From the NCBI RefSeq assembly GCF_006539865.1, contig NZ_BJNV01000047.1:1-41982 (forward strand): 41,982 nt of DNA, given 5' to 3'. This stretch comes from Zoogloea ramigera (GTDB lineage Bacteria; Pseudomonadota; Gammaproteobacteria; Burkholderiales; Rhodocyclaceae). This document shows, in pieces, positions 1 to 41,982 of the stretch. The stretch's first letter is position 1, and the number at the start of each line of letters is the position of its first letter. A model generated the notes under the pieces. The model searched no databases. It was given only the letters and a program-made list of their open reading frames with translations, and was not told the DNA's origin. A program made the position numbers and the translations under genes.

Positions 1-2
1 TC

Positions 3-35
3 CAAGGAAACTTGGGGCGGCCCTGCGTTTCCTTG
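3..35 (-). terminator. stem-loop downstream of ald, possible terminator
   Basis: A perfect 9-bp inverted repeat, CAAGGAAAC (3-11) and GTTTCCTTG (27-35), with a 15-nt loop lies 10 bp past the ald stop codon on the minus strand. The position suits a transcription terminator. Whether a T-tract follows cannot be seen because the window ends. Confidence 0.45.
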
Positions 36-44
36 AGCGCCGCG

Positions 45-1160
45 TCAGGCGAGCTGGGTGATCGCAGGCAGGTATTTGTGCCCTAGGGATGCGGCCACCT
101 GGGGGTGCGTCACCTGGCCGTTGCACACGTTGAGGCCGGCCCGCAGCCCGGCGTCGTCCTTCAGGGCGTCCTTCCAGCCCTTGTCGGCCAGCGTCAGGAT
201 GTAAGGCAGGGTCGCCGCGTTGAGGGCGTAGGTGGCGGTGCGGGCGACCGCGCCGGGCATGTTGGCCACGCAGTAATGCACCACCCCATCGACCACGAAG
301 GTGGGGTCGGCGTGGGTGGTGGGGCGGGAGGTCTCGAAGCAGCCGCCCTGGTCGATGGCGACGTCCACGATCACCGCGCCGGGTTTCATCCGCGCCAGCA
401 TGTCGCGGGTGACCAGCTTGGGGGCGGTGGCGCCGGGGATCAGCACCGCCCCGATCACCAAGTCGGCCTGCATCAGCAGGCGCTCGATGTCGTCGCGGGT
501 GGCGTAGAGGGTTTTCACCCGGCCGCCGTAGATCTCGTCGAGGTGCCGCAGCACCGCCAGGGATTTATCGATCACGGTCACGTCGGCCCCAATGCCGACC
601 GCGGTGTGGGCCGCGTTGTTGCCCACCGTGCCGCCCCCCAGCACCAGCACCCGGCCGGGCTCGACGCCCGGCACGCCGCCGAGCAGCACGCCGCGCCCGC
701 CGTGGGATTTCTCTAGGGCCGCGGCCCCGGCCTGGATGCTCATGCGGCCGGCCACCTCGGACATCGGCGCCAGCAGCGGCAGGCCGCCGCCAGGGGCAGT
801 GACGGTCTCGTAGGCGATCGCGGTGATCTTGCGCTCCAGGAGCTCGCCGGCCAGGGCCGGGTTGGCGGCCAGGTGCAGGTAGGTGAGCAGCAGGTGGTGG
901 GGCTTGAGGCGGGCGCACTCTTCGGGCAGCGGCTCCTTGACCTTGACGATCATCTCGGCGGTGTCGAAGACGGCCTCCGAGCTGTCGGTCATCTCGGCGC
1001 CGGCCTGCTGGTAGTCGGCGTCGCTGGCGCCTATCCCCGCCCCGGCGCCGGACTCGACGATCACCCCGTGCCCGTGGGCAACGACCTCGCGCACGGCGCC
1101 GGGGGTGAGCCCGACCCGGTATTCATGGTTCTTGGTTTCCTTCGGGACGCCTATCTTCAT
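45..1160 (-). CDS. ald: alanine dehydrogenase
   Basis: NAD-dependent L-alanine dehydrogenase, which interconverts alanine and pyruvate plus ammonium in the cytosol. The 371-residue protein opens with [17 protein letters not shown], typical of the family. Lys75 (in VKVKEP) and His96 (in TYLHLAA) fall at the numbers of the known substrate-binding and catalytic residues. A Rossmann nucleotide-binding stretch, [14 protein letters not shown], begins near residue 170. A longer reading frame exists upstream, but the ATG at 1160 is preceded by a strong ribosome binding site (GGAGGAGATC) and gives the family's usual N-terminus. It is transcribed divergently from the next gene, with about 95 bp between the two starts. 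No Lrp-like operator is evident there. Confidence 0.96.
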
Positions 1161-1255
1161 GATCTCCTCCGTGGTGGATCGGCTGGCCTTGCCTTGGCTG
1201 AGAGTCGCCCTGCCGCCGCATGTTCCCATTAGGGCCGAGCCCCTGCGATACTTGC

Positions 1256-2083
1256 ATGATGACGATCAAACCTGAGCAAGAAACCTGGGCCGACGCCGCC
1301 GGGCAGGCCCACCCGGCCCACAACGGGCCGGCGCGCATCGTGTCGCTGGTGCCCTCGCTGACCGAGCTGGTGTGTGATCTGGGCCTGGTGGACCAGCTCG
1401 TCGGGCGCACCGGTTTCTGCATCCACCCGAAGGACGTCCTGCGTCGGGTGCCCAAGGTGGGCGGCACCAAGGATGTGAACCTCGACCGCCTGCGCGAGCT
1501 TGCGCCGAGCCACGTGATCGTGAACATCGACGAGAACCGCCGCGAGTGCGCCGAGGAGATCGCCCGCTTCGTGCCCCGCGTGATCGTCACCCACCCGTGC
1601 TCCCCGGAAGACAACCTGGATGTCTATCGCCTGCTGGGCGGGATCTTCGGGCGCCAGGCGGAGGCGGCCGCGCTGGCGTCGGATCTGCGCGCGGCCCTCG
1701 ACGAGGCGCGCCAGGCCGGCGCCAGCCTGCCCCGCGAGAAGGTCTTGTACCTGATCTGGCGCGAGCCCTGGATGACGGTGGCGCGCAGCACCTACATCTC
1801 GGCGACCCTGGCCACCGTCGGCTGGGACACCTTGCCGCCGGGGGCGGAGCCGCGCTACCCGGCCTTCGAGTGGGACGCGCCGTGGCTGGCGGAGGTGGAT
1901 CGCGTGCTGTTGTCGTCCGAGCCTTACCGCTTCCGCGAGCGGCACCTCGCCGAGGTGGAGGCCGCCGCGGGGCGGCCGGCCTGCCTGGTGGATGGCGAGA
2001 TGGCGTCCTGGTACGGCAGCCGGGCGGCGGCCGGCTTGCGTTACCTTGCGGCGCTGCGCCGCAAGCTGGCCGGCCTGGAATGA
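1256..2083 (+). CDS. cobalamin-binding-like protein (helical backbone metal receptor family)
   Basis: The product resembles BtuF/FhuD-type substrate-binding proteins: RIVSLVPSLTELVCDLGL near the N-terminus, VGGTKDVNLDRLRELAPSHVIVN in the first lobe, and a second lobe after a long helix. The family binds cobalamin, haem or ferric chelates for ABC importers. This 275-residue version has no signal peptide or lipobox, so it should be cytosolic, and no permease or ATPase gene is nearby. Such solitary soluble members are often named cobalamin-binding protein without proof of ligand. ATG codons at 1256 and 1259 are both possible starts; neither has a good ribosome binding site, and an upstream ATG at 1220 is in frame. 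Confidence 0.8.
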   Translation: MMTIKPEQETWADAAGQAHPAHNGPARIVSLVPSLTELVCDLGLVDQLVGRTGFCIHPKDVLRRVPKVGGTKDVNLDRLRELAPSHVIVNIDENRRECAEEIARFVPRVIVTHPCSPEDNLDVYRLLGGIFGRQAEAAALASDLRAALDEARQAGASLPREKVLYLIWREPWMTVARSTYISATLATVGWDTLPPGAEPRYPAFEWDAPWLAEVDRVLLSSEPYRFRERHLAEVEAAAGRPACLVDGEMASWYGSRAAAGLRYLAALRRKLAGLE

Positions 2084-2086
2084 ACA

Positions 2087-2109
2087 ACGCCCACCGCAGG
2101 GGTGGGCGT
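2087..2109. terminator. bidirectional terminator-like hairpin between convergent genes
   Basis: A perfect 9-bp stem, ACGCCCACC (2087-2095) and GGTGGGCGT (2101-2109), has a 5-nt loop. It sits between the converging ends of the cobalamin-binding-like gene (+) and the MscS gene (-). On the minus strand it is followed by a mildly T-rich TTGTTCATT; on the plus strand there is no T-tract, so it probably serves the MscS gene best. Confidence 0.6.
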
Positions 2110-2129
2110 CGGCCTGCAGCGAAGCGGGC

Positions 2130-2948
2130 TCAGGAGGGCTGACGCAGCACCTGGTGCGGGGCCGGGATCGGCCAGTTGTTGGCGCCGCCCACTTCGGCCA
2201 GGGCCTTGTTGGTGTCGAAATAGACTTGCCAATAGTTGTCGTTGTGGCAATAGGGGCGCACGATCAGCTTGGTGCCGGCGGCGTTGAACTCGAGGATCTC
2301 GACGTCGGGTGCCGGGTCGGGCAGCACGTTGGGGATCTGCGCGATGCGCGTGCGGATCAGCGCCATGGCCTGCTGGGGATCGACGCTGTGGGCGAGCTGG
2401 GCGGTGAGGTCGACCCGGCGGGCGGAGTTGGCGCTGAAGTTGACGATGTTGTCGGCGAACAGCTTGTTGTTGCCGATGGTGGTGCGCACGTTGTCGGGTT
2501 GGTCGATGGTGGTGGCAAACAGGCCGATCTCGCGGACGGTGCCGGTGATGCCGCCGCCGCTGATGAAGTCACCCACCTTGAAGGGGCGCAGGATGATCAG
2601 GAAGGCGCCCGCCGCGAAGTTGGCGAGCAGGCCGCTCCAGGCGGCGCCGATGGCGATGCCGGCGGCGGCAAGCAGGGCGGCGAAGCTGGTCGTCTCGATG
2701 CCGAACACCGACAGGATGACGATCACCAGCACGATGCGCATGATGACCCGCAGGGTCGCCTCGACGTAGCGGATCAGGGTCGGCTCGACCTTCTGGCGGG
2801 TCATGCCGCGGTTCGACAGGTTGCCGACGAGGTTGATCACCCAGCCGCCGACGACCCACAGCAGGATCGCCCCGGCGAGCTGCCAGGCCAGCGGAATGAG
2901 ATAGGTGGTGACCAGGCTGCCCAGATCGAAATTCAGTGCGGATGACAT
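2130..2948 (-). CDS. small-conductance mechanosensitive channel (MscS family)
   Basis: An inner-membrane channel that opens under osmotic downshock. The 272-residue protein has N-terminal hydrophobic segments (around residues 10-35 and 60-80), then the conserved pore helix region rich in Gly/Ala (AALLAAAGIAIGAAWSGLLANFAAG), then the beta domain (FKVGDFISGGGITGTVREIGLF) and the cytosolic vestibule. This is the minimal MscS architecture, close to the E. coli MscS length of 286. The ATG at 2948 has an AGAGGAG ribosome binding site. It lies 90 bp downstream of the PIN-domain gene on the same strand. Confidence 0.92.
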   Translation of the reverse strand: MSSALNFDLGSLVTTYLIPLAWQLAGAILLWVVGGWVINLVGNLSNRGMTRQKVEPTLIRYVEATLRVIMRIVLVIVILSVFGIETTSFAALLAAAGIAIGAAWSGLLANFAAGAFLIILRPFKVGDFISGGGITGTVREIGLFATTIDQPDNVRTTIGNNKLFADNIVNFSANSARRVDLTAQLAHSVDPQQAMALIRTRIAQIPNVLPDPAPDVEILEFNAAGTKLIVRPYCHNDNYWQVYFDTNKALAEVGGANNWPIPAPHQVLRQPS

Positions 2949-3038
2949 GACGGGTGCTCCTCTGAATGGGTTGGGCCCAGTCTAGCCAGAGTTGGAGTAA
3001 GCCTGTGGCATGAATCGCAAACTATTGTGTTTTTGGCG

Positions 3039-3512
3039 TCAGGTCTGCGGTGCCAGCAGCGATTGCAGGCGCTCGGGGCTGAGGATAGCGAAGCGCGCGG
3101 CGATTACCGGCCGGCGGCCCAGCTTGAGCACCAGCTTGTCCCGGGTGACGAGGGCGCGGGCGCCGCTGTCGCGGGCCAGCTCGAGAAACTTCTGGTCGTC
3201 CCGGTCGAGGCAGGCGGGCAGTTCGCAGGCCGGTGTCTCGCAGGTCGGGGCCAGGGTGCAGCGGGCCCGGTAGGCGGCGGCGATCTCGGCCTGGCGTTCG
3301 GGCGTCTGCTTGAACTGGCTGTAGGCCAGCACGCGGGCGAGTTCGCCGAGGCAGTCGTCGCGGGTGAACAGCGTGAAGGCACCCCCTTCGATGGCGGCCC
3401 GCAGGCGGGCGAGGGCAGGGTCTTCGAACATCCACAGGGACAGCACGGCGTTGGTGTCGAGGACGACGGGCAGCCCGGCGGGCAGCGGAGTAGGGAGGGC
3501 GTAGGTGGCCAC
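3039..3512 (-). CDS. PIN-domain protein, putative orphan toxin-type RNase
   Basis: PIN-domain nuclease of the COG1569 kind (putative toxin component). The first acidic residue is Asp19 in VVLDTNAVLSLW; further likely metal ligands are Glu57, the Asp103/Asp105/Asp106 cluster in CLDRDDQKFLELA, and Asp125 in TRDK. At 157 residues it is slightly longer than a plain PIN domain because of an insertion near residues 85-101 with four cysteines (Cys85, Cys91, Cys96, Cys101). No antitoxin-sized gene stands directly upstream or downstream, so toxin activity is not supported by context. It starts 26 bp beyond the phaC terminator on the same strand and probably has its own promoter. Confidence 0.82.
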   Translation of the reverse strand: MATYALPTPLPAGLPVVLDTNAVLSLWMFEDPALARLRAAIEGGAFTLFTRDDCLGELARVLAYSQFKQTPERQAEIAAAYRARCTLAPTCETPACELPACLDRDDQKFLELARDSGARALVTRDKLVLKLGRRPVIAARFAILSPERLQSLLAPQT

Positions 3513-3539
3513 GGTGGCGTCGGACGGACGGGTCGGGAC

Positions 3540-3566
3540 AAAAAAGAAGGGGGCCGAAGCCCCCTT
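3540..3566 (-). terminator. intrinsic terminator of phaC
   Basis: An 8-bp perfect stem, AAGGGGGC (3547-3554) and GCCCCCTT (3559-3566), is closed by a TTCG loop when read on the minus strand and followed by six T residues after one C. It lies 21 bp past the phaC stop codon. This is a textbook Rho-independent terminator. Confidence 0.93.
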
Positions 3567-3587
3567 CCGGATTACTGCAGGTGTTGC

Positions 3588-5414
3588 TTACGCGGCTTCG
3601 GTGCTGCCGAGGCGAGCCTTGACGAAGGAGCCCGGGGCGTCTTCGAGAACCTTCAGGTTGCCCTTGACGGGGTCGCGGGCCGGCACCTTGGCGTCGTCCT
3701 GGGCCATCAGCCAGGCCTGCCAGTCGGTCCACCAGGAGCCCGGCTGCTGCTCGGAGGCGGCGAAGAACTCGTCGGCGGTGGCAGGCAGTTTGCTGCCCGA
3801 GTAGGTCCAGTAGCCGTACTTGTTGGCCGCCGGCGGGTTGACGATGCCGGCGATGTGGCCGGAGCCGCCCAGCACGAAGCGCACGTTGCCGCCGAAGTTG
3901 AGGGCACCGGCGTAGGTGCTCTTCCACGGGGCGATGTGGTCTTCGATGGCGGAGATGAAGTAGGTCGGGACCTTGATCTTGGAGAGGTCGATGGGCACAC
4001 CTGCGACCTCGATGCCACCCGGCTCCTTGAGCAGGTTCTTGAGGTACATGTTGCGCAGGTAGAAGCTGTGCATCTTCGCCGGCATGCGGGTGGAATCGGA
4101 GTTCCAGAACAGCAGGTCGAAGGGGAACGGATCCTTGCCCATCAGGTAGTTGTTCACCACGAAGGACCAGATCAGGTCGTTGGCGCGCAGCATGCTGAAG
4201 GTGCCGGCCATCTCGGAGCCTTCGAGGTAGCCGCGCTCGAACATCTTCTTCTCGAGGCTGTTGATCTGGCCTTCGTCGATGAAGACGGAGAGTTCGCCCG
4301 GGTCGGCGAAGTCGGTCATGGTGGTGAAGAAGGTGCCGGAGGCGATCCGCTTGTCCTTCTTGGCGGCCATGTAGGCCAGCGTGGTGGCGAGCAGGGTGCC
4401 GCCCAGGCAGTAGCCGGCCGCGTTGATCTCCTTGGCGCCGGTCTGTTCGACGATGGCGTCGACGGCCGCCATGGTGCCCTCGAGCAGATAGGAGTCGAAG
4501 CTCTTTTCGGCGAGGCGCTCGTCGGGGTTGACCCAGGAGATCACGAACACGGTGTGGCCCTGATCGACACACCACTTGATGTAGGAGTTCTTCTCGCGCA
4601 GGTCGAGGATGTAGAACTTGTTGATCCACGGCGGCACGATCAGCAGCGGGCGCTTGAGGGCGTCCGGGGTGCTCGGCGTGTATTGCAGCAGCTGCATCAT
4701 GTCGGTCTGGAAGACGACCTTGCCCGGCGTGGTGGCGACGTTCTTGCCCAGCTCGAAGGCGGTGGTGTCGGTCATCTTGACGCGCAGGTTGCCGTCACCT
4801 TCTTCGACGTCGCGCAGCAGGTTGTTGAGGCCCTTGATCAGGTTCTGGCCGTGGCTCTTGACCGTCTCGCGGAAGACTTCCGGGTTGGTCAGCGCGAAGT
4901 TGGACGGCGACAGCGCGTCAATGTACTGACGGGTGTAGAAGCTGACCTTCTTTTGCGACTGGTCGTCGAGGCCGTCCACCGACGACACGGTGTCGTGGAT
5001 GTGGCGGGCGGTGATCAGGTAGGACTGCTTGATGAAGTCGAACAGGAAGTGTTCCTGCCACTCTTCGTCCTTGAAGCGCTTGTCGCTCTTGTCCGGGGCG
5101 GCGATCGGTGCGCTCGGGGTCATGCCCGAGAAGCGCATCATCGAATGCTGCCACAGGGAGAAGTAGTCCCAGACCAGGTTCATCTGGGCCTGGGCGAGGC
5201 GGTAGGGGTTGGCCAGCAGCTTGCCCATCATGTCCATGAAGGCCTGGGCGATGCCGAGCTCGTCGGCGGGGGCGCTGATGCCCTTCTTGACCTGCTTCTG
5301 GATGTGATCAGACAGCAGCTTGGAGGCCCGTTGTGCAACTTCGGCGTAGGTCTTGGCGACTTCTTTGGGATCCGGCAGTTCGGATTTTGCAGCTTCTCTT
5401 TCGGGCGCAGCCAT
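3588..5414 (-). CDS. phaC: class I poly(3-hydroxyalkanoate) synthase
   Basis: Polymerises (R)-3-hydroxyacyl-CoA, mainly 3-hydroxybutyryl-CoA, into polyester at the granule surface. The 608-residue protein is typical of class I single-subunit synthases. The lipase-like box is GYCLGG with Cys336 as nucleophile; the other triad members are Asp492 (SAIEDHIAPW) and His520 (GGSGHIAGIVNPP). The ATG at 5414 follows an AAGGAGAG ribosome binding site and gives a family-typical start (MAAPEREAAKSE). An MBL-fold hydrolase lies 15 bp upstream, probably on the same transcript, and a strong intrinsic terminator follows. No phaA, phaB or phasin gene is in the window. Confidence 0.97.
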   Translation of the reverse strand: MAAPEREAAKSELPDPKEVAKTYAEVAQRASKLLSDHIQKQVKKGISAPADELGIAQAFMDMMGKLLANPYRLAQAQMNLVWDYFSLWQHSMMRFSGMTPSAPIAAPDKSDKRFKDEEWQEHFLFDFIKQSYLITARHIHDTVSSVDGLDDQSQKKVSFYTRQYIDALSPSNFALTNPEVFRETVKSHGQNLIKGLNNLLRDVEEGDGNLRVKMTDTTAFELGKNVATTPGKVVFQTDMMQLLQYTPSTPDALKRPLLIVPPWINKFYILDLREKNSYIKWCVDQGHTVFVISWVNPDERLAEKSFDSYLLEGTMAAVDAIVEQTGAKEINAAGYCLGGTLLATTLAYMAAKKDKRIASGTFFTTMTDFADPGELSVFIDEGQINSLEKKMFERGYLEGSEMAGTFSMLRANDLIWSFVVNNYLMGKDPFPFDLLFWNSDSTRMPAKMHSFYLRNMYLKNLLKEPGGIEVAGVPIDLSKIKVPTYFISAIEDHIAPWKSTYAGALNFGGNVRFVLGGSGHIAGIVNPPAANKYGYWTYSGSKLPATADEFFAASEQQPGSWWTDWQAWLMAQDDAKVPARDPVKGNLKVLEDAPGSFVKARLGSTEAA

Positions 5415-5429
5415 TGTGGGCTCTCCTTG

Positions 5430-6452
5430 TTAATTGCTCTTGACGAAACGGACAATGCCATCGATCCCCTCGACCTTGCGCACCTCTCCCTTGTGTTCGA
5501 GATGGTTCAGGTGGGCGATCGCCTCTCCCATGGCGAACATGACCTGGTGCGTATCCAGCGGGCGCGGGAAGAGCGTGCTGAGCAGCTCTCCGGCGCTGCG
5601 TGGCTCGGCACAGGCCGCAAGCAGTTCCGCGCAGCGGGCATCGTGATGCTCGATCAGTTGCACCACGCGCAAGCCGATGTTACGGAACGGATTACCGTGG
5701 GATGGTAGCACGAGAGATGCTTCAGGCAAGCGCTCGAAACCGCGGATCGAGGCCAGGAAACGGCCCAGGGGATCGTCATCCGGTGCGGCGGCGAAAACGC
5801 TGACGTTGGTGGAGATCCGCGGCAGCAGCATGTCGCCGGAGATCAGCACGCCGGCCTCGGCGCAATACAGCGAGCTGTGCTCGGGGGAGTGGCCGTAGCC
5901 GGTGATCACCTCCCATTCGCGCCCGCCGATGACGAGCTTGTCGCCGCCGTAGAGGCGCCGGTAGCTGGCGGGCAGCGAGGGCACGCCGCGCCGGTAGGCG
6001 TTGCCGCGGCTGACGAAGGCCTGGCAGCGCGTCTCGTCGAGGCCGTTGCGGCGGAACTGGGCCACCATGTCGGTCTCGTTGTAGCCGGGCAGGGCGTTCC
6101 AGACGGTGTGGCCGGCCAGGAACTCGCCCAGGCTCATGCTCACCTGGGCGCCGGTGCGTTCGGCCAGCCACTGGGCCAGCCCCAGGTGGTCGGGGTGGTA
6201 GTGGGTGACGATGATCCGCGTCACCGGCCTGCCGAGGCGGCCGAGGATGGCGTCCCAGGCCTCGCGGGTGCTGTCGATGTCGTAGCCGGTGTCGACGATC
6301 GCCACGCCCTCGCCGTCGTCGAGCAGCCACAGGTTGATGTGGTTGAGGGCGAAGGGCAGGGTCATCCGGATCCAGTGCACGCCGGGGGCGACCTCGATGG
6401 TCTCGCCGGGGGCGGGCAGGGTGGGGAAGGGGTACTCGAGTTCGGGGGTCAT
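5430..6452 (-). CDS. MBL-fold metallo-hydrolase upstream of phaC
   Basis: A 340-residue metallo-beta-lactamase-fold protein with the dinuclear zinc motif HYHPDH in VTHYHPDHLGLAQWL, a third histidine in GYGHSPEHSSLY, the metal-bridging aspartate in LISGDMLLPR, and a final histidine in LPSHGNP. A C-terminal segment after residue 250 looks like the small helical domain (MBLAC2/LACTB2-like winged helix). The substrate is unknown; thioester or lactone hydrolysis is typical of this group. The start has an AGGAGA ribosome binding site. Its stop is 15 bp from phaC, so the two are likely cotranscribed, which hints at a role in acyl-CoA or PHA metabolism. That link is inference. Confidence 0.85.
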   Translation of the reverse strand: MTPELEYPFPTLPAPGETIEVAPGVHWIRMTLPFALNHINLWLLDDGEGVAIVDTGYDIDSTREAWDAILGRLGRPVTRIIVTHYHPDHLGLAQWLAERTGAQVSMSLGEFLAGHTVWNALPGYNETDMVAQFRRNGLDETRCQAFVSRGNAYRRGVPSLPASYRRLYGGDKLVIGGREWEVITGYGHSPEHSSLYCAEAGVLISGDMLLPRISTNVSVFAAAPDDDPLGRFLASIRGFERLPEASLVLPSHGNPFRNIGLRVVQLIEHHDARCAELLAACAEPRSAGELLSTLFPRPLDTHQVMFAMGEAIAHLNHLEHKGEVRKVEGIDGIVRFVKSN

Positions 6453-6535
6453 CTGTTCTCCTGTTTATTGTTGTGCATCGGCGGCGCGTTGCCCGCGCCT
6501 GCGAAATCTGATTAACTGGCCCGCCTGTCGACCGC

Positions 6536-6551
6536 CGCCGGGCATCTGCCC
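6536..6551 (+). promoter_or_regulatory. hairpin just upstream of liuR start
   Basis: CCGGGCA (6536-6542) and TGCCCGG (6545-6551) form a 7-bp dyad with a 2-nt centre, ending 15 nt before the liuR ATG. No clear ribosome binding site is visible at this start. The dyad could be an operator or an RNA hairpin limiting LiuR translation; nothing in the sequence decides between these. Confidence 0.3.
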
Positions 6552-6566
6552 GGTCTGATCCGATCC

Positions 6567-7010
6567 ATGAGCCAGCAGCAAACCTACACCATCAGCGATC
6601 TCGCCCGCGAGTTCGGGATTACCCCGCGGGCGATCCGTTTCTACGAGGGTGAAGGCCTCCTGTCGCCGGAGCGCGCCGGCAGCAAGCGCATCTACTCCAA
6701 ACGTGACCGCACCAGCCTGCGCCTGATCCTGCGCGGCAAGCGCCTCGGCCTGTCGCTGGCCGAGATCGGCGAGCTGATCGGCATGTACGACGGCGTCCGC
6801 AACTCGGTGCCGCAGCTGCGGCGCTTTGTTGATGTGCTCGACGAGCGGCGCCGCGCCCTCGAGCAGCAGCGCGAGGACATCGTCGCGGTGCTCGACGAGA
6901 TCGGCATGCTCGAGCGCCAATGCCTTGCCTTGCTGGCCGAGAACCCCGCCGGTGCCGCCGAGGCCCGCGCCGAGCTCGTCGCCCGCGTGAGGCTCAACGA
7001 GAACCCTTGA
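6567..7010 (+). CDS. liuR: MerR-family regulator of leucine/isovalerate catabolism
   Basis: A 147-residue MerR-family protein. The N-terminal winged helix reads YTISDLAREFGITPRAIRFYEGEGLLSPERAG, followed by a basic segment, and a coiled-coil dimerisation helix covers about residues 80-125. LiuR proteins control branched-chain amino acid catabolic genes in many Proteobacteria. Here the gene stands directly before isovaleryl-CoA dehydrogenase, with a perfect palindrome between them, which supports the name strongly. It is divergent from the MBL-phaC operon. The stop codon is followed by seven T residues, but no convincing stem precedes them, so readthrough into the operon is possible. Confidence 0.9.
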   Translation: MSQQQTYTISDLAREFGITPRAIRFYEGEGLLSPERAGSKRIYSKRDRTSLRLILRGKRLGLSLAEIGELIGMYDGVRNSVPQLRRFVDVLDERRRALEQQREDIVAVLDEIGMLERQCLALLAENPAGAAEARAELVARVRLNENP

Positions 7011-7027
7011 TTTTTTTGCTGGTTGGT

Positions 7028-7047
7028 TTACGTTTACGTAAACGTAA
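7028..7047. promoter_or_regulatory. predicted LiuR operator
   Basis: A 20-bp perfect palindrome, TTACGTTTACGTAAACGTAA, lies 17 bp after the liuR stop and 147 bp before the isovaleryl-CoA dehydrogenase start. Its ACGTxxACGT-type core is like the LiuR sites described by comparative genomics of Proteobacteria. I could not fix -35 and -10 boxes with confidence around it. No second copy was found elsewhere in the window. Confidence 0.85.
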
Positions 7048-7093
7048 CAAAACGGCGTCGGCAAGCCAAGCGGTGTGTTCGGCAAGCCGCTAA

Positions 7094-7134
7094 CGGATAA
7101 AGAAAAAACGCGGTTGCCATGCGTTCTTTATCCG
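7094..7134 (+). promoter_or_regulatory. long stem-loop between LiuR operator and ivd
   Basis: CGGATAAAGAA (7094-7104) and TTCTTTATCCG (7124-7134) are a perfect 11-bp inverted repeat. Inside it CGC (7109-7111) can pair with GCG (7121-7123), leaving a 4-A bulge and a 9-nt loop. It ends 60 bp before the ivd start. There is no T-tract directly after it, so it is more likely a leader structure or second operator than a terminator. Confidence 0.55.
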
Positions 7135-7194
7135 GGGGTAAAGTAGTCGGCGGAGCAGTCCCATAAAAACAGACGCACGAGAGGAGACCCACCC

Positions 7195-8367
7195 ATGCAC
7201 ATTCCCAGCCTTGACTTCCACCTGGGCGAAACCATCGAGGCCCTGCGCGACACCGTGCAGGCCTTTGCTGCCAACGAGATCGCGCCGCGCGCCGCCGACG
7301 TCGACCGGGACAACCTGTTCCCGGCCGACCTCTGGAAGAAGCTCGGCGACCTCGGCCTGCACGGCATGACCGCCCCCGAGGAGTACGGCGGCACCAACAT
7401 GGGCTACCTGGCCCATATCATCGCCCTCGAGGAGGTCTCCCGCGCCTCGGCGTCGGTAGGCCTCTCCTACGGCGCCCACTCCAACCTGTGCATCAACCAG
7501 ATCCGCCGCAACGGCAGCGAGGCCCAGAAGCAGAAATACCTGCCCAAGCTGATCTCCGGCGAGCACATCGGCGCGCTGGCGATGAGCGAGCCCAACGCCG
7601 GCTCCGACGTGGTCAGCATGAAGCTGCGCGCCGATAAAAAGGGCGACCGCTACGTGCTTAACGGCGCCAAGATGTGGATCACCAACGGCGGCGACGCCGA
7701 CACCCTGGTGGTGTACGCCAAGACCGACCCGGACGTCGGCGCGAAGGGCATGACCGCCTTCATCGTCGAGAAGGGCTTCAAGGGCTTCAGCCACGGCAGC
7801 CACCTCGACAAGCTGGGGATGCGCGGCTCCAACACCTACCCGCTGTTCTTCGACGACTGCGAAGTCCCCGAAGAGAACGTGCTGGGCGGCGTCGGCAACG
7901 GCACCAAGGTGCTGATGAGCGGCCTCGACTACGAGCGCGCGGTGCTGTGCGGCGGCCCGCTGGGCATCATGGCGGCGTGCATGGACATCGTGGTGCCCTA
8001 CCTCCACGAGCGCAAGCAGTTCGGCCAGAGCATCGGCGAGTTCCAGCTGATGCAGGGCAAGCTTGCCGACATGTACAGCACCTGGATGGCGACCCGCGCC
8101 TATGTGTATGCGGTCGGCCAGGCCTGCGACCGCACCGACCACGCCCGCACGCTGCGCAAGGACGCCGCCGGCGCGATCCTGTATTCCGCCGAAAAAGCCA
8201 CCTGGATGGCCGGCGAGGCGATCCAGACCCTCGGCGGCGTCGGCTACACCAACGACTACGCCACCGGCCGCCTGTGGCGCGACGCCAAGCTCTACGAGAT
8301 CGGCGCCGGCACCAGCGAGATCCGCCGCATGCTGATCGGCCGCGAGCTCTTCGGCGAGACGGCCTGA
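7195..8367 (+). CDS. liuA: isovaleryl-CoA dehydrogenase
   Basis: FAD-dependent oxidation of isovaleryl-CoA to 3-methylcrotonyl-CoA, the first committed step of leucine breakdown after the keto-acid dehydrogenase. At 390 residues it has the full acyl-CoA dehydrogenase fold: [12 protein letters not shown] (FAD/substrate contact), the WITNG signature, and C-terminal [21 protein letters not shown]. The catalytic base is Glu247 in SGLDYERAV; its position in this helix, rather than in the later loop, is diagnostic for isovaleryl-CoA dehydrogenases. The start has a GAGAGGAGACCC ribosome binding site, a motif reused before other genes of this operon (12097, 15335). It is the first structural gene behind the predicted LiuR operator. 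Confidence 0.96.
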
Positions 8368-8537
8368 GCCAGGCCCCGGGCCGCGCCGCTGCCGGCAGGT
8401 CCGCGATGGCATAAGTCGGCGCGCCGCCGGCTTCTGCCGCCGCGTGCCCGCCGGTCGGGCGGCGGGTGCTGTGCGTGAAACGGACTCCCGAGAGGGGTAT
8501 CGTGTCAGGCTGTTTCGTTTCGATGGATGGGTGACCG

Positions 8538-9680
8538 ATGCCTGTAAAGCTTCGCATTCTTGGGGCCGACGATCACGTCGAGCTCGAACAAGTCCGGCAG
8601 TTCTTCCGCAATTACGCGGCCTGGCTGGGCGTGGATCTGGACTACCAGAATTTCGGCGACGAGATGGCCTCGCTGCCCGGTGCCTACGCGGCGCCGGCGG
8701 GGCGGCTGTTCTTTGCCGAGTTCGAGGGCCGGCCGGCGGGCTGCGTCGGCATCCGCCCGTCCTCCGACGGCGTCTGCGAGATGAAGCGGCTGTATGTCGA
8801 GCCGGAAATGCGCGGCAACGGCATCGGGCGCCAGCTGGCTTTGGCCGCCATCAAGGCCGCCAAGGCCCTCGGCTACCGCAAGGTGATGATGGACACCCTG
8901 CCGGCCATGCGCATCGCCGTCAAGCTGTACCGCGAGCTCGGCTTCAAGGAGGCGCCGGCCTATTACCCGACCCCCGTCGAGGGCACGCTGTTCCTCGCCC
9001 TCGACCTCGAGAACTGGTCCGAGTCCGAGGTCAAGAACGAGAACCTCTTTCACCTCTTCGACTACAACCTGGCCTGGGCGCGGCGGATGCGCCAGGTCGA
9101 CCCGACCTTCTTCGAGAAGCTGTCGCACCTGCAGACGCCCGAGTACCTGTGGATCGGCTGCTCCGACTCCCGCGTGCCGGCCAACGAGATCATCGGCCTT
9201 CTGCCGGGCGAGGTCTTCGTGCATCGCAACGTCGCCAACGTGGTGGTGCACACCGACCTCAACTGCCTGTCGGTGATCCAGTACGCGGTGGATGTGCTCA
9301 AGGTGAAGCACATCATGGTGGTCGGCCACTACGGCTGCGGCGGCGTCAATGCGGCCATGCGGCGCGATCGGGTCGGGCTGGTGGATCTCTGGCTGCGCCA
9401 CGTCCAGGACGTGCACGTGAAGCACGTCGGCCGGGTCGACCTGCTGCCGCCCGACATGCGCCACGACCGCCTGTGCGAGCTCAACACCATCGAGCAGGTC
9501 GTCAACGTGTGCCAGACCATCGTCGTCCAGGATGCCTGGAAGCGCGGCCAGCGGCTCACCGTGCACGGCTGGGTGTACGGCCTCAAGGACGGCCTGATCC
9601 GCGACCTGGGCATCAACGTGAGCCGGCGCGAAGACATGATGCCGCGCTATTTCGAAGCCCTCGACGCCCTCGAGAGCTGA
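8538..9680 (+). CDS. bifunctional GNAT acetyltransferase / beta-carbonic anhydrase fusion
   Basis: A 380-residue two-domain protein. Residues about 1-155 are a GNAT domain with the acetyl-CoA loop at residues 92-97 (RGNGIG) and a YRELGF motif near 131-136. Residues about 165-380 are a complete beta-carbonic anhydrase with the zinc and catalytic residues Cys208, Asp210 and Arg212 (GCSDSR), then His264 and Cys267 (GHYGCGG); HRNVANVV follows the family pattern. Each half has the length of a free-standing enzyme. The fusion lies between isovaleryl-CoA dehydrogenase and the biotin-dependent methylcrotonyl-CoA carboxylase, which consumes bicarbonate, so the anhydrase half may feed that step (inference). 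What the GNAT half acetylates is unknown. The ATG at 8538 lacks a strong ribosome binding site. The 170 bp before it hold a GC-rich 7-bp dyad at 8447-8466 and nothing else clear. Confidence 0.93.
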   Translation: MPVKLRILGADDHVELEQVRQFFRNYAAWLGVDLDYQNFGDEMASLPGAYAAPAGRLFFAEFEGRPAGCVGIRPSSDGVCEMKRLYVEPEMRGNGIGRQLALAAIKAAKALGYRKVMMDTLPAMRIAVKLYRELGFKEAPAYYPTPVEGTLFLALDLENWSESEVKNENLFHLFDYNLAWARRMRQVDPTFFEKLSHLQTPEYLWIGCSDSRVPANEIIGLLPGEVFVHRNVANVVVHTDLNCLSVIQYAVDVLKVKHIMVVGHYGCGGVNAAMRRDRVGLVDLWLRHVQDVHVKHVGRVDLLPPDMRHDRLCELNTIEQVVNVCQTIVVQDAWKRGQRLTVHGWVYGLKDGLIRDLGINVSRREDMMPRYFEALDALES

Positions 9681-9689
9681 GGAGGCCCG

Positions 9690-10136
9690 ATGCCCGCCCT
9701 GACGATCCGCGATGGCACCACGCTCGAGAGCCTCAACGCCCGCGGCGTCGGCCACTTGCCGGGCTGGTTCGGCGTCGAGGCGGTCGGCCTCGCCCCCGGG
9801 CGGCTGTCGGCGCGCATGTTGATTCGCCCGGAGATGCTGGCGCCCGACGGCAGCCTGCACGCCGCGGCGATCATCGCCCTGGCCGACACCGCCGCCGCTT
9901 ACGCCACCCGGGCCCACCTGCCCGATGGGGCGGCGAGCTTCGCCACCATCGAGCTCAAGACCAATTTTTTCGGCACCCAGGCCGAGGGCGTGCTGCTGTG
10001 CGAAGCCACCGCCTTGCATGGCGGCCGCCACACCCAGGTGTGGGACGCCGAAGTGAGCAGCGGCGGCAGCGGCAGCCGCCTCGCCCTGTTCCGCTGCACC
10101 CAGCTGATCCAGTGGCCGAAGGGCCTCCAGAACTGA
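9690..10136 (+). CDS. PaaI-family hotdog thioesterase
   Basis: A 148-residue single hotdog-fold protein. The pattern LHAAAIIALADTAAAYATRAHLP matches the central helix of PaaI/4HBT thioesterases, followed by the beta strands IELKTNFFGTQAEG and LLCEATALHGGRHTQVWDAEV. Members hydrolyse acyl-CoA thioesters in the cytosol. It follows the GNAT/carbonic anhydrase gene by 9 bp with a GAGGAGG ribosome binding site, and precedes two HCCA-isomerase-like genes, so it belongs to the LiuR operon. A role in clearing stalled CoA intermediates is plausible but inferred. Confidence 0.87.
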   Translation: MPALTIRDGTTLESLNARGVGHLPGWFGVEAVGLAPGRLSARMLIRPEMLAPDGSLHAAAIIALADTAAAYATRAHLPDGAASFATIELKTNFFGTQAEGVLLCEATALHGGRHTQVWDAEVSSGGSGSRLALFRCTQLIQWPKGLQN

Positions 10137-10146
10137 GGAAACACCG

Positions 10147-10770
10147 ATGACCGATGCCCCGAAGAAACCCGCCGCACCCGTCGATTTCTACTTCGACTTC
10201 TCGTCGCCCTACGGCTATTTCGCCGCCGAGAAGATCGACGCCCTGGCCGCCCGCCATGGGCGCACGGTGCATTGGCACCCCTTCCTGCTGGGGGCCACCT
10301 TCAAGGTGACCGGGCTCGGCCCTCTGCCCGGAATTCCGCTGAAGGGCGCCTATTCGATGCACGACATCGAGCGCTCGGCGCGCTTCTTCGGGCTGCCCTA
10401 CCGGCAGCCGAGCACCTTCCCGATCCCCACCCAGCACGCCGCGCGGGCCTTCCTGTGGCTCAACGACCGCAGCCCCGAAAAGGCGCGGGCCTTCGGGCTG
10501 GCGGCCTACCGGGCGTACTTTGTGGACGACGTGAATATCTCCGATCTGGGCGCGGTGCTCGATATCGCCGCCGGTGTAGGCATCGACCGGGACGTGCTGT
10601 CGGCGGTGCTCGCCGGCACCGAGATCAAGGCGCGTCTCGCCGCCGAGGTGGACCTGGGGCTGGCCCGCGGGGTGTTCGGGTCGCCCTTCATCATTGTCGA
10701 CGGCGAAGCCTTCTGGGGCGCCGACCGGCTGCCGCAGGTCGAGCGCTGGCTGGCCGAGGGCGGGTTTTGA
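10147..10770 (+). CDS. 2-hydroxychromene-2-carboxylate isomerase family protein (first copy)
   Basis: A 207-residue thioredoxin-fold protein of the HCCA isomerase / kappa-class glutathione transferase family. The N-terminal VDFYFDFSSPYGYF carries the conserved Ser that contacts glutathione, and the C-terminal GVFGSPFIIVDGEAFWGADRLPQVERWL is the family end motif. A helical insertion lies between. HCCA isomerases act glutathione-dependently in naphthalene degradation, but no aromatic degradation genes surround it here, so the real substrate in this operon is unknown. It begins 10 bp after the thioesterase with an AGGAAA ribosome binding site. A paralogue follows after 84 bp. Confidence 0.9.
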   Translation: MTDAPKKPAAPVDFYFDFSSPYGYFAAEKIDALAARHGRTVHWHPFLLGATFKVTGLGPLPGIPLKGAYSMHDIERSARFFGLPYRQPSTFPIPTQHAARAFLWLNDRSPEKARAFGLAAYRAYFVDDVNISDLGAVLDIAAGVGIDRDVLSAVLAGTEIKARLAAEVDLGLARGVFGSPFIIVDGEAFWGADRLPQVERWLAEGGF

Positions 10771-10854
10771 GCGCTCCTGCGTTTCCTTGAGAGCCCGGTC
10801 GGGCGTGGATAATAGTCACCTCGCCTGTCGAGCCCTCTTCAACCCGGAGACACC

Positions 10855-11457
10855 ATGTCCGCACCGATCGACTTCTACTTCGACTTTTCCTCGCCCTACG
10901 GCTATCTCGCCTCCGAGCAGATCGAGGCCCTGGCGGCCCGCCACGGCCGTGCCGTGATGTGGCACGCCATCGTGCTCGACGCCCAGTTCCAGCCCCAGGG
11001 CGGCGTCAAGATCCCGCTGGCGCTGCTGCGCACCGAGTACGCCCGGCGTGACTGCGAACGCTCCGCCGCCTTCCTCGGCATCCCCTATAAAACGCCCACG
11101 CCCTACCCGGTGCACACCGAGCACGCCGCCCGTGTCTTCCAGTGGCTCAGCGACCGCAACCCGGACGAGGCCCGTGCCTTCGCCCACGGGGTGTTCCGCG
11201 CCTATTTCGTCGAGGGCCGCAATATTGCCGAGGTGGCCGTGCTGCTCGAGATCGCCGCCACCCTCGGGCTCGACCGCGAGGAGGTCTCGAACGCCTTCTC
11301 CGATCTCGCCACCAAGGCCCGCCTGAAGGCCGAGATCGACCTGGCCGAGGCCCGCGGCGTGTTCGGCTCGCCCTTCTTCATCGTCGAGGGCGAGGGCTTC
11401 TGGGGCCCCGACCGGCTGGCCCAGCTCGAGCGCTGGCTTGAAACCGGCCCGTTCTGA
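10855..11457 (+). CDS. 2-hydroxychromene-2-carboxylate isomerase family protein (second copy)
   Basis: A 200-residue paralogue of the preceding gene. It shares the opening DFYFDFSSPYGY, an ERSAxFxGxPY segment, and the ending GVFGSPFxIVxGExFWGxDRL, but differs in the middle, where a QGGVKIPLALLRTEYARRDC segment shapes the active-site side. The start has a GGAGAC ribosome binding site. The tandem pair probably arose by duplication and then diverged, which suggests two related substrates or a heterodimer. No glutathione genes are adjacent, although gshA and gshB lie about 26 kb away in the window. Confidence 0.9.
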   Translation: MSAPIDFYFDFSSPYGYLASEQIEALAARHGRAVMWHAIVLDAQFQPQGGVKIPLALLRTEYARRDCERSAAFLGIPYKTPTPYPVHTEHAARVFQWLSDRNPDEARAFAHGVFRAYFVEGRNIAEVAVLLEIAATLGLDREEVSNAFSDLATKARLKAEIDLAEARGVFGSPFFIVEGEGFWGPDRLAQLERWLETGPF

Positions 11458-11470
11458 CCCGGAGACAGCC

Positions 11471-12055
11471 ATGAAACGCATCTGCGTGTTCTGCGGCTCG
11501 CGCCCCGGCGTGCGCCCGGCCTATCGGGCGGCGGCCGAGGCCGTCGGCGCGCTGCTGGCCGAGCGGGGCATCGAGCTGGTGTATGGCGGCGGCAACGTCG
11601 GCCTGATGGGCATCGTCGCCGACGCCTGCCTGGCTGCCGGTGGCCGGGTGGTGGGGGTGATCCCCCGTGCGCTGCTCGAATGGGAGGTCGGCCACGAGGG
11701 CCTGACCCGCCTCGAGGTGGTCGATTCGATGCACACCCGCAAGGCCCGCATGGCCGAGCTGGCCGACGGTTTCATGGCCCTGCCGGGCGGGCTGGGTACC
11801 TTCGAGGAGCTCTTCGAAATCCTCACCTGGGCCCAGCTCGGCTTCCACAGCAAGCCGGTCGGCCTGCTCAATGTGGACGCCTATTACCAGCCGCTGGTCC
11901 AGATGATGGAGCGCGGCGTCGCCGAAGGCTTCATGAAGGCCGAGAACCGCGGCCTGTTGCTGGTGGAAGACAACGCGCAGGCGTTGCTGCGGACGATGGG
12001 GGCTTACCACCCGCCGGCTGTCGGCAAGCGCATCCGCGACGAGAAGCAGCTTTAG
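11471..12055 (+). CDS. LOG-family protein (TIGR00730), probable nucleoside-5'-monophosphate phosphoribohydrolase
   Basis: A 194-residue Rossmann-fold protein with CVFCGSRPG at the N-terminus, YGGGNVGLMG, and the hallmark PGGLGTFEELFE near residues 100-112; Arg in SMHTRKARM is also conserved. Members cleave the N-glycosidic bond of cytokinin riboside or purine 5'-monophosphates. The ATG at 11471 was chosen over one at 11438, which lies inside the previous gene, because it follows GGAGACAGCC and starts with the typical MKRICVFCGS. It sits in the liu operon, 13 bp after the second HCCA-like gene and 41 bp before methylcrotonyl-CoA carboxylase. Its link to leucine catabolism is not obvious. Confidence 0.9.
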   Translation: MKRICVFCGSRPGVRPAYRAAAEAVGALLAERGIELVYGGGNVGLMGIVADACLAAGGRVVGVIPRALLEWEVGHEGLTRLEVVDSMHTRKARMAELADGFMALPGGLGTFEELFEILTWAQLGFHSKPVGLLNVDAYYQPLVQMMERGVAEGFMKAENRGLLLVEDNAQALLRTMGAYHPPAVGKRIRDEKQL

Positions 12056-12096
12056 TACAAGCACACCAATAAAAAAGTCGGAGCGAGAGGAGACCC

Positions 12097-13704
<1,608 letters not shown>

Positions 13705-13710
13705 TAGGCG

Positions 13711-13826
13711 GTGAGGAGTAAGGAGGGAGGCGTGAGGAGGCCTTGTTTTGGTCGTTTGCGCTGCCGATCGCGAGCGCACCCACTCCGTCCGCCCGATCTC
13801 CTCACCCCTTACTCCTCACTCCTGAC
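13711..13826 (+). repeat. inverted heptamer-repeat element between liuB and liuC
   Basis: The plus strand carries four 7-bp units, GTGAGGA, GTAAGGA, GGGAGGC and GTGAGGA (13711-13738). After a 60-bp spacer come four units of the opposite sense, TCCTCAC, CCCTTAC, TCCTCAC and TCCTGAC (13799-13826). GTGAGGAGTAAG (13711-13722) is perfectly complementary to CTTACTCCTCAC (13808-13819), and GTGAGGAG (13732-13739) to CTCCTCAC (13798-13805), so the transcript can fold into a long nested hairpin. The element fills the whole gap up to the liuC ribosome binding site. Confidence 0.85.
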
Positions 13827-13835
13827 GGAGAAAAC

Positions 13836-14624
13836 ATGTACGAAACCCTTGAAATACTCCGCGACGGCGGCGTAACCACGATCTGGATGAACCGCCCGGA
13901 CGTGCACAACGCCTTCAACGAGCAGCTCATCGCCGAACTCACCGCCGCCTGCCAGGCCCTCGACGCCGACGACGCGGTGCGTGTGGTGGTGCTCGCCGGG
14001 CGGGGCAAGAGCTTCTCGGCCGGCGCCGACCTCAACTGGATGCGCCGCGCCGCTGATGCCTCGGTGGAGGCCAACCTCGCCGACGCCCGCAAGCTTGCCG
14101 GCATGCTGCGCAGCCTGGCCGAGATGAACAAGCCCACCATCGCCCGCGTGCATGGCGCGGCGCTGGGCGGCGGCATGGGGCTGGCGTCTGCCTGCGACAT
14201 CTGCGTCGCCGGCGAGGGCGCGGTGTTCGCCACCTCCGAGGTGCGCTTCGGGATCATCCCGTCGGCGATCAGCCCCTACGTCATCCGCGCCATCGGCGCC
14301 CGCCAGGCCGGCCGCTACTTCCAGACCGCCGAGCGGATCTCCGCAGCGCGGGCCCGCGAACTCGGCCTGGCCCACGAGGTGGTCGCCACCGACGCCCTCG
14401 ACGCCAAGGTGGCCGAGATCGTCACCGCCCTGCTGCAGGGCGGGCCGCGCTCGCAAGGGGCCGCCAAGGCGCTGATCCGCGCGGTGGCCGACCAGCCGGT
14501 AAGCGACGCCCTGGTCGAGGACACCGCCTGCCGCATCGCCACGCTGCGCGCCACGCCGGAGGCCCGGGAAGGCCTCGGCGCCTTCCTCGACAAGCGCCCG
14601 GCGAGCTGGGTGGCCGGGGGCTGA
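13836..14624 (+). CDS. liuC: methylglutaconyl-CoA hydratase (enoyl-CoA hydratase family)
   Basis: Hydrates 3-methylglutaconyl-CoA to HMG-CoA in the leucine pathway. A 262-residue crotonase-fold enzyme: ISRILRDGG-type N-terminus followed by IWMNRPDVHNAFNEQLI, oxyanion-hole segment FSAGADLNWMRRAA, second oxyanion glycine region HGAALGGGMGLASACDI, and the catalytic-side strand SEVRFGIIPSAISPYVIRAIG. FSAGADLNWM is typical of LiuC. The ATG at 13836 follows GGAG in CTGACGGAGAAAAC; an in-frame ATG at 13743 lies inside the repeat element and is unlikely. Position between the two MCC subunits fits the assignment. Confidence 0.92.
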   Translation: MYETLEILRDGGVTTIWMNRPDVHNAFNEQLIAELTAACQALDADDAVRVVVLAGRGKSFSAGADLNWMRRAADASVEANLADARKLAGMLRSLAEMNKPTIARVHGAALGGGMGLASACDICVAGEGAVFATSEVRFGIIPSAISPYVIRAIGARQAGRYFQTAERISAARARELGLAHEVVATDALDAKVAEIVTALLQGGPRSQGAAKALIRAVADQPVSDALVEDTACRIATLRATPEAREGLGAFLDKRPASWVAGG

Positions 14625-14632
14625 GGGCGGGC

Positions 14633-15304
14633 ATGGACATCGCGCTGCAGGAGCTCGCCGCCGTCGCCGAGGGCGTCAAGCCGCTCCTCGACTGGCGCGG
14701 CGTGCCGGTCGACCTCGCCTCGCTGGCGGCCCTCGCGGCCGGGCTGGGCTGGGCCAGCGGGCTGCGCCTGTACGCCCTGGTCTTCGTGCTCGGGGCGCTG
14801 GCCCGTTTTGCCGGCGTGCAGCTGCCCGGCGGCCTCGGCGTGCTGGCCCATCCGCTGGTGCTGGGGATCTCCGGGCTGCTGCTGCTCGTCGAGTTCTTCG
14901 CCGACAAGCTGCCCTGGCTCGATTCGGCCTGGGACGCGGTGCACACCTTCATCCGCATCCCGGCCGGCGCGGCGCTGGCCGCCGCGGTGATGGGCGACCA
15001 GGGCGGCGCGTTGCAGGTGGCGATGGGCCTCGTCGGCGGCACGCTGGCGGCCGGCACCCATCTGGCCAAGGCCGGCGCCCGGGCGGCGATCAACACCTCG
15101 CCCGAGCCGGTCAGCAACGTCGCCACCTCGCTGGGTGAGGATGTGCTCTTCGCCGGCGGCATGTGGGCGCTGGTCCATCAGCCGCTGCTGTTCCTGGCCG
15201 GGCTGGCGGTGTTCTTCATCCTGGCGCTGCTGCTGATCGTGGCGCTGTGGAAATTCATCAAACGGGTGTTCCGCCGGCCGCCACGGCCGCTGGCAGGCAC
15301 CTGA
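14633..15304 (+). CDS. DUF4126 family membrane protein
   Basis: A 223-residue membrane protein matching the DUF4126 pattern: LAAGLGWASGLRLYALVFVLG in the first membrane stretch, then segments near residues 75-85, 103-115, 125-145 and a long hydrophobic C-terminal helix at about residues 180-206, ending in a basic tail (KFIKRVFRRPPR). The conserved NTSPEPVSN motif lies around residue 150. Function is unknown. It starts 8 bp after liuC and ends 30 bp before the biotin-carrying MCC subunit, so it is embedded in the leucine operon. The start at 14633 has a modest GAGGGCGG ribosome binding site. Confidence 0.82.
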   Translation: MDIALQELAAVAEGVKPLLDWRGVPVDLASLAALAAGLGWASGLRLYALVFVLGALARFAGVQLPGGLGVLAHPLVLGISGLLLLVEFFADKLPWLDSAWDAVHTFIRIPAGAALAAAVMGDQGGALQVAMGLVGGTLAAGTHLAKAGARAAINTSPEPVSNVATSLGEDVLFAGGMWALVHQPLLFLAGLAVFFILALLLIVALWKFIKRVFRRPPRPLAGT

Positions 15305-15334
15305 CAAAAAAACAATGCAACCGGAGGAGACCCG

Positions 15335-17338
15335 ATGTTCAACAAGATCCTGATCGCCAACCGCGGCGAGATCGCGTGCCGCGTCATCAAGACCGCCCGC
15401 CGCCTCGGCATCAAGACCGTGGCCGTGTATTCCGATGCCGACGCCGGCGCGCGCCACGTGCGCCTGGCCGACGAGGCGGTGCATATCGGCCCGGCGGCGG
15501 CCCGCGAGAGCTACCTCGTCATCGAGCGCATCATCGCCGCCGCGCAGCAGACCGGCGCCCAGGCGATCCACCCGGGCTACGGTTTTCTCTCGGAGAACGA
15601 GGATTTCTGCGAAGCCTGCGAGGCGGCGGGCATCGTCTTCATCGGCCCGCCGGTGTCGGCGATCCGCGCGATGGGCTCCAAGTCCGAGGCCAAGAAGCTG
15701 ATGGAAAAAGCCCAGGTGCCGCTCACCCCCGGCTACCACGGCGACCACCAGGAGCCCGGCTTCCTCAACGTGCAGGCCGACGCCATCGGCTACCCGGTGC
15801 TCATCAAGGCCGCGGCGGGCGGCGGCGGCAAGGGCATGCGGCTGGTCGAAAAAAGCGCCGACTTCCTCGACGCGCTGGCCTCGTGCAAGCGCGAGGCGGC
15901 GGCCAGCTTCGGTTCCGACCACGTGCTGGTCGAGAAATACCTCACCCGCCCGCGCCACATCGAGATCCAGGTGTTTGGCGACACCCACGGCAACTACGTG
16001 TATCTGTTCGAGCGCGACTGCTCGGTGCAGCGCCGCCACCAGAAGGTGCTCGAAGAAGCGCCGGCCCCCGGCATGACCCCCGAGCGCCGCGCCGCGATGG
16101 GCCAGGCCGCCGTCGACGCCGCCCGTGCGGTGGGCTACGTGGGCGCCGGCACCGTCGAGTTCATCGCCAACCAGGACGGTACCTTCTACTTCATGGAGAT
16201 GAACACCCGCCTGCAGGTGGAGCACCCGGTCACCGAGATGATCACCGGGCTCGACCTGGTCGAGTGGCAGCTCCGCGTGGCCTCCGGCGAGCCGCTGCCG
16301 ATGGCCCAGGAGCAGCTCGCCATCAACGGCCACGCCCTCGAGGCGCGGATCTACGCCGAAGACCCGGCCAAGGGCTTCCTGCCCTCCACCGGCCGCCTGC
16401 TGCACCTGGCACCGCCCGACGAGAACAGGCACGTGCGCGTCGACACCGGCGTGGAGGAGGGTGACGAGATCAGCCCCTTCTACGACCCGATGATCGCCAA
16501 GCTCATCGTCTGGGACGTCAACCGCGACCGGGCCCTGGCGCGCATGCTGCAGGCGCTGGCCGACTACCGGGTGGTCGGCGTGGCCAACAACGTCGAGTTC
16601 CTGTCACGGCTCACCGCCTGCCCGGCCTTCGCCAACGCCGACCTCGACACCGGCCTCATCGAGCGCGAAAAGGACTACCTCTTCCCCGAGCAGGCTGGCG
16701 CCAGCCGCGAGGCCTGGCTGGCGGTGGCCCTGGCCGAGCTCCTGCGCGAGCGCGAACGGGCCGCCCAGCAGGCCGCCCGCCACCCCGAGCCCGCCTCGCC
16801 GTGGCACCAGCGCGACGGCTGGCGCCTCAACACCGACGCCCGCCGCAGCCTGATCTTCCGCCTCGGCGACGAGCAGAAGCTGCTATCGGTGGAGAGCCGC
16901 GGCAACGCCTTCGCGATCGGGCTCGACGGCGTCACCAGCCTCGTCAGCGGCAGCCTCAACCCCCGCGGCCTGTTGCGCGCCGAGTTCGACGGCCTGCGCA
17001 CCACTGCCACGGTGGTGGTCGCCGGCGAGCGCCGGCACGTTTTCGGCCACGGCCGGGCCTGGCAGTTTGCCGCGGTCGACCCGCTGCACCACGCGGGCGA
17101 GGGCGGCGGCGCCGAGGGCGGGCTGCTCGCCCCGATGCCCGGCAAGGTGATCGCGCTGATCGCCGAGGCCGGCGCCACGGTTGAGAAGGGCGCGCCGCTC
17201 TTGATCCTCGAGGCCATGAAGATGGAGCACACCATCACCGCGCCGGCCGCCGGCACCGTCAAGGGCTTCCACTTCGCGGTGGGCGACCAGGTGGGCGACG
17301 GCATGGAGCTGGTCGATTTCGAGCCCACGCCGGCCTGA
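15335..17338 (+). CDS. liuD: methylcrotonyl-CoA carboxylase, biotin carboxylase/biotin carrier (alpha) subunit
   Basis: Carboxylates its own biotin with ATP and bicarbonate for MCC. The 667-residue chain has an N-terminal biotin carboxylase (NRGEIACRVIKTARRLGIKTVAVYS opening, ATP-grasp glycine loop AAAGGGGKGMR, active-site MEMNTRLQVEHPVTE), a middle linker domain, and a C-terminal biotinyl domain with Lys629 in LEAMKMEH as the biotin site. Length and architecture match MccA. The start has a GGAGGAGACCC ribosome binding site. It follows the DUF4126 gene and precedes an acyl-CoA synthetase, separated by an 85-bp gap with a GC-rich hairpin. Confidence 0.96.
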   Translation: MFNKILIANRGEIACRVIKTARRLGIKTVAVYSDADAGARHVRLADEAVHIGPAAARESYLVIERIIAAAQQTGAQAIHPGYGFLSENEDFCEACEAAGIVFIGPPVSAIRAMGSKSEAKKLMEKAQVPLTPGYHGDHQEPGFLNVQADAIGYPVLIKAAAGGGGKGMRLVEKSADFLDALASCKREAAASFGSDHVLVEKYLTRPRHIEIQVFGDTHGNYVYLFERDCSVQRRHQKVLEEAPAPGMTPERRAAMGQAAVDAARAVGYVGAGTVEFIANQDGTFYFMEMNTRLQVEHPVTEMITGLDLVEWQLRVASGEPLPMAQEQLAINGHALEARIYAEDPAKGFLPSTGRLLHLAPPDENRHVRVDTGVEEGDEISPFYDPMIAKLIVWDVNRDRALARMLQALADYRVVGVANNVEFLSRLTACPAFANADLDTGLIEREKDYLFPEQAGASREAWLAVALAELLRERERAAQQAARHPEPASPWHQRDGWRLNTDARRSLIFRLGDEQKLLSVESRGNAFAIGLDGVTSLVSGSLNPRGLLRAEFDGLRTTATVVVAGERRHVFGHGRAWQFAAVDPLHHAGEGGGAEGGLLAPMPGKVIALIAEAGATVEKGAPLLILEAMKMEHTITAPAAGTVKGFHFAVGDQVGDGMELVDFEPTPA

Positions 17339-17356
17339 GCGCCCGCGGTTTTCCCC

Positions 17357-17389
17357 GGCTCCCGCAACCCGCACAGACGGGCGGGAGCC
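17357..17389 (+). promoter_or_regulatory. GC-rich stem-loop between liuD and acyl-CoA synthetase
   Basis: GGCTCCCGC (17357-17365) and GCGGGAGCC (17381-17389) are perfectly complementary over 9 bp with a 15-nt loop. It lies 18 bp past the liuD stop codon. No T-tract follows, so it is not a standard terminator; it may stabilise the upstream message or attenuate transcription inside the operon. Confidence 0.5.
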
Positions 17390-17422
17390 CCATCCAAGAC
17401 AATGCCGGAGGAGACACGGTAG

Positions 17423-19114
17423 ATGAGCAACACCCTGAGTTACGTCCATGGGGCATCGGGCCAGGCCCTGATCGGCCAGACCATCGGCCGCTATTTCGAC
17501 GAAGCCTGCGCCCGCCACGCGGGGCAGGAGGCGCTGGTGGTGCGCCACCAGAACGTCCGCTTGAGCTACGCCGAGCTGCGCCTGAAGGTGGATGCGCTGG
17601 CCTGCGGCCTGCGCCGGCTGGGCCTCGCGCCCGGCGAGCGGGTCGGCCTGTGGTCGCAGAACAACCACGAATGGGCGCTGGCCCAGTTCGCCACCGCCAA
17701 GGCCGGGCTGGTGCTGGTCAACATCAACCCGGCCTATCGCCGGAGCGAACTCGAATACGCCCTCAATAAGGTCGGCTGCCGGGCGCTGATCCTGTCGCCG
17801 GCCTTCAAGAGCAGCGACTACCTGGCGATGCTGGCTGACCTGGCCCCCGAGCTGGCCCACTGCGAACCCGGCCTGCTGCGCGCCCATCGCCTGCCGAGCC
17901 TGGAGATCGTGGTCCGCCTGGGCGCCGAGCGCAGCCCCGGCATGCTCAACTTCGGCGACCTGCTCGCCCCGCCCGGCCGCGACGAGCTCGCCGAGCTGGC
18001 CGAACTGGGCGAGCGCCTGCAGTTCGACGACCCGATCAACATCCAGTTCACCTCCGGCACCACCGGCAACCCCAAGGGCGCCACGCTGTCGCACCACAAC
18101 ATCCTCAACAACGGCTTCTTCGTCGGCGAGGCGATCCGCCTGCGGGCGGGCGACCGGGTGTGCATCCCGGTGCCGCTCTACCACTGCTTCGGCATGGTGA
18201 TGGGCAACCTGGGCTGCCTCACCCACGGCGCCACCATGGTCTATCCGTCCGAAGCCTTCGAGCCGCTGGCGGTGCTGCAGGCGGTGGCCGAGGAGCGCTG
18301 CACCGCCAGTTACGGCGTGCCGACCATGTTCATCGCCCAGCTCGACCACCCGGATTTCGCCCGCTTCGACCTGTCCAGCCTGCGCACCGGCATCATGGCC
18401 GGCAGCCCGTGCCCGATCGAGGTGATGAAGCGCGTCATCGACAAGATGAACATGGCCGAAGTGACCATCGCCTACGGCATGACCGAGACCTCGCCGGTGA
18501 GCTTCCAGAGCGGCGCCGACGATTCCATCGAGCGCCGCGTGTCCACGGTGGGCCGCGTCCAGCCCCACTGCGAGGTGAAGATCGTCGACAACGAGGGCCG
18601 CATCGTGCCCCGCGGCACCCCGGGCGAGCTGTGCACCCGCGGCTATTCGGTGATGCTCGGCTACTGGGGCGACGAGGCCCGCACGGCTGAGGCCATCGAC
18701 AAGGCCGGCTGGATGCACACCGGCGACATCGCGGTGATCGACGACGAGGGCTTCTGCAACATCGTCGGGCGCATCAAGGACATGGTGATCCGCGGTGGCG
18801 AGAACATCTACCCGCGCGAGATCGAGGAGTTCATCTACACCCACCCCAAGGTGCTCGACGTGCAGGTGGTGGGCGTGCCCGACCCGAAATACGGCGAAGA
18901 GCTGTGCGCCTGGATCATCGTGCGCGACGGCCAGCGCCTCACCGAAGACGAGGTGCGCGCCTTCTGCCAGGGCCAGATCGCCCACTACAAGATCCCCCGC
19001 TACATCAGCTTTGTGGAAAGCTTCCCGATGACTGTCACCGGCAAGATCCAGAAATTCCAGATCCGCGAAAAAATGAAGCAGACCCTCGGCCTGCTCGATT
19101 CGGCCACGGCCTGA
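17423..19114 (+). CDS. AMP-forming acyl-CoA synthetase
   Basis: Activates a carboxylic acid to its CoA thioester through an acyl-adenylate. The 563-residue protein has the P-loop [16 protein letters not shown], the A5 motif [11 protein letters not shown], the hinge [22 protein letters not shown], and the C-terminal catalytic lysine in [15 protein letters not shown]. Position inside the leucine operon suggests isovalerate, another short branched acid or acetoacetate as substrate, but specificity cannot be read from sequence. The start has a GGAGGAGACACGG ribosome binding site. HMG-CoA lyase follows after 11 bp. Confidence 0.92.
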
Positions 19115-19125
19115 AGGGAGACGCC

Positions 19126-20043
19126 ATGAACCTACCCACCCGAGTCCGCATCGTCGAGATGGGGCCCCGCGACGGGCTGCAGAACGAGAAGCAGATCGTC
19201 AGCACCGAGATCAAGGTCGAGCTCATCGCCCGCCTGGGCGCGGCTGGCCTTTCGGCCATCGAGGCGGCTTCCTTCGTGTCGCCGCGCTGGGTGCCCCAGA
19301 TGGGCGACGCCGCCGACGTGATGGCGCGCATCGAACGCCTGCCGGGCGTCAGCTACCCGGTGCTCACCCCCAACCTGCAGGGCTTCGAGGCTGCACTGGC
19401 CGCCGGCGCCACCGAGGTGGCGGTGTTCGGCGCGGCCTCCGAATCCTTCAGCCGCAAGAACATCAACTGCTCCATCGCCGAATCCCTGGTCCGCTTCGAG
19501 CCGGTGATGGCGGCGGCCCAGGCGGCGGGCATCCGGGTACGCGGCTATGTCTCCTGCGTGCTGGGTTGCCCCTACGAGGGCGAGATCAGCCCCGAGGCGG
19601 TGGCCGGCGTGGCCGCCACCCTCTTCGAGATGGGCTGCTACGAGGTGAGCCTGGGCGACACCATCGGCGCCGGCACACCGGGCAAGACGCGCCGCATGCT
19701 CGACGCGGTGGCGCGCCGGGTGCCGGTGGACAAGCTCGCCGGCCACTACCACGACACCTACGGCCAGGCGGTGGCCAACGTGTATGCCTCGCTGGAGGCC
19801 GGCGTGGCCTGTTTCGACAGCGCCGTGGCCGGCCTCGGTGGCTGCCCCTATGCGCCGGGCGCCTCCGGCAACGTCGCCACCGAGGACGTGGTATACATGC
19901 TCGACGGCCTCGGCATCGAAACCGGCATCTCGCTGGACGCGCTCGTCGACACCGCCGGCTGGATCAGCGAGCGGCTCGGCCGCCCGCCGGCCTCCAAGGT
20001 GGCCCGGGCCGTGCTGGCCAAGCGCGCCAAGGCCTGCCACTGA
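19126..20043 (+). CDS. liuE: hydroxymethylglutaryl-CoA lyase
   Basis: Cleaves HMG-CoA to acetyl-CoA and acetoacetate, the last step of leucine breakdown. A 305-residue TIM-barrel protein: [13 protein letters not shown] carries the catalytic Arg and the metal-binding Asp, [14 protein letters not shown] the metal-binding histidines, and [23 protein letters not shown] the signature loop with the active-site cysteine. The ATG at 19126 was preferred because it follows AAGGGAGACGCC and yields a standard N-terminus. It lies 11 bp after the acyl-CoA synthetase and closes the set of pathway genes. Confidence 0.96.
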
Positions 20044-20066
20044 ACCCATCACCCAACCCACGACGA

Positions 20067-20088
20067 CCCGCCGCCCATGAGCGGCGGG
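20067..20088 (+). other. hairpin after HMG-CoA lyase gene
   Basis: CCCGCCGC (20067-20074) and GCGGCGGG (20081-20088) form a perfect 8-bp stem with a 6-nt loop, 23 bp after the liuE stop codon and 21 bp before the first DUF1289 gene. There is no T-tract. It may cap the main liu message. Confidence 0.4.
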
Positions 20089-20109
20089 CATCCACCCCCA
20101 GAGCGTTTC

Positions 20110-20310
20110 ATGAGTGTCCCTTCCCCCTGCATCAACCTTTGCCGCATGAGCCCGCAGAGCGGCTTTTGCGAAGGCTGCCTGCGCAGCATCGCCGAGATCA
20201 CCGAATGGGGCCGCGCCGACGACAGCCGCAAGCGCGCGATCCTGCACGAAGTGGCCCGCCGCAAGGCCGCCGCTGCAGCCGCCAGCGCCGACCCGCGGAG
20301 CCCGTCATGA
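20110..20310 (+). CDS. DUF1289 domain protein, first of tandem pair
   Basis: A 66-residue protein with the DUF1289 cysteine pattern: Cys7, Cys11, Cys20 and Cys23 in CINLCRMSPQSGFCEGCLRS, followed by SIAEITEWGRADDSRKRAIL. The four cysteines probably hold a metal ion. Function is unknown. The ATG at 20110 was preferred over 20077 because it gives the usual short lead before the first Cys. The stop codon overlaps the start of the next gene, itself a DUF1289 protein, as ATGA, implying translational coupling. Confidence 0.87.
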   Translation: MSVPSPCINLCRMSPQSGFCEGCLRSIAEITEWGRADDSRKRAILHEVARRKAAAAAASADPRSPS

Positions 20311-20486
20311 GCCAGGACAGCCCCTGCATCGGCATCTGCGAGATCGACGAGTCGGGCTACTGCATCGGCTGCGGCCGCAGCGCCGACGAGATCTTCGGCG
20401 AGACGGATTCCGCGTCGGCCGGCGAGGAGGCTGCCGTCGAGGTGGTCGCGCCGGTCGTCGGCACCCCCGCCGACGCCTCCAGCTGA
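20307..20486 (+). CDS. DUF1289-like small cysteine protein, second of tandem pair
   Basis: A 59-residue protein starting at the ATG that overlaps the previous stop codon (ATGA at 20307-20310). Its head, SPCIGICEIDESGYCIGCGRSADEI, repeats the DUF1289 spacing with Cys7, Cys11, Cys19 and Cys22, one residue shorter in the middle than its neighbour. The tail is acidic and alanine-rich (EEAAVEVVAPVV), without the basic WGRADDSRKR part, so only the metal-binding half is kept. The overlap and the shared motif argue that it is a real gene despite its size. Confidence 0.78.
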   Translation: MSQDSPCIGICEIDESGYCIGCGRSADEIFGETDSASAGEEAAVEVVAPVVGTPADASS

Positions 20487-20496
20487 GCGGCCCGGC

Positions 20497-21414
20497 GTGA
20501 CGCGCGTCCATCTGCCGCCCTCCATCCAGGTGCTGGAGCGGGGCTGGCTGTCGGCCAACAACGTGCTGCTCTTCGACGGCGGCACGGCAAGCCTCATCGA
20601 CAGCGGCTATGTCAGCCACGCCGGGCAGACCGTGGCGCTGCTGCGGGAGGCCCTGGCCGGGCGGCGGCTGGCCCGCCTCCTCAACACCCATTCGCACTCC
20701 GACCACATCGGCGGCAACGCGGCCGTCCAGCGGGCCTTCGGCTGCACCATCGGGGTGCCCGCCGGCATCGCGCCGGCCGTCGCTGCCTGGGACGAGGCGG
20801 CGCTGCTGCTCAGCGTGGCGGACCAGCGCGGCGAGCGCTTCAAGGCCGATCACCACTTAGCTGCCGGCGAGTGCCTGCAGATGGGCGGCTTCGAATGGCA
20901 GGCGCTGGCGGCGCCCGGCCACGACATGGACGCCCTGGTCTTCCACGCCCCCGACGCCCGCGGGCTGATCTCGGGGGATGCCCTGTGGCGCAACGGCTTC
21001 GGCATCCTGTTCGCCGAGGTGATCGGCGAGGGCGGTGGCCTGGAGGCCGCCCGAGCCACCCTCGAGGCCCTCGCACGGCTGTCGGTGGATTGGGTCATCC
21101 CCGGCCATGGGGCGCCCTTTGTCGAGGTGGACGAGGCCTTCGAGGCGGCCTTCGCGCGCTTGCGCTATCTCGAGGAGGACGGCGCCCGCATCGCCCGCAA
21201 CGCGATCCGCGCCTGCGTCACCTTCTGGCTGCTCGAGCGCCGGCGCGTGGCCCTCGACGACCTGCCGGCCCACCTGGCGAGCGTGCCCCTCTACCGGGAG
21301 GCCAACCGGCGCTTCCTTGGTCTGAGCCCGGAGGCCCTGGCCGGCTGGCTGGCCGATGAACTGCTGCGTTCCGGCCGGGTCCGACGTGAGGGTGGTTTTC
21401 TTGAAATCACTTAA
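20497..21414 (+). CDS. MBL-fold metallo-hydrolase
   Basis: A 305-residue metallo-beta-lactamase-fold protein with HSHSDH in LLNTHSHSDHIGGN, a third metal histidine in AAPGHDMDALV, the bridging Asp in LISGDALWRNGF and the last His in VIPGHGAPF. A C-terminal winged-helix-like extension follows residue 230. It is not closely alike to the MBL protein beside phaC, although both have the extension. The start is taken as GTG at 20497, 10 bp after the DUF1289 gene; no ATG gives a sensible N-terminus. Substrate unknown. Confidence 0.85.
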   Translation: MTRVHLPPSIQVLERGWLSANNVLLFDGGTASLIDSGYVSHAGQTVALLREALAGRRLARLLNTHSHSDHIGGNAAVQRAFGCTIGVPAGIAPAVAAWDEAALLLSVADQRGERFKADHHLAAGECLQMGGFEWQALAAPGHDMDALVFHAPDARGLISGDALWRNGFGILFAEVIGEGGGLEAARATLEALARLSVDWVIPGHGAPFVEVDEAFEAAFARLRYLEEDGARIARNAIRACVTFWLLERRRVALDDLPAHLASVPLYREANRRFLGLSPEALAGWLADELLRSGRVRREGGFLEIT

Positions 21415-21416
21415 AA

Positions 21417-21436
21417 TCACATTTATGTGAGTTTTT
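21417..21436 (+). terminator. weak terminator-like hairpin
   Basis: TCACAT (21417-21422) and ATGTGA (21425-21430) can pair over 5-6 bp and are followed by GTTTTT, just after the stop codon of the MBL gene. The stem is short and AT-containing. The 150 bp up to rapZ are noticeably AT-richer than their surroundings, which suggests that a promoter for the rapZ group lies here, but I could not assign boxes. Confidence 0.35.
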
Positions 21437-21564
21437 GTGGCCGTTTTGGGTGGCGCGGGTGCCCATTTTGTTTATTCTGTTGCTGCGTTGCGTGCATTTT
21501 TGTCGCAAACGCCTGACAGACTGGCACCTTCAGATCGGTCGTCTTCCCCGGAAACAGCATCGTC

Positions 21565-22404
21565 ATGCAACTCGTCATCATCAGCGGCCTGTCCGGCTCC
21601 GGCAAGAGCGTCGCGCTCAATGTCATGGAGGATTGCGGGCATTACGTGGTCGACAACCTGCCGTCGGCCCTCCTGCCCCAGCTCGTCACCCACCTGCGCG
21701 GGGCCGGCTACCAGCGCATCGCGGTGGCCATCGACGTGCGTTCGGGCAGCGGCATCGCGGCGCTCCCGCGCCAGCTTGAAACCCTGCGCAGCATGGTGCG
21801 CGACGTGCGCTTCCTGTTCCTCGACGCCCGCGACGACACGCTCATCGCGCGCTTCTCGGAAACCCGCCGCAAGCACCCGCTGGGCGACGACAGCCTGACC
21901 CTCGGCGAGGCCATCGCCCGCGAGCGCGAGGCCCTCGCGCTGGTGGCCGAGCTGGGCCACCGCATCGACACCAGCGACCTGTCGGCCAACACCCTGCGCA
22001 ACTGGGTGAAGAGCTTCATGAACCTCGAGGCCGGCAGCCAGATCACGCTGCTGTTCGAGTCCTTCGGCTTCAAGTACGGCATTCCGGTGGATGCCGACCT
22101 GGTCTTCGACGTGCGCTGCCTGCCCAACCCCCACTACGACCCGGTGTTGCGGCCGCTTACCGGGCGCGACCAGCCGGTCATCGATTTCCTTGAGCGGGTG
22201 CCCGAGGTGGGCCGGATGGTCGGCGACATCTACGCCTTCGTCGCCTCCTGGCTGCCGTCCTACGTCAACGACAACCGCAGCTACCTCACGGTGGCCATCG
22301 GCTGCACCGGCGGCCAGCACCGCTCGGTGTACATCGCCGAACAGCTGGCCGAACGTCTCCGCGATTCCGCCCGCGTTCTGGTGCGGCACCGCTCCTTCAA
22401 GTGA
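21565..22404 (+). CDS. rapZ: RNase adapter protein RapZ
   Basis: A 279-residue P-loop protein. The Walker A motif GLSGSGKS is at residues 8-15, the conserved middle RKHPLGDD follows the Walker B-like FLFLDARDD, and the C-terminal domain holds FGFKYGIPVDADLVFDVRCLPNPHYDP and GCTGGQHRSVYIAEQLA. RapZ in enterobacteria senses glucosamine-6-phosphate and targets a small RNA to RNase E. In betaproteobacteria it usually lies near nitrogen-PTS genes; here the PTS genes are about 10 kb away. The next gene overlaps its stop codon (GTGA). Confidence 0.96.
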   Translation: MQLVIISGLSGSGKSVALNVMEDCGHYVVDNLPSALLPQLVTHLRGAGYQRIAVAIDVRSGSGIAALPRQLETLRSMVRDVRFLFLDARDDTLIARFSETRRKHPLGDDSLTLGEAIAREREALALVAELGHRIDTSDLSANTLRNWVKSFMNLEAGSQITLLFESFGFKYGIPVDADLVFDVRCLPNPHYDPVLRPLTGRDQPVIDFLERVPEVGRMVGDIYAFVASWLPSYVNDNRSYLTVAIGCTGGQHRSVYIAEQLAERLRDSARVLVRHRSFK

Positions 22405-22808
22405 GCCGGGGGCCGGCCCTGCGCGCCTGGCTGGCAGCCTGGGCGCGCCATCTGAGGGCCGGCGACCTGCTGGTGCTGGGCTTGGCGGTGGGGGTGTGCG
22501 TCGCCTCGGCGCTGGCCCTGTGGCAGGGCGGGCGGCCCGACAAGGCCGTCATACGGGCCGGTGGCAAGGTCTTTCTGGAGGTTGATCTCACTGCGCCGCG
22601 CCTCGTCGAGGTGCCGGGGCCGCTGGGCAGCACCCGCATCGAGATCCAGCCCGGCCGGGCCCGGGTGGCGGCCGACCCTGGGCCGCGCCAGTATTGCGTG
22701 CGCCAGGGCTGGCTGGCGACGGCTGGTGCGGTGGCCATCTGCGCGCCCAATCAGGTCAGCCTCGCGCTGGCCGGGCGGAACGCCGCGTATGACTCCCTCA
22801 GCTACTGA
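22401..22808 (+). CDS. NusG domain II-containing protein
   Basis: A 135-residue protein with one N-terminal membrane anchor (GDLLVLGLAVGVCVASALALW) and an extracytoplasmic NusG_II domain recognisable by RAGGKVFLEVDLTAPRLVEVPGPLGSTRIEIQPGRARV and QYCVRQGWLATAGAVAICAPNQV. The family is often found beside Gx transporters and flavin-modified electron transfer proteins; function is unsettled. The start is GTG at 22401, overlapping the rapZ stop codon by 4 nt, with no separate ribosome binding site, so translation should be coupled. It overlaps the next gene by 20 nt. Confidence 0.85.
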   Translation: MSRGPALRAWLAAWARHLRAGDLLVLGLAVGVCVASALALWQGGRPDKAVIRAGGKVFLEVDLTAPRLVEVPGPLGSTRIEIQPGRARVAADPGPRQYCVRQGWLATAGAVAICAPNQVSLALAGRNAAYDSLSY

Positions 22809-23316
22809 AATCGAACTCCGCCCCAGCGCCGACGACCACCGGGTCGCGCGGCACGCGGCGGCGGCCATCGTGCTGACGGTGGCCGAGGCGGCCATCCCGC
22901 TCCCGCTGCCGGGGGTCAAGCCGGGCCTCGCCAACATCGTCACCCTCGTCGTGCTGGCCCGCTGGGGCTGGCGCGAGGCGGTTTGGGTGGCGCTGCTGCG
23001 GGTGATCGTCGGCAGCCTGGTGCTGGGGCAGTTCCTGGCGCCGGGCTTCTTTCTGAGCCTGGCTGGCGGGCTGGCCAGCCTGGTGGCGCTGGGCGTTGCC
23101 GTGCACCTGCCGAGGCGCGTTTTCGGCCCGGTGAGCCACAGCGTGCTGGCGGCCTTCGCCCACTTCGCGGGGCAGCTGGTGGTGGCGCGCATCTGGCTGG
23201 TGCCCCATGATGGGGTGTTCTATCTGGTGCCGGTGTTCGCGCTGGCGGCGACCGTCTTCGGGCTGGTCAACGGGTTGGTGGCGGCGCGGCTGATGGAAGA
23301 CGACGGCGCTGCGTAG
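22789..23316 (+). CDS. Gx transporter family membrane protein
   Basis: A 175-residue membrane protein with the family pattern VLTVAEAAIPLPLPGVKPGLANIVTLVVLARWGWREAVWVALLRVIVGSLV, and further hydrophobic segments to about residue 165. Members are annotated Gx transporter or heptaprenyl diphosphate synthase component I and resemble ECF-type substrate-binding subunits; the substrate is unproven. The ATG at 22789 overlaps the NusG_II gene by 20 nt and gives MTPSATEIELRP before the first membrane segment. The NusG_II-Gx pair is a recurrent unit. The apbE gene often found with it is about 13 kb away here. Confidence 0.85.
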   Translation: MTPSATEIELRPSADDHRVARHAAAAIVLTVAEAAIPLPLPGVKPGLANIVTLVVLARWGWREAVWVALLRVIVGSLVLGQFLAPGFFLSLAGGLASLVALGVAVHLPRRVFGPVSHSVLAAFAHFAGQLVVARIWLVPHDGVFYLVPVFALAATVFGLVNGLVAARLMEDDGAA

Positions 23317-23340
23317 CCCGCCCGGCGGCAGCTTTGCGCC

Positions 23341-24648
23341 ATGAATGGGTCTGTCATGAACAAGATTGAAACGCTGCCGGGTTTGCGGCCGGGCGTCGCG
23401 CGCCGGGAGGTGTGGGCGTGGGCCATGTACGACTTCGCCAACTCCGGCTACACCACGGTGGTGATCACGGCGATCTTCAACGCCTATTTTGTGGCGGTGA
23501 TCGCCGGGGGCGCGGCCTGGGGCACCTTTGCCTGGACGGCGGCGCTGGCGGTGTCCTATGCGGCCATCCTGCTCACCGCGCCCTTTGTGGGCGCCTGGGC
23601 CGACACCCATGGCGCGAAGAAGCGGCTGCTGGCGCTCACTACCGCAGGTTGCGTGCTCGGCACCGCCGGCCTGGCGCTGGCCGGGCCCGGCGCCATTGGC
23701 GTGGCGATCGGCTTTCTGGTGCTGTCCAACTACTGCTTCGGCACCGGCGAGAACCTGATCGCCGCCTTCCTGCCCGAGCTCGCCGACGACGACAGCCTCG
23801 GCAAGGTCTCGGGCTGGGGCTGGAGCCTGGGTTATCTGGGCGGCCTGACCAGCCTCGGGGCGTGCCTCGCCTACATCGCCTGGGCGGAGCCGCAGGGCCA
23901 CGCCGCCGCGGATTATGTGCCGGTGACGATGTTGATCACCGCGCTGCTGTTTGCGGTGGCCTCGGTGCCGACCTTTCTGCTGCTGCGCGAACGCAAGACC
24001 GCCCGTGCCACGGCGCCCATCCCGGTGTGGGCGCGGGTGGCGGGCACCCTGCGCCAGCTTCGCGGCAGCGGCCCCTACCGCGACATGCGCCGCTTCATGG
24101 TGTGCGTGGTTTTTTACCAGGCCGGCATCCAGGCGGTGATCGCGCTGGCGGCCATCTACGCGGTCGAGGCGATGGGTTTCACGACCAGGGAGACCATAGG
24201 CCTGATCTTCGTGGTCAACATCACCGCCGCTCTCGGCGCCTTCGGCTTCGGTTACTGGCAGGACCGCATCGGCCATCGGCGGGCAATCGCCTTCACGCTG
24301 GCCGGCTGGATCGTGATGATCCTGCTGGCCTGGGCGGCGACGCGCCCGCCCTTGTTCTGGCTCGCCGCCAATATCGCCGGCCTGTGCCTGGGCGCCAGCC
24401 AGTCGGCCAGCCGGGCGCTGGTGGGCTACCTGGCGCCGCCGGACCGCCATGGCGAGTTCTTCGGGCTGTGGGGGCTGGCGGTCAAGCTGTCGTCCATCCT
24501 CGGCCCGCTCACCTATGGCGCGGTCACCTGGCTCAGCGGCGGCGACCATCGCCTCGCCATCCTCATCACCGGCAGCTACTTCGTGGTCGGGCTCGTCATC
24601 CTCGCCGGCGTGGATGCCGAGCGCGGGCACCGGAGCGCACAGGCATGA
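23341..24648 (+). CDS. MFS transporter, UMF1/Atg22-like family
   Basis: A 435-residue protein with 12 likely membrane helices. WAMYDFANSGYTTVVITAIFNAYF near the N-terminus is the hallmark of the UMF1 family, and NYCFGTGENLIAAFLPELA and CLGASQSASRALVGYLAPPDRHGEFFGLWGLAVKLSS are also typical. Members are related to fungal Atg22 and of unknown substrate in bacteria. ATG codons at 23341 and 23356 are both possible starts; neither has a clear ribosome binding site. Its stop overlaps the start of the ACP-ligase-acyltransferase gene (ATGA), so the two products are made together. This suggests lipid or lysolipid transport by analogy with LplT-Aas (inference). Confidence 0.9.
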   Translation: MNGSVMNKIETLPGLRPGVARREVWAWAMYDFANSGYTTVVITAIFNAYFVAVIAGGAAWGTFAWTAALAVSYAAILLTAPFVGAWADTHGAKKRLLALTTAGCVLGTAGLALAGPGAIGVAIGFLVLSNYCFGTGENLIAAFLPELADDDSLGKVSGWGWSLGYLGGLTSLGACLAYIAWAEPQGHAAADYVPVTMLITALLFAVASVPTFLLLRERKTARATAPIPVWARVAGTLRQLRGSGPYRDMRRFMVCVVFYQAGIQAVIALAAIYAVEAMGFTTRETIGLIFVVNITAALGAFGFGYWQDRIGHRRAIAFTLAGWIVMILLAWAATRPPLFWLAANIAGLCLGASQSASRALVGYLAPPDRHGEFFGLWGLAVKLSSILGPLTYGAVTWLSGGDHRLAILITGSYFVVGLVILAGVDAERGHRSAQA

Positions 24649-25970
24649 ACGGCACCACGGCGGACACCCTGCTCGCCGTGGTGCGGGTGACCCACGCCGA
24701 GCTGCATCGCCAGTCGACCCCCGCGGCGGTCGAGATCACCCTCGACAGCCGGCTCGAAGGCGACCTCGGCTTCGATAGCCTGGCCCGGGTCGAGCTGCTG
24801 CTGCGCATCGAGCGCGCCTTTGGCGTCGCGCTGCCGGAGGCCACGCTGCAGCACGCCGAGACGCTGCGCGACCTGCTGGCGGCGGTTGCCGCAGCGCCCG
24901 CGCGCGCGGCGCCAGCCGGCGCCATGGCCGCGGTCGTGACGCAGATCGCCGCCGCCGCTGGCGATGCCGCCACCCCGACTACCGCCGCGACCCTGCTCGA
25001 AGTGCTCGACTGGCATGTGCAGGCCCACGGCGAGCGCACCCAGATCGTGCTGCTCACCGAGGGCGACGGCGAGGAGCGGCTCGACTACACGCACCTGCGG
25101 GCCGGTGCGGTGGCCGTGGCGGCGGGGCTCTGCGCCAGCGGCCTGCAGCCGCGGCAGACGGTGGCGATCATGCTGCCAACCTCGCTCGAGTATTTCTTTG
25201 CCTACTTCGGCGTTCTTCTTGCTGGCGGCATCCCGGTGCCGATCTACCCACCGGCGCGGCCTGCGCAGATCGAGGAGCACGTGCGCCGCCACACCGGCAT
25301 CCTCGAGAATGCCGAGGCGAGCATCCTCGTCACCGTGCCGCAGGCGATGACGGTGGCGCGCCTGCTCGAAGCCGGCGTGCCCGGCCTGCGCCGGGTCGTC
25401 ACCGTGGCCGGGCTCACGCAAGGCGTCGCCCGGGCGGCCCCGCTGCGGCCGGCGCGGGGCGACGACATCGCCTTCATCCAGTACACCTCGGGCAGCACCG
25501 GCAACCCCAAGGGCGTGGTGCTGACCCACGCCAACCTGCTGGCCAACATCCGCGCCATTGGCACCGCCATCCGCGTGCAGCCCGACGATGTGTTCGTCAG
25601 CTGGCTGCCGCTCTATCACGATATGGGCCTGATCAGCGCCTGGCTGGTCAGCCTGTATTTCGGCAAGCCGCTGGTGGTGATGTCGCCGCTCGCCTTTCTG
25701 GCGCGGCCGGAGCGCTGGCTGTGGGCGATCCACCGCTACCGCGGCACCCTCAGCGCCGCGCCCAATTTCGCCTTCGAGCTGTGCCTCAAGCGGCTTGCCG
25801 AGGCGCAGCCCGAGGGCCTCGACCTCTCTTCGTTGCGGCTTCTGGCCTGCGGCGCCGAGCCGGTCAACCCCGACACCCTGGCGCGCTTCGCCGCCCGCCT
25901 TGCCGCCAGCGGCCTGCGCCCGGAAGCCCTGGCCCCGGTGTACGGGTTGGCGGAGGCGACGGTGGGCTAG
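24645..25970 (+). CDS. ACP-fatty acyl-AMP ligase, N-terminal part of interrupted fusion
   Basis: 441 residues before an in-frame TAG. Residues about 1-82 are an acyl carrier domain with phosphopantetheine Ser45 in GDLGFDSL. From about residue 115 runs a ligase of the fatty acyl-AMP ligase (FAAL) type: VPIYPPARPAQIEEHVRRH, P-loop YTSGSTGNPKGVVLTH (280-295), SWLPLYHDMGLI and APNFAFELC are FAAL-like. FAALs make acyl-adenylates and load them on ACP rather than CoA. The frame ends inside the A5 motif YGLAEATVG, before the C-terminal subdomain with the catalytic lysine, so this part alone should not be a full enzyme. It overlaps the MFS stop codon (ATGA). Confidence 0.85.
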   Translation: MNGTTADTLLAVVRVTHAELHRQSTPAAVEITLDSRLEGDLGFDSLARVELLLRIERAFGVALPEATLQHAETLRDLLAAVAAAPARAAPAGAMAAVVTQIAAAAGDAATPTTAATLLEVLDWHVQAHGERTQIVLLTEGDGEERLDYTHLRAGAVAVAAGLCASGLQPRQTVAIMLPTSLEYFFAYFGVLLAGGIPVPIYPPARPAQIEEHVRRHTGILENAEASILVTVPQAMTVARLLEAGVPGLRRVVTVAGLTQGVARAAPLRPARGDDIAFIQYTSGSTGNPKGVVLTHANLLANIRAIGTAIRVQPDDVFVSWLPLYHDMGLISAWLVSLYFGKPLVVMSPLAFLARPERWLWAIHRYRGTLSAAPNFAFELCLKRLAEAQPEGLDLSSLRLLACGAEPVNPDTLARFAARLAASGLRPEALAPVYGLAEATVG

Positions 25971-25973
25971 CTG

Positions 25974-27467
25974 GTGCCGCCCCTCGGGCGCCGGCCGAGG
26001 GTCGACCGCATCGACCGCGACCGCTTCGTGAAGACCCGCGAGGCCCGCCCCGCTGCGCCCGGAGACGGGCACGCGCTGGCCTTCGTCTCCTGCGGCCGGC
26101 CCTTGCCCGGCCATCAGGTGCGCATCGTCGATGAAACCGGGCTGGAGCTTGGCGAGCGGGTCGAGGGCCGGCTGGAGTTCAAGGGGCCGTCGGCGACCGC
26201 GGGCTATCACCGCAATCCGGAGCAGACCCGCCGGCTCTTCCATGGCGACTGGCTGGACAGCGGCGACCGCGCCTACAGCGTCGAGGGCGAGGTTTTCGTC
26301 ACTGGCCGCGTCAAGGACATCATCATCCGCGCGGGGCGCAACATCTACCCCCACGAGCTGGAGCTGGCCGTGGGCGAACTGCCCGGCGTGCGCAAGGGCT
26401 GCGTCGCGGTCTTCGGCAGCCTTGATCCGGCGGCGGGCACCGAGCGCCTGGTGGTGCTCGCCGAGACCCAGGCTACCGACCCGGTACAGCGCGCGGCGCT
26501 GCAGGCCGACATCGCCCGGCTGGCGCTGGAGGTGCTGGGCGAGGCGGCCGACGAGGTGGTGCTGGCGCCACCCCACACGGTGCTCAAGACGTCCAGTGGC
26601 AAGGTGCGCCGCTCGGCCTGCCGTGAGCGCTATGAGGCCGGGCTGATCGGCACCCGTCCGCCCGCCGCCGGGTGGCAGATCGCGCGGCTCGCGTTGGCTG
26701 CGGCTGCTGCGCGGGCCCGCCGCGGGCGGGTGCTGGCCGGTGAAGTCACCCACGCCATCCGCGTCGGGGTGTTGTGTGCGCTGATCGCCCCGCTGACCTG
26801 GCTGGTGACGGCGGCGCTGCCCCGGCCGAGCTGGGCCTGGGCGGTCGGCCGCTTGGCGGCGCGGGTGTTCCTGCGCCTCTGTGGCACGCCAGTTAGCGTG
26901 GAGGGCGTGGCCAATTTGCCGCCGCCCGGGCAGGTCCATGTACTGGTCGCCAATCACGCTAGCTACGTCGACGGCATCGTGCTGGCCGCCGCGCTGCCCC
27001 GGCATGTGAGTTTCGTTGCCAAGCGCGAGCTCGCCGGGCAATTTATTCCGCGGGTCTATCTGCGGCGGCTGGGCGTGGAGTTCGTCGAGCGCTTCGACGT
27101 GAAGCAGGGCGCCGCGGATGCAGACCGGCTGGCGGCGGCGGTGGCCAGCGGGCGCTCGCTGGCGGTTTTCCCGGAGGGCACCTTCACGCGCATTCCTGGC
27201 CTGCGGCCGTTTCACTTGGGCGCCTTCGCCGCCGCCGCCCGGGCCCGTGTGCCGGTGGTGCCGGTGGCGATCCGCGGCAGCCGAGGATGGTTGCGCGCCG
27301 ACCAGTGGTTTCCGCGCCGCAGCCGGCTGGAGGTGTTCATCGGCACGCCGATTCCGCCGTCTGAGGACGCCGTCGATGAGTTCAGTGCGGCGGTCCGCCT
27401 GCGCGACGCGGCGCGGGCCGAGATCCTGCAGCGTTGCGGCGAGCCGGCGGTCGTCTCCGACACCTGA
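25974..27467 (+). CDS. ligase C-terminal subdomain plus PlsC acyltransferase, second part of interrupted fusion
   Basis: 497 residues if read from the GTG at 25974, 4 bp after the amber stop, with GGTGGG 7 nt upstream as a possible re-initiation site. The first 220 residues complete the ligase: SGDRAYSVEGEVFVTGRVKDIIIRAGRNIYPHELE and the catalytic Lys210 in TSSGKVRR. A hydrophobic segment lies near 263-283. Residues about 305-470 are a PlsC acyltransferase with NHASYVD (327-333, catalytic His328 and Asp333) and FPEGTFTR (399-406). This domain acylates lysophospholipids or similar acceptors at the membrane. It converges with the RNase HI-like gene, 13 bp away. Confidence 0.8.
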   Translation: MPPLGRRPRVDRIDRDRFVKTREARPAAPGDGHALAFVSCGRPLPGHQVRIVDETGLELGERVEGRLEFKGPSATAGYHRNPEQTRRLFHGDWLDSGDRAYSVEGEVFVTGRVKDIIIRAGRNIYPHELELAVGELPGVRKGCVAVFGSLDPAAGTERLVVLAETQATDPVQRAALQADIARLALEVLGEAADEVVLAPPHTVLKTSSGKVRRSACRERYEAGLIGTRPPAAGWQIARLALAAAAARARRGRVLAGEVTHAIRVGVLCALIAPLTWLVTAALPRPSWAWAVGRLAARVFLRLCGTPVSVEGVANLPPPGQVHVLVANHASYVDGIVLAAALPRHVSFVAKRELAGQFIPRVYLRRLGVEFVERFDVKQGAADADRLAAAVASGRSLAVFPEGTFTRIPGLRPFHLGAFAAAARARVPVVPVAIRGSRGWLRADQWFPRRSRLEVFIGTPIPPSEDAVDEFSAAVRLRDAARAEILQRCGEPAVVSDT

Positions 27468-27480
27468 GGCGCGCGGGCTG

Positions 27481-27966
27481 TTAAGGCCGTTTCCTGCGCC
27501 GCTTGATGCCCGGCCACTCGGCGGGTTTGTCGGGCAGGCCGAGGGCGGCGCGGGACAGGCGGTCGGCATCCGGGTTGCGATGGCGCGGCACCCATTCAAG
27601 GCGCGCCGAGGCAAAGCCGTCGAGCTGCGCGCGGATAGCGGCGATCAGCACCTTGAGCCGGGCCACCTGGGTCACCGCCTCGCCCCGCAGGTGGCGCACC
27701 GCGAAGTCGCTGTCGCCCCGCAGCACCAGGTGCCGCGCGCCGGCCTGCCGGGCCAGCTCGAGGGCCTTGCCGAGGGCGAGCAGCTCGGCCTCGTTGTTGC
27801 AGCCGTGGCCCGGCGCCTGGGCCGAGTAGTCCTGGCGCTGCCCGAGAGGCCCCACCAGCACCGCCCCCAGCCCCAGCCGGCCCGGGTTGGGCTGGGCCGA
27901 GCCGTCGAACCACAGCTGCCATTCGGCAGGCGGGGTGATTTGCGGGGGAATGGCGGTGGCGGTCAT
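27481..27966 (-). CDS. ribonuclease HI-like protein
   Basis: A 161-residue RNase H-fold protein of the short RNase HI/reverse-transcriptase-like type. Catalytic acidic residues: Asp21 in WFDGSAQPNPG, Glu59 in NNEAELLAL, Asp85 in LRGDSDFAV and Asp133/Asp135 in HRNPDADRLSR, with His129 before the last. A C-terminal basic tail (GIKRRRKRP) is present. It probably degrades RNA in RNA-DNA hybrids, though members of this branch are often named only RNase H-like. No ribosome binding site stands out at the start. It converges on the acyltransferase gene. Confidence 0.87.
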   Translation of the reverse strand: MTATAIPPQITPPAEWQLWFDGSAQPNPGRLGLGAVLVGPLGQRQDYSAQAPGHGCNNEAELLALGKALELARQAGARHLVLRGDSDFAVRHLRGEAVTQVARLKVLIAAIRAQLDGFASARLEWVPRHRNPDADRLSRAALGLPDKPAEWPGIKRRRKRP

Positions 27967-28326
27967 GGTCGCTGCGTGCAGGCTCGGAGTGATGGCCCCG
28001 GACTGTACCGCCAGCAGCCGGGGCTGTGGTGCCCGCTGTGCGAGCGGGGATCGTACTTTGTTAAATACCTGCGGGCGGCATGGCAGGGCGTCATGTACTC
28101 GCTATGAATCGCGAGGATATTGGATCAATATGGAGTCAGGAGAGATGCGCTAAAAAGGTTCCGAATCGTGGTGATGTTTGCTGCTTACGATCAATATTTC
28201 AGTGAAACCGGGGTTGCTGTCAAAGGAGGCTGGCAACCGGCGAATCATCTCCTGGCGCCTGGCGGAGAGGCCCACCCTGCGGCGGGAGTACCGCAAATCC
28301 ATCATGTGAAAGAAGAGAGGGGACAA
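27967..28326. other. 360-bp gene-free region upstream of the PEP-CTERM gene
   Basis: This region lies between the divergent RNase HI-like and PEP-CTERM genes and is less GC-rich than its surroundings in its second half. It holds a 7-bp dyad, GCCCCGG (27995-28001) and CCGGGGC (28018-28024); a 6-bp dyad, CCCGCT (28032-28037) and AGCGGG (28043-28048); and a 15-bp palindrome at 28117-28131. I see no gene in it. The PEP-CTERM frame stays open upstream to 28120, but the signal peptide and ribosome binding site place its start at 28327. Confidence 0.6.
28117..28131. promoter_or_regulatory. palindrome, candidate operator
   Basis: ATATTG (28117-28122) and CAATAT (28126-28131) flank GAT. The half-site GATCAATAT recurs at 28189-28197, 66 bp further on. 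The AT-rich dyad stands out in a GC-rich genome and lies about 200 bp before the PEP-CTERM gene. The regulator is unknown. Confidence 0.4.
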
Positions 28327-29019
28327 ATGAAGACAGCTTCTGGTTTTGGCGCAGCCCTGGCCCTGGTGGCCGTGATCGCAGCGGCGCCGGCAGGTGCGGC
28401 GGAAGTCCGCATCGCGACCTTGCCCGGGACAGGGTGGCAGGTCACCGACGTGGCGCCCACTGCGGGCTGGACCTCGGTTGGCTACGACACCGCGGGCTGG
28501 GTCGAGCCCACCGTTCTCACCGCGCTGGAGGCCAGCCCGGGGGCGCCGTTGCTCTCACCCCCGGCCGGGCAGGAGCGGGCGCATATGGTGTGGATGGGAG
28601 GCGCGTCGCCTGGCGGAACGGGAGGGCCGGACCACATCTATCTGCGCAACGAATTCTCCCTTGGCGCCTTTGCGCTGGGCCAGGCCTTGAATTCGCTGGC
28701 GCAAATGCAGGTCGACGATGACTTCGCCCTCTACGTGAATGGCAATCTGGTCTATCTGAATGCCGACCAGGGCTTTGCCGACCGGATCTTCACGCTCAGC
28801 TTTGGCAATTATCTGCGCGCGGGCGAGCTGAACGTGATTGCCATCGAGGCCGTCGATGGGCAGTGGGGATCTCCGCACGATCGCGGATTGCAGGATGTGC
28901 AGTTCGACGCGACCATCTCCTCAGGCGTGGTGACGGTGCCCGAGCCCGCCAGCGCGGGGCTTGCAGCCCTGGGGCTGGCCGGGCTTGCAGGCCTCGGCCG
29001 CTTGCGTCGGCGCAGCTGA
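28327..29019 (+). CDS. PEP-CTERM sorting domain protein
   Basis: A 230-residue exported protein. An N-terminal signal peptide (GFGAALALVAVIAAAPAGAA) probably ends near residue 25. The C-terminus is a classic PEP-CTERM signal: VPEP at residues 204-207, a hydrophobic Gly/Ala/Leu stretch, then RLRRRS. Exosortase processes such proteins for the cell surface or exopolysaccharide matrix, notably in floc- and biofilm-forming betaproteobacteria. The body is a beta-rich domain without cysteines (DDDFALYVNGNLVYLN, ELNVIAIEAVDGQ), resembling carbohydrate-binding jelly-roll folds of other PEP-CTERM proteins (weak). The ATG has AGAGGGG upstream. No exosortase gene is in the window. Confidence 0.92.
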   Translation: MKTASGFGAALALVAVIAAAPAGAAEVRIATLPGTGWQVTDVAPTAGWTSVGYDTAGWVEPTVLTALEASPGAPLLSPPAGQERAHMVWMGGASPGGTGGPDHIYLRNEFSLGAFALGQALNSLAQMQVDDDFALYVNGNLVYLNADQGFADRIFTLSFGNYLRAGELNVIAIEAVDGQWGSPHDRGLQDVQFDATISSGVVTVPEPASAGLAALGLAGLAGLGRLRRRS

Positions 29020-29124
29020 GGCTAGCTTTCAGCCTTTCGCCCGAGCCGGGCCCGGGGAGCCGCCGGCCTGGCTGCGACCTTCGCCCGGCCGGCGTTCAAG
29101 CCGCGGGCACGGCCCCGGCGGTTT

Positions 29125-29718
29125 TCACCCCTCCGCCCGACCCAGCCGGTAGAGCGCCACGCTGGCCAGAAAATTGGGCTCGTCGACGATCACCTTGTCC
29201 TCGTCGAAGGCGAGGCGCTCGTGGATCACGATGCCCTCCTGTTCGCACAGGGCGTCGAAGTCGGCGATGGTGAAGAAGCGCACGTTGGGGGTGTCGTACC
29301 ACTGGTAGGGCAGGTTCTTGGAGACCGGCATGCGCCCGTTGAGGATGGCCTGGCGGTGGCGCCAGTAGGCGAAGTTGGGGAAGCTGACCACCGCCTCGCG
29401 GCCGACCCGCAGCATCTCGGCCAGGATGCCCTGGGTGTTGCGCATGGCCTGCAGCGACAGGCTCATGATGACGTGGTCGAAGAAGCCGTCGTCGAAGCCG
29501 GCGAGGCCTTGTTCCATGTCGATCTGGATCACGTTGATGCCGTTGCGGGCGCACGCGACGATGCGCTCGGGGTCGTTCTCGACGCCGTAGCCGCGCACCT
29601 GGCGCACCGTGCTGAGGTGGCGCAGCAGGCTGCCGTCGCCGCAGCCGAGGTCGAGCACCCGCTCGCCGGGCTCGATCCAGTTGGCGATCACGTCGTAGTC
29701 GTAGCGTTGGTAGCTCAT
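29125..29718 (-). CDS. metW: methionine biosynthesis protein MetW
   Basis: A 197-residue class I methyltransferase-fold protein with VLDLGCGDGSLLRHL as the SAM-binding motif, then YGVENDPERIVACARNGINVIQIDMEQGL and FFDHVIMSLSLQAMRN. MetW is encoded directly after metX in most Betaproteobacteria and Pseudomonas and is needed for efficient homoserine acylation by MetX. The start codon is 3 bp from the metX stop, so the two are one operon under the SAM-II riboswitch upstream of metX. Confidence 0.95.
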   Translation of the reverse strand: MSYQRYDYDVIANWIEPGERVLDLGCGDGSLLRHLSTVRQVRGYGVENDPERIVACARNGINVIQIDMEQGLAGFDDGFFDHVIMSLSLQAMRNTQGILAEMLRVGREAVVSFPNFAYWRHRQAILNGRMPVSKNLPYQWYDTPNVRFFTIADFDALCEQEGIVIHERLAFDEDKVIVDEPNFLASVALYRLGRAEG

Positions 29719-29721
29719 GGC

Positions 29722-30864
29722 TCAGATCTCGATGTTGTCGATGTAGGCCCGCAGCACCGCGTGGTACTGGGCGTCGTCGAGCAGGAAGGAGTCGTGGCCG
29801 GCGGGGCAGTCGATCTCGGCGTAGCTCACCCGGCGGTCGCTGTGCATCAGGGCATACACGATCTCGCGGCTGCGCGACGGGGCGAAGCGCCAGTCGGTGG
29901 TGAAGGACACGACCAGATAATCGGCCTTGGCGCGGCCCAACGCGGCCACCAGGTCGCCGTCGTAGTCGAAGGCCGGGTCGTAGTAATCCAGCGCCTTGGT
30001 GGTGAGCAGGTAGGTGTTGGCGTCGAAGTAGCCGGCAAATTTGTCGCCCTGGTAGCGCAGGTAGGACTCGATCTCGAACTCCACGTCGTAGCTGAACACC
30101 GGCTTGTCGTGGCGCAGGCTGCGGCCGAATTTCTGGTCCATCGAGTCGTCGGACAGGTAGGTGATGTGCCCCACCATGCGTGCCAGCGCGAGGCCGCGGG
30201 TGGGCACCACGCCGTGCTCGTAGTAGTGGCCGCCGTGGAACTCGGGGTCTTTCAGGATGGCCTGGCGGGCGACTTCGTTGAAGGCGATGTTCTGGGCGGT
30301 GAGCTTGGGCGCCGAGGCGATCACCAGCGCGTGGGCAACGCGGTCGGGGTATTGCAGCGTCCATGACAGCGCCTGCATGCCGCCGAGGCTGCCGCCGACC
30401 ACCGCCGCGAAGCGCTGGATGCCGAGCCGGTCGGCCAGGCGCGCCTGGGCGTCCACCCAGTCTTCGACGGTGACGAAGGGGAAATCAGCGCCCCACGGCT
30501 TGCCGGTGGCCGGGTTGATGCTGTTGGGCCCGGTGCTGCCGTAGCAGCCGCCCAGGTTGTTCACGCCGATGACGAAGAACTTGCGGGTGTCGAGGGGTTT
30601 GCCGGGGCCGACCAGGTTGTCCCACCAGCCCTCGGAGTTCTTCTTGCCCGCGTAGGTGCCCGCCACGTGGTGGGAGCCGGACAGCGCGTGGCACACCAGC
30701 ACCGCGTTGTTGCGCGCGGCGTTGAGGGTGCCGTAGGTTTCATAGACCAGGTCGTAGGCGGGCAGGGTGCCGCCGCTCTTGAGCGCCAGCGGCGCGTCGA
30801 AGTGGGCCCGTTGGGGCTCGACCACTCCGACGGATTCGGCGGCGCATTGCGTTTGTGCGTGCAT
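29722..30864 (-). CDS. metX: homoserine O-acyltransferase
   Basis: Acylates homoserine, the first committed step of methionine synthesis. A 380-residue alpha/beta-hydrolase protein with the catalytic serine at Ser159 in [12 protein letters not shown]; the charge-relay Asp and His are in the C-terminal region, the His in [25 protein letters not shown] is a family signature. MetX proteins may use acetyl-CoA or succinyl-CoA; I cannot decide which from sequence alone. Upstream on the minus strand come, in order, a sigma70-type promoter, a SAM-II riboswitch and an intrinsic terminator. The ATG at 30864 has only a weak GGGACGAA ribosome binding site. Confidence 0.95.
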
Positions 30865-30885
30865 TCGTGTTTCGTCCCAAAAACG

Positions 30886-30919
30886 AAAAAACCCAGTTGG
30901 CGAACGGTCGCGAACTGGG
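30886..30919 (-). terminator. intrinsic terminator in the metX leader
   Basis: Read on the minus strand, CCCAGTT pairs with AACTGGG (30892-30898 with 30913-30919), and inside it TCGC/GCGA extends the stem past one G-G or C-C mismatch to a 4-nt loop. Six T residues follow (30891-30886). It lies between the SAM-II aptamer and the metX start, 22 bp before the ATG, so it is an attenuator candidate rather than a gene-end terminator. Confidence 0.9.
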
Positions 30920-30925
30920 CTGCCG

Positions 30926-30982
30926 TCGCTTTAGCCGCATTTTTTAAGCGCCCGCAAGCTGAAGGGTTCAAATCGGCGCTGA
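30926..30982 (-). promoter_or_regulatory. SAM-II riboswitch
   Basis: On the minus strand the leader carries the SAM-II (metA motif) signature in order: P1 5' arm AGCGCC (30980-30975), the conserved GATTTG, a loop with CAGCTTGCG, P1 3' arm GGCGCT (30952-30947), an A-rich linker, and GCTAAAG (30935-30929). The loop segment TTGC can pair with GCGG just before CTAAAG, as expected for the pseudoknot. S-adenosylmethionine binding should lower expression of metXW. SAM-II is known upstream of metA and metX, which fits this position. Confidence 0.9.
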
Positions 30983-30987
30983 ACCAA

Positions 30988-31016
30988 AGATTAGCGCGCG
31001 GATCGGGCCAAGTCAA
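30988..31016 (-). promoter_or_regulatory. sigma70-type promoter of metXW
   Basis: On the minus strand TTGACT (31016-31011) and TAATCT (30993-30988) are 17 bp apart. The predicted transcription start falls just before the P1 arm of the SAM-II riboswitch, so the aptamer would be at the very 5' end of the message. The agreement of promoter, aptamer and terminator spacing supports each part. Confidence 0.7.
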
Positions 31017-31034
31017 ACCGGCCCGGCCGCGGCG

Positions 31035-32756
31035 CTAGAGTTTCTCGACGGCCTCGCGGACCCGGTCGGGCTCGTCGAGCTTGAGCAGGCGCTGCACCTT
31101 GGGGCCCAGGTCGGCGGCGTCGGCGCGCAGGATGGACTGCTTGACCTCGAGGATCTGCGCCGGGTGCATGGAAAACTGGCGCAGCCCCATGCCGATCAGG
31201 AGGCGCGTGCACTCGGGGTCGCCGGCCATTTCTCCGCACACCGACACCGGGATGCCGGCCTTGGCGCCGGTCTGGATGGTCAGGTGGATCAGCTTGAGCA
31301 CCGCCGGGTGGAGCGGGTTGTAGAGGTGGGCGACGGCCTCGTTGCCGCGGTCGATGGCGAGGGTGTACTGGATGAGGTCGTTGGTGCCGATCGACAGGAA
31401 CTGCAGCTTGCGGGTGAAGGCGCCCAGGCACAGCGCCGCGGCGGGCACCTCGATCATGCCGCCGACCTCGACGGCCTCGTCGAACTTGATCTTGCGCTCG
31501 CGCAGCTGGGCCTTGGCCTTGTCGAGCAGGACCAGGGTCTGGTCGATCTCGTGGCTGCTCGCCAGCATGGGGATCAGGATCTTCAGCTTGCCGAACTGGC
31601 TGGCCCGCAGCAGCGCGCGCAGCTGGGTGAGGAACATCTTGGGCTCGGCCAGGCAGAAGCGGATCGCGCGCAGGCCGAGGGCCGGGTTGTCCTCCTGGCG
31701 GGTGGCGCCCTCGAGCTCCTTGTCGGCGCCGATGTCGAGGGTGCGCACGGTGACCGGCTTGCCGGCCATGGTCTTGATGACCGCCTTGTAGGCCTCGAAC
31801 TGTTCGTCCTCGTTGGGCCAGGTGTCGCGGCTCATGAAGAGGAACTCGGTGCGGAACAGGCCGACGCCGTCGGCTTCGACGGCCTTGGCCTGGACGGCGT
31901 CGGGGGGCAGCTCGATGTTGGCGAGGATCTGCACCGCCTCGCCGTCGAGGGTGGCGGCGGGCATCGACTTGAGGCGCTTGAGCCGCGAGCGTTCGAGCTC
32001 GACGGAGGCCTTGCGCAGGCGGTATTCCTCGAGCACGCGCTCGTCCGGGTCGACGATCACGACGCCGCGGGTGCCGTCGATGATCACCAGCTCGTCGTCC
32101 TTCACCACGTGGCGGATGTGGCGCAGCGCCACCACCGCCGGGATCGACAGGCTGCGGGCGACGATGGCGGTGTGGCCGGTGGGCCCGCCCACGTCGGTGA
32201 TGAAGCCGGCCACCGCGTGGTCCTTGAAGCCGATGGTGTCGGTGGGCGAGAGATCGTGGGCGACGATGATGGTGCCCAGCCCGTCCTTGCGCTTGGGCGG
32301 CAGGTGGCCCGGGTGGCCCAGCAGCACCTTGACGACCCGCTCGACCACCTGCACCACGTCGGCCTTGCGCTCCCGCAGGTAGGCGTCCTCGATGGCCTCG
32401 AACTGCTCCACCAGCAGCTCCATCTGCTGCACCAGCGCCCACTCGGCGTTGGCGCGGCGGGTGAGGATGAGGGTCTCGGCAGCTCCGACGAGCATCGGGT
32501 CTTCGAGGAACATGATGTGCATGCCCACGAAGGCGTCGACCTCGGAGGGCGCCGTGCCGGCACCGGACGAAGCCTTCAGGCCCGCCAGGTCGGCCTTGAC
32601 CCGGGCCACCGCGGCCCGCAGCCGGGCGACCTCGGCGTCCACGTGCTTGGGCGCCACGGTGAAGTGGGCGACCTCGAGCAGGGCGTGAGAGACCAGGTGG
32701 GCATGGCCGATGGCGATGCCCTGGGAGACGGCGAGACCGTGGACAGTGAAGCTCAT
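31035..32756 (-). CDS. ptsI: phosphoenolpyruvate-protein phosphotransferase (enzyme I)
   Basis: Transfers phosphate from phosphoenolpyruvate to HPr. The 573-residue protein has the full EI layout: N-terminal HPr-binding helices, the phosphorylatable His195 in DVGGPTGHTAIVARSLSIPAVV (TGH rather than the more usual TSH), and a PEP-binding C-terminal barrel with LFRTEFLFMSRD, RTLDIGADKEL, SIGTNDLIQYTLAIDRGN and the catalytic Cys in VCGEMAGD. The window has no sugar EIIBC gene, so the chain EI-HPr-EIIA(Man) is probably regulatory. A heptamer-repeat element separates it from ptsH. Confidence 0.96.
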   Translation of the reverse strand: MSFTVHGLAVSQGIAIGHAHLVSHALLEVAHFTVAPKHVDAEVARLRAAVARVKADLAGLKASSGAGTAPSEVDAFVGMHIMFLEDPMLVGAAETLILTRRANAEWALVQQMELLVEQFEAIEDAYLRERKADVVQVVERVVKVLLGHPGHLPPKRKDGLGTIIVAHDLSPTDTIGFKDHAVAGFITDVGGPTGHTAIVARSLSIPAVVALRHIRHVVKDDELVIIDGTRGVVIVDPDERVLEEYRLRKASVELERSRLKRLKSMPAATLDGEAVQILANIELPPDAVQAKAVEADGVGLFRTEFLFMSRDTWPNEDEQFEAYKAVIKTMAGKPVTVRTLDIGADKELEGATRQEDNPALGLRAIRFCLAEPKMFLTQLRALLRASQFGKLKILIPMLASSHEIDQTLVLLDKAKAQLRERKIKFDEAVEVGGMIEVPAAALCLGAFTRKLQFLSIGTNDLIQYTLAIDRGNEAVAHLYNPLHPAVLKLIHLTIQTGAKAGIPVSVCGEMAGDPECTRLLIGMGLRQFSMHPAQILEVKQSILRADAADLGPKVQRLLKLDEPDRVREAVEKL

Positions 32757-32768
32757 GGCTGTATAGGG

Positions 32769-32867
32769 AGTGGCTAGTGGCTAGTGGGTAGTGGGGAATG
32801 GGGGGCAGGGGCCGCGGGCTGGGCGGGTGTCACCCCCCCATTTCCCACTTCCCATTTCCTACCTCCC
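32769..32867 (+). repeat. inverted heptamer-repeat element between ptsH and ptsI, G-quadruplex-prone
   Basis: The plus strand has five 7-bp units, AGTGGCT, AGTGGCT, AGTGGGT, AGTGGGG and AATGGGG (32769-32803), then a spacer, then four units of the opposite composition, ATTTCCC, ACTTCCC, ATTTCCT and ACCTCCC (32840-32867). GGGTAGTGGGGAATGGGGGG (32786-32805) pairs with 32834-32853 over 20 positions with two mismatches. The G-runs (3, 4, 6 and 4 long, loops of 4, 3 and 2) also form a G-quadruplex motif on the plus strand, the template strand for ptsI. Confidence 0.85.
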
Positions 32868-32870
32868 GCC

Positions 32871-33140
32871 CTATTCCCCTTCGCCGAACTTGTCGGCGAT
32901 GAGGGCCTGGAGGGCGGCCATGGCGGCGTCGGCGTCGCTGCCGTCGGTGTCGATGACGATGGTGCTGCCCTTGGCGGCGGCGAGCATCATGACGCCCATG
33001 ATGCTCTTGGCGTTGACGCGCTTGCCGTTGCGCTCCAGCCACACGTCACAGGCGTAGGCGCTGGCGGTCTGGGTGAGCTTGGCGGAGGCGCGGGCATGCA
33101 GGCCCAGTTTGTTGACGATGGGGGCTTCCTGGCGGGGCAT
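32871..33140 (-). CDS. ptsH: phosphocarrier protein HPr
   Basis: An 89-residue HPr with the EI-phosphorylated His15 in NKLGLHARAS and Ser46 in NAKSIMGVMML, both at canonical numbers. Ser46 is the HprK target, so an HPr kinase is expected elsewhere in the genome. It relays phosphate from EI to the EIIA(Man) protein encoded 49 bp upstream on the same strand. The C-terminus (IADKFGEGE) is complete. Confidence 0.95.
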   Translation of the reverse strand: MPRQEAPIVNKLGLHARASAKLTQTASAYACDVWLERNGKRVNAKSIMGVMMLAAAKGSTIVIDTDGSDADAAMAALQALIADKFGEGE

Positions 33141-33189
33141 GTTGTTCTTTCTGTCGTCCTCGACGTGGCGTCGGTTTTGCGTGTGGGGT

Positions 33190-33573
33190 TTATTTCATGT
33201 GGACGACGCCCTCGCAGGCGCCGGCCACGGCTTTCTTGACGAGCACTTCGATGCTCCGTTCGCGGTAGGTGATCACCCGCAGCAGCATGGGCACATTAAC
33301 CCCGGTGACGCCCTCGATGCGGCCCGGCTCGAGGAGCTTGGCGGCCGTGTTGGCGGGGGTGGCGCCGAGGATGTCGGTGAGGATCAGCACCCCGCTGCCG
33401 CTGTCCACCAGCTCGACCAGGCGCCGGGCGATGGGCAGGGCGTCGAGGGGGTCGTCCTGGCCCGAGATGCCAAGCTGCATGAGCTGGGCCGGGCGGCGGT
33501 TCATGACGTGGCTGACACACTGGACGAGCGCTTCGCCGAGGGTGCCATGGGTGATGAGGAGGACGCCGATCAT
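33190..33573 (-). CDS. PTS EIIA component, mannose/fructose family
   Basis: A 127-residue EIIA of the mannose family. The phosphorylation site is His9 in LLITHGTLGEALVQ; SGVLILTDILGATPANTAAKLL and VTGVNVPMLLRVI follow the family pattern. There is no EIIB, EIIC or EIID partner, as is usual for betaproteobacteria, where EIIA(Man)-HPr-EI forms a regulatory relay. It stands first in the EIIA-ptsH-ptsI group and starts 53 bp after the phosphoethanolamine-transferase-like gene. Confidence 0.92.
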   Translation of the reverse strand: MIGVLLITHGTLGEALVQCVSHVMNRRPAQLMQLGISGQDDPLDALPIARRLVELVDSGSGVLILTDILGATPANTAAKLLEPGRIEGVTGVNVPMLLRVITYRERSIEVLVKKAVAGACEGVVHMK

Positions 33574-33626
33574 GTAGGGATTCTATCCCAAGGGGCGGGG
33601 CCGGCAAGCCGCTGTCGTGATCGGGG

Positions 33627-35246
33627 TCAGGGTGGCAGATCGCCACAGCGCAGCGGCCCGGCCGGCAGGCCGGCGGTCACGGCGCCCCAGGTCATCGGCT
33701 CGGTGGCCGGGGTGAGGCGGCCAGGGGCGCCGAGCAGGGCGAGCCAGGCGCGGGCGAGGTCGTGGTGGGTGATCAGCGCGGTGCCTTGCAGCGCCTCGAG
33801 CCGGTGCTGGCGCCCTGATTGCGCGAAGGCCCGGTTCCACAGCACGAGGGCGGGCACCAGGGTGTCCGGCCGGCTGTTGACCGGGCCGGCGTGGAAACGC
33901 TTGCCGTTGTGGTCGGAGGGGAGGTTCTCGCCGTGGTCGCTGGTGAACACCAGGTAGGCCGGCGTGGGCAGCCCGTCGAGCATCCGCGCGGCGCGGGCCA
34001 GCACCTGGGCGCCGTATTCGGCGGCGCGCTGGTAGCGGAGCTCTTCGAGTTCGCTGGGCGAGGCCGGCGCCGGCTCGGGCTCGAAGAGCCCGCTCGGGTA
34101 GCGGTCTTCGTAGAAGAAATGCTGGCCATACAGATGCAGCACGATGGCCAGGCTGGGGCTGCCTTCTTCGCGCCGGATGAAGTTTTCCACGGCTTCGGTG
34201 GCCACTTCGTCGTAGCTGTTGGTCTCGGTGGACGAGATCTTCTGGACGAGGTCGTGGCCTGCCTCGGGCATGACCCAGATCTCGTGGTTGTTGATATAGG
34301 CCGTCTTGGCGCCGCCGGCCCGGGCCAGCGCCAGCAGGCTGGGGCGGTGGGTGTCGGAGGGAGGCGCCTCGGCGGGGGCCGCGGTGAGGAGCTTGGGCAC
34401 CGCGATGAAGGTGCCGTTGCCGCCGGCGCAGGCGTCCGGCAGGCGGACGCCGAGCCCGTCGTCCAGGCGCCGCTGGAGCTCCGCCGACCCCGGGCCGCGG
34501 CCCGGCTTGAGCAGCGCATCGGCACGCAGCGATTCGCCGATGATGAGGACGGCGACGCCCGCTTCGGTGCGGAAGGCCGGCGCGACGCCCAGGGCCGACC
34601 GGACCGGCTGTGCGTCGCGCGCCTGGGCGCCGGGCATCACGAGCTGGTTGAGGCTGGCCTTCATCATCTCGAGGTGGGACAGCCAGGGCACCGAGACCCG
34701 CGCCTCGGGGCCGGCGAGGCGGGCGAAGCCGTGGAGGCCCGCGGCGTCCAGCACCGCGGCGGAGGCCGGCAGCAGCAGGACCAGGAACAGCAGCCCCGAG
34801 CGCCCATCGGCTTCCCAGCGCTGCCGATGGGCGAGGCGCGCAGCCACGGCGCTCAGCAACAGCGTCGCGCCGGCCGTGAGCGCGAAGCCCGGCGCCCGCA
34901 GCACCACCTCGAGGGCGGTCCGGACTTCCTTGTAGGCGCCTGCGGTGACAGATTCCAGGCTGGCGATCGACGGCCCCATGCCGGTGCTGGCGACCGCGCC
35001 GACCCAGGCCAGGGTCAGGGGCAGCAGCAGGAGCTGGGCGTAGGCAAATGGGCGCATCCAGCGGCCCGGGGCCGATGCCATCAGCAGGGCGCAGAGCAGC
35101 GCCCACGCCGCGGTTTCCCCCGGGCGGGCGAGGCGGCCGCTGGAGATCAGCCAGATCGCCAGCGGGCACAGGGCGGCGGCGAAGAGGGCCAGGCGCGCGC
35201 GAAAGGCCTGCTGGCGGTGGGGGGCGGGTGTGCTTTTGGGGCTCAT
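33627..35246 (-). CDS. phosphoethanolamine transferase-like sulfatase-fold membrane enzyme
   Basis: A 539-residue inner-membrane enzyme of the EptA/CptA family. Hydrophobic segments lie near residues 18-36, 46-60, 68-88, 118-138 and 150-170, followed by a periplasmic alkaline-phosphatase-fold domain. Metal and catalytic positions: Glu238 in LIIGESLRADAL, Thr279 in GNGTFIAVP, His376 in YGQHFFYEDRYP, and Asp437/His438 in FTSDHGEN. Such enzymes move phosphoethanolamine from phosphatidylethanolamine to lipid A, heptose or other acceptors. The start at 35246 overlaps the stop of the PmtA-like gene (ATGA) and was preferred over 35318. The acceptor is unknown. Confidence 0.87.
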   Translation of the reverse strand: MSPKSTPAPHRQQAFRARLALFAAALCPLAIWLISSGRLARPGETAAWALLCALLMASAPGRWMRPFAYAQLLLLPLTLAWVGAVASTGMGPSIASLESVTAGAYKEVRTALEVVLRAPGFALTAGATLLLSAVAARLAHRQRWEADGRSGLLFLVLLLPASAAVLDAAGLHGFARLAGPEARVSVPWLSHLEMMKASLNQLVMPGAQARDAQPVRSALGVAPAFRTEAGVAVLIIGESLRADALLKPGRGPGSAELQRRLDDGLGVRLPDACAGGNGTFIAVPKLLTAAPAEAPPSDTHRPSLLALARAGGAKTAYINNHEIWVMPEAGHDLVQKISSTETNSYDEVATEAVENFIRREEGSPSLAIVLHLYGQHFFYEDRYPSGLFEPEPAPASPSELEELRYQRAAEYGAQVLARAARMLDGLPTPAYLVFTSDHGENLPSDHNGKRFHAGPVNSRPDTLVPALVLWNRAFAQSGRQHRLEALQGTALITHHDLARAWLALLGAPGRLTPATEPMTWGAVTAGLPAGPLRCGDLPP

Positions 35247-35812
35247 CGGTGATGGTGGGCGAGCACCCACACCGTAGCGGGCGGCAGGTTGCCCAGGACT
35301 GTCCGGCGCCGGGTCCATTGCAGCGGGTGGGCGCTGTCGACGGGGAAGGGCAGGCGTCCGAGATAGCTGTATTGAATGAAGCGGAAGGTTCGGCTGTGCC
35401 GGCTCAGGCGCAGGATCGCCTGCTCGATCTGCTTGCGGTCGCCCTGCGGGAGGGAGCGGAAGGGCAGGGAGGAGACAACCGAGATGGTGTCGAGTGGCCC
35501 CTTGAGCAGGGTGTCGAGCCGCGAGGCACAGACGGGGTGCACCGCCAGCCCGGGAAACCGATGCGCCAGGAGCTGCGCGAGGTGGGGCGAGCGCTCGACG
35601 GCCGCGAGGCTGTCGAACTGGGCACGCTGGCCGAACAGCGCCCGGGTGATGGCGCCGGTGCCTGCCCCCAGCTCGATGACGTGGCCGGGACGGGAGGACA
35701 TGACTTCATCGATGATCGCGTCGCACAGGAACCGGCTGGCGGGGGCGATGGCGCCGATCCGCCGTGGGTCGGCGAGCATCGCACGCCAGAACGGGAGGAT
35801 GGTGGGCGTCAT
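35243..35812 (-). CDS. SAM-dependent methyltransferase, phospholipid N-methyltransferase-like (PmtA type)
   Basis: A 189-residue class I methyltransferase with VIELGAGTGAITRAL as motif I and the acidic end of the next strand in SLAAVERSPHLAQLL. ISVVSSLPFRSLP is typical of the soluble PmtA-type phospholipid N-methyltransferases (COG3963), as is the N-terminal WRAMLADPRRIGAIAPAS. It could methylate phosphatidylethanolamine or a related headgroup. It is translationally coupled to a phosphoethanolamine transferase-like gene, consistent with a joint role in envelope lipid modification (inference). An AAGGAAA ribosome binding site precedes the ATG. Confidence 0.83.
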   Translation of the reverse strand: MTPTILPFWRAMLADPRRIGAIAPASRFLCDAIIDEVMSSRPGHVIELGAGTGAITRALFGQRAQFDSLAAVERSPHLAQLLAHRFPGLAVHPVCASRLDTLLKGPLDTISVVSSLPFRSLPQGDRKQIEQAILRLSRHSRTFRFIQYSYLGRLPFPVDSAHPLQWTRRRTVLGNLPPATVWVLAHHHR

Positions 35813-35870
35813 GGCGTTTCCTTGGGGGCTGCGGGCGACAGTGGCTGCATCGCCATGTTGATGGCATCCG

Positions 35871-36944
35871 TCAGTCTAGCACGCGGGCCTGGCCCACTCC
35901 TTCGCCGTACTGCAGGCGGTCGTGGAGGGCGCGGGTGACCTGGATGCGGCCGTCGGCATCCACCCGCAGGGCGTGGTCGATGCCGAAGCGGCGGGCGTAG
36001 TCGCGCCAGGCTTCGCCGCCCAGGTAAACCGGCTTGCTGGCGGCGTCCGACAGGGTGCCGGCGCCGGGGCGCGGGGTGATCAGCACGGTGACGGCCTGGG
36101 TGCCGCGGGCGGGGCGGCCGCTGCGCGGGTCGAGGAGGTGGCAGTAGCGCTCGCCGTCCATCTCGAAGAAGCGCTGGTAGTCGCCCGAGGTGCCGATCGC
36201 CTCGCCGTCGCGCAGCGGCAGGCTGGCCAGGGGGCGCGGTTCCCGCGGGTGCTGGATGCCGACCCGCCAGGGCGCCTCGCCCTTGCTGCCCAGCGCCAGC
36301 ACGTTGCCGCCGATGTTGATGAGGGCGTTGTTTACGCCGCGGGCCTTGAGGATGGCGGCGGCGCGGTCGAGCGCGTAGCCCTTGCCGTAGCCACCCAGGT
36401 CGAGCTGTACGGCGGGGTTGCGGCTGGTCACGGTGTTGCCGCTGATGCTGAGGTCGGCCATCTGCGGGCGGGTGGCGACGATGGCCGCCAGCCGCACCGG
36501 GTCGGGCCGGTGGGGCGTGAAGGTGTCGGTGTGGAAGCCCCACAGGGCGATCAGCTGGCCGAGGGTCGGGTTGAACAGCTCATCGCCGGTGGCGGCGAGC
36601 TGCTTGGCGTCGGCGAGCATCGCGGCGAGCTCGGGCGAGACCGGGATGCCCTGCCTGCCGGCGGCGATGGCGTCGTTGAGGGCGGTGAGCTCGGACGGCT
36701 CCCAGGCGTGGTAAGCCCGGTGCAGGCGGTCGAACTCGCGCAGCACCTCGGCCATCGCGCTCTCGGCCTTGGCGTCGGAGGCGTCCCAGGTGAGCAGCTC
36801 GACCCGGGTGCCGAACACGTAGGACTCCTGCTGGTGCAGGCGCTCGCGGGCGCAGCCGGCGAGCAGCAGCGTGGCAAGGGCAATCAGGGCCAGGAGCCGG
36901 GCGCCGGCAGCCCGCAGGCCGCCGGCCGGGTGGGTCAGGCGCAC
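35871..36944 (-). CDS. apbE: FAD:protein FMN transferase, lipoprotein
   Basis: A 357-residue ApbE: attaches FMN covalently to target proteins of respiratory complexes such as Nqr or Rnf. A lipoprotein signal, LLALIALATLLLAGC, gives Cys31 as the lipidated residue. Conserved blocks: QLDLGGYGKGYALDRAA, NALINIGGNVLALG, AIGTSGDYQRFFE and HLLDPRSGRPARG. The start is taken as GTG at 36944, with GGAAG 4 nt upstream; it overlaps the gshB end by 10 nt. An upstream ATG at 37094 is in frame but would add 50 residues inside gshB with no signal character. No FMN-acceptor protein gene is seen nearby. Confidence 0.9.
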   Translation of the reverse strand: MRLTHPAGGLRAAGARLLALIALATLLLAGCARERLHQQESYVFGTRVELLTWDASDAKAESAMAEVLREFDRLHRAYHAWEPSELTALNDAIAAGRQGIPVSPELAAMLADAKQLAATGDELFNPTLGQLIALWGFHTDTFTPHRPDPVRLAAIVATRPQMADLSISGNTVTSRNPAVQLDLGGYGKGYALDRAAAILKARGVNNALINIGGNVLALGSKGEAPWRVGIQHPREPRPLASLPLRDGEAIGTSGDYQRFFEMDGERYCHLLDPRSGRPARGTQAVTVLITPRPGAGTLSDAASKPVYLGGEAWRDYARRFGIDHALRVDADGRIQVTRALHDRLQYGEGVGQARVLD

Positions 36945-37876
36945 ACATCTTCCAGGGTGTCGATGACCGCGCCGGGTACGTCGAAGCCGGTCTGGTCGGT
37001 GATCTCGACCATGCAGGTGGGGCTGGTGACGTTGATCTCGGTGAGCCGCTCGCCGATCAGGTCGAGGCCGACGATGAGCAGCCCGCGCTGCCACAGGATA
37101 GGTGCCAGGTGTTCGGCGATCGCCCGCTCGCCGTCGGTGAGCGGCATCGCCACGCCGCGGCCGCCGGCGGCGAGGTTGCCGCGGGTCTCACCGGCCATCG
37201 GGATGCGCGCCAGCGAGTAGGGGATGACCTGCCCGCCGATGATCAGCACCCGCTTGTCGCCAGCGCTGATCGCCGGCAGGTAGGCCTGGGCCATGATGGT
37301 CCGGGTCTCGTCCTGGGTGAGGGTCTCGATGATGACGTTGCGGTTGGGGTCGTCGGCCCGCACCCGGAAGATCTGGCTGCCGCCCATGCCGTCGAGGGGC
37401 TTCAGGATGGTGTCGCCGTGGGCGTCGATGAAGGCGTTGATGTCGGCCGCCAGGCAGGCCACGCGGGTGGGCGGGGCGAACTGCGGGAACTCGGTGATGG
37501 CGAGCTTCTCGGAGTGGTCGCGGATGCCCACCGGGTGGTTGAAGATGCGCGCGCCGGCCTGCATGGCGCGCTCCAGCAGCCAGGTGGCGGTGACGTACTC
37601 GAAGTCGAAGGGTGGGTCCTGGCGCATCAGCACCGCGTCGAAGGCGGTGAGGGGCAGGGTCTGCTCGGGGCCGGGGATGTACCAGGCGTGGTCGAAGTCG
37701 GAGATCGACAGCGCGTGGCAGCGCGCCGACACGGTGCCGGCCTCCCAGATCAGCGCCTCGCGCTGGATCGCGAAGATCTCGTGGCCGCGGCGGGCGGCGG
37801 CCCGCATCATGGCGATGCTCGAATCCTTGTAGGCCTTGAGCTTGTCGAGGGGGTCGAGGATGAAGGCGAATTTCAT
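36935..37876 (-). CDS. gshB: glutathione synthetase
   Basis: Joins gamma-glutamylcysteine and glycine with ATP. A 313-residue ATP-grasp enzyme, MKFAFILDPLDKLKAYKDSS at the start, LMRQDPPFDFEYV in the N-terminal domain, the flexible loop LKPLDGMGGSQIFRV, and the metal-binding INVTSPTCMVEI at the end. The ATG at 37876 lies 14 bp after gshA. The gene overlaps apbE by 10 nt, so gshA-gshB-apbE form one operon. Confidence 0.96.
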   Translation of the reverse strand: MKFAFILDPLDKLKAYKDSSIAMMRAAARRGHEIFAIQREALIWEAGTVSARCHALSISDFDHAWYIPGPEQTLPLTAFDAVLMRQDPPFDFEYVTATWLLERAMQAGARIFNHPVGIRDHSEKLAITEFPQFAPPTRVACLAADINAFIDAHGDTILKPLDGMGGSQIFRVRADDPNRNVIIETLTQDETRTIMAQAYLPAISAGDKRVLIIGGQVIPYSLARIPMAGETRGNLAAGGRGVAMPLTDGERAIAEHLAPILWQRGLLIVGLDLIGERLTEINVTSPTCMVEITDQTGFDVPGAVIDTLEDVCA

Positions 37877-37890
37877 CGCGGTCTCCCGGC

Positions 37891-39183
37891 TCAGGCCTCG
37901 ACGGCCACGGCCGGCGCGGTCTCTTCGATCTCGACCGAGGCGGCCAGCAGGGCCAGGCGGGCCACCACGCCGTAGGCGTAGAAGCGGTTGGGGGCGGCGT
38001 CGGGCTCCTGGTTGCAGTCGGGCAGGCTGCACGGGGCCTCGAAGGCCAGCGGCTCGAAGTGCATGCCCGGGGCGTTGAGGTTCTCGTCGCGGCCGCGCTG
38101 GGTGTGCACCCGGTAGAAGCCGCCCACCACGTAGTGGTCCATCATGTACACCACCGGCTCGGCGACCGCGCCGTTGAGGGTCTCGAAGGTGTGCACGCCC
38201 TCCTGGATGATCACGTCGTGCACCTCGAGGCCCTCCTTGACCACGCTCATCTTGTTGCGCTGCTTGCGGTTGAGGCCGATCAGCTCGGCGGCGTCCTTGA
38301 CCGTCATGACGCCCATGCCGTAGGTGCCGGCGTCGGCCTTGACGACCACGAAGGGCTCGTCGCTCACGCCGTATTCCTTGTACTTGGCGCGGATGCCGTC
38401 GAGCATCGTGGCGACCTTGTCGGCCAGCTCCTGCTCGCCGGTGCGGGCGTGGAAGTCGAGGCCGCTGCAGGTGTCGAAGGCCGGGTTGATGCGCCACGGG
38501 TCGATGCCGATCTCGGCGCAGAAGTCTTTGGTTACGCGGTCGTAGGCGGCGGCGTGGATGGACTTGCGGCGGGCGTGCCAGCCGGCGTGCACCGGCGGGA
38601 TCACCCACTGGTCGTGGAGGTCGTTCAGCAGCGCCGGGATGCCGGCCGACAGGTCGTTGTTGAGCAGCACCGCGCAGGGGTCGAAGCCTTCGACGCCGAG
38701 GCGGCCGCCGTGGCGCACCAGCGGCTCGAGGGTGAGGCTGCTGCCGTTGGGCAGCTCGACCACGGTGGGCGCGGTGATGTCGGGCAGCAGGCTGCCGAGG
38801 CGCACCTCGAGGCCGGTGAAGCGCAGGATGGACACCAGCTTGGCCACGTTCTGCAGGTAGAACTGGTTGCGGGTGTGGTTCTCGGGCACCAGCAGGATGG
38901 AGCGGGCGCCCACGCAGATGCGCTCGACGGCGGCTTGGGCGGCCTGCACGCAGAGGGGCAGGAAGGCGTCGTTGAGGTTGTTGAAGCCGCCGGGGAAGAG
39001 GTTCAGGTCGACCGGGGCGAGCTTGAAGCCGGAGTTGCGCAGGTCCGTCGAGCCGTAGAAGGGCGGCATGTGCTCCTGCCACTGGCTGCGCATCCACCGC
39101 TCGATGGCAGTGGCGTTGTCGAGGAAGTGTTTTTCGAGCTCCAGCAGGGGGCCGGTGAGCGCGGTGGTGAGATGGGGGACCAT
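37891..39183 (-). CDS. gshA: glutamate-cysteine ligase
   Basis: Makes gamma-glutamylcysteine, the first step of glutathione synthesis. The 430-residue protein matches the TIGR02049 branch of proteobacterial GshA, unlike the E. coli enzyme: FYGSTDLRNSGFKLAPVDLNLFPGGFNN near the N-terminus, VVVKADAGTYGMGVMTV in the middle and VYMMDHYVVGGFYRVHTQR further on. The start has GAGG 7 nt upstream. It is followed by gshB after 14 bp. The 164 bp before it hold no recognisable gene or strong hairpin. Confidence 0.95.
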   Translation of the reverse strand: MVPHLTTALTGPLLELEKHFLDNATAIERWMRSQWQEHMPPFYGSTDLRNSGFKLAPVDLNLFPGGFNNLNDAFLPLCVQAAQAAVERICVGARSILLVPENHTRNQFYLQNVAKLVSILRFTGLEVRLGSLLPDITAPTVVELPNGSSLTLEPLVRHGGRLGVEGFDPCAVLLNNDLSAGIPALLNDLHDQWVIPPVHAGWHARRKSIHAAAYDRVTKDFCAEIGIDPWRINPAFDTCSGLDFHARTGEQELADKVATMLDGIRAKYKEYGVSDEPFVVVKADAGTYGMGVMTVKDAAELIGLNRKQRNKMSVVKEGLEVHDVIIQEGVHTFETLNGAVAEPVVYMMDHYVVGGFYRVHTQRGRDENLNAPGMHFEPLAFEAPCSLPDCNQEPDAAPNRFYAYGVVARLALLAASVEIEETAPAVAVEA

Positions 39184-39347
39184 GGAAACCTCGCGGACTG
39201 TTCTCAGGTGGGCTGGGCGTCAGGTGATCGACGCCGGCAGGGCGGGTCGTGGACCTGCGCGGCCCGTGTTTGTTCGTTTGATCTTACACCATCCGTCCGG
39301 CACGCCTCGTTGTGGTGCGCCCTGACGGCCGCTTCGGGAAGGGTGGC

Positions 39348-40589
39348 TCAGGCCGGCTCGGGCAGGAACTGGCGGAAGCTGTCGGGCAGCGGGGCGTTGG
39401 CGAGGCTGCGCTGGCTGAAGATGTAGCGGCCGTCGCAGATGAAGCCCAGGTCGCCCCAGTCGACGGCGTTGAGGGCCTCGCACAGGGCGGGGAGGTCGAC
39501 ATCCGGGCGGTGGGGGAAGACCCCCAGCACGGCCCCGTCGAAGTTGTTGCAGGGGTGGAGGAAGAAGGGCTTCGGCTGGCGCGTCTTGCTGTTTACATAG
39601 ATGCGCGGCGCGCTGCTGCGCGGCAGGCCGCGGCCCCAGTGCCACCAGTTGGTCTCGTCGAACGGGCGGATGCGGCGGGCGATCAGGCGGTCGTGGTGGG
39701 GCAGCAGCGCGGCGGGCGGGGGCTCGCCGGGCTCGCACCAGATCATGCGGCGGGTGAGGCCGCTGCGCACGGTGGACGAGGTGACGAAGTCGAGGTTGCC
39801 CGCCGCCTCGCTGGCGTAGATCTCGTCGGCGCCGGACACCGCGCCCACCCGCACGCTCGCCAGCGCCTGCAGGTTGAGCGTGTAGTCGTGGTGGGAGAAG
39901 CGCAGCTGGCCGGCGCACTCGGAGAAGCGACGGTACTGCCAGGGCGGGTATTCGAGGGCGTGGGCCAGCTTGTCGGACTGGCTGATGTGGGCCCAGGCGG
40001 TGTTGTGGCTGAGGTTGCCGAGCTCGTAGCGCCAGATCAGGCAGTTGGGCAGCGCGTCGGTGAACACCCGGGCGTCGCCCAGCTCGATGGCGTGGGTGAT
40101 GGTGCCCTGGGCGTGCAGCCAGCGGTTCATGCGGCGGGCGCTGGTGGCCTTCAGGAAATCCCGCGGGGTGATGAAGATCAGCTCGCCGCCCGGCGCCAGG
40201 TGGCGCACGCACTTCTCGATGAAGAACAGGTAGAGGTTGCTGCGCTCGTCGAAGCCGTCCTGGCGCAGCAGCTTGCGGGTGGCCGCGCCGATGTCCCGGT
40301 AGCGCACGTAGGGCGGGTTGCCGATCACGGTGTCGAACTTCTCGCCCTCCGGGTAGGCGAAGAAGTCGATGTTGAGCGCCCCGGGCGGGCACTGGCGGGG
40401 GTCGAGCTCGATGCCCACCGCGTGGTGCAGGTGCTTGAGGAAGGCGCCGTCGCCGCAGGAGGGCTCCAGCACCCGGCCGGTGTTGTGGCGCAGGCGCAAC
40501 ATGCAGCGCACGACGGATTCCGGGGTGAACACCTGGCCGAGGGATTCCAGGGCCGGCGGAGCGGGGGGCGGGGTGAGGGAGGACGGCAT
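39348..40589 (-). CDS. orphan adenine-N6 DNA methyltransferase (Eco57I/TaqI-like)
   Basis: A 413-residue class I methyltransferase: QVFTPESVVRCML opening, motif I VLEPSCGDGAFL (residues 40-51), and motif IV NPPYVRY (91-97), the signature of adenine-N6 DNA methylases of the Eco57I/TaqI kind. FFIEKCVRHLAPGGELIFITPRDFL follows the fold. The C-terminal half (about residue 200 onward) resembles a target-recognition domain. No restriction endonuclease or specificity subunit gene is adjacent, so it may be an orphan regulator or housekeeping methylase; methylation of a non-DNA substrate is not excluded. The ATG at 40589 has no clear ribosome binding site; 40658 is an in-frame alternative. Confidence 0.82.
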   Translation of the reverse strand: MPSSLTPPPAPPALESLGQVFTPESVVRCMLRLRHNTGRVLEPSCGDGAFLKHLHHAVGIELDPRQCPPGALNIDFFAYPEGEKFDTVIGNPPYVRYRDIGAATRKLLRQDGFDERSNLYLFFIEKCVRHLAPGGELIFITPRDFLKATSARRMNRWLHAQGTITHAIELGDARVFTDALPNCLIWRYELGNLSHNTAWAHISQSDKLAHALEYPPWQYRRFSECAGQLRFSHHDYTLNLQALASVRVGAVSGADEIYASEAAGNLDFVTSSTVRSGLTRRMIWCEPGEPPPAALLPHHDRLIARRIRPFDETNWWHWGRGLPRSSAPRIYVNSKTRQPKPFFLHPCNNFDGAVLGVFPHRPDVDLPALCEALNAVDWGDLGFICDGRYIFSQRSLANAPLPDSFRQFLPEPA

Positions 40590-40668
40590 CGGCTTCGGGG
40601 CAGGGCAGGGGCCCGGCCATTGTGCCGGAAGCGGGCGAGACCGGCCAGCCGCGCCCAAGCTGAGCAGC

Positions 40669-40760
40669 TTTCGTGGGAATGCTTTGCCAATAATTTAACG
40701 CCACGAAAAATAAATCCGGCGGCATGTGGTTGTACGCCGGATGCGTCTGTACTATCCGGC
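40669..40760 (+). promoter_or_regulatory. cluster of inverted repeats with mutually exclusive hairpins
   Basis: TTTCGTGG (40669-40676) and CCACGAAA (40701-40708) flank an AT-rich 24-bp centre. Then CCGGCG (40716-40721) can pair with CGCCGG (40735-40740), or GCCGGAT (40736-40742) with ATCCGGC (40754-40760); the two stems share bases and exclude each other. TTTGTT follows the second. This layout, 88 bp before a plus-strand start codon, is like an attenuator. Confidence 0.5.
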
Positions 40761-40847
40761 TTTGTTAAAAAGTTGTTCGAGGCTGCGCCCACCGCCCACC
40801 CTGGGCTGGCGCGGGTTTCCGGCGACCGAAACTTCCGAAAGTGCAGC

Positions 40848-41744
40848 ATGAATGAGCTTCCCGACCGGGTTTTCCCACTCCCTTTCATCTGGCGCGGCAA
40901 GCGCCTGTTCTCCGTCCGCCTGCGTGTGGCCGTGCGCGAGGCGGCGCTGCCCGAGGTGTTGACCGGACAGGCCGCCCAGGCCCTCACCGAGCTGCCGGTG
41001 CCGCCCGGGGCCGACGGCCTCTTGCTGCGCTGCGTCGTCGATCCCGGCTGGCGCACCCACACCCTGCGCGACAACAGCGTGGCCTTCGTGCTGAGCCGCG
41101 ACGTGTGGCATTACCTGGCCTGGACCGGGCGCTATGAGGACTTCCTGGAGGGCCGCTATTCGGCCAAGACCCGCGAGTCCTACGCCCGCGACGAGGCCCG
41201 CTTCCTCGAGCACAGCGGGCAGGCCCTCGACCTGCGCGAATACCGTGAGCCGGGGCAGGTGGGCGAGTTCATCAGCCACCTCGCGCAGCTGCGCGGCCGC
41301 GGCGCGCTCTTCGGCAGGCCGGTCGAGGCGGCCGAGCTGCTGGCGGCGGCCCAGCGCGGCCAGCTGCGCGCCTTTCTGCTGTTTGCCCACGGCGAGCCGG
41401 TGGCCGGCCTGTGCCTCACGGCGGTGGGCGAGGTGCTGCACTACCTGTGCTCGGCCGAGCGCGACGACTTCCGCCCGTGGTCGGCGGGCACCGTGCTGCA
41501 CCTGCAGGCGATTCGCCGGGTGTTCGGCGAGCCGGGCTTCCATTACATGGATTTCCGCCCCGGCGAGTGCGAGGTGAAGCGCCAGTTCGCCAACGGCGCC
41601 CTGCGCGGGGCGGCGGTGCTGAGCCTGCGCCGCACCCTGCGCAACCGCCTGCTGCTGCGCCTTTACGGTTTTTTGCAGGGCAGCGCCCGCAGCCCCGGCG
41701 CCCAGCCGGCGGCGCCGGACGAGGTGCGCGAACTGCTTATCTGA
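40848..41744 (+). CDS. GNAT-family acetyltransferase, BioF2/CelD-like
   Basis: A 298-residue protein whose second half, ESYARDEARFLEHSG, AAQRGQLRAFLLFAHGEPVAGLCLTAVGEVLHYLCSAERDDFRPWSAGTVLHLQAIRRVFGEPGFHYMDFRPGE, fits the BioF2-like GNAT domain (Acetyltransf_6, CelD-type) used in polysaccharide-related loci. The first half is less conserved. The acceptor is unknown; acetylation of an exopolysaccharide precursor is a guess from family habit. The ATG at 40848 was chosen because the frame upstream runs through clearly structured non-coding DNA; no strong ribosome binding site is seen. Confidence 0.78.
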   Translation: MNELPDRVFPLPFIWRGKRLFSVRLRVAVREAALPEVLTGQAAQALTELPVPPGADGLLLRCVVDPGWRTHTLRDNSVAFVLSRDVWHYLAWTGRYEDFLEGRYSAKTRESYARDEARFLEHSGQALDLREYREPGQVGEFISHLAQLRGRGALFGRPVEAAELLAAAQRGQLRAFLLFAHGEPVAGLCLTAVGEVLHYLCSAERDDFRPWSAGTVLHLQAIRRVFGEPGFHYMDFRPGECEVKRQFANGALRGAAVLSLRRTLRNRLLLRLYGFLQGSARSPGAQPAAPDEVRELLI

Positions 41745-41766
41745 GTGCGCTCCATCGGGGCGGGCG

Positions 41767-41795
41767 GCGGGGGTGTCAGCGTGCGGCGCCCCCGC
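41767..41795. terminator. GC-rich hairpin after the GNAT gene
   Basis: GCGGGGG (41767-41773) and CCCCCGC (41789-41795) form a 7-bp stem with a 15-nt loop, 22 bp after the GNAT stop codon. No T-tract follows on either strand, so termination would be Rho-assisted at best. Confidence 0.35.
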
Positions 41796-41817
41796 TGCCC
41801 CCCACCCCGGTGAGGCC

Positions 41818-41951
41818 GGCCGCTAGTTGATCGTTGATGGAGGCCAGGGGCTTGCCGTCGATGGGGCTTGCGTTGGTCAGGGTCTCGGTTCCACTGGTGG
41901 GTGGGCACGCCGGGCTGCATTCTGTTCGCTGATGGAGACCAGGTGCTTTCC
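41818..41951 (-). repeat. imperfect 39-bp direct repeat at window edge, possible degraded gene end
   Basis: Positions 41818-41856 and 41913-41951 agree at 29 of 39 bases, 95 bp apart. On the minus strand the copies encode similar peptides, GKHLVSISEQNAA and GKPLASINDQLAA, but in different frames. The second reads on to a stop at 41776 (AAGLTGVGGSGGAAR end). This may be the frameshifted 3' end of a gene lying outside the window. I do not recognise it. Confidence 0.35.
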
Positions 41952-41982
41952 TTTATTCAGCGTTCCGTCGGCCGGGTCCCGG

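Follow-up and report, generated by a model that had tools for sequence, protein, structure and literature searches.

In the window analyzed here, the whole 41,982-nt stretch of Zoogloea ramigera DNA, a transporter gene of the UMF1 family overlaps a gene that encodes a carrier domain (ACP), a fatty acyl-AMP ligase (FAAL) and a PlsC acyltransferase in one frame, interrupted by a TAG. The enzyme family is widespread, and across 88 aligned rows the residues that mark its FAAL, carrier and PlsC domains are conserved. The interpretation favored here, for which the balance tips slightly to the positive side, is that intact homologues of the enzyme act as self-contained, CoA-independent fatty-acid-to-lipid acyltransferases, and that UMF1, an optional companion, most likely transports either their acceptor or their product. 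Here the module adds to the Aas and LplT of the genome and does not replace them.

Organization of the Locus

The UMF1/ATG22-family MFS transporter gene lies at 23341–24648 on the forward strand, as do all features below (435 aa; PF11700 match), and its open reading frame holds a further in-frame ATG at 23356. Its stop and the start of the enzyme gene (24645–27467) share an ATGA overlap at 24645–24648. The enzyme gene contains one internal TAG, and its frame encodes these parts: a carrier (PP-binding) domain at residues 28–81 (24726–24887; PF00550, 44.2 bits, cut-off 20.8), in which the codon of Ser45, within FDSL, occupies 24777–24779; a fatty acyl-AMP ligase domain at residues 115–666 (24987–26642; PF00501, the AMP-binding match beginning at residue 122); a hydrophobic segment at 26761–26823, taken from the translation with approximate limits drawn by eye; and a PlsC acyltransferase domain at residues 750–876 (26892–27272; PF01553, 85.2 bits, cut-off 23). 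In the structure model of the homologue from Pseudomaricurvus alkylphenolicus (L086), a long helix at residues 680–729 may be compared with the hydrophobic segment. Upstream, tightly spaced genes for RapZ, a NusG_II protein and an Hpre_diP_synt_I protein, assigned by domain matches, occupy 21565–23316, and the last of them ends 24 nt before the UMF1 start; a promoter scan found no promoter. At locus L096, the genes upstream of the enzyme follow the same order, UMF1 being absent, and P. alkylphenolicus, whose intact enzyme gene lies at L086:9974–12796, keeps the UMF1–enzyme order with an overlap of 8 nt.

The sequence-only reading of this DNA had described a UMF1-family gene overlapping, through ATGA, a gene for carrier, FAAL, hydrophobic and PlsC segments in that order. 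The open reading frames and the PF11700, PP-binding, AMP-binding and PF01553 matches bear out the overlap and the domain order, but the reading frame is not open, being interrupted by TAG at codon 442 (25968–25970).

The Internal TAG

As assembled, the TAG splits the enzyme gene into pieces at 24645–25970 and 25974–27467 and would cost this copy the C-terminal part of the ligase and the whole of PlsC. There is a substantial chance, though we place it short of even, that the copy is a dying gene at a locus without acylation function: the TAG lies in frame, and a full-length family match was present in 0/22 same-genus genomes searched. Against such decay, a frameshift is absent, and dN/dS before and after the TAG (0.36 and 0.30 versus L036; 0.30 and 0.34 versus L052) resembles that of an intact pair (0.35 and 0.32); versus the distant L086, the values are 0.19 and 0.29. 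Such protein-level constraint on either side of the TAG implies that the stop is recent, or an error, or read through. Recoding of TAG is thought unlikely, since the neighboring upstream gene itself ends in TAG (23314–23316) and a tRNA scan of the 41,982-nt window found no tRNA.

Character of the Ligase, Carrier and Acyltransferase Domains

In both sequence and fold, the ligase resembles FAALs more closely than CoA ligases. The 18 leading solved relatives comprise 15 FAAL-type entries (best 1.7e-83) and three NRPS adenylation domains (6ulx, 6ulw, 4r0m), and CoA-ligase-type entries begin at 2.9e-35; the first 27 matches by fold are all FAAL-type. The CoA-excluding elements of EcFAAL, as given in the accessible text of PMC8460268, are W224, M231, F279, the helix T252–R258, P107 and P226. 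In an alignment mapped by eye, W224, M231, F279, P107 and P226 correspond to W320, M327, F375, P203 and P322 of the enzyme, and the helix to P348–R354; at the positions so mapped, W320, F375, P348, F351, P203 and P322 are found in 88/88 aligned rows, M327 in 84/88 and R354 in 75/88. These rows are the ones longer than 880 residues among 96, a set that includes both L040 and L108. Over the stretch 437–484, examined for the FAAL-specific insertion with limits set without a structure, the alignment with EcFAAL shows short gaps only, where the genome's own Aas has about 19 residues (by eye). The nearest structures and folds, the residues blocking the CoA pocket and the FAAL-specific helix thus uphold the earlier assignment of FAAL rather than CoA-ligase features. 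In sequence, fold and CoA-excluding residues, the domain is like EcFAAL (3pbk), LpFAAL (3kxw) and the Synechococcus olefin synthase FAAL (7r7e); unlike these, it is fused to PlsC. Fusions of FAALs to lysophospholipid acyltransferases are already in print, being mentioned, without a function, in the part of PMC8460268 that was available.

The phosphopantetheine serine of the carrier (Ser45, DSL motif) and the PlsC residues H771, D776 (H771xxxxD776) and E844-G845 are present in 88/88 rows. With PF00550 and PF01553 matches in addition, the proposed combination of a carrier in cis with a PlsC domain holds, and the HxxxxD and EG motifs identify the latter as a PlsC acyltransferase. Its best scorer is E. 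coli PlsC (78.8 bits), followed by the genome's own MFS-PlsC fusion (76.8) and Aas (59.6); because the first two scores are nearly equal, the acceptor is not settled by score. Against the PDB at E 1, the single match is 5kym, a 1-acyl-G3P acyltransferase.

Distribution of the Enzyme and Its Linkage to UMF1

Homologues without an internal stop number 11 copies in 10/59 relatives searched (60 genomes with the genome's own). The family occurs in 46/399 genomes of the order, the own genome counted, and patchily in the phylum sample (6/398); from the scan of named genomes, the best 80 loci were used, some of them cut by contig ends. Judged from these sequences, the ACP-FAAL-PlsC arrangement exceeds chance.

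UMF1 directly adjoins the enzyme gene, in several arrangements, in 9 of the 91 loci listed, a count that leans toward relatives of the window's gene, since the named scan contributed its best 80. Called genes flank the enzyme on both sides in 71/91 loci, neighbors having been called by a custom script. The linked UMF1 matches lie 12–498 nt from the enzyme gene, with none elsewhere in 1.54 Mb of locus DNA, and one of the nine (L128) is a 3' UMF1 remnant (residues 358–433). The suggestion that the pairing might be unique to this genome is therefore rejected: the genome adjacency check finds other loci, in several distant bacteria, that place the two genes side by side.

On a tree of 95 rows, from which L040 was dropped as belonging to the same genome as L108, the adjacency label falls on 11 rows, including L134, where an antisense ORF separates the two genes; in these quick tree searches without a mixture model, the label needs 8 changes, 8 of them forced by supported branches. 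The label is also clustered (2 to 4 of 500 shuffles were as low), so that part of the linkage count is inheritance. The linked UMF1s form no single clade (6 changes, 4 forced), and two share just 25 and 29% identity with the UMF1 of the window, yet score above the PF11700 cut-off. Taken together, the 9/91 adjacency and the 8 tree changes make the pairing recurrent but facultative. By coordinates, UMF1 lies within about 1 kb of the enzyme in 3/57 enzyme-holding whole genomes, where contig breaks may hide some, and most UMF1 genes are located away from the enzyme. Conversely, the enzyme lies within three genes of UMF1 in 1/60 UMF1 loci (61 less L131, the second piece of the L150 gene; L174 and L178 lack a called neighbor). 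Co-occurrence in the order is weak, with UMF1 in 27/46 enzyme genomes versus 154/353 others (p 0.06, by a test that ignores kinship).

The UMF1 Transporter

The window's UMF1 scores 133.5 bits to PF11700 (ATG22; cut-off 24.1), which places it above the cut-off in the UMF1 family TC 2.A.1.24, and it is the sole ATG22 match of the whole genome. Literature searches found no report of a UMF1–acyltransferase link and no biochemistry for the UMF1 gene or the enzyme gene, and search listings on Atg22 and lipids gave no lead. Its AlphaFold2 model (mean pLDDT 90.6) has an MFS fold, with VMAT, NorA and SV2 as the nearest folds and SV2 and other MFS proteins as the nearest PDB sequences, neighbors that are uninformative on lipid cargo. 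The accessible text of PMC3924187 lists the substrate of the family as unknown.

It is improbable, in our judgment, that the two genes merely share a regulatory or insertion context and that UMF1 is a small-solute carrier of no lipid meaning. Yeast Atg22, after which the family is named vacuole effluxer, does carry a small solute, and UMF1 is widespread alone (154/353 enzyme-free genomes of the order), where its loci show varied neighbors and no cargo hint save an unnamed protein of ~500 aa. However, different UMF1 lineages directly adjoin the enzyme in several gene orders, and the side-by-side position of the genes in several distant bacteria hints that the transporter moves lipids.

Relation to Aas and LplT

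In E. coli Aas with LplT, as would be the case here, free fatty acid is activated, loaded on a carrier and moved by a PlsC-fold domain, with an MFS gene adjoining. The domain order differs (PlsC-ligase in Aas, ACP-FAAL-PlsC here), as do the carrier in cis, the FAAL-type ligase and the transporter, which is UMF1 and not LplT. The MFS-PlsC-AAS tri-fusions (NCBIfam PRK08633 and PRK06814, acyl-[ACP]--phospholipid O-acyltransferase) likewise combine transporter, acyltransferase and ligase, whereas the polypeptide here is without MFS, and the enzyme protein (P0001) reaches 185.3 and 153.9 bits against cut-offs of 1221 and 1349. NF005959 (Aas, cut-off 886) is absent from the 25 best of the 109 models matched by the enzyme, the 25th standing at 125.7 bits.

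The canonical pair is present in the same genome, which encodes an intact Aas (NF005959, 958.9 bits) and LplT (NF008397, 596.9 bits, cut-off 297). Aas is equally frequent in genomes of the order with and without the enzyme (13/46 versus 95/353, by a test that ignores kinship), LplT homologues (E 1e-10, some weak) occur in 53/57 enzyme-holding genomes, and LplT stands beside the enzyme in 0/91 loci listed. The earlier view of the module as a non-orthologous stand-in for LplT-Aas thus fails, and comparison with the presence of lplT-aas reveals no replacement pattern.

A related proposal, that the locus is a full analogue in which the enzyme would re-acylate lysophospholipid that UMF1 had flipped inward, a second repair route alongside the canonical one, appears unlikely. 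The logic of the parts is the same, the linkage recurs across loci, and the authors of PMC11416262, in its available part, raise the possibility of lysophospholipid movement by further MFS proteins and also mention fusions of LplT with Aas; that paper includes a two-hybrid or binding test of LplT with Aas. Against the proposal stand the Aas and LplT already in this genome, UMF1 without a match to the LplT model NF008397 at E 1e-5, the PlsC domain with its better score to E. coli PlsC than to Aas, and the enzyme missing from 154/181 UMF1-holding genomes.

Proposed Mechanism

For intact homologues, we infer that the FAAL domain would adenylate a free fatty acid, that Ser45 of the enzyme's own carrier domain would receive the acyl group on its phosphopantetheine arm, and that the membrane-bound PlsC domain would use this group to acylate a glycerolipid or lysolipid at the inner membrane. 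Most likely, UMF1 would carry the acceptor or the product of this acylation across the inner membrane; lysolipid import is possible.

Alternatively, the enzyme may make a dedicated non-phospholipid, such as an O-acylated amino- or glycolipid, that UMF1 exports, an idea we rate as rather doubtful. FAALs typically feed fatty acids into specialized products, according to the accessible text of PMC8460268, the phylum distribution is patchy, as given above, and a CREST/ceramidase-like membrane protein, below the Pfam cut-off, occurs in two linked loci; but no head-group gene stands out, since UMF1 alone forms a neighbor cluster of at least 5 loci confined to position ±1. A broader extension of the favored acyltransferase reading, in which UMF1 is a lipid/lysolipid flippase family and UMF1 with ACP-FAAL-PlsC a second, CoA-independent module for membrane-lipid acylation that has a carrier of its own, assembled repeatedly from resident UMF1 genes beside LplT-Aas, is speculative and probably goes too far.

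Significance

The recurrent acyltransferase neighborhood provides a concrete hypothesis for the cargo of UMF1, and strains with intact genes are available for testing it, namely Pseudomaricurvus alkylphenolicus (L086) and Pseudomonas carbonaria (L112). If the proposed acylation is true, FAALs would gain a role in membrane-lipid acylation beyond polyketide and peptide assembly lines.

Domain Composition and Distribution of the Enzyme

In the source genome (4.6 Mb in 207 contigs, the window being C47), the stop codon of an ATG22-family MFS gene, UMF1 (23341-24648, + strand; Pfam ATG22, 133.5 bits), overlaps by ATGA the start of the enzyme gene (24645-27467, + strand), in which Pfam places PP-binding, AMP-binding, and Acyltransferase domains in that order; Pfam and the sequence thus bear out the described overlap of UMF1 with a gene for carrier, ligase, and PlsC. 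Genes for RapZ, a NusG_II protein, and a Hpre_diP_synt_I protein are tightly packed 5' of UMF1 on the same strand, the last of them 24 nt away, and the 3' neighbour of the enzyme gene is a convergent RNase H-like gene. Further along, 28120-29019 encodes a predicted secreted protein with a C-terminal sorting signal that, by eye, we take to be PEP-CTERM-like.

The signature alignment comprised the 88 of 96 rows longer than 880 residues. The carrier serine, the HxxxxD and EG residues of PlsC, and the FAAL (fatty acyl-AMP ligase) residues W320, P322, F375, P203, P348, and F351 are invariant in all 88, with M327 present in 84 and R354 in 75; the FAAL positions, named in PMC8460268, were transferred via alignment with E. 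coli FAAL (3pbk) and counted by eye. Among the best 18 solved relatives of the ligase (1.7e-83 to 3.8e-48), 15 are FAAL-type and three are NRPS adenylation domains, CoA-ligase-type structures beginning only at 2.9e-35. The predicted model of L086, an intact homologue (mean pLDDT 83.5), also has FAALs as its top structure matches, so that residues, solved relatives, and model matches agree with the FAAL features ascribed to the ligase. The acyltransferase domain scores 78.8 bits for E. coli PlsC, 76.8 for an MFS-PlsC fusion of the same genome, and 59.6 for E. coli Aas; its single PDB match is 5kym, a 1-acyl-G3P acyltransferase.

A protein search of 59 relatives recovered 11 enzyme copies in 10 genomes, and none in the 22 same-genus genomes among them. 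By family profile, with the own genome counted each time, the enzyme occurs in 46/399 genomes of Burkholderiales and in 6/398 of a phylum-wide draw. A scan of named genomes gave at least 80 loci, the best 80 of which belong, by record title and taxonomy, to Pseudomonadota, Thermodesulfobacteriota, Acidobacteriota, Nitrospirota, Tectimicrobiota, and Actinomycetota.

The enzyme frame contains a single TAG (25968-25970); with this codon read as X, it spans 940 residues colinear with homologues. The dN/dS before and after the TAG is 0.36 and 0.30 against L036, which at 67% identity is the nearest homologue, 0.30 and 0.34 against L052, and 0.19 and 0.29 against the distant L086, while the intact pair L036/L052 gives 0.35 and 0.32 for the same segments; third-position GC is 0.92 before and 0.89 after. 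These ratios on both sides of the codon indicate that the post-TAG part was selected as protein until recently, with slight relaxation at most. The TAG would have arisen by recent mutation or by an error of assembly, or else be read through at some rate; TAG also serves as the ordinary stop of the adjacent gene (23314-23316). As assembled, the product would be without PlsC and the C-terminal part of the ligase.

Recurrent but Facultative Linkage with UMF1

Across 91 surveyed loci (11 from relatives and the best 80 from named genomes), UMF1 directly adjoins the enzyme gene in nine, the matches lying 12-498 nt away, and the pairing accordingly extends beyond the own genome, as the sequence-only reading required. 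In L086 (Pseudomaricurvus alkylphenolicus), UMF1 is upstream with an 8-nt overlap, as in the window; it is downstream on the same strand in L043, L109, and L126, divergent in L052, L069, and L112, and convergent in L102. A Polaromonas MAG (L128) retains a 3' remnant of approximately the last 76 aligned residues directly upstream (9645-9938). Neither UMF1 at any non-adjacent place nor LplT was detected in the 91 loci (1.54 Mb, E 1e-5). Among neighbour clusters that recur in at least five loci at a distance of up to six genes, only UMF1 is restricted to position ±1; two four-locus clusters (examples from L040 and L094) are likewise restricted. On a rough estimate of one UMF1 per ~4,000 genes, the chance adjacencies expected are far below one in 91 loci.

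On a tree of 95 rows, 11 of them labelled (the window, the nine loci, and L134, at one gene's distance), the adjacency label needs eight changes, with eight forced by supported branches, with gain and loss indistinguishable; it is more clustered than in shuffles (mean 10.6 changes). The linked UMF1s are not monophyletic (6 changes, 4 forced). The window UMF1 groups with UMF1s from its own family, those of G283 and G222, whose genes are non-adjacent to that of the enzyme. The linked UMF1s of L126 and L102 share just 29 and 25% identity with the window UMF1, yet exceed the PF11700 cut-off. This pattern points to linkage having arisen repeatedly, with different resident UMF1 genes.

The link is nevertheless facultative. 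UMF1 exceeds the cut-off in 36/57 whole genomes with the enzyme, but lies within ~1 kb of its gene, by coordinates, only in G000 (the own genome), G023, and G400, although contig breaks may hide cases; in G400 (L134), an antisense ORF separates the two. In G283, whose UMF1 is the closest to that of the window among those compared, they are 15 kb apart on one contig (G283:C8:71007-90462). Locus L096 (193-7391) carries HMGL-like, metallo-beta-lactamase-fold, RapZ, NusG_II, and Hpre genes and then the enzyme gene, with the upstream order of the window and UMF1 absent. Within the order, UMF1 occurs in 27/46 genomes with the enzyme versus 154/353 without (p 0.06, kinship ignored), and the enzyme is within three genes of UMF1 in only 1/60 UMF1 loci (L134). 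Since UMF1 is found mostly away from the enzyme and in genomes without it, it has a role apart from the enzyme. In 11/60 UMF1 loci (e.g., L163:2981-4432 and L133:9439-10986), the gene immediately following UMF1 in the same orientation encodes an uncharacterised protein of ~500 aa; the two members scanned gave no Pfam match at E 0.01.

Relation to LplT and Aas

The sequence-only reading had the module standing in for LplT-Aas, which the genomes contradict. In the own genome, the orthologue of Aas (C15:11576-13702; NF005959 958.9, cut-off 886) is 55% identical to the E. coli protein. A fusion of an LplT-like MFS with PlsC comes no more than ~2 kb after its gene (both in the stretch L153:3577-9275), and LplT (C1:8779-9933; NF008397 596.9, cut-off 297) is on a different contig. 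Among the 57 enzyme-holding genomes, LplT homologues (E 1e-10; some weak, in frames of 630-1170 aa) occur in 53 and Aas (E 1e-60; some matches to the ligase part only) in 17. Within the order, with kinship ignored, Aas frequency is unrelated to the enzyme (13/46 with versus 95/353 without; p 0.86) and to UMF1 (50/181 versus 58/218; p 0.82). With both canonical genes present, replacement is ruled out, and the module neither substitutes for Aas nor accompanies it; from the proposed survey against lplT-aas, recurrent adjacency (9/91) stood, and a relation to Aas presence did not.

Proposed Mechanism and Significance

The chemistry of FAAL, ACP, and PlsC is established and allows the steps of the enzyme to be read from its domains. 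The enzyme would adenylate a free fatty acid and load the acyl group on its own carrier, from which the PlsC part would acylate a membrane lipid acceptor, CoA not being used. This acceptor may be a glycerolipid or a lysolipid, the domain scores not settling which. Where linked, UMF1 probably moves the acceptor or the product; the narrower proposal that it imports lysolipid appears rather unlikely.

Two linked loci, whose enzymes belong to different clades, encode a ceramidase-like (CREST superfamily-like) membrane protein beside UMF1 and the enzyme (L134:9453-10469, - strand; L128:8758-9552, + strand). The two share 44% identity, and their scores (20.9 and 18.2 bits) fall short of the Pfam cut-off, 32.5; neither the scanned loci nor the window gave any further match at E 1e-3. 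This neighbour hints weakly at a lipid context.

The UMF1 substrate is given as unknown in PMC3924187, and the literature searched, at the level of search listings, yielded no report linking UMF1 with PlsC, FAAL, or lysophospholipid acyltransferase. PMC8460268 notes bacterial cases in which a FAAL-like domain is joined to a lysophospholipid acyltransferase; the fusion itself is therefore already known.
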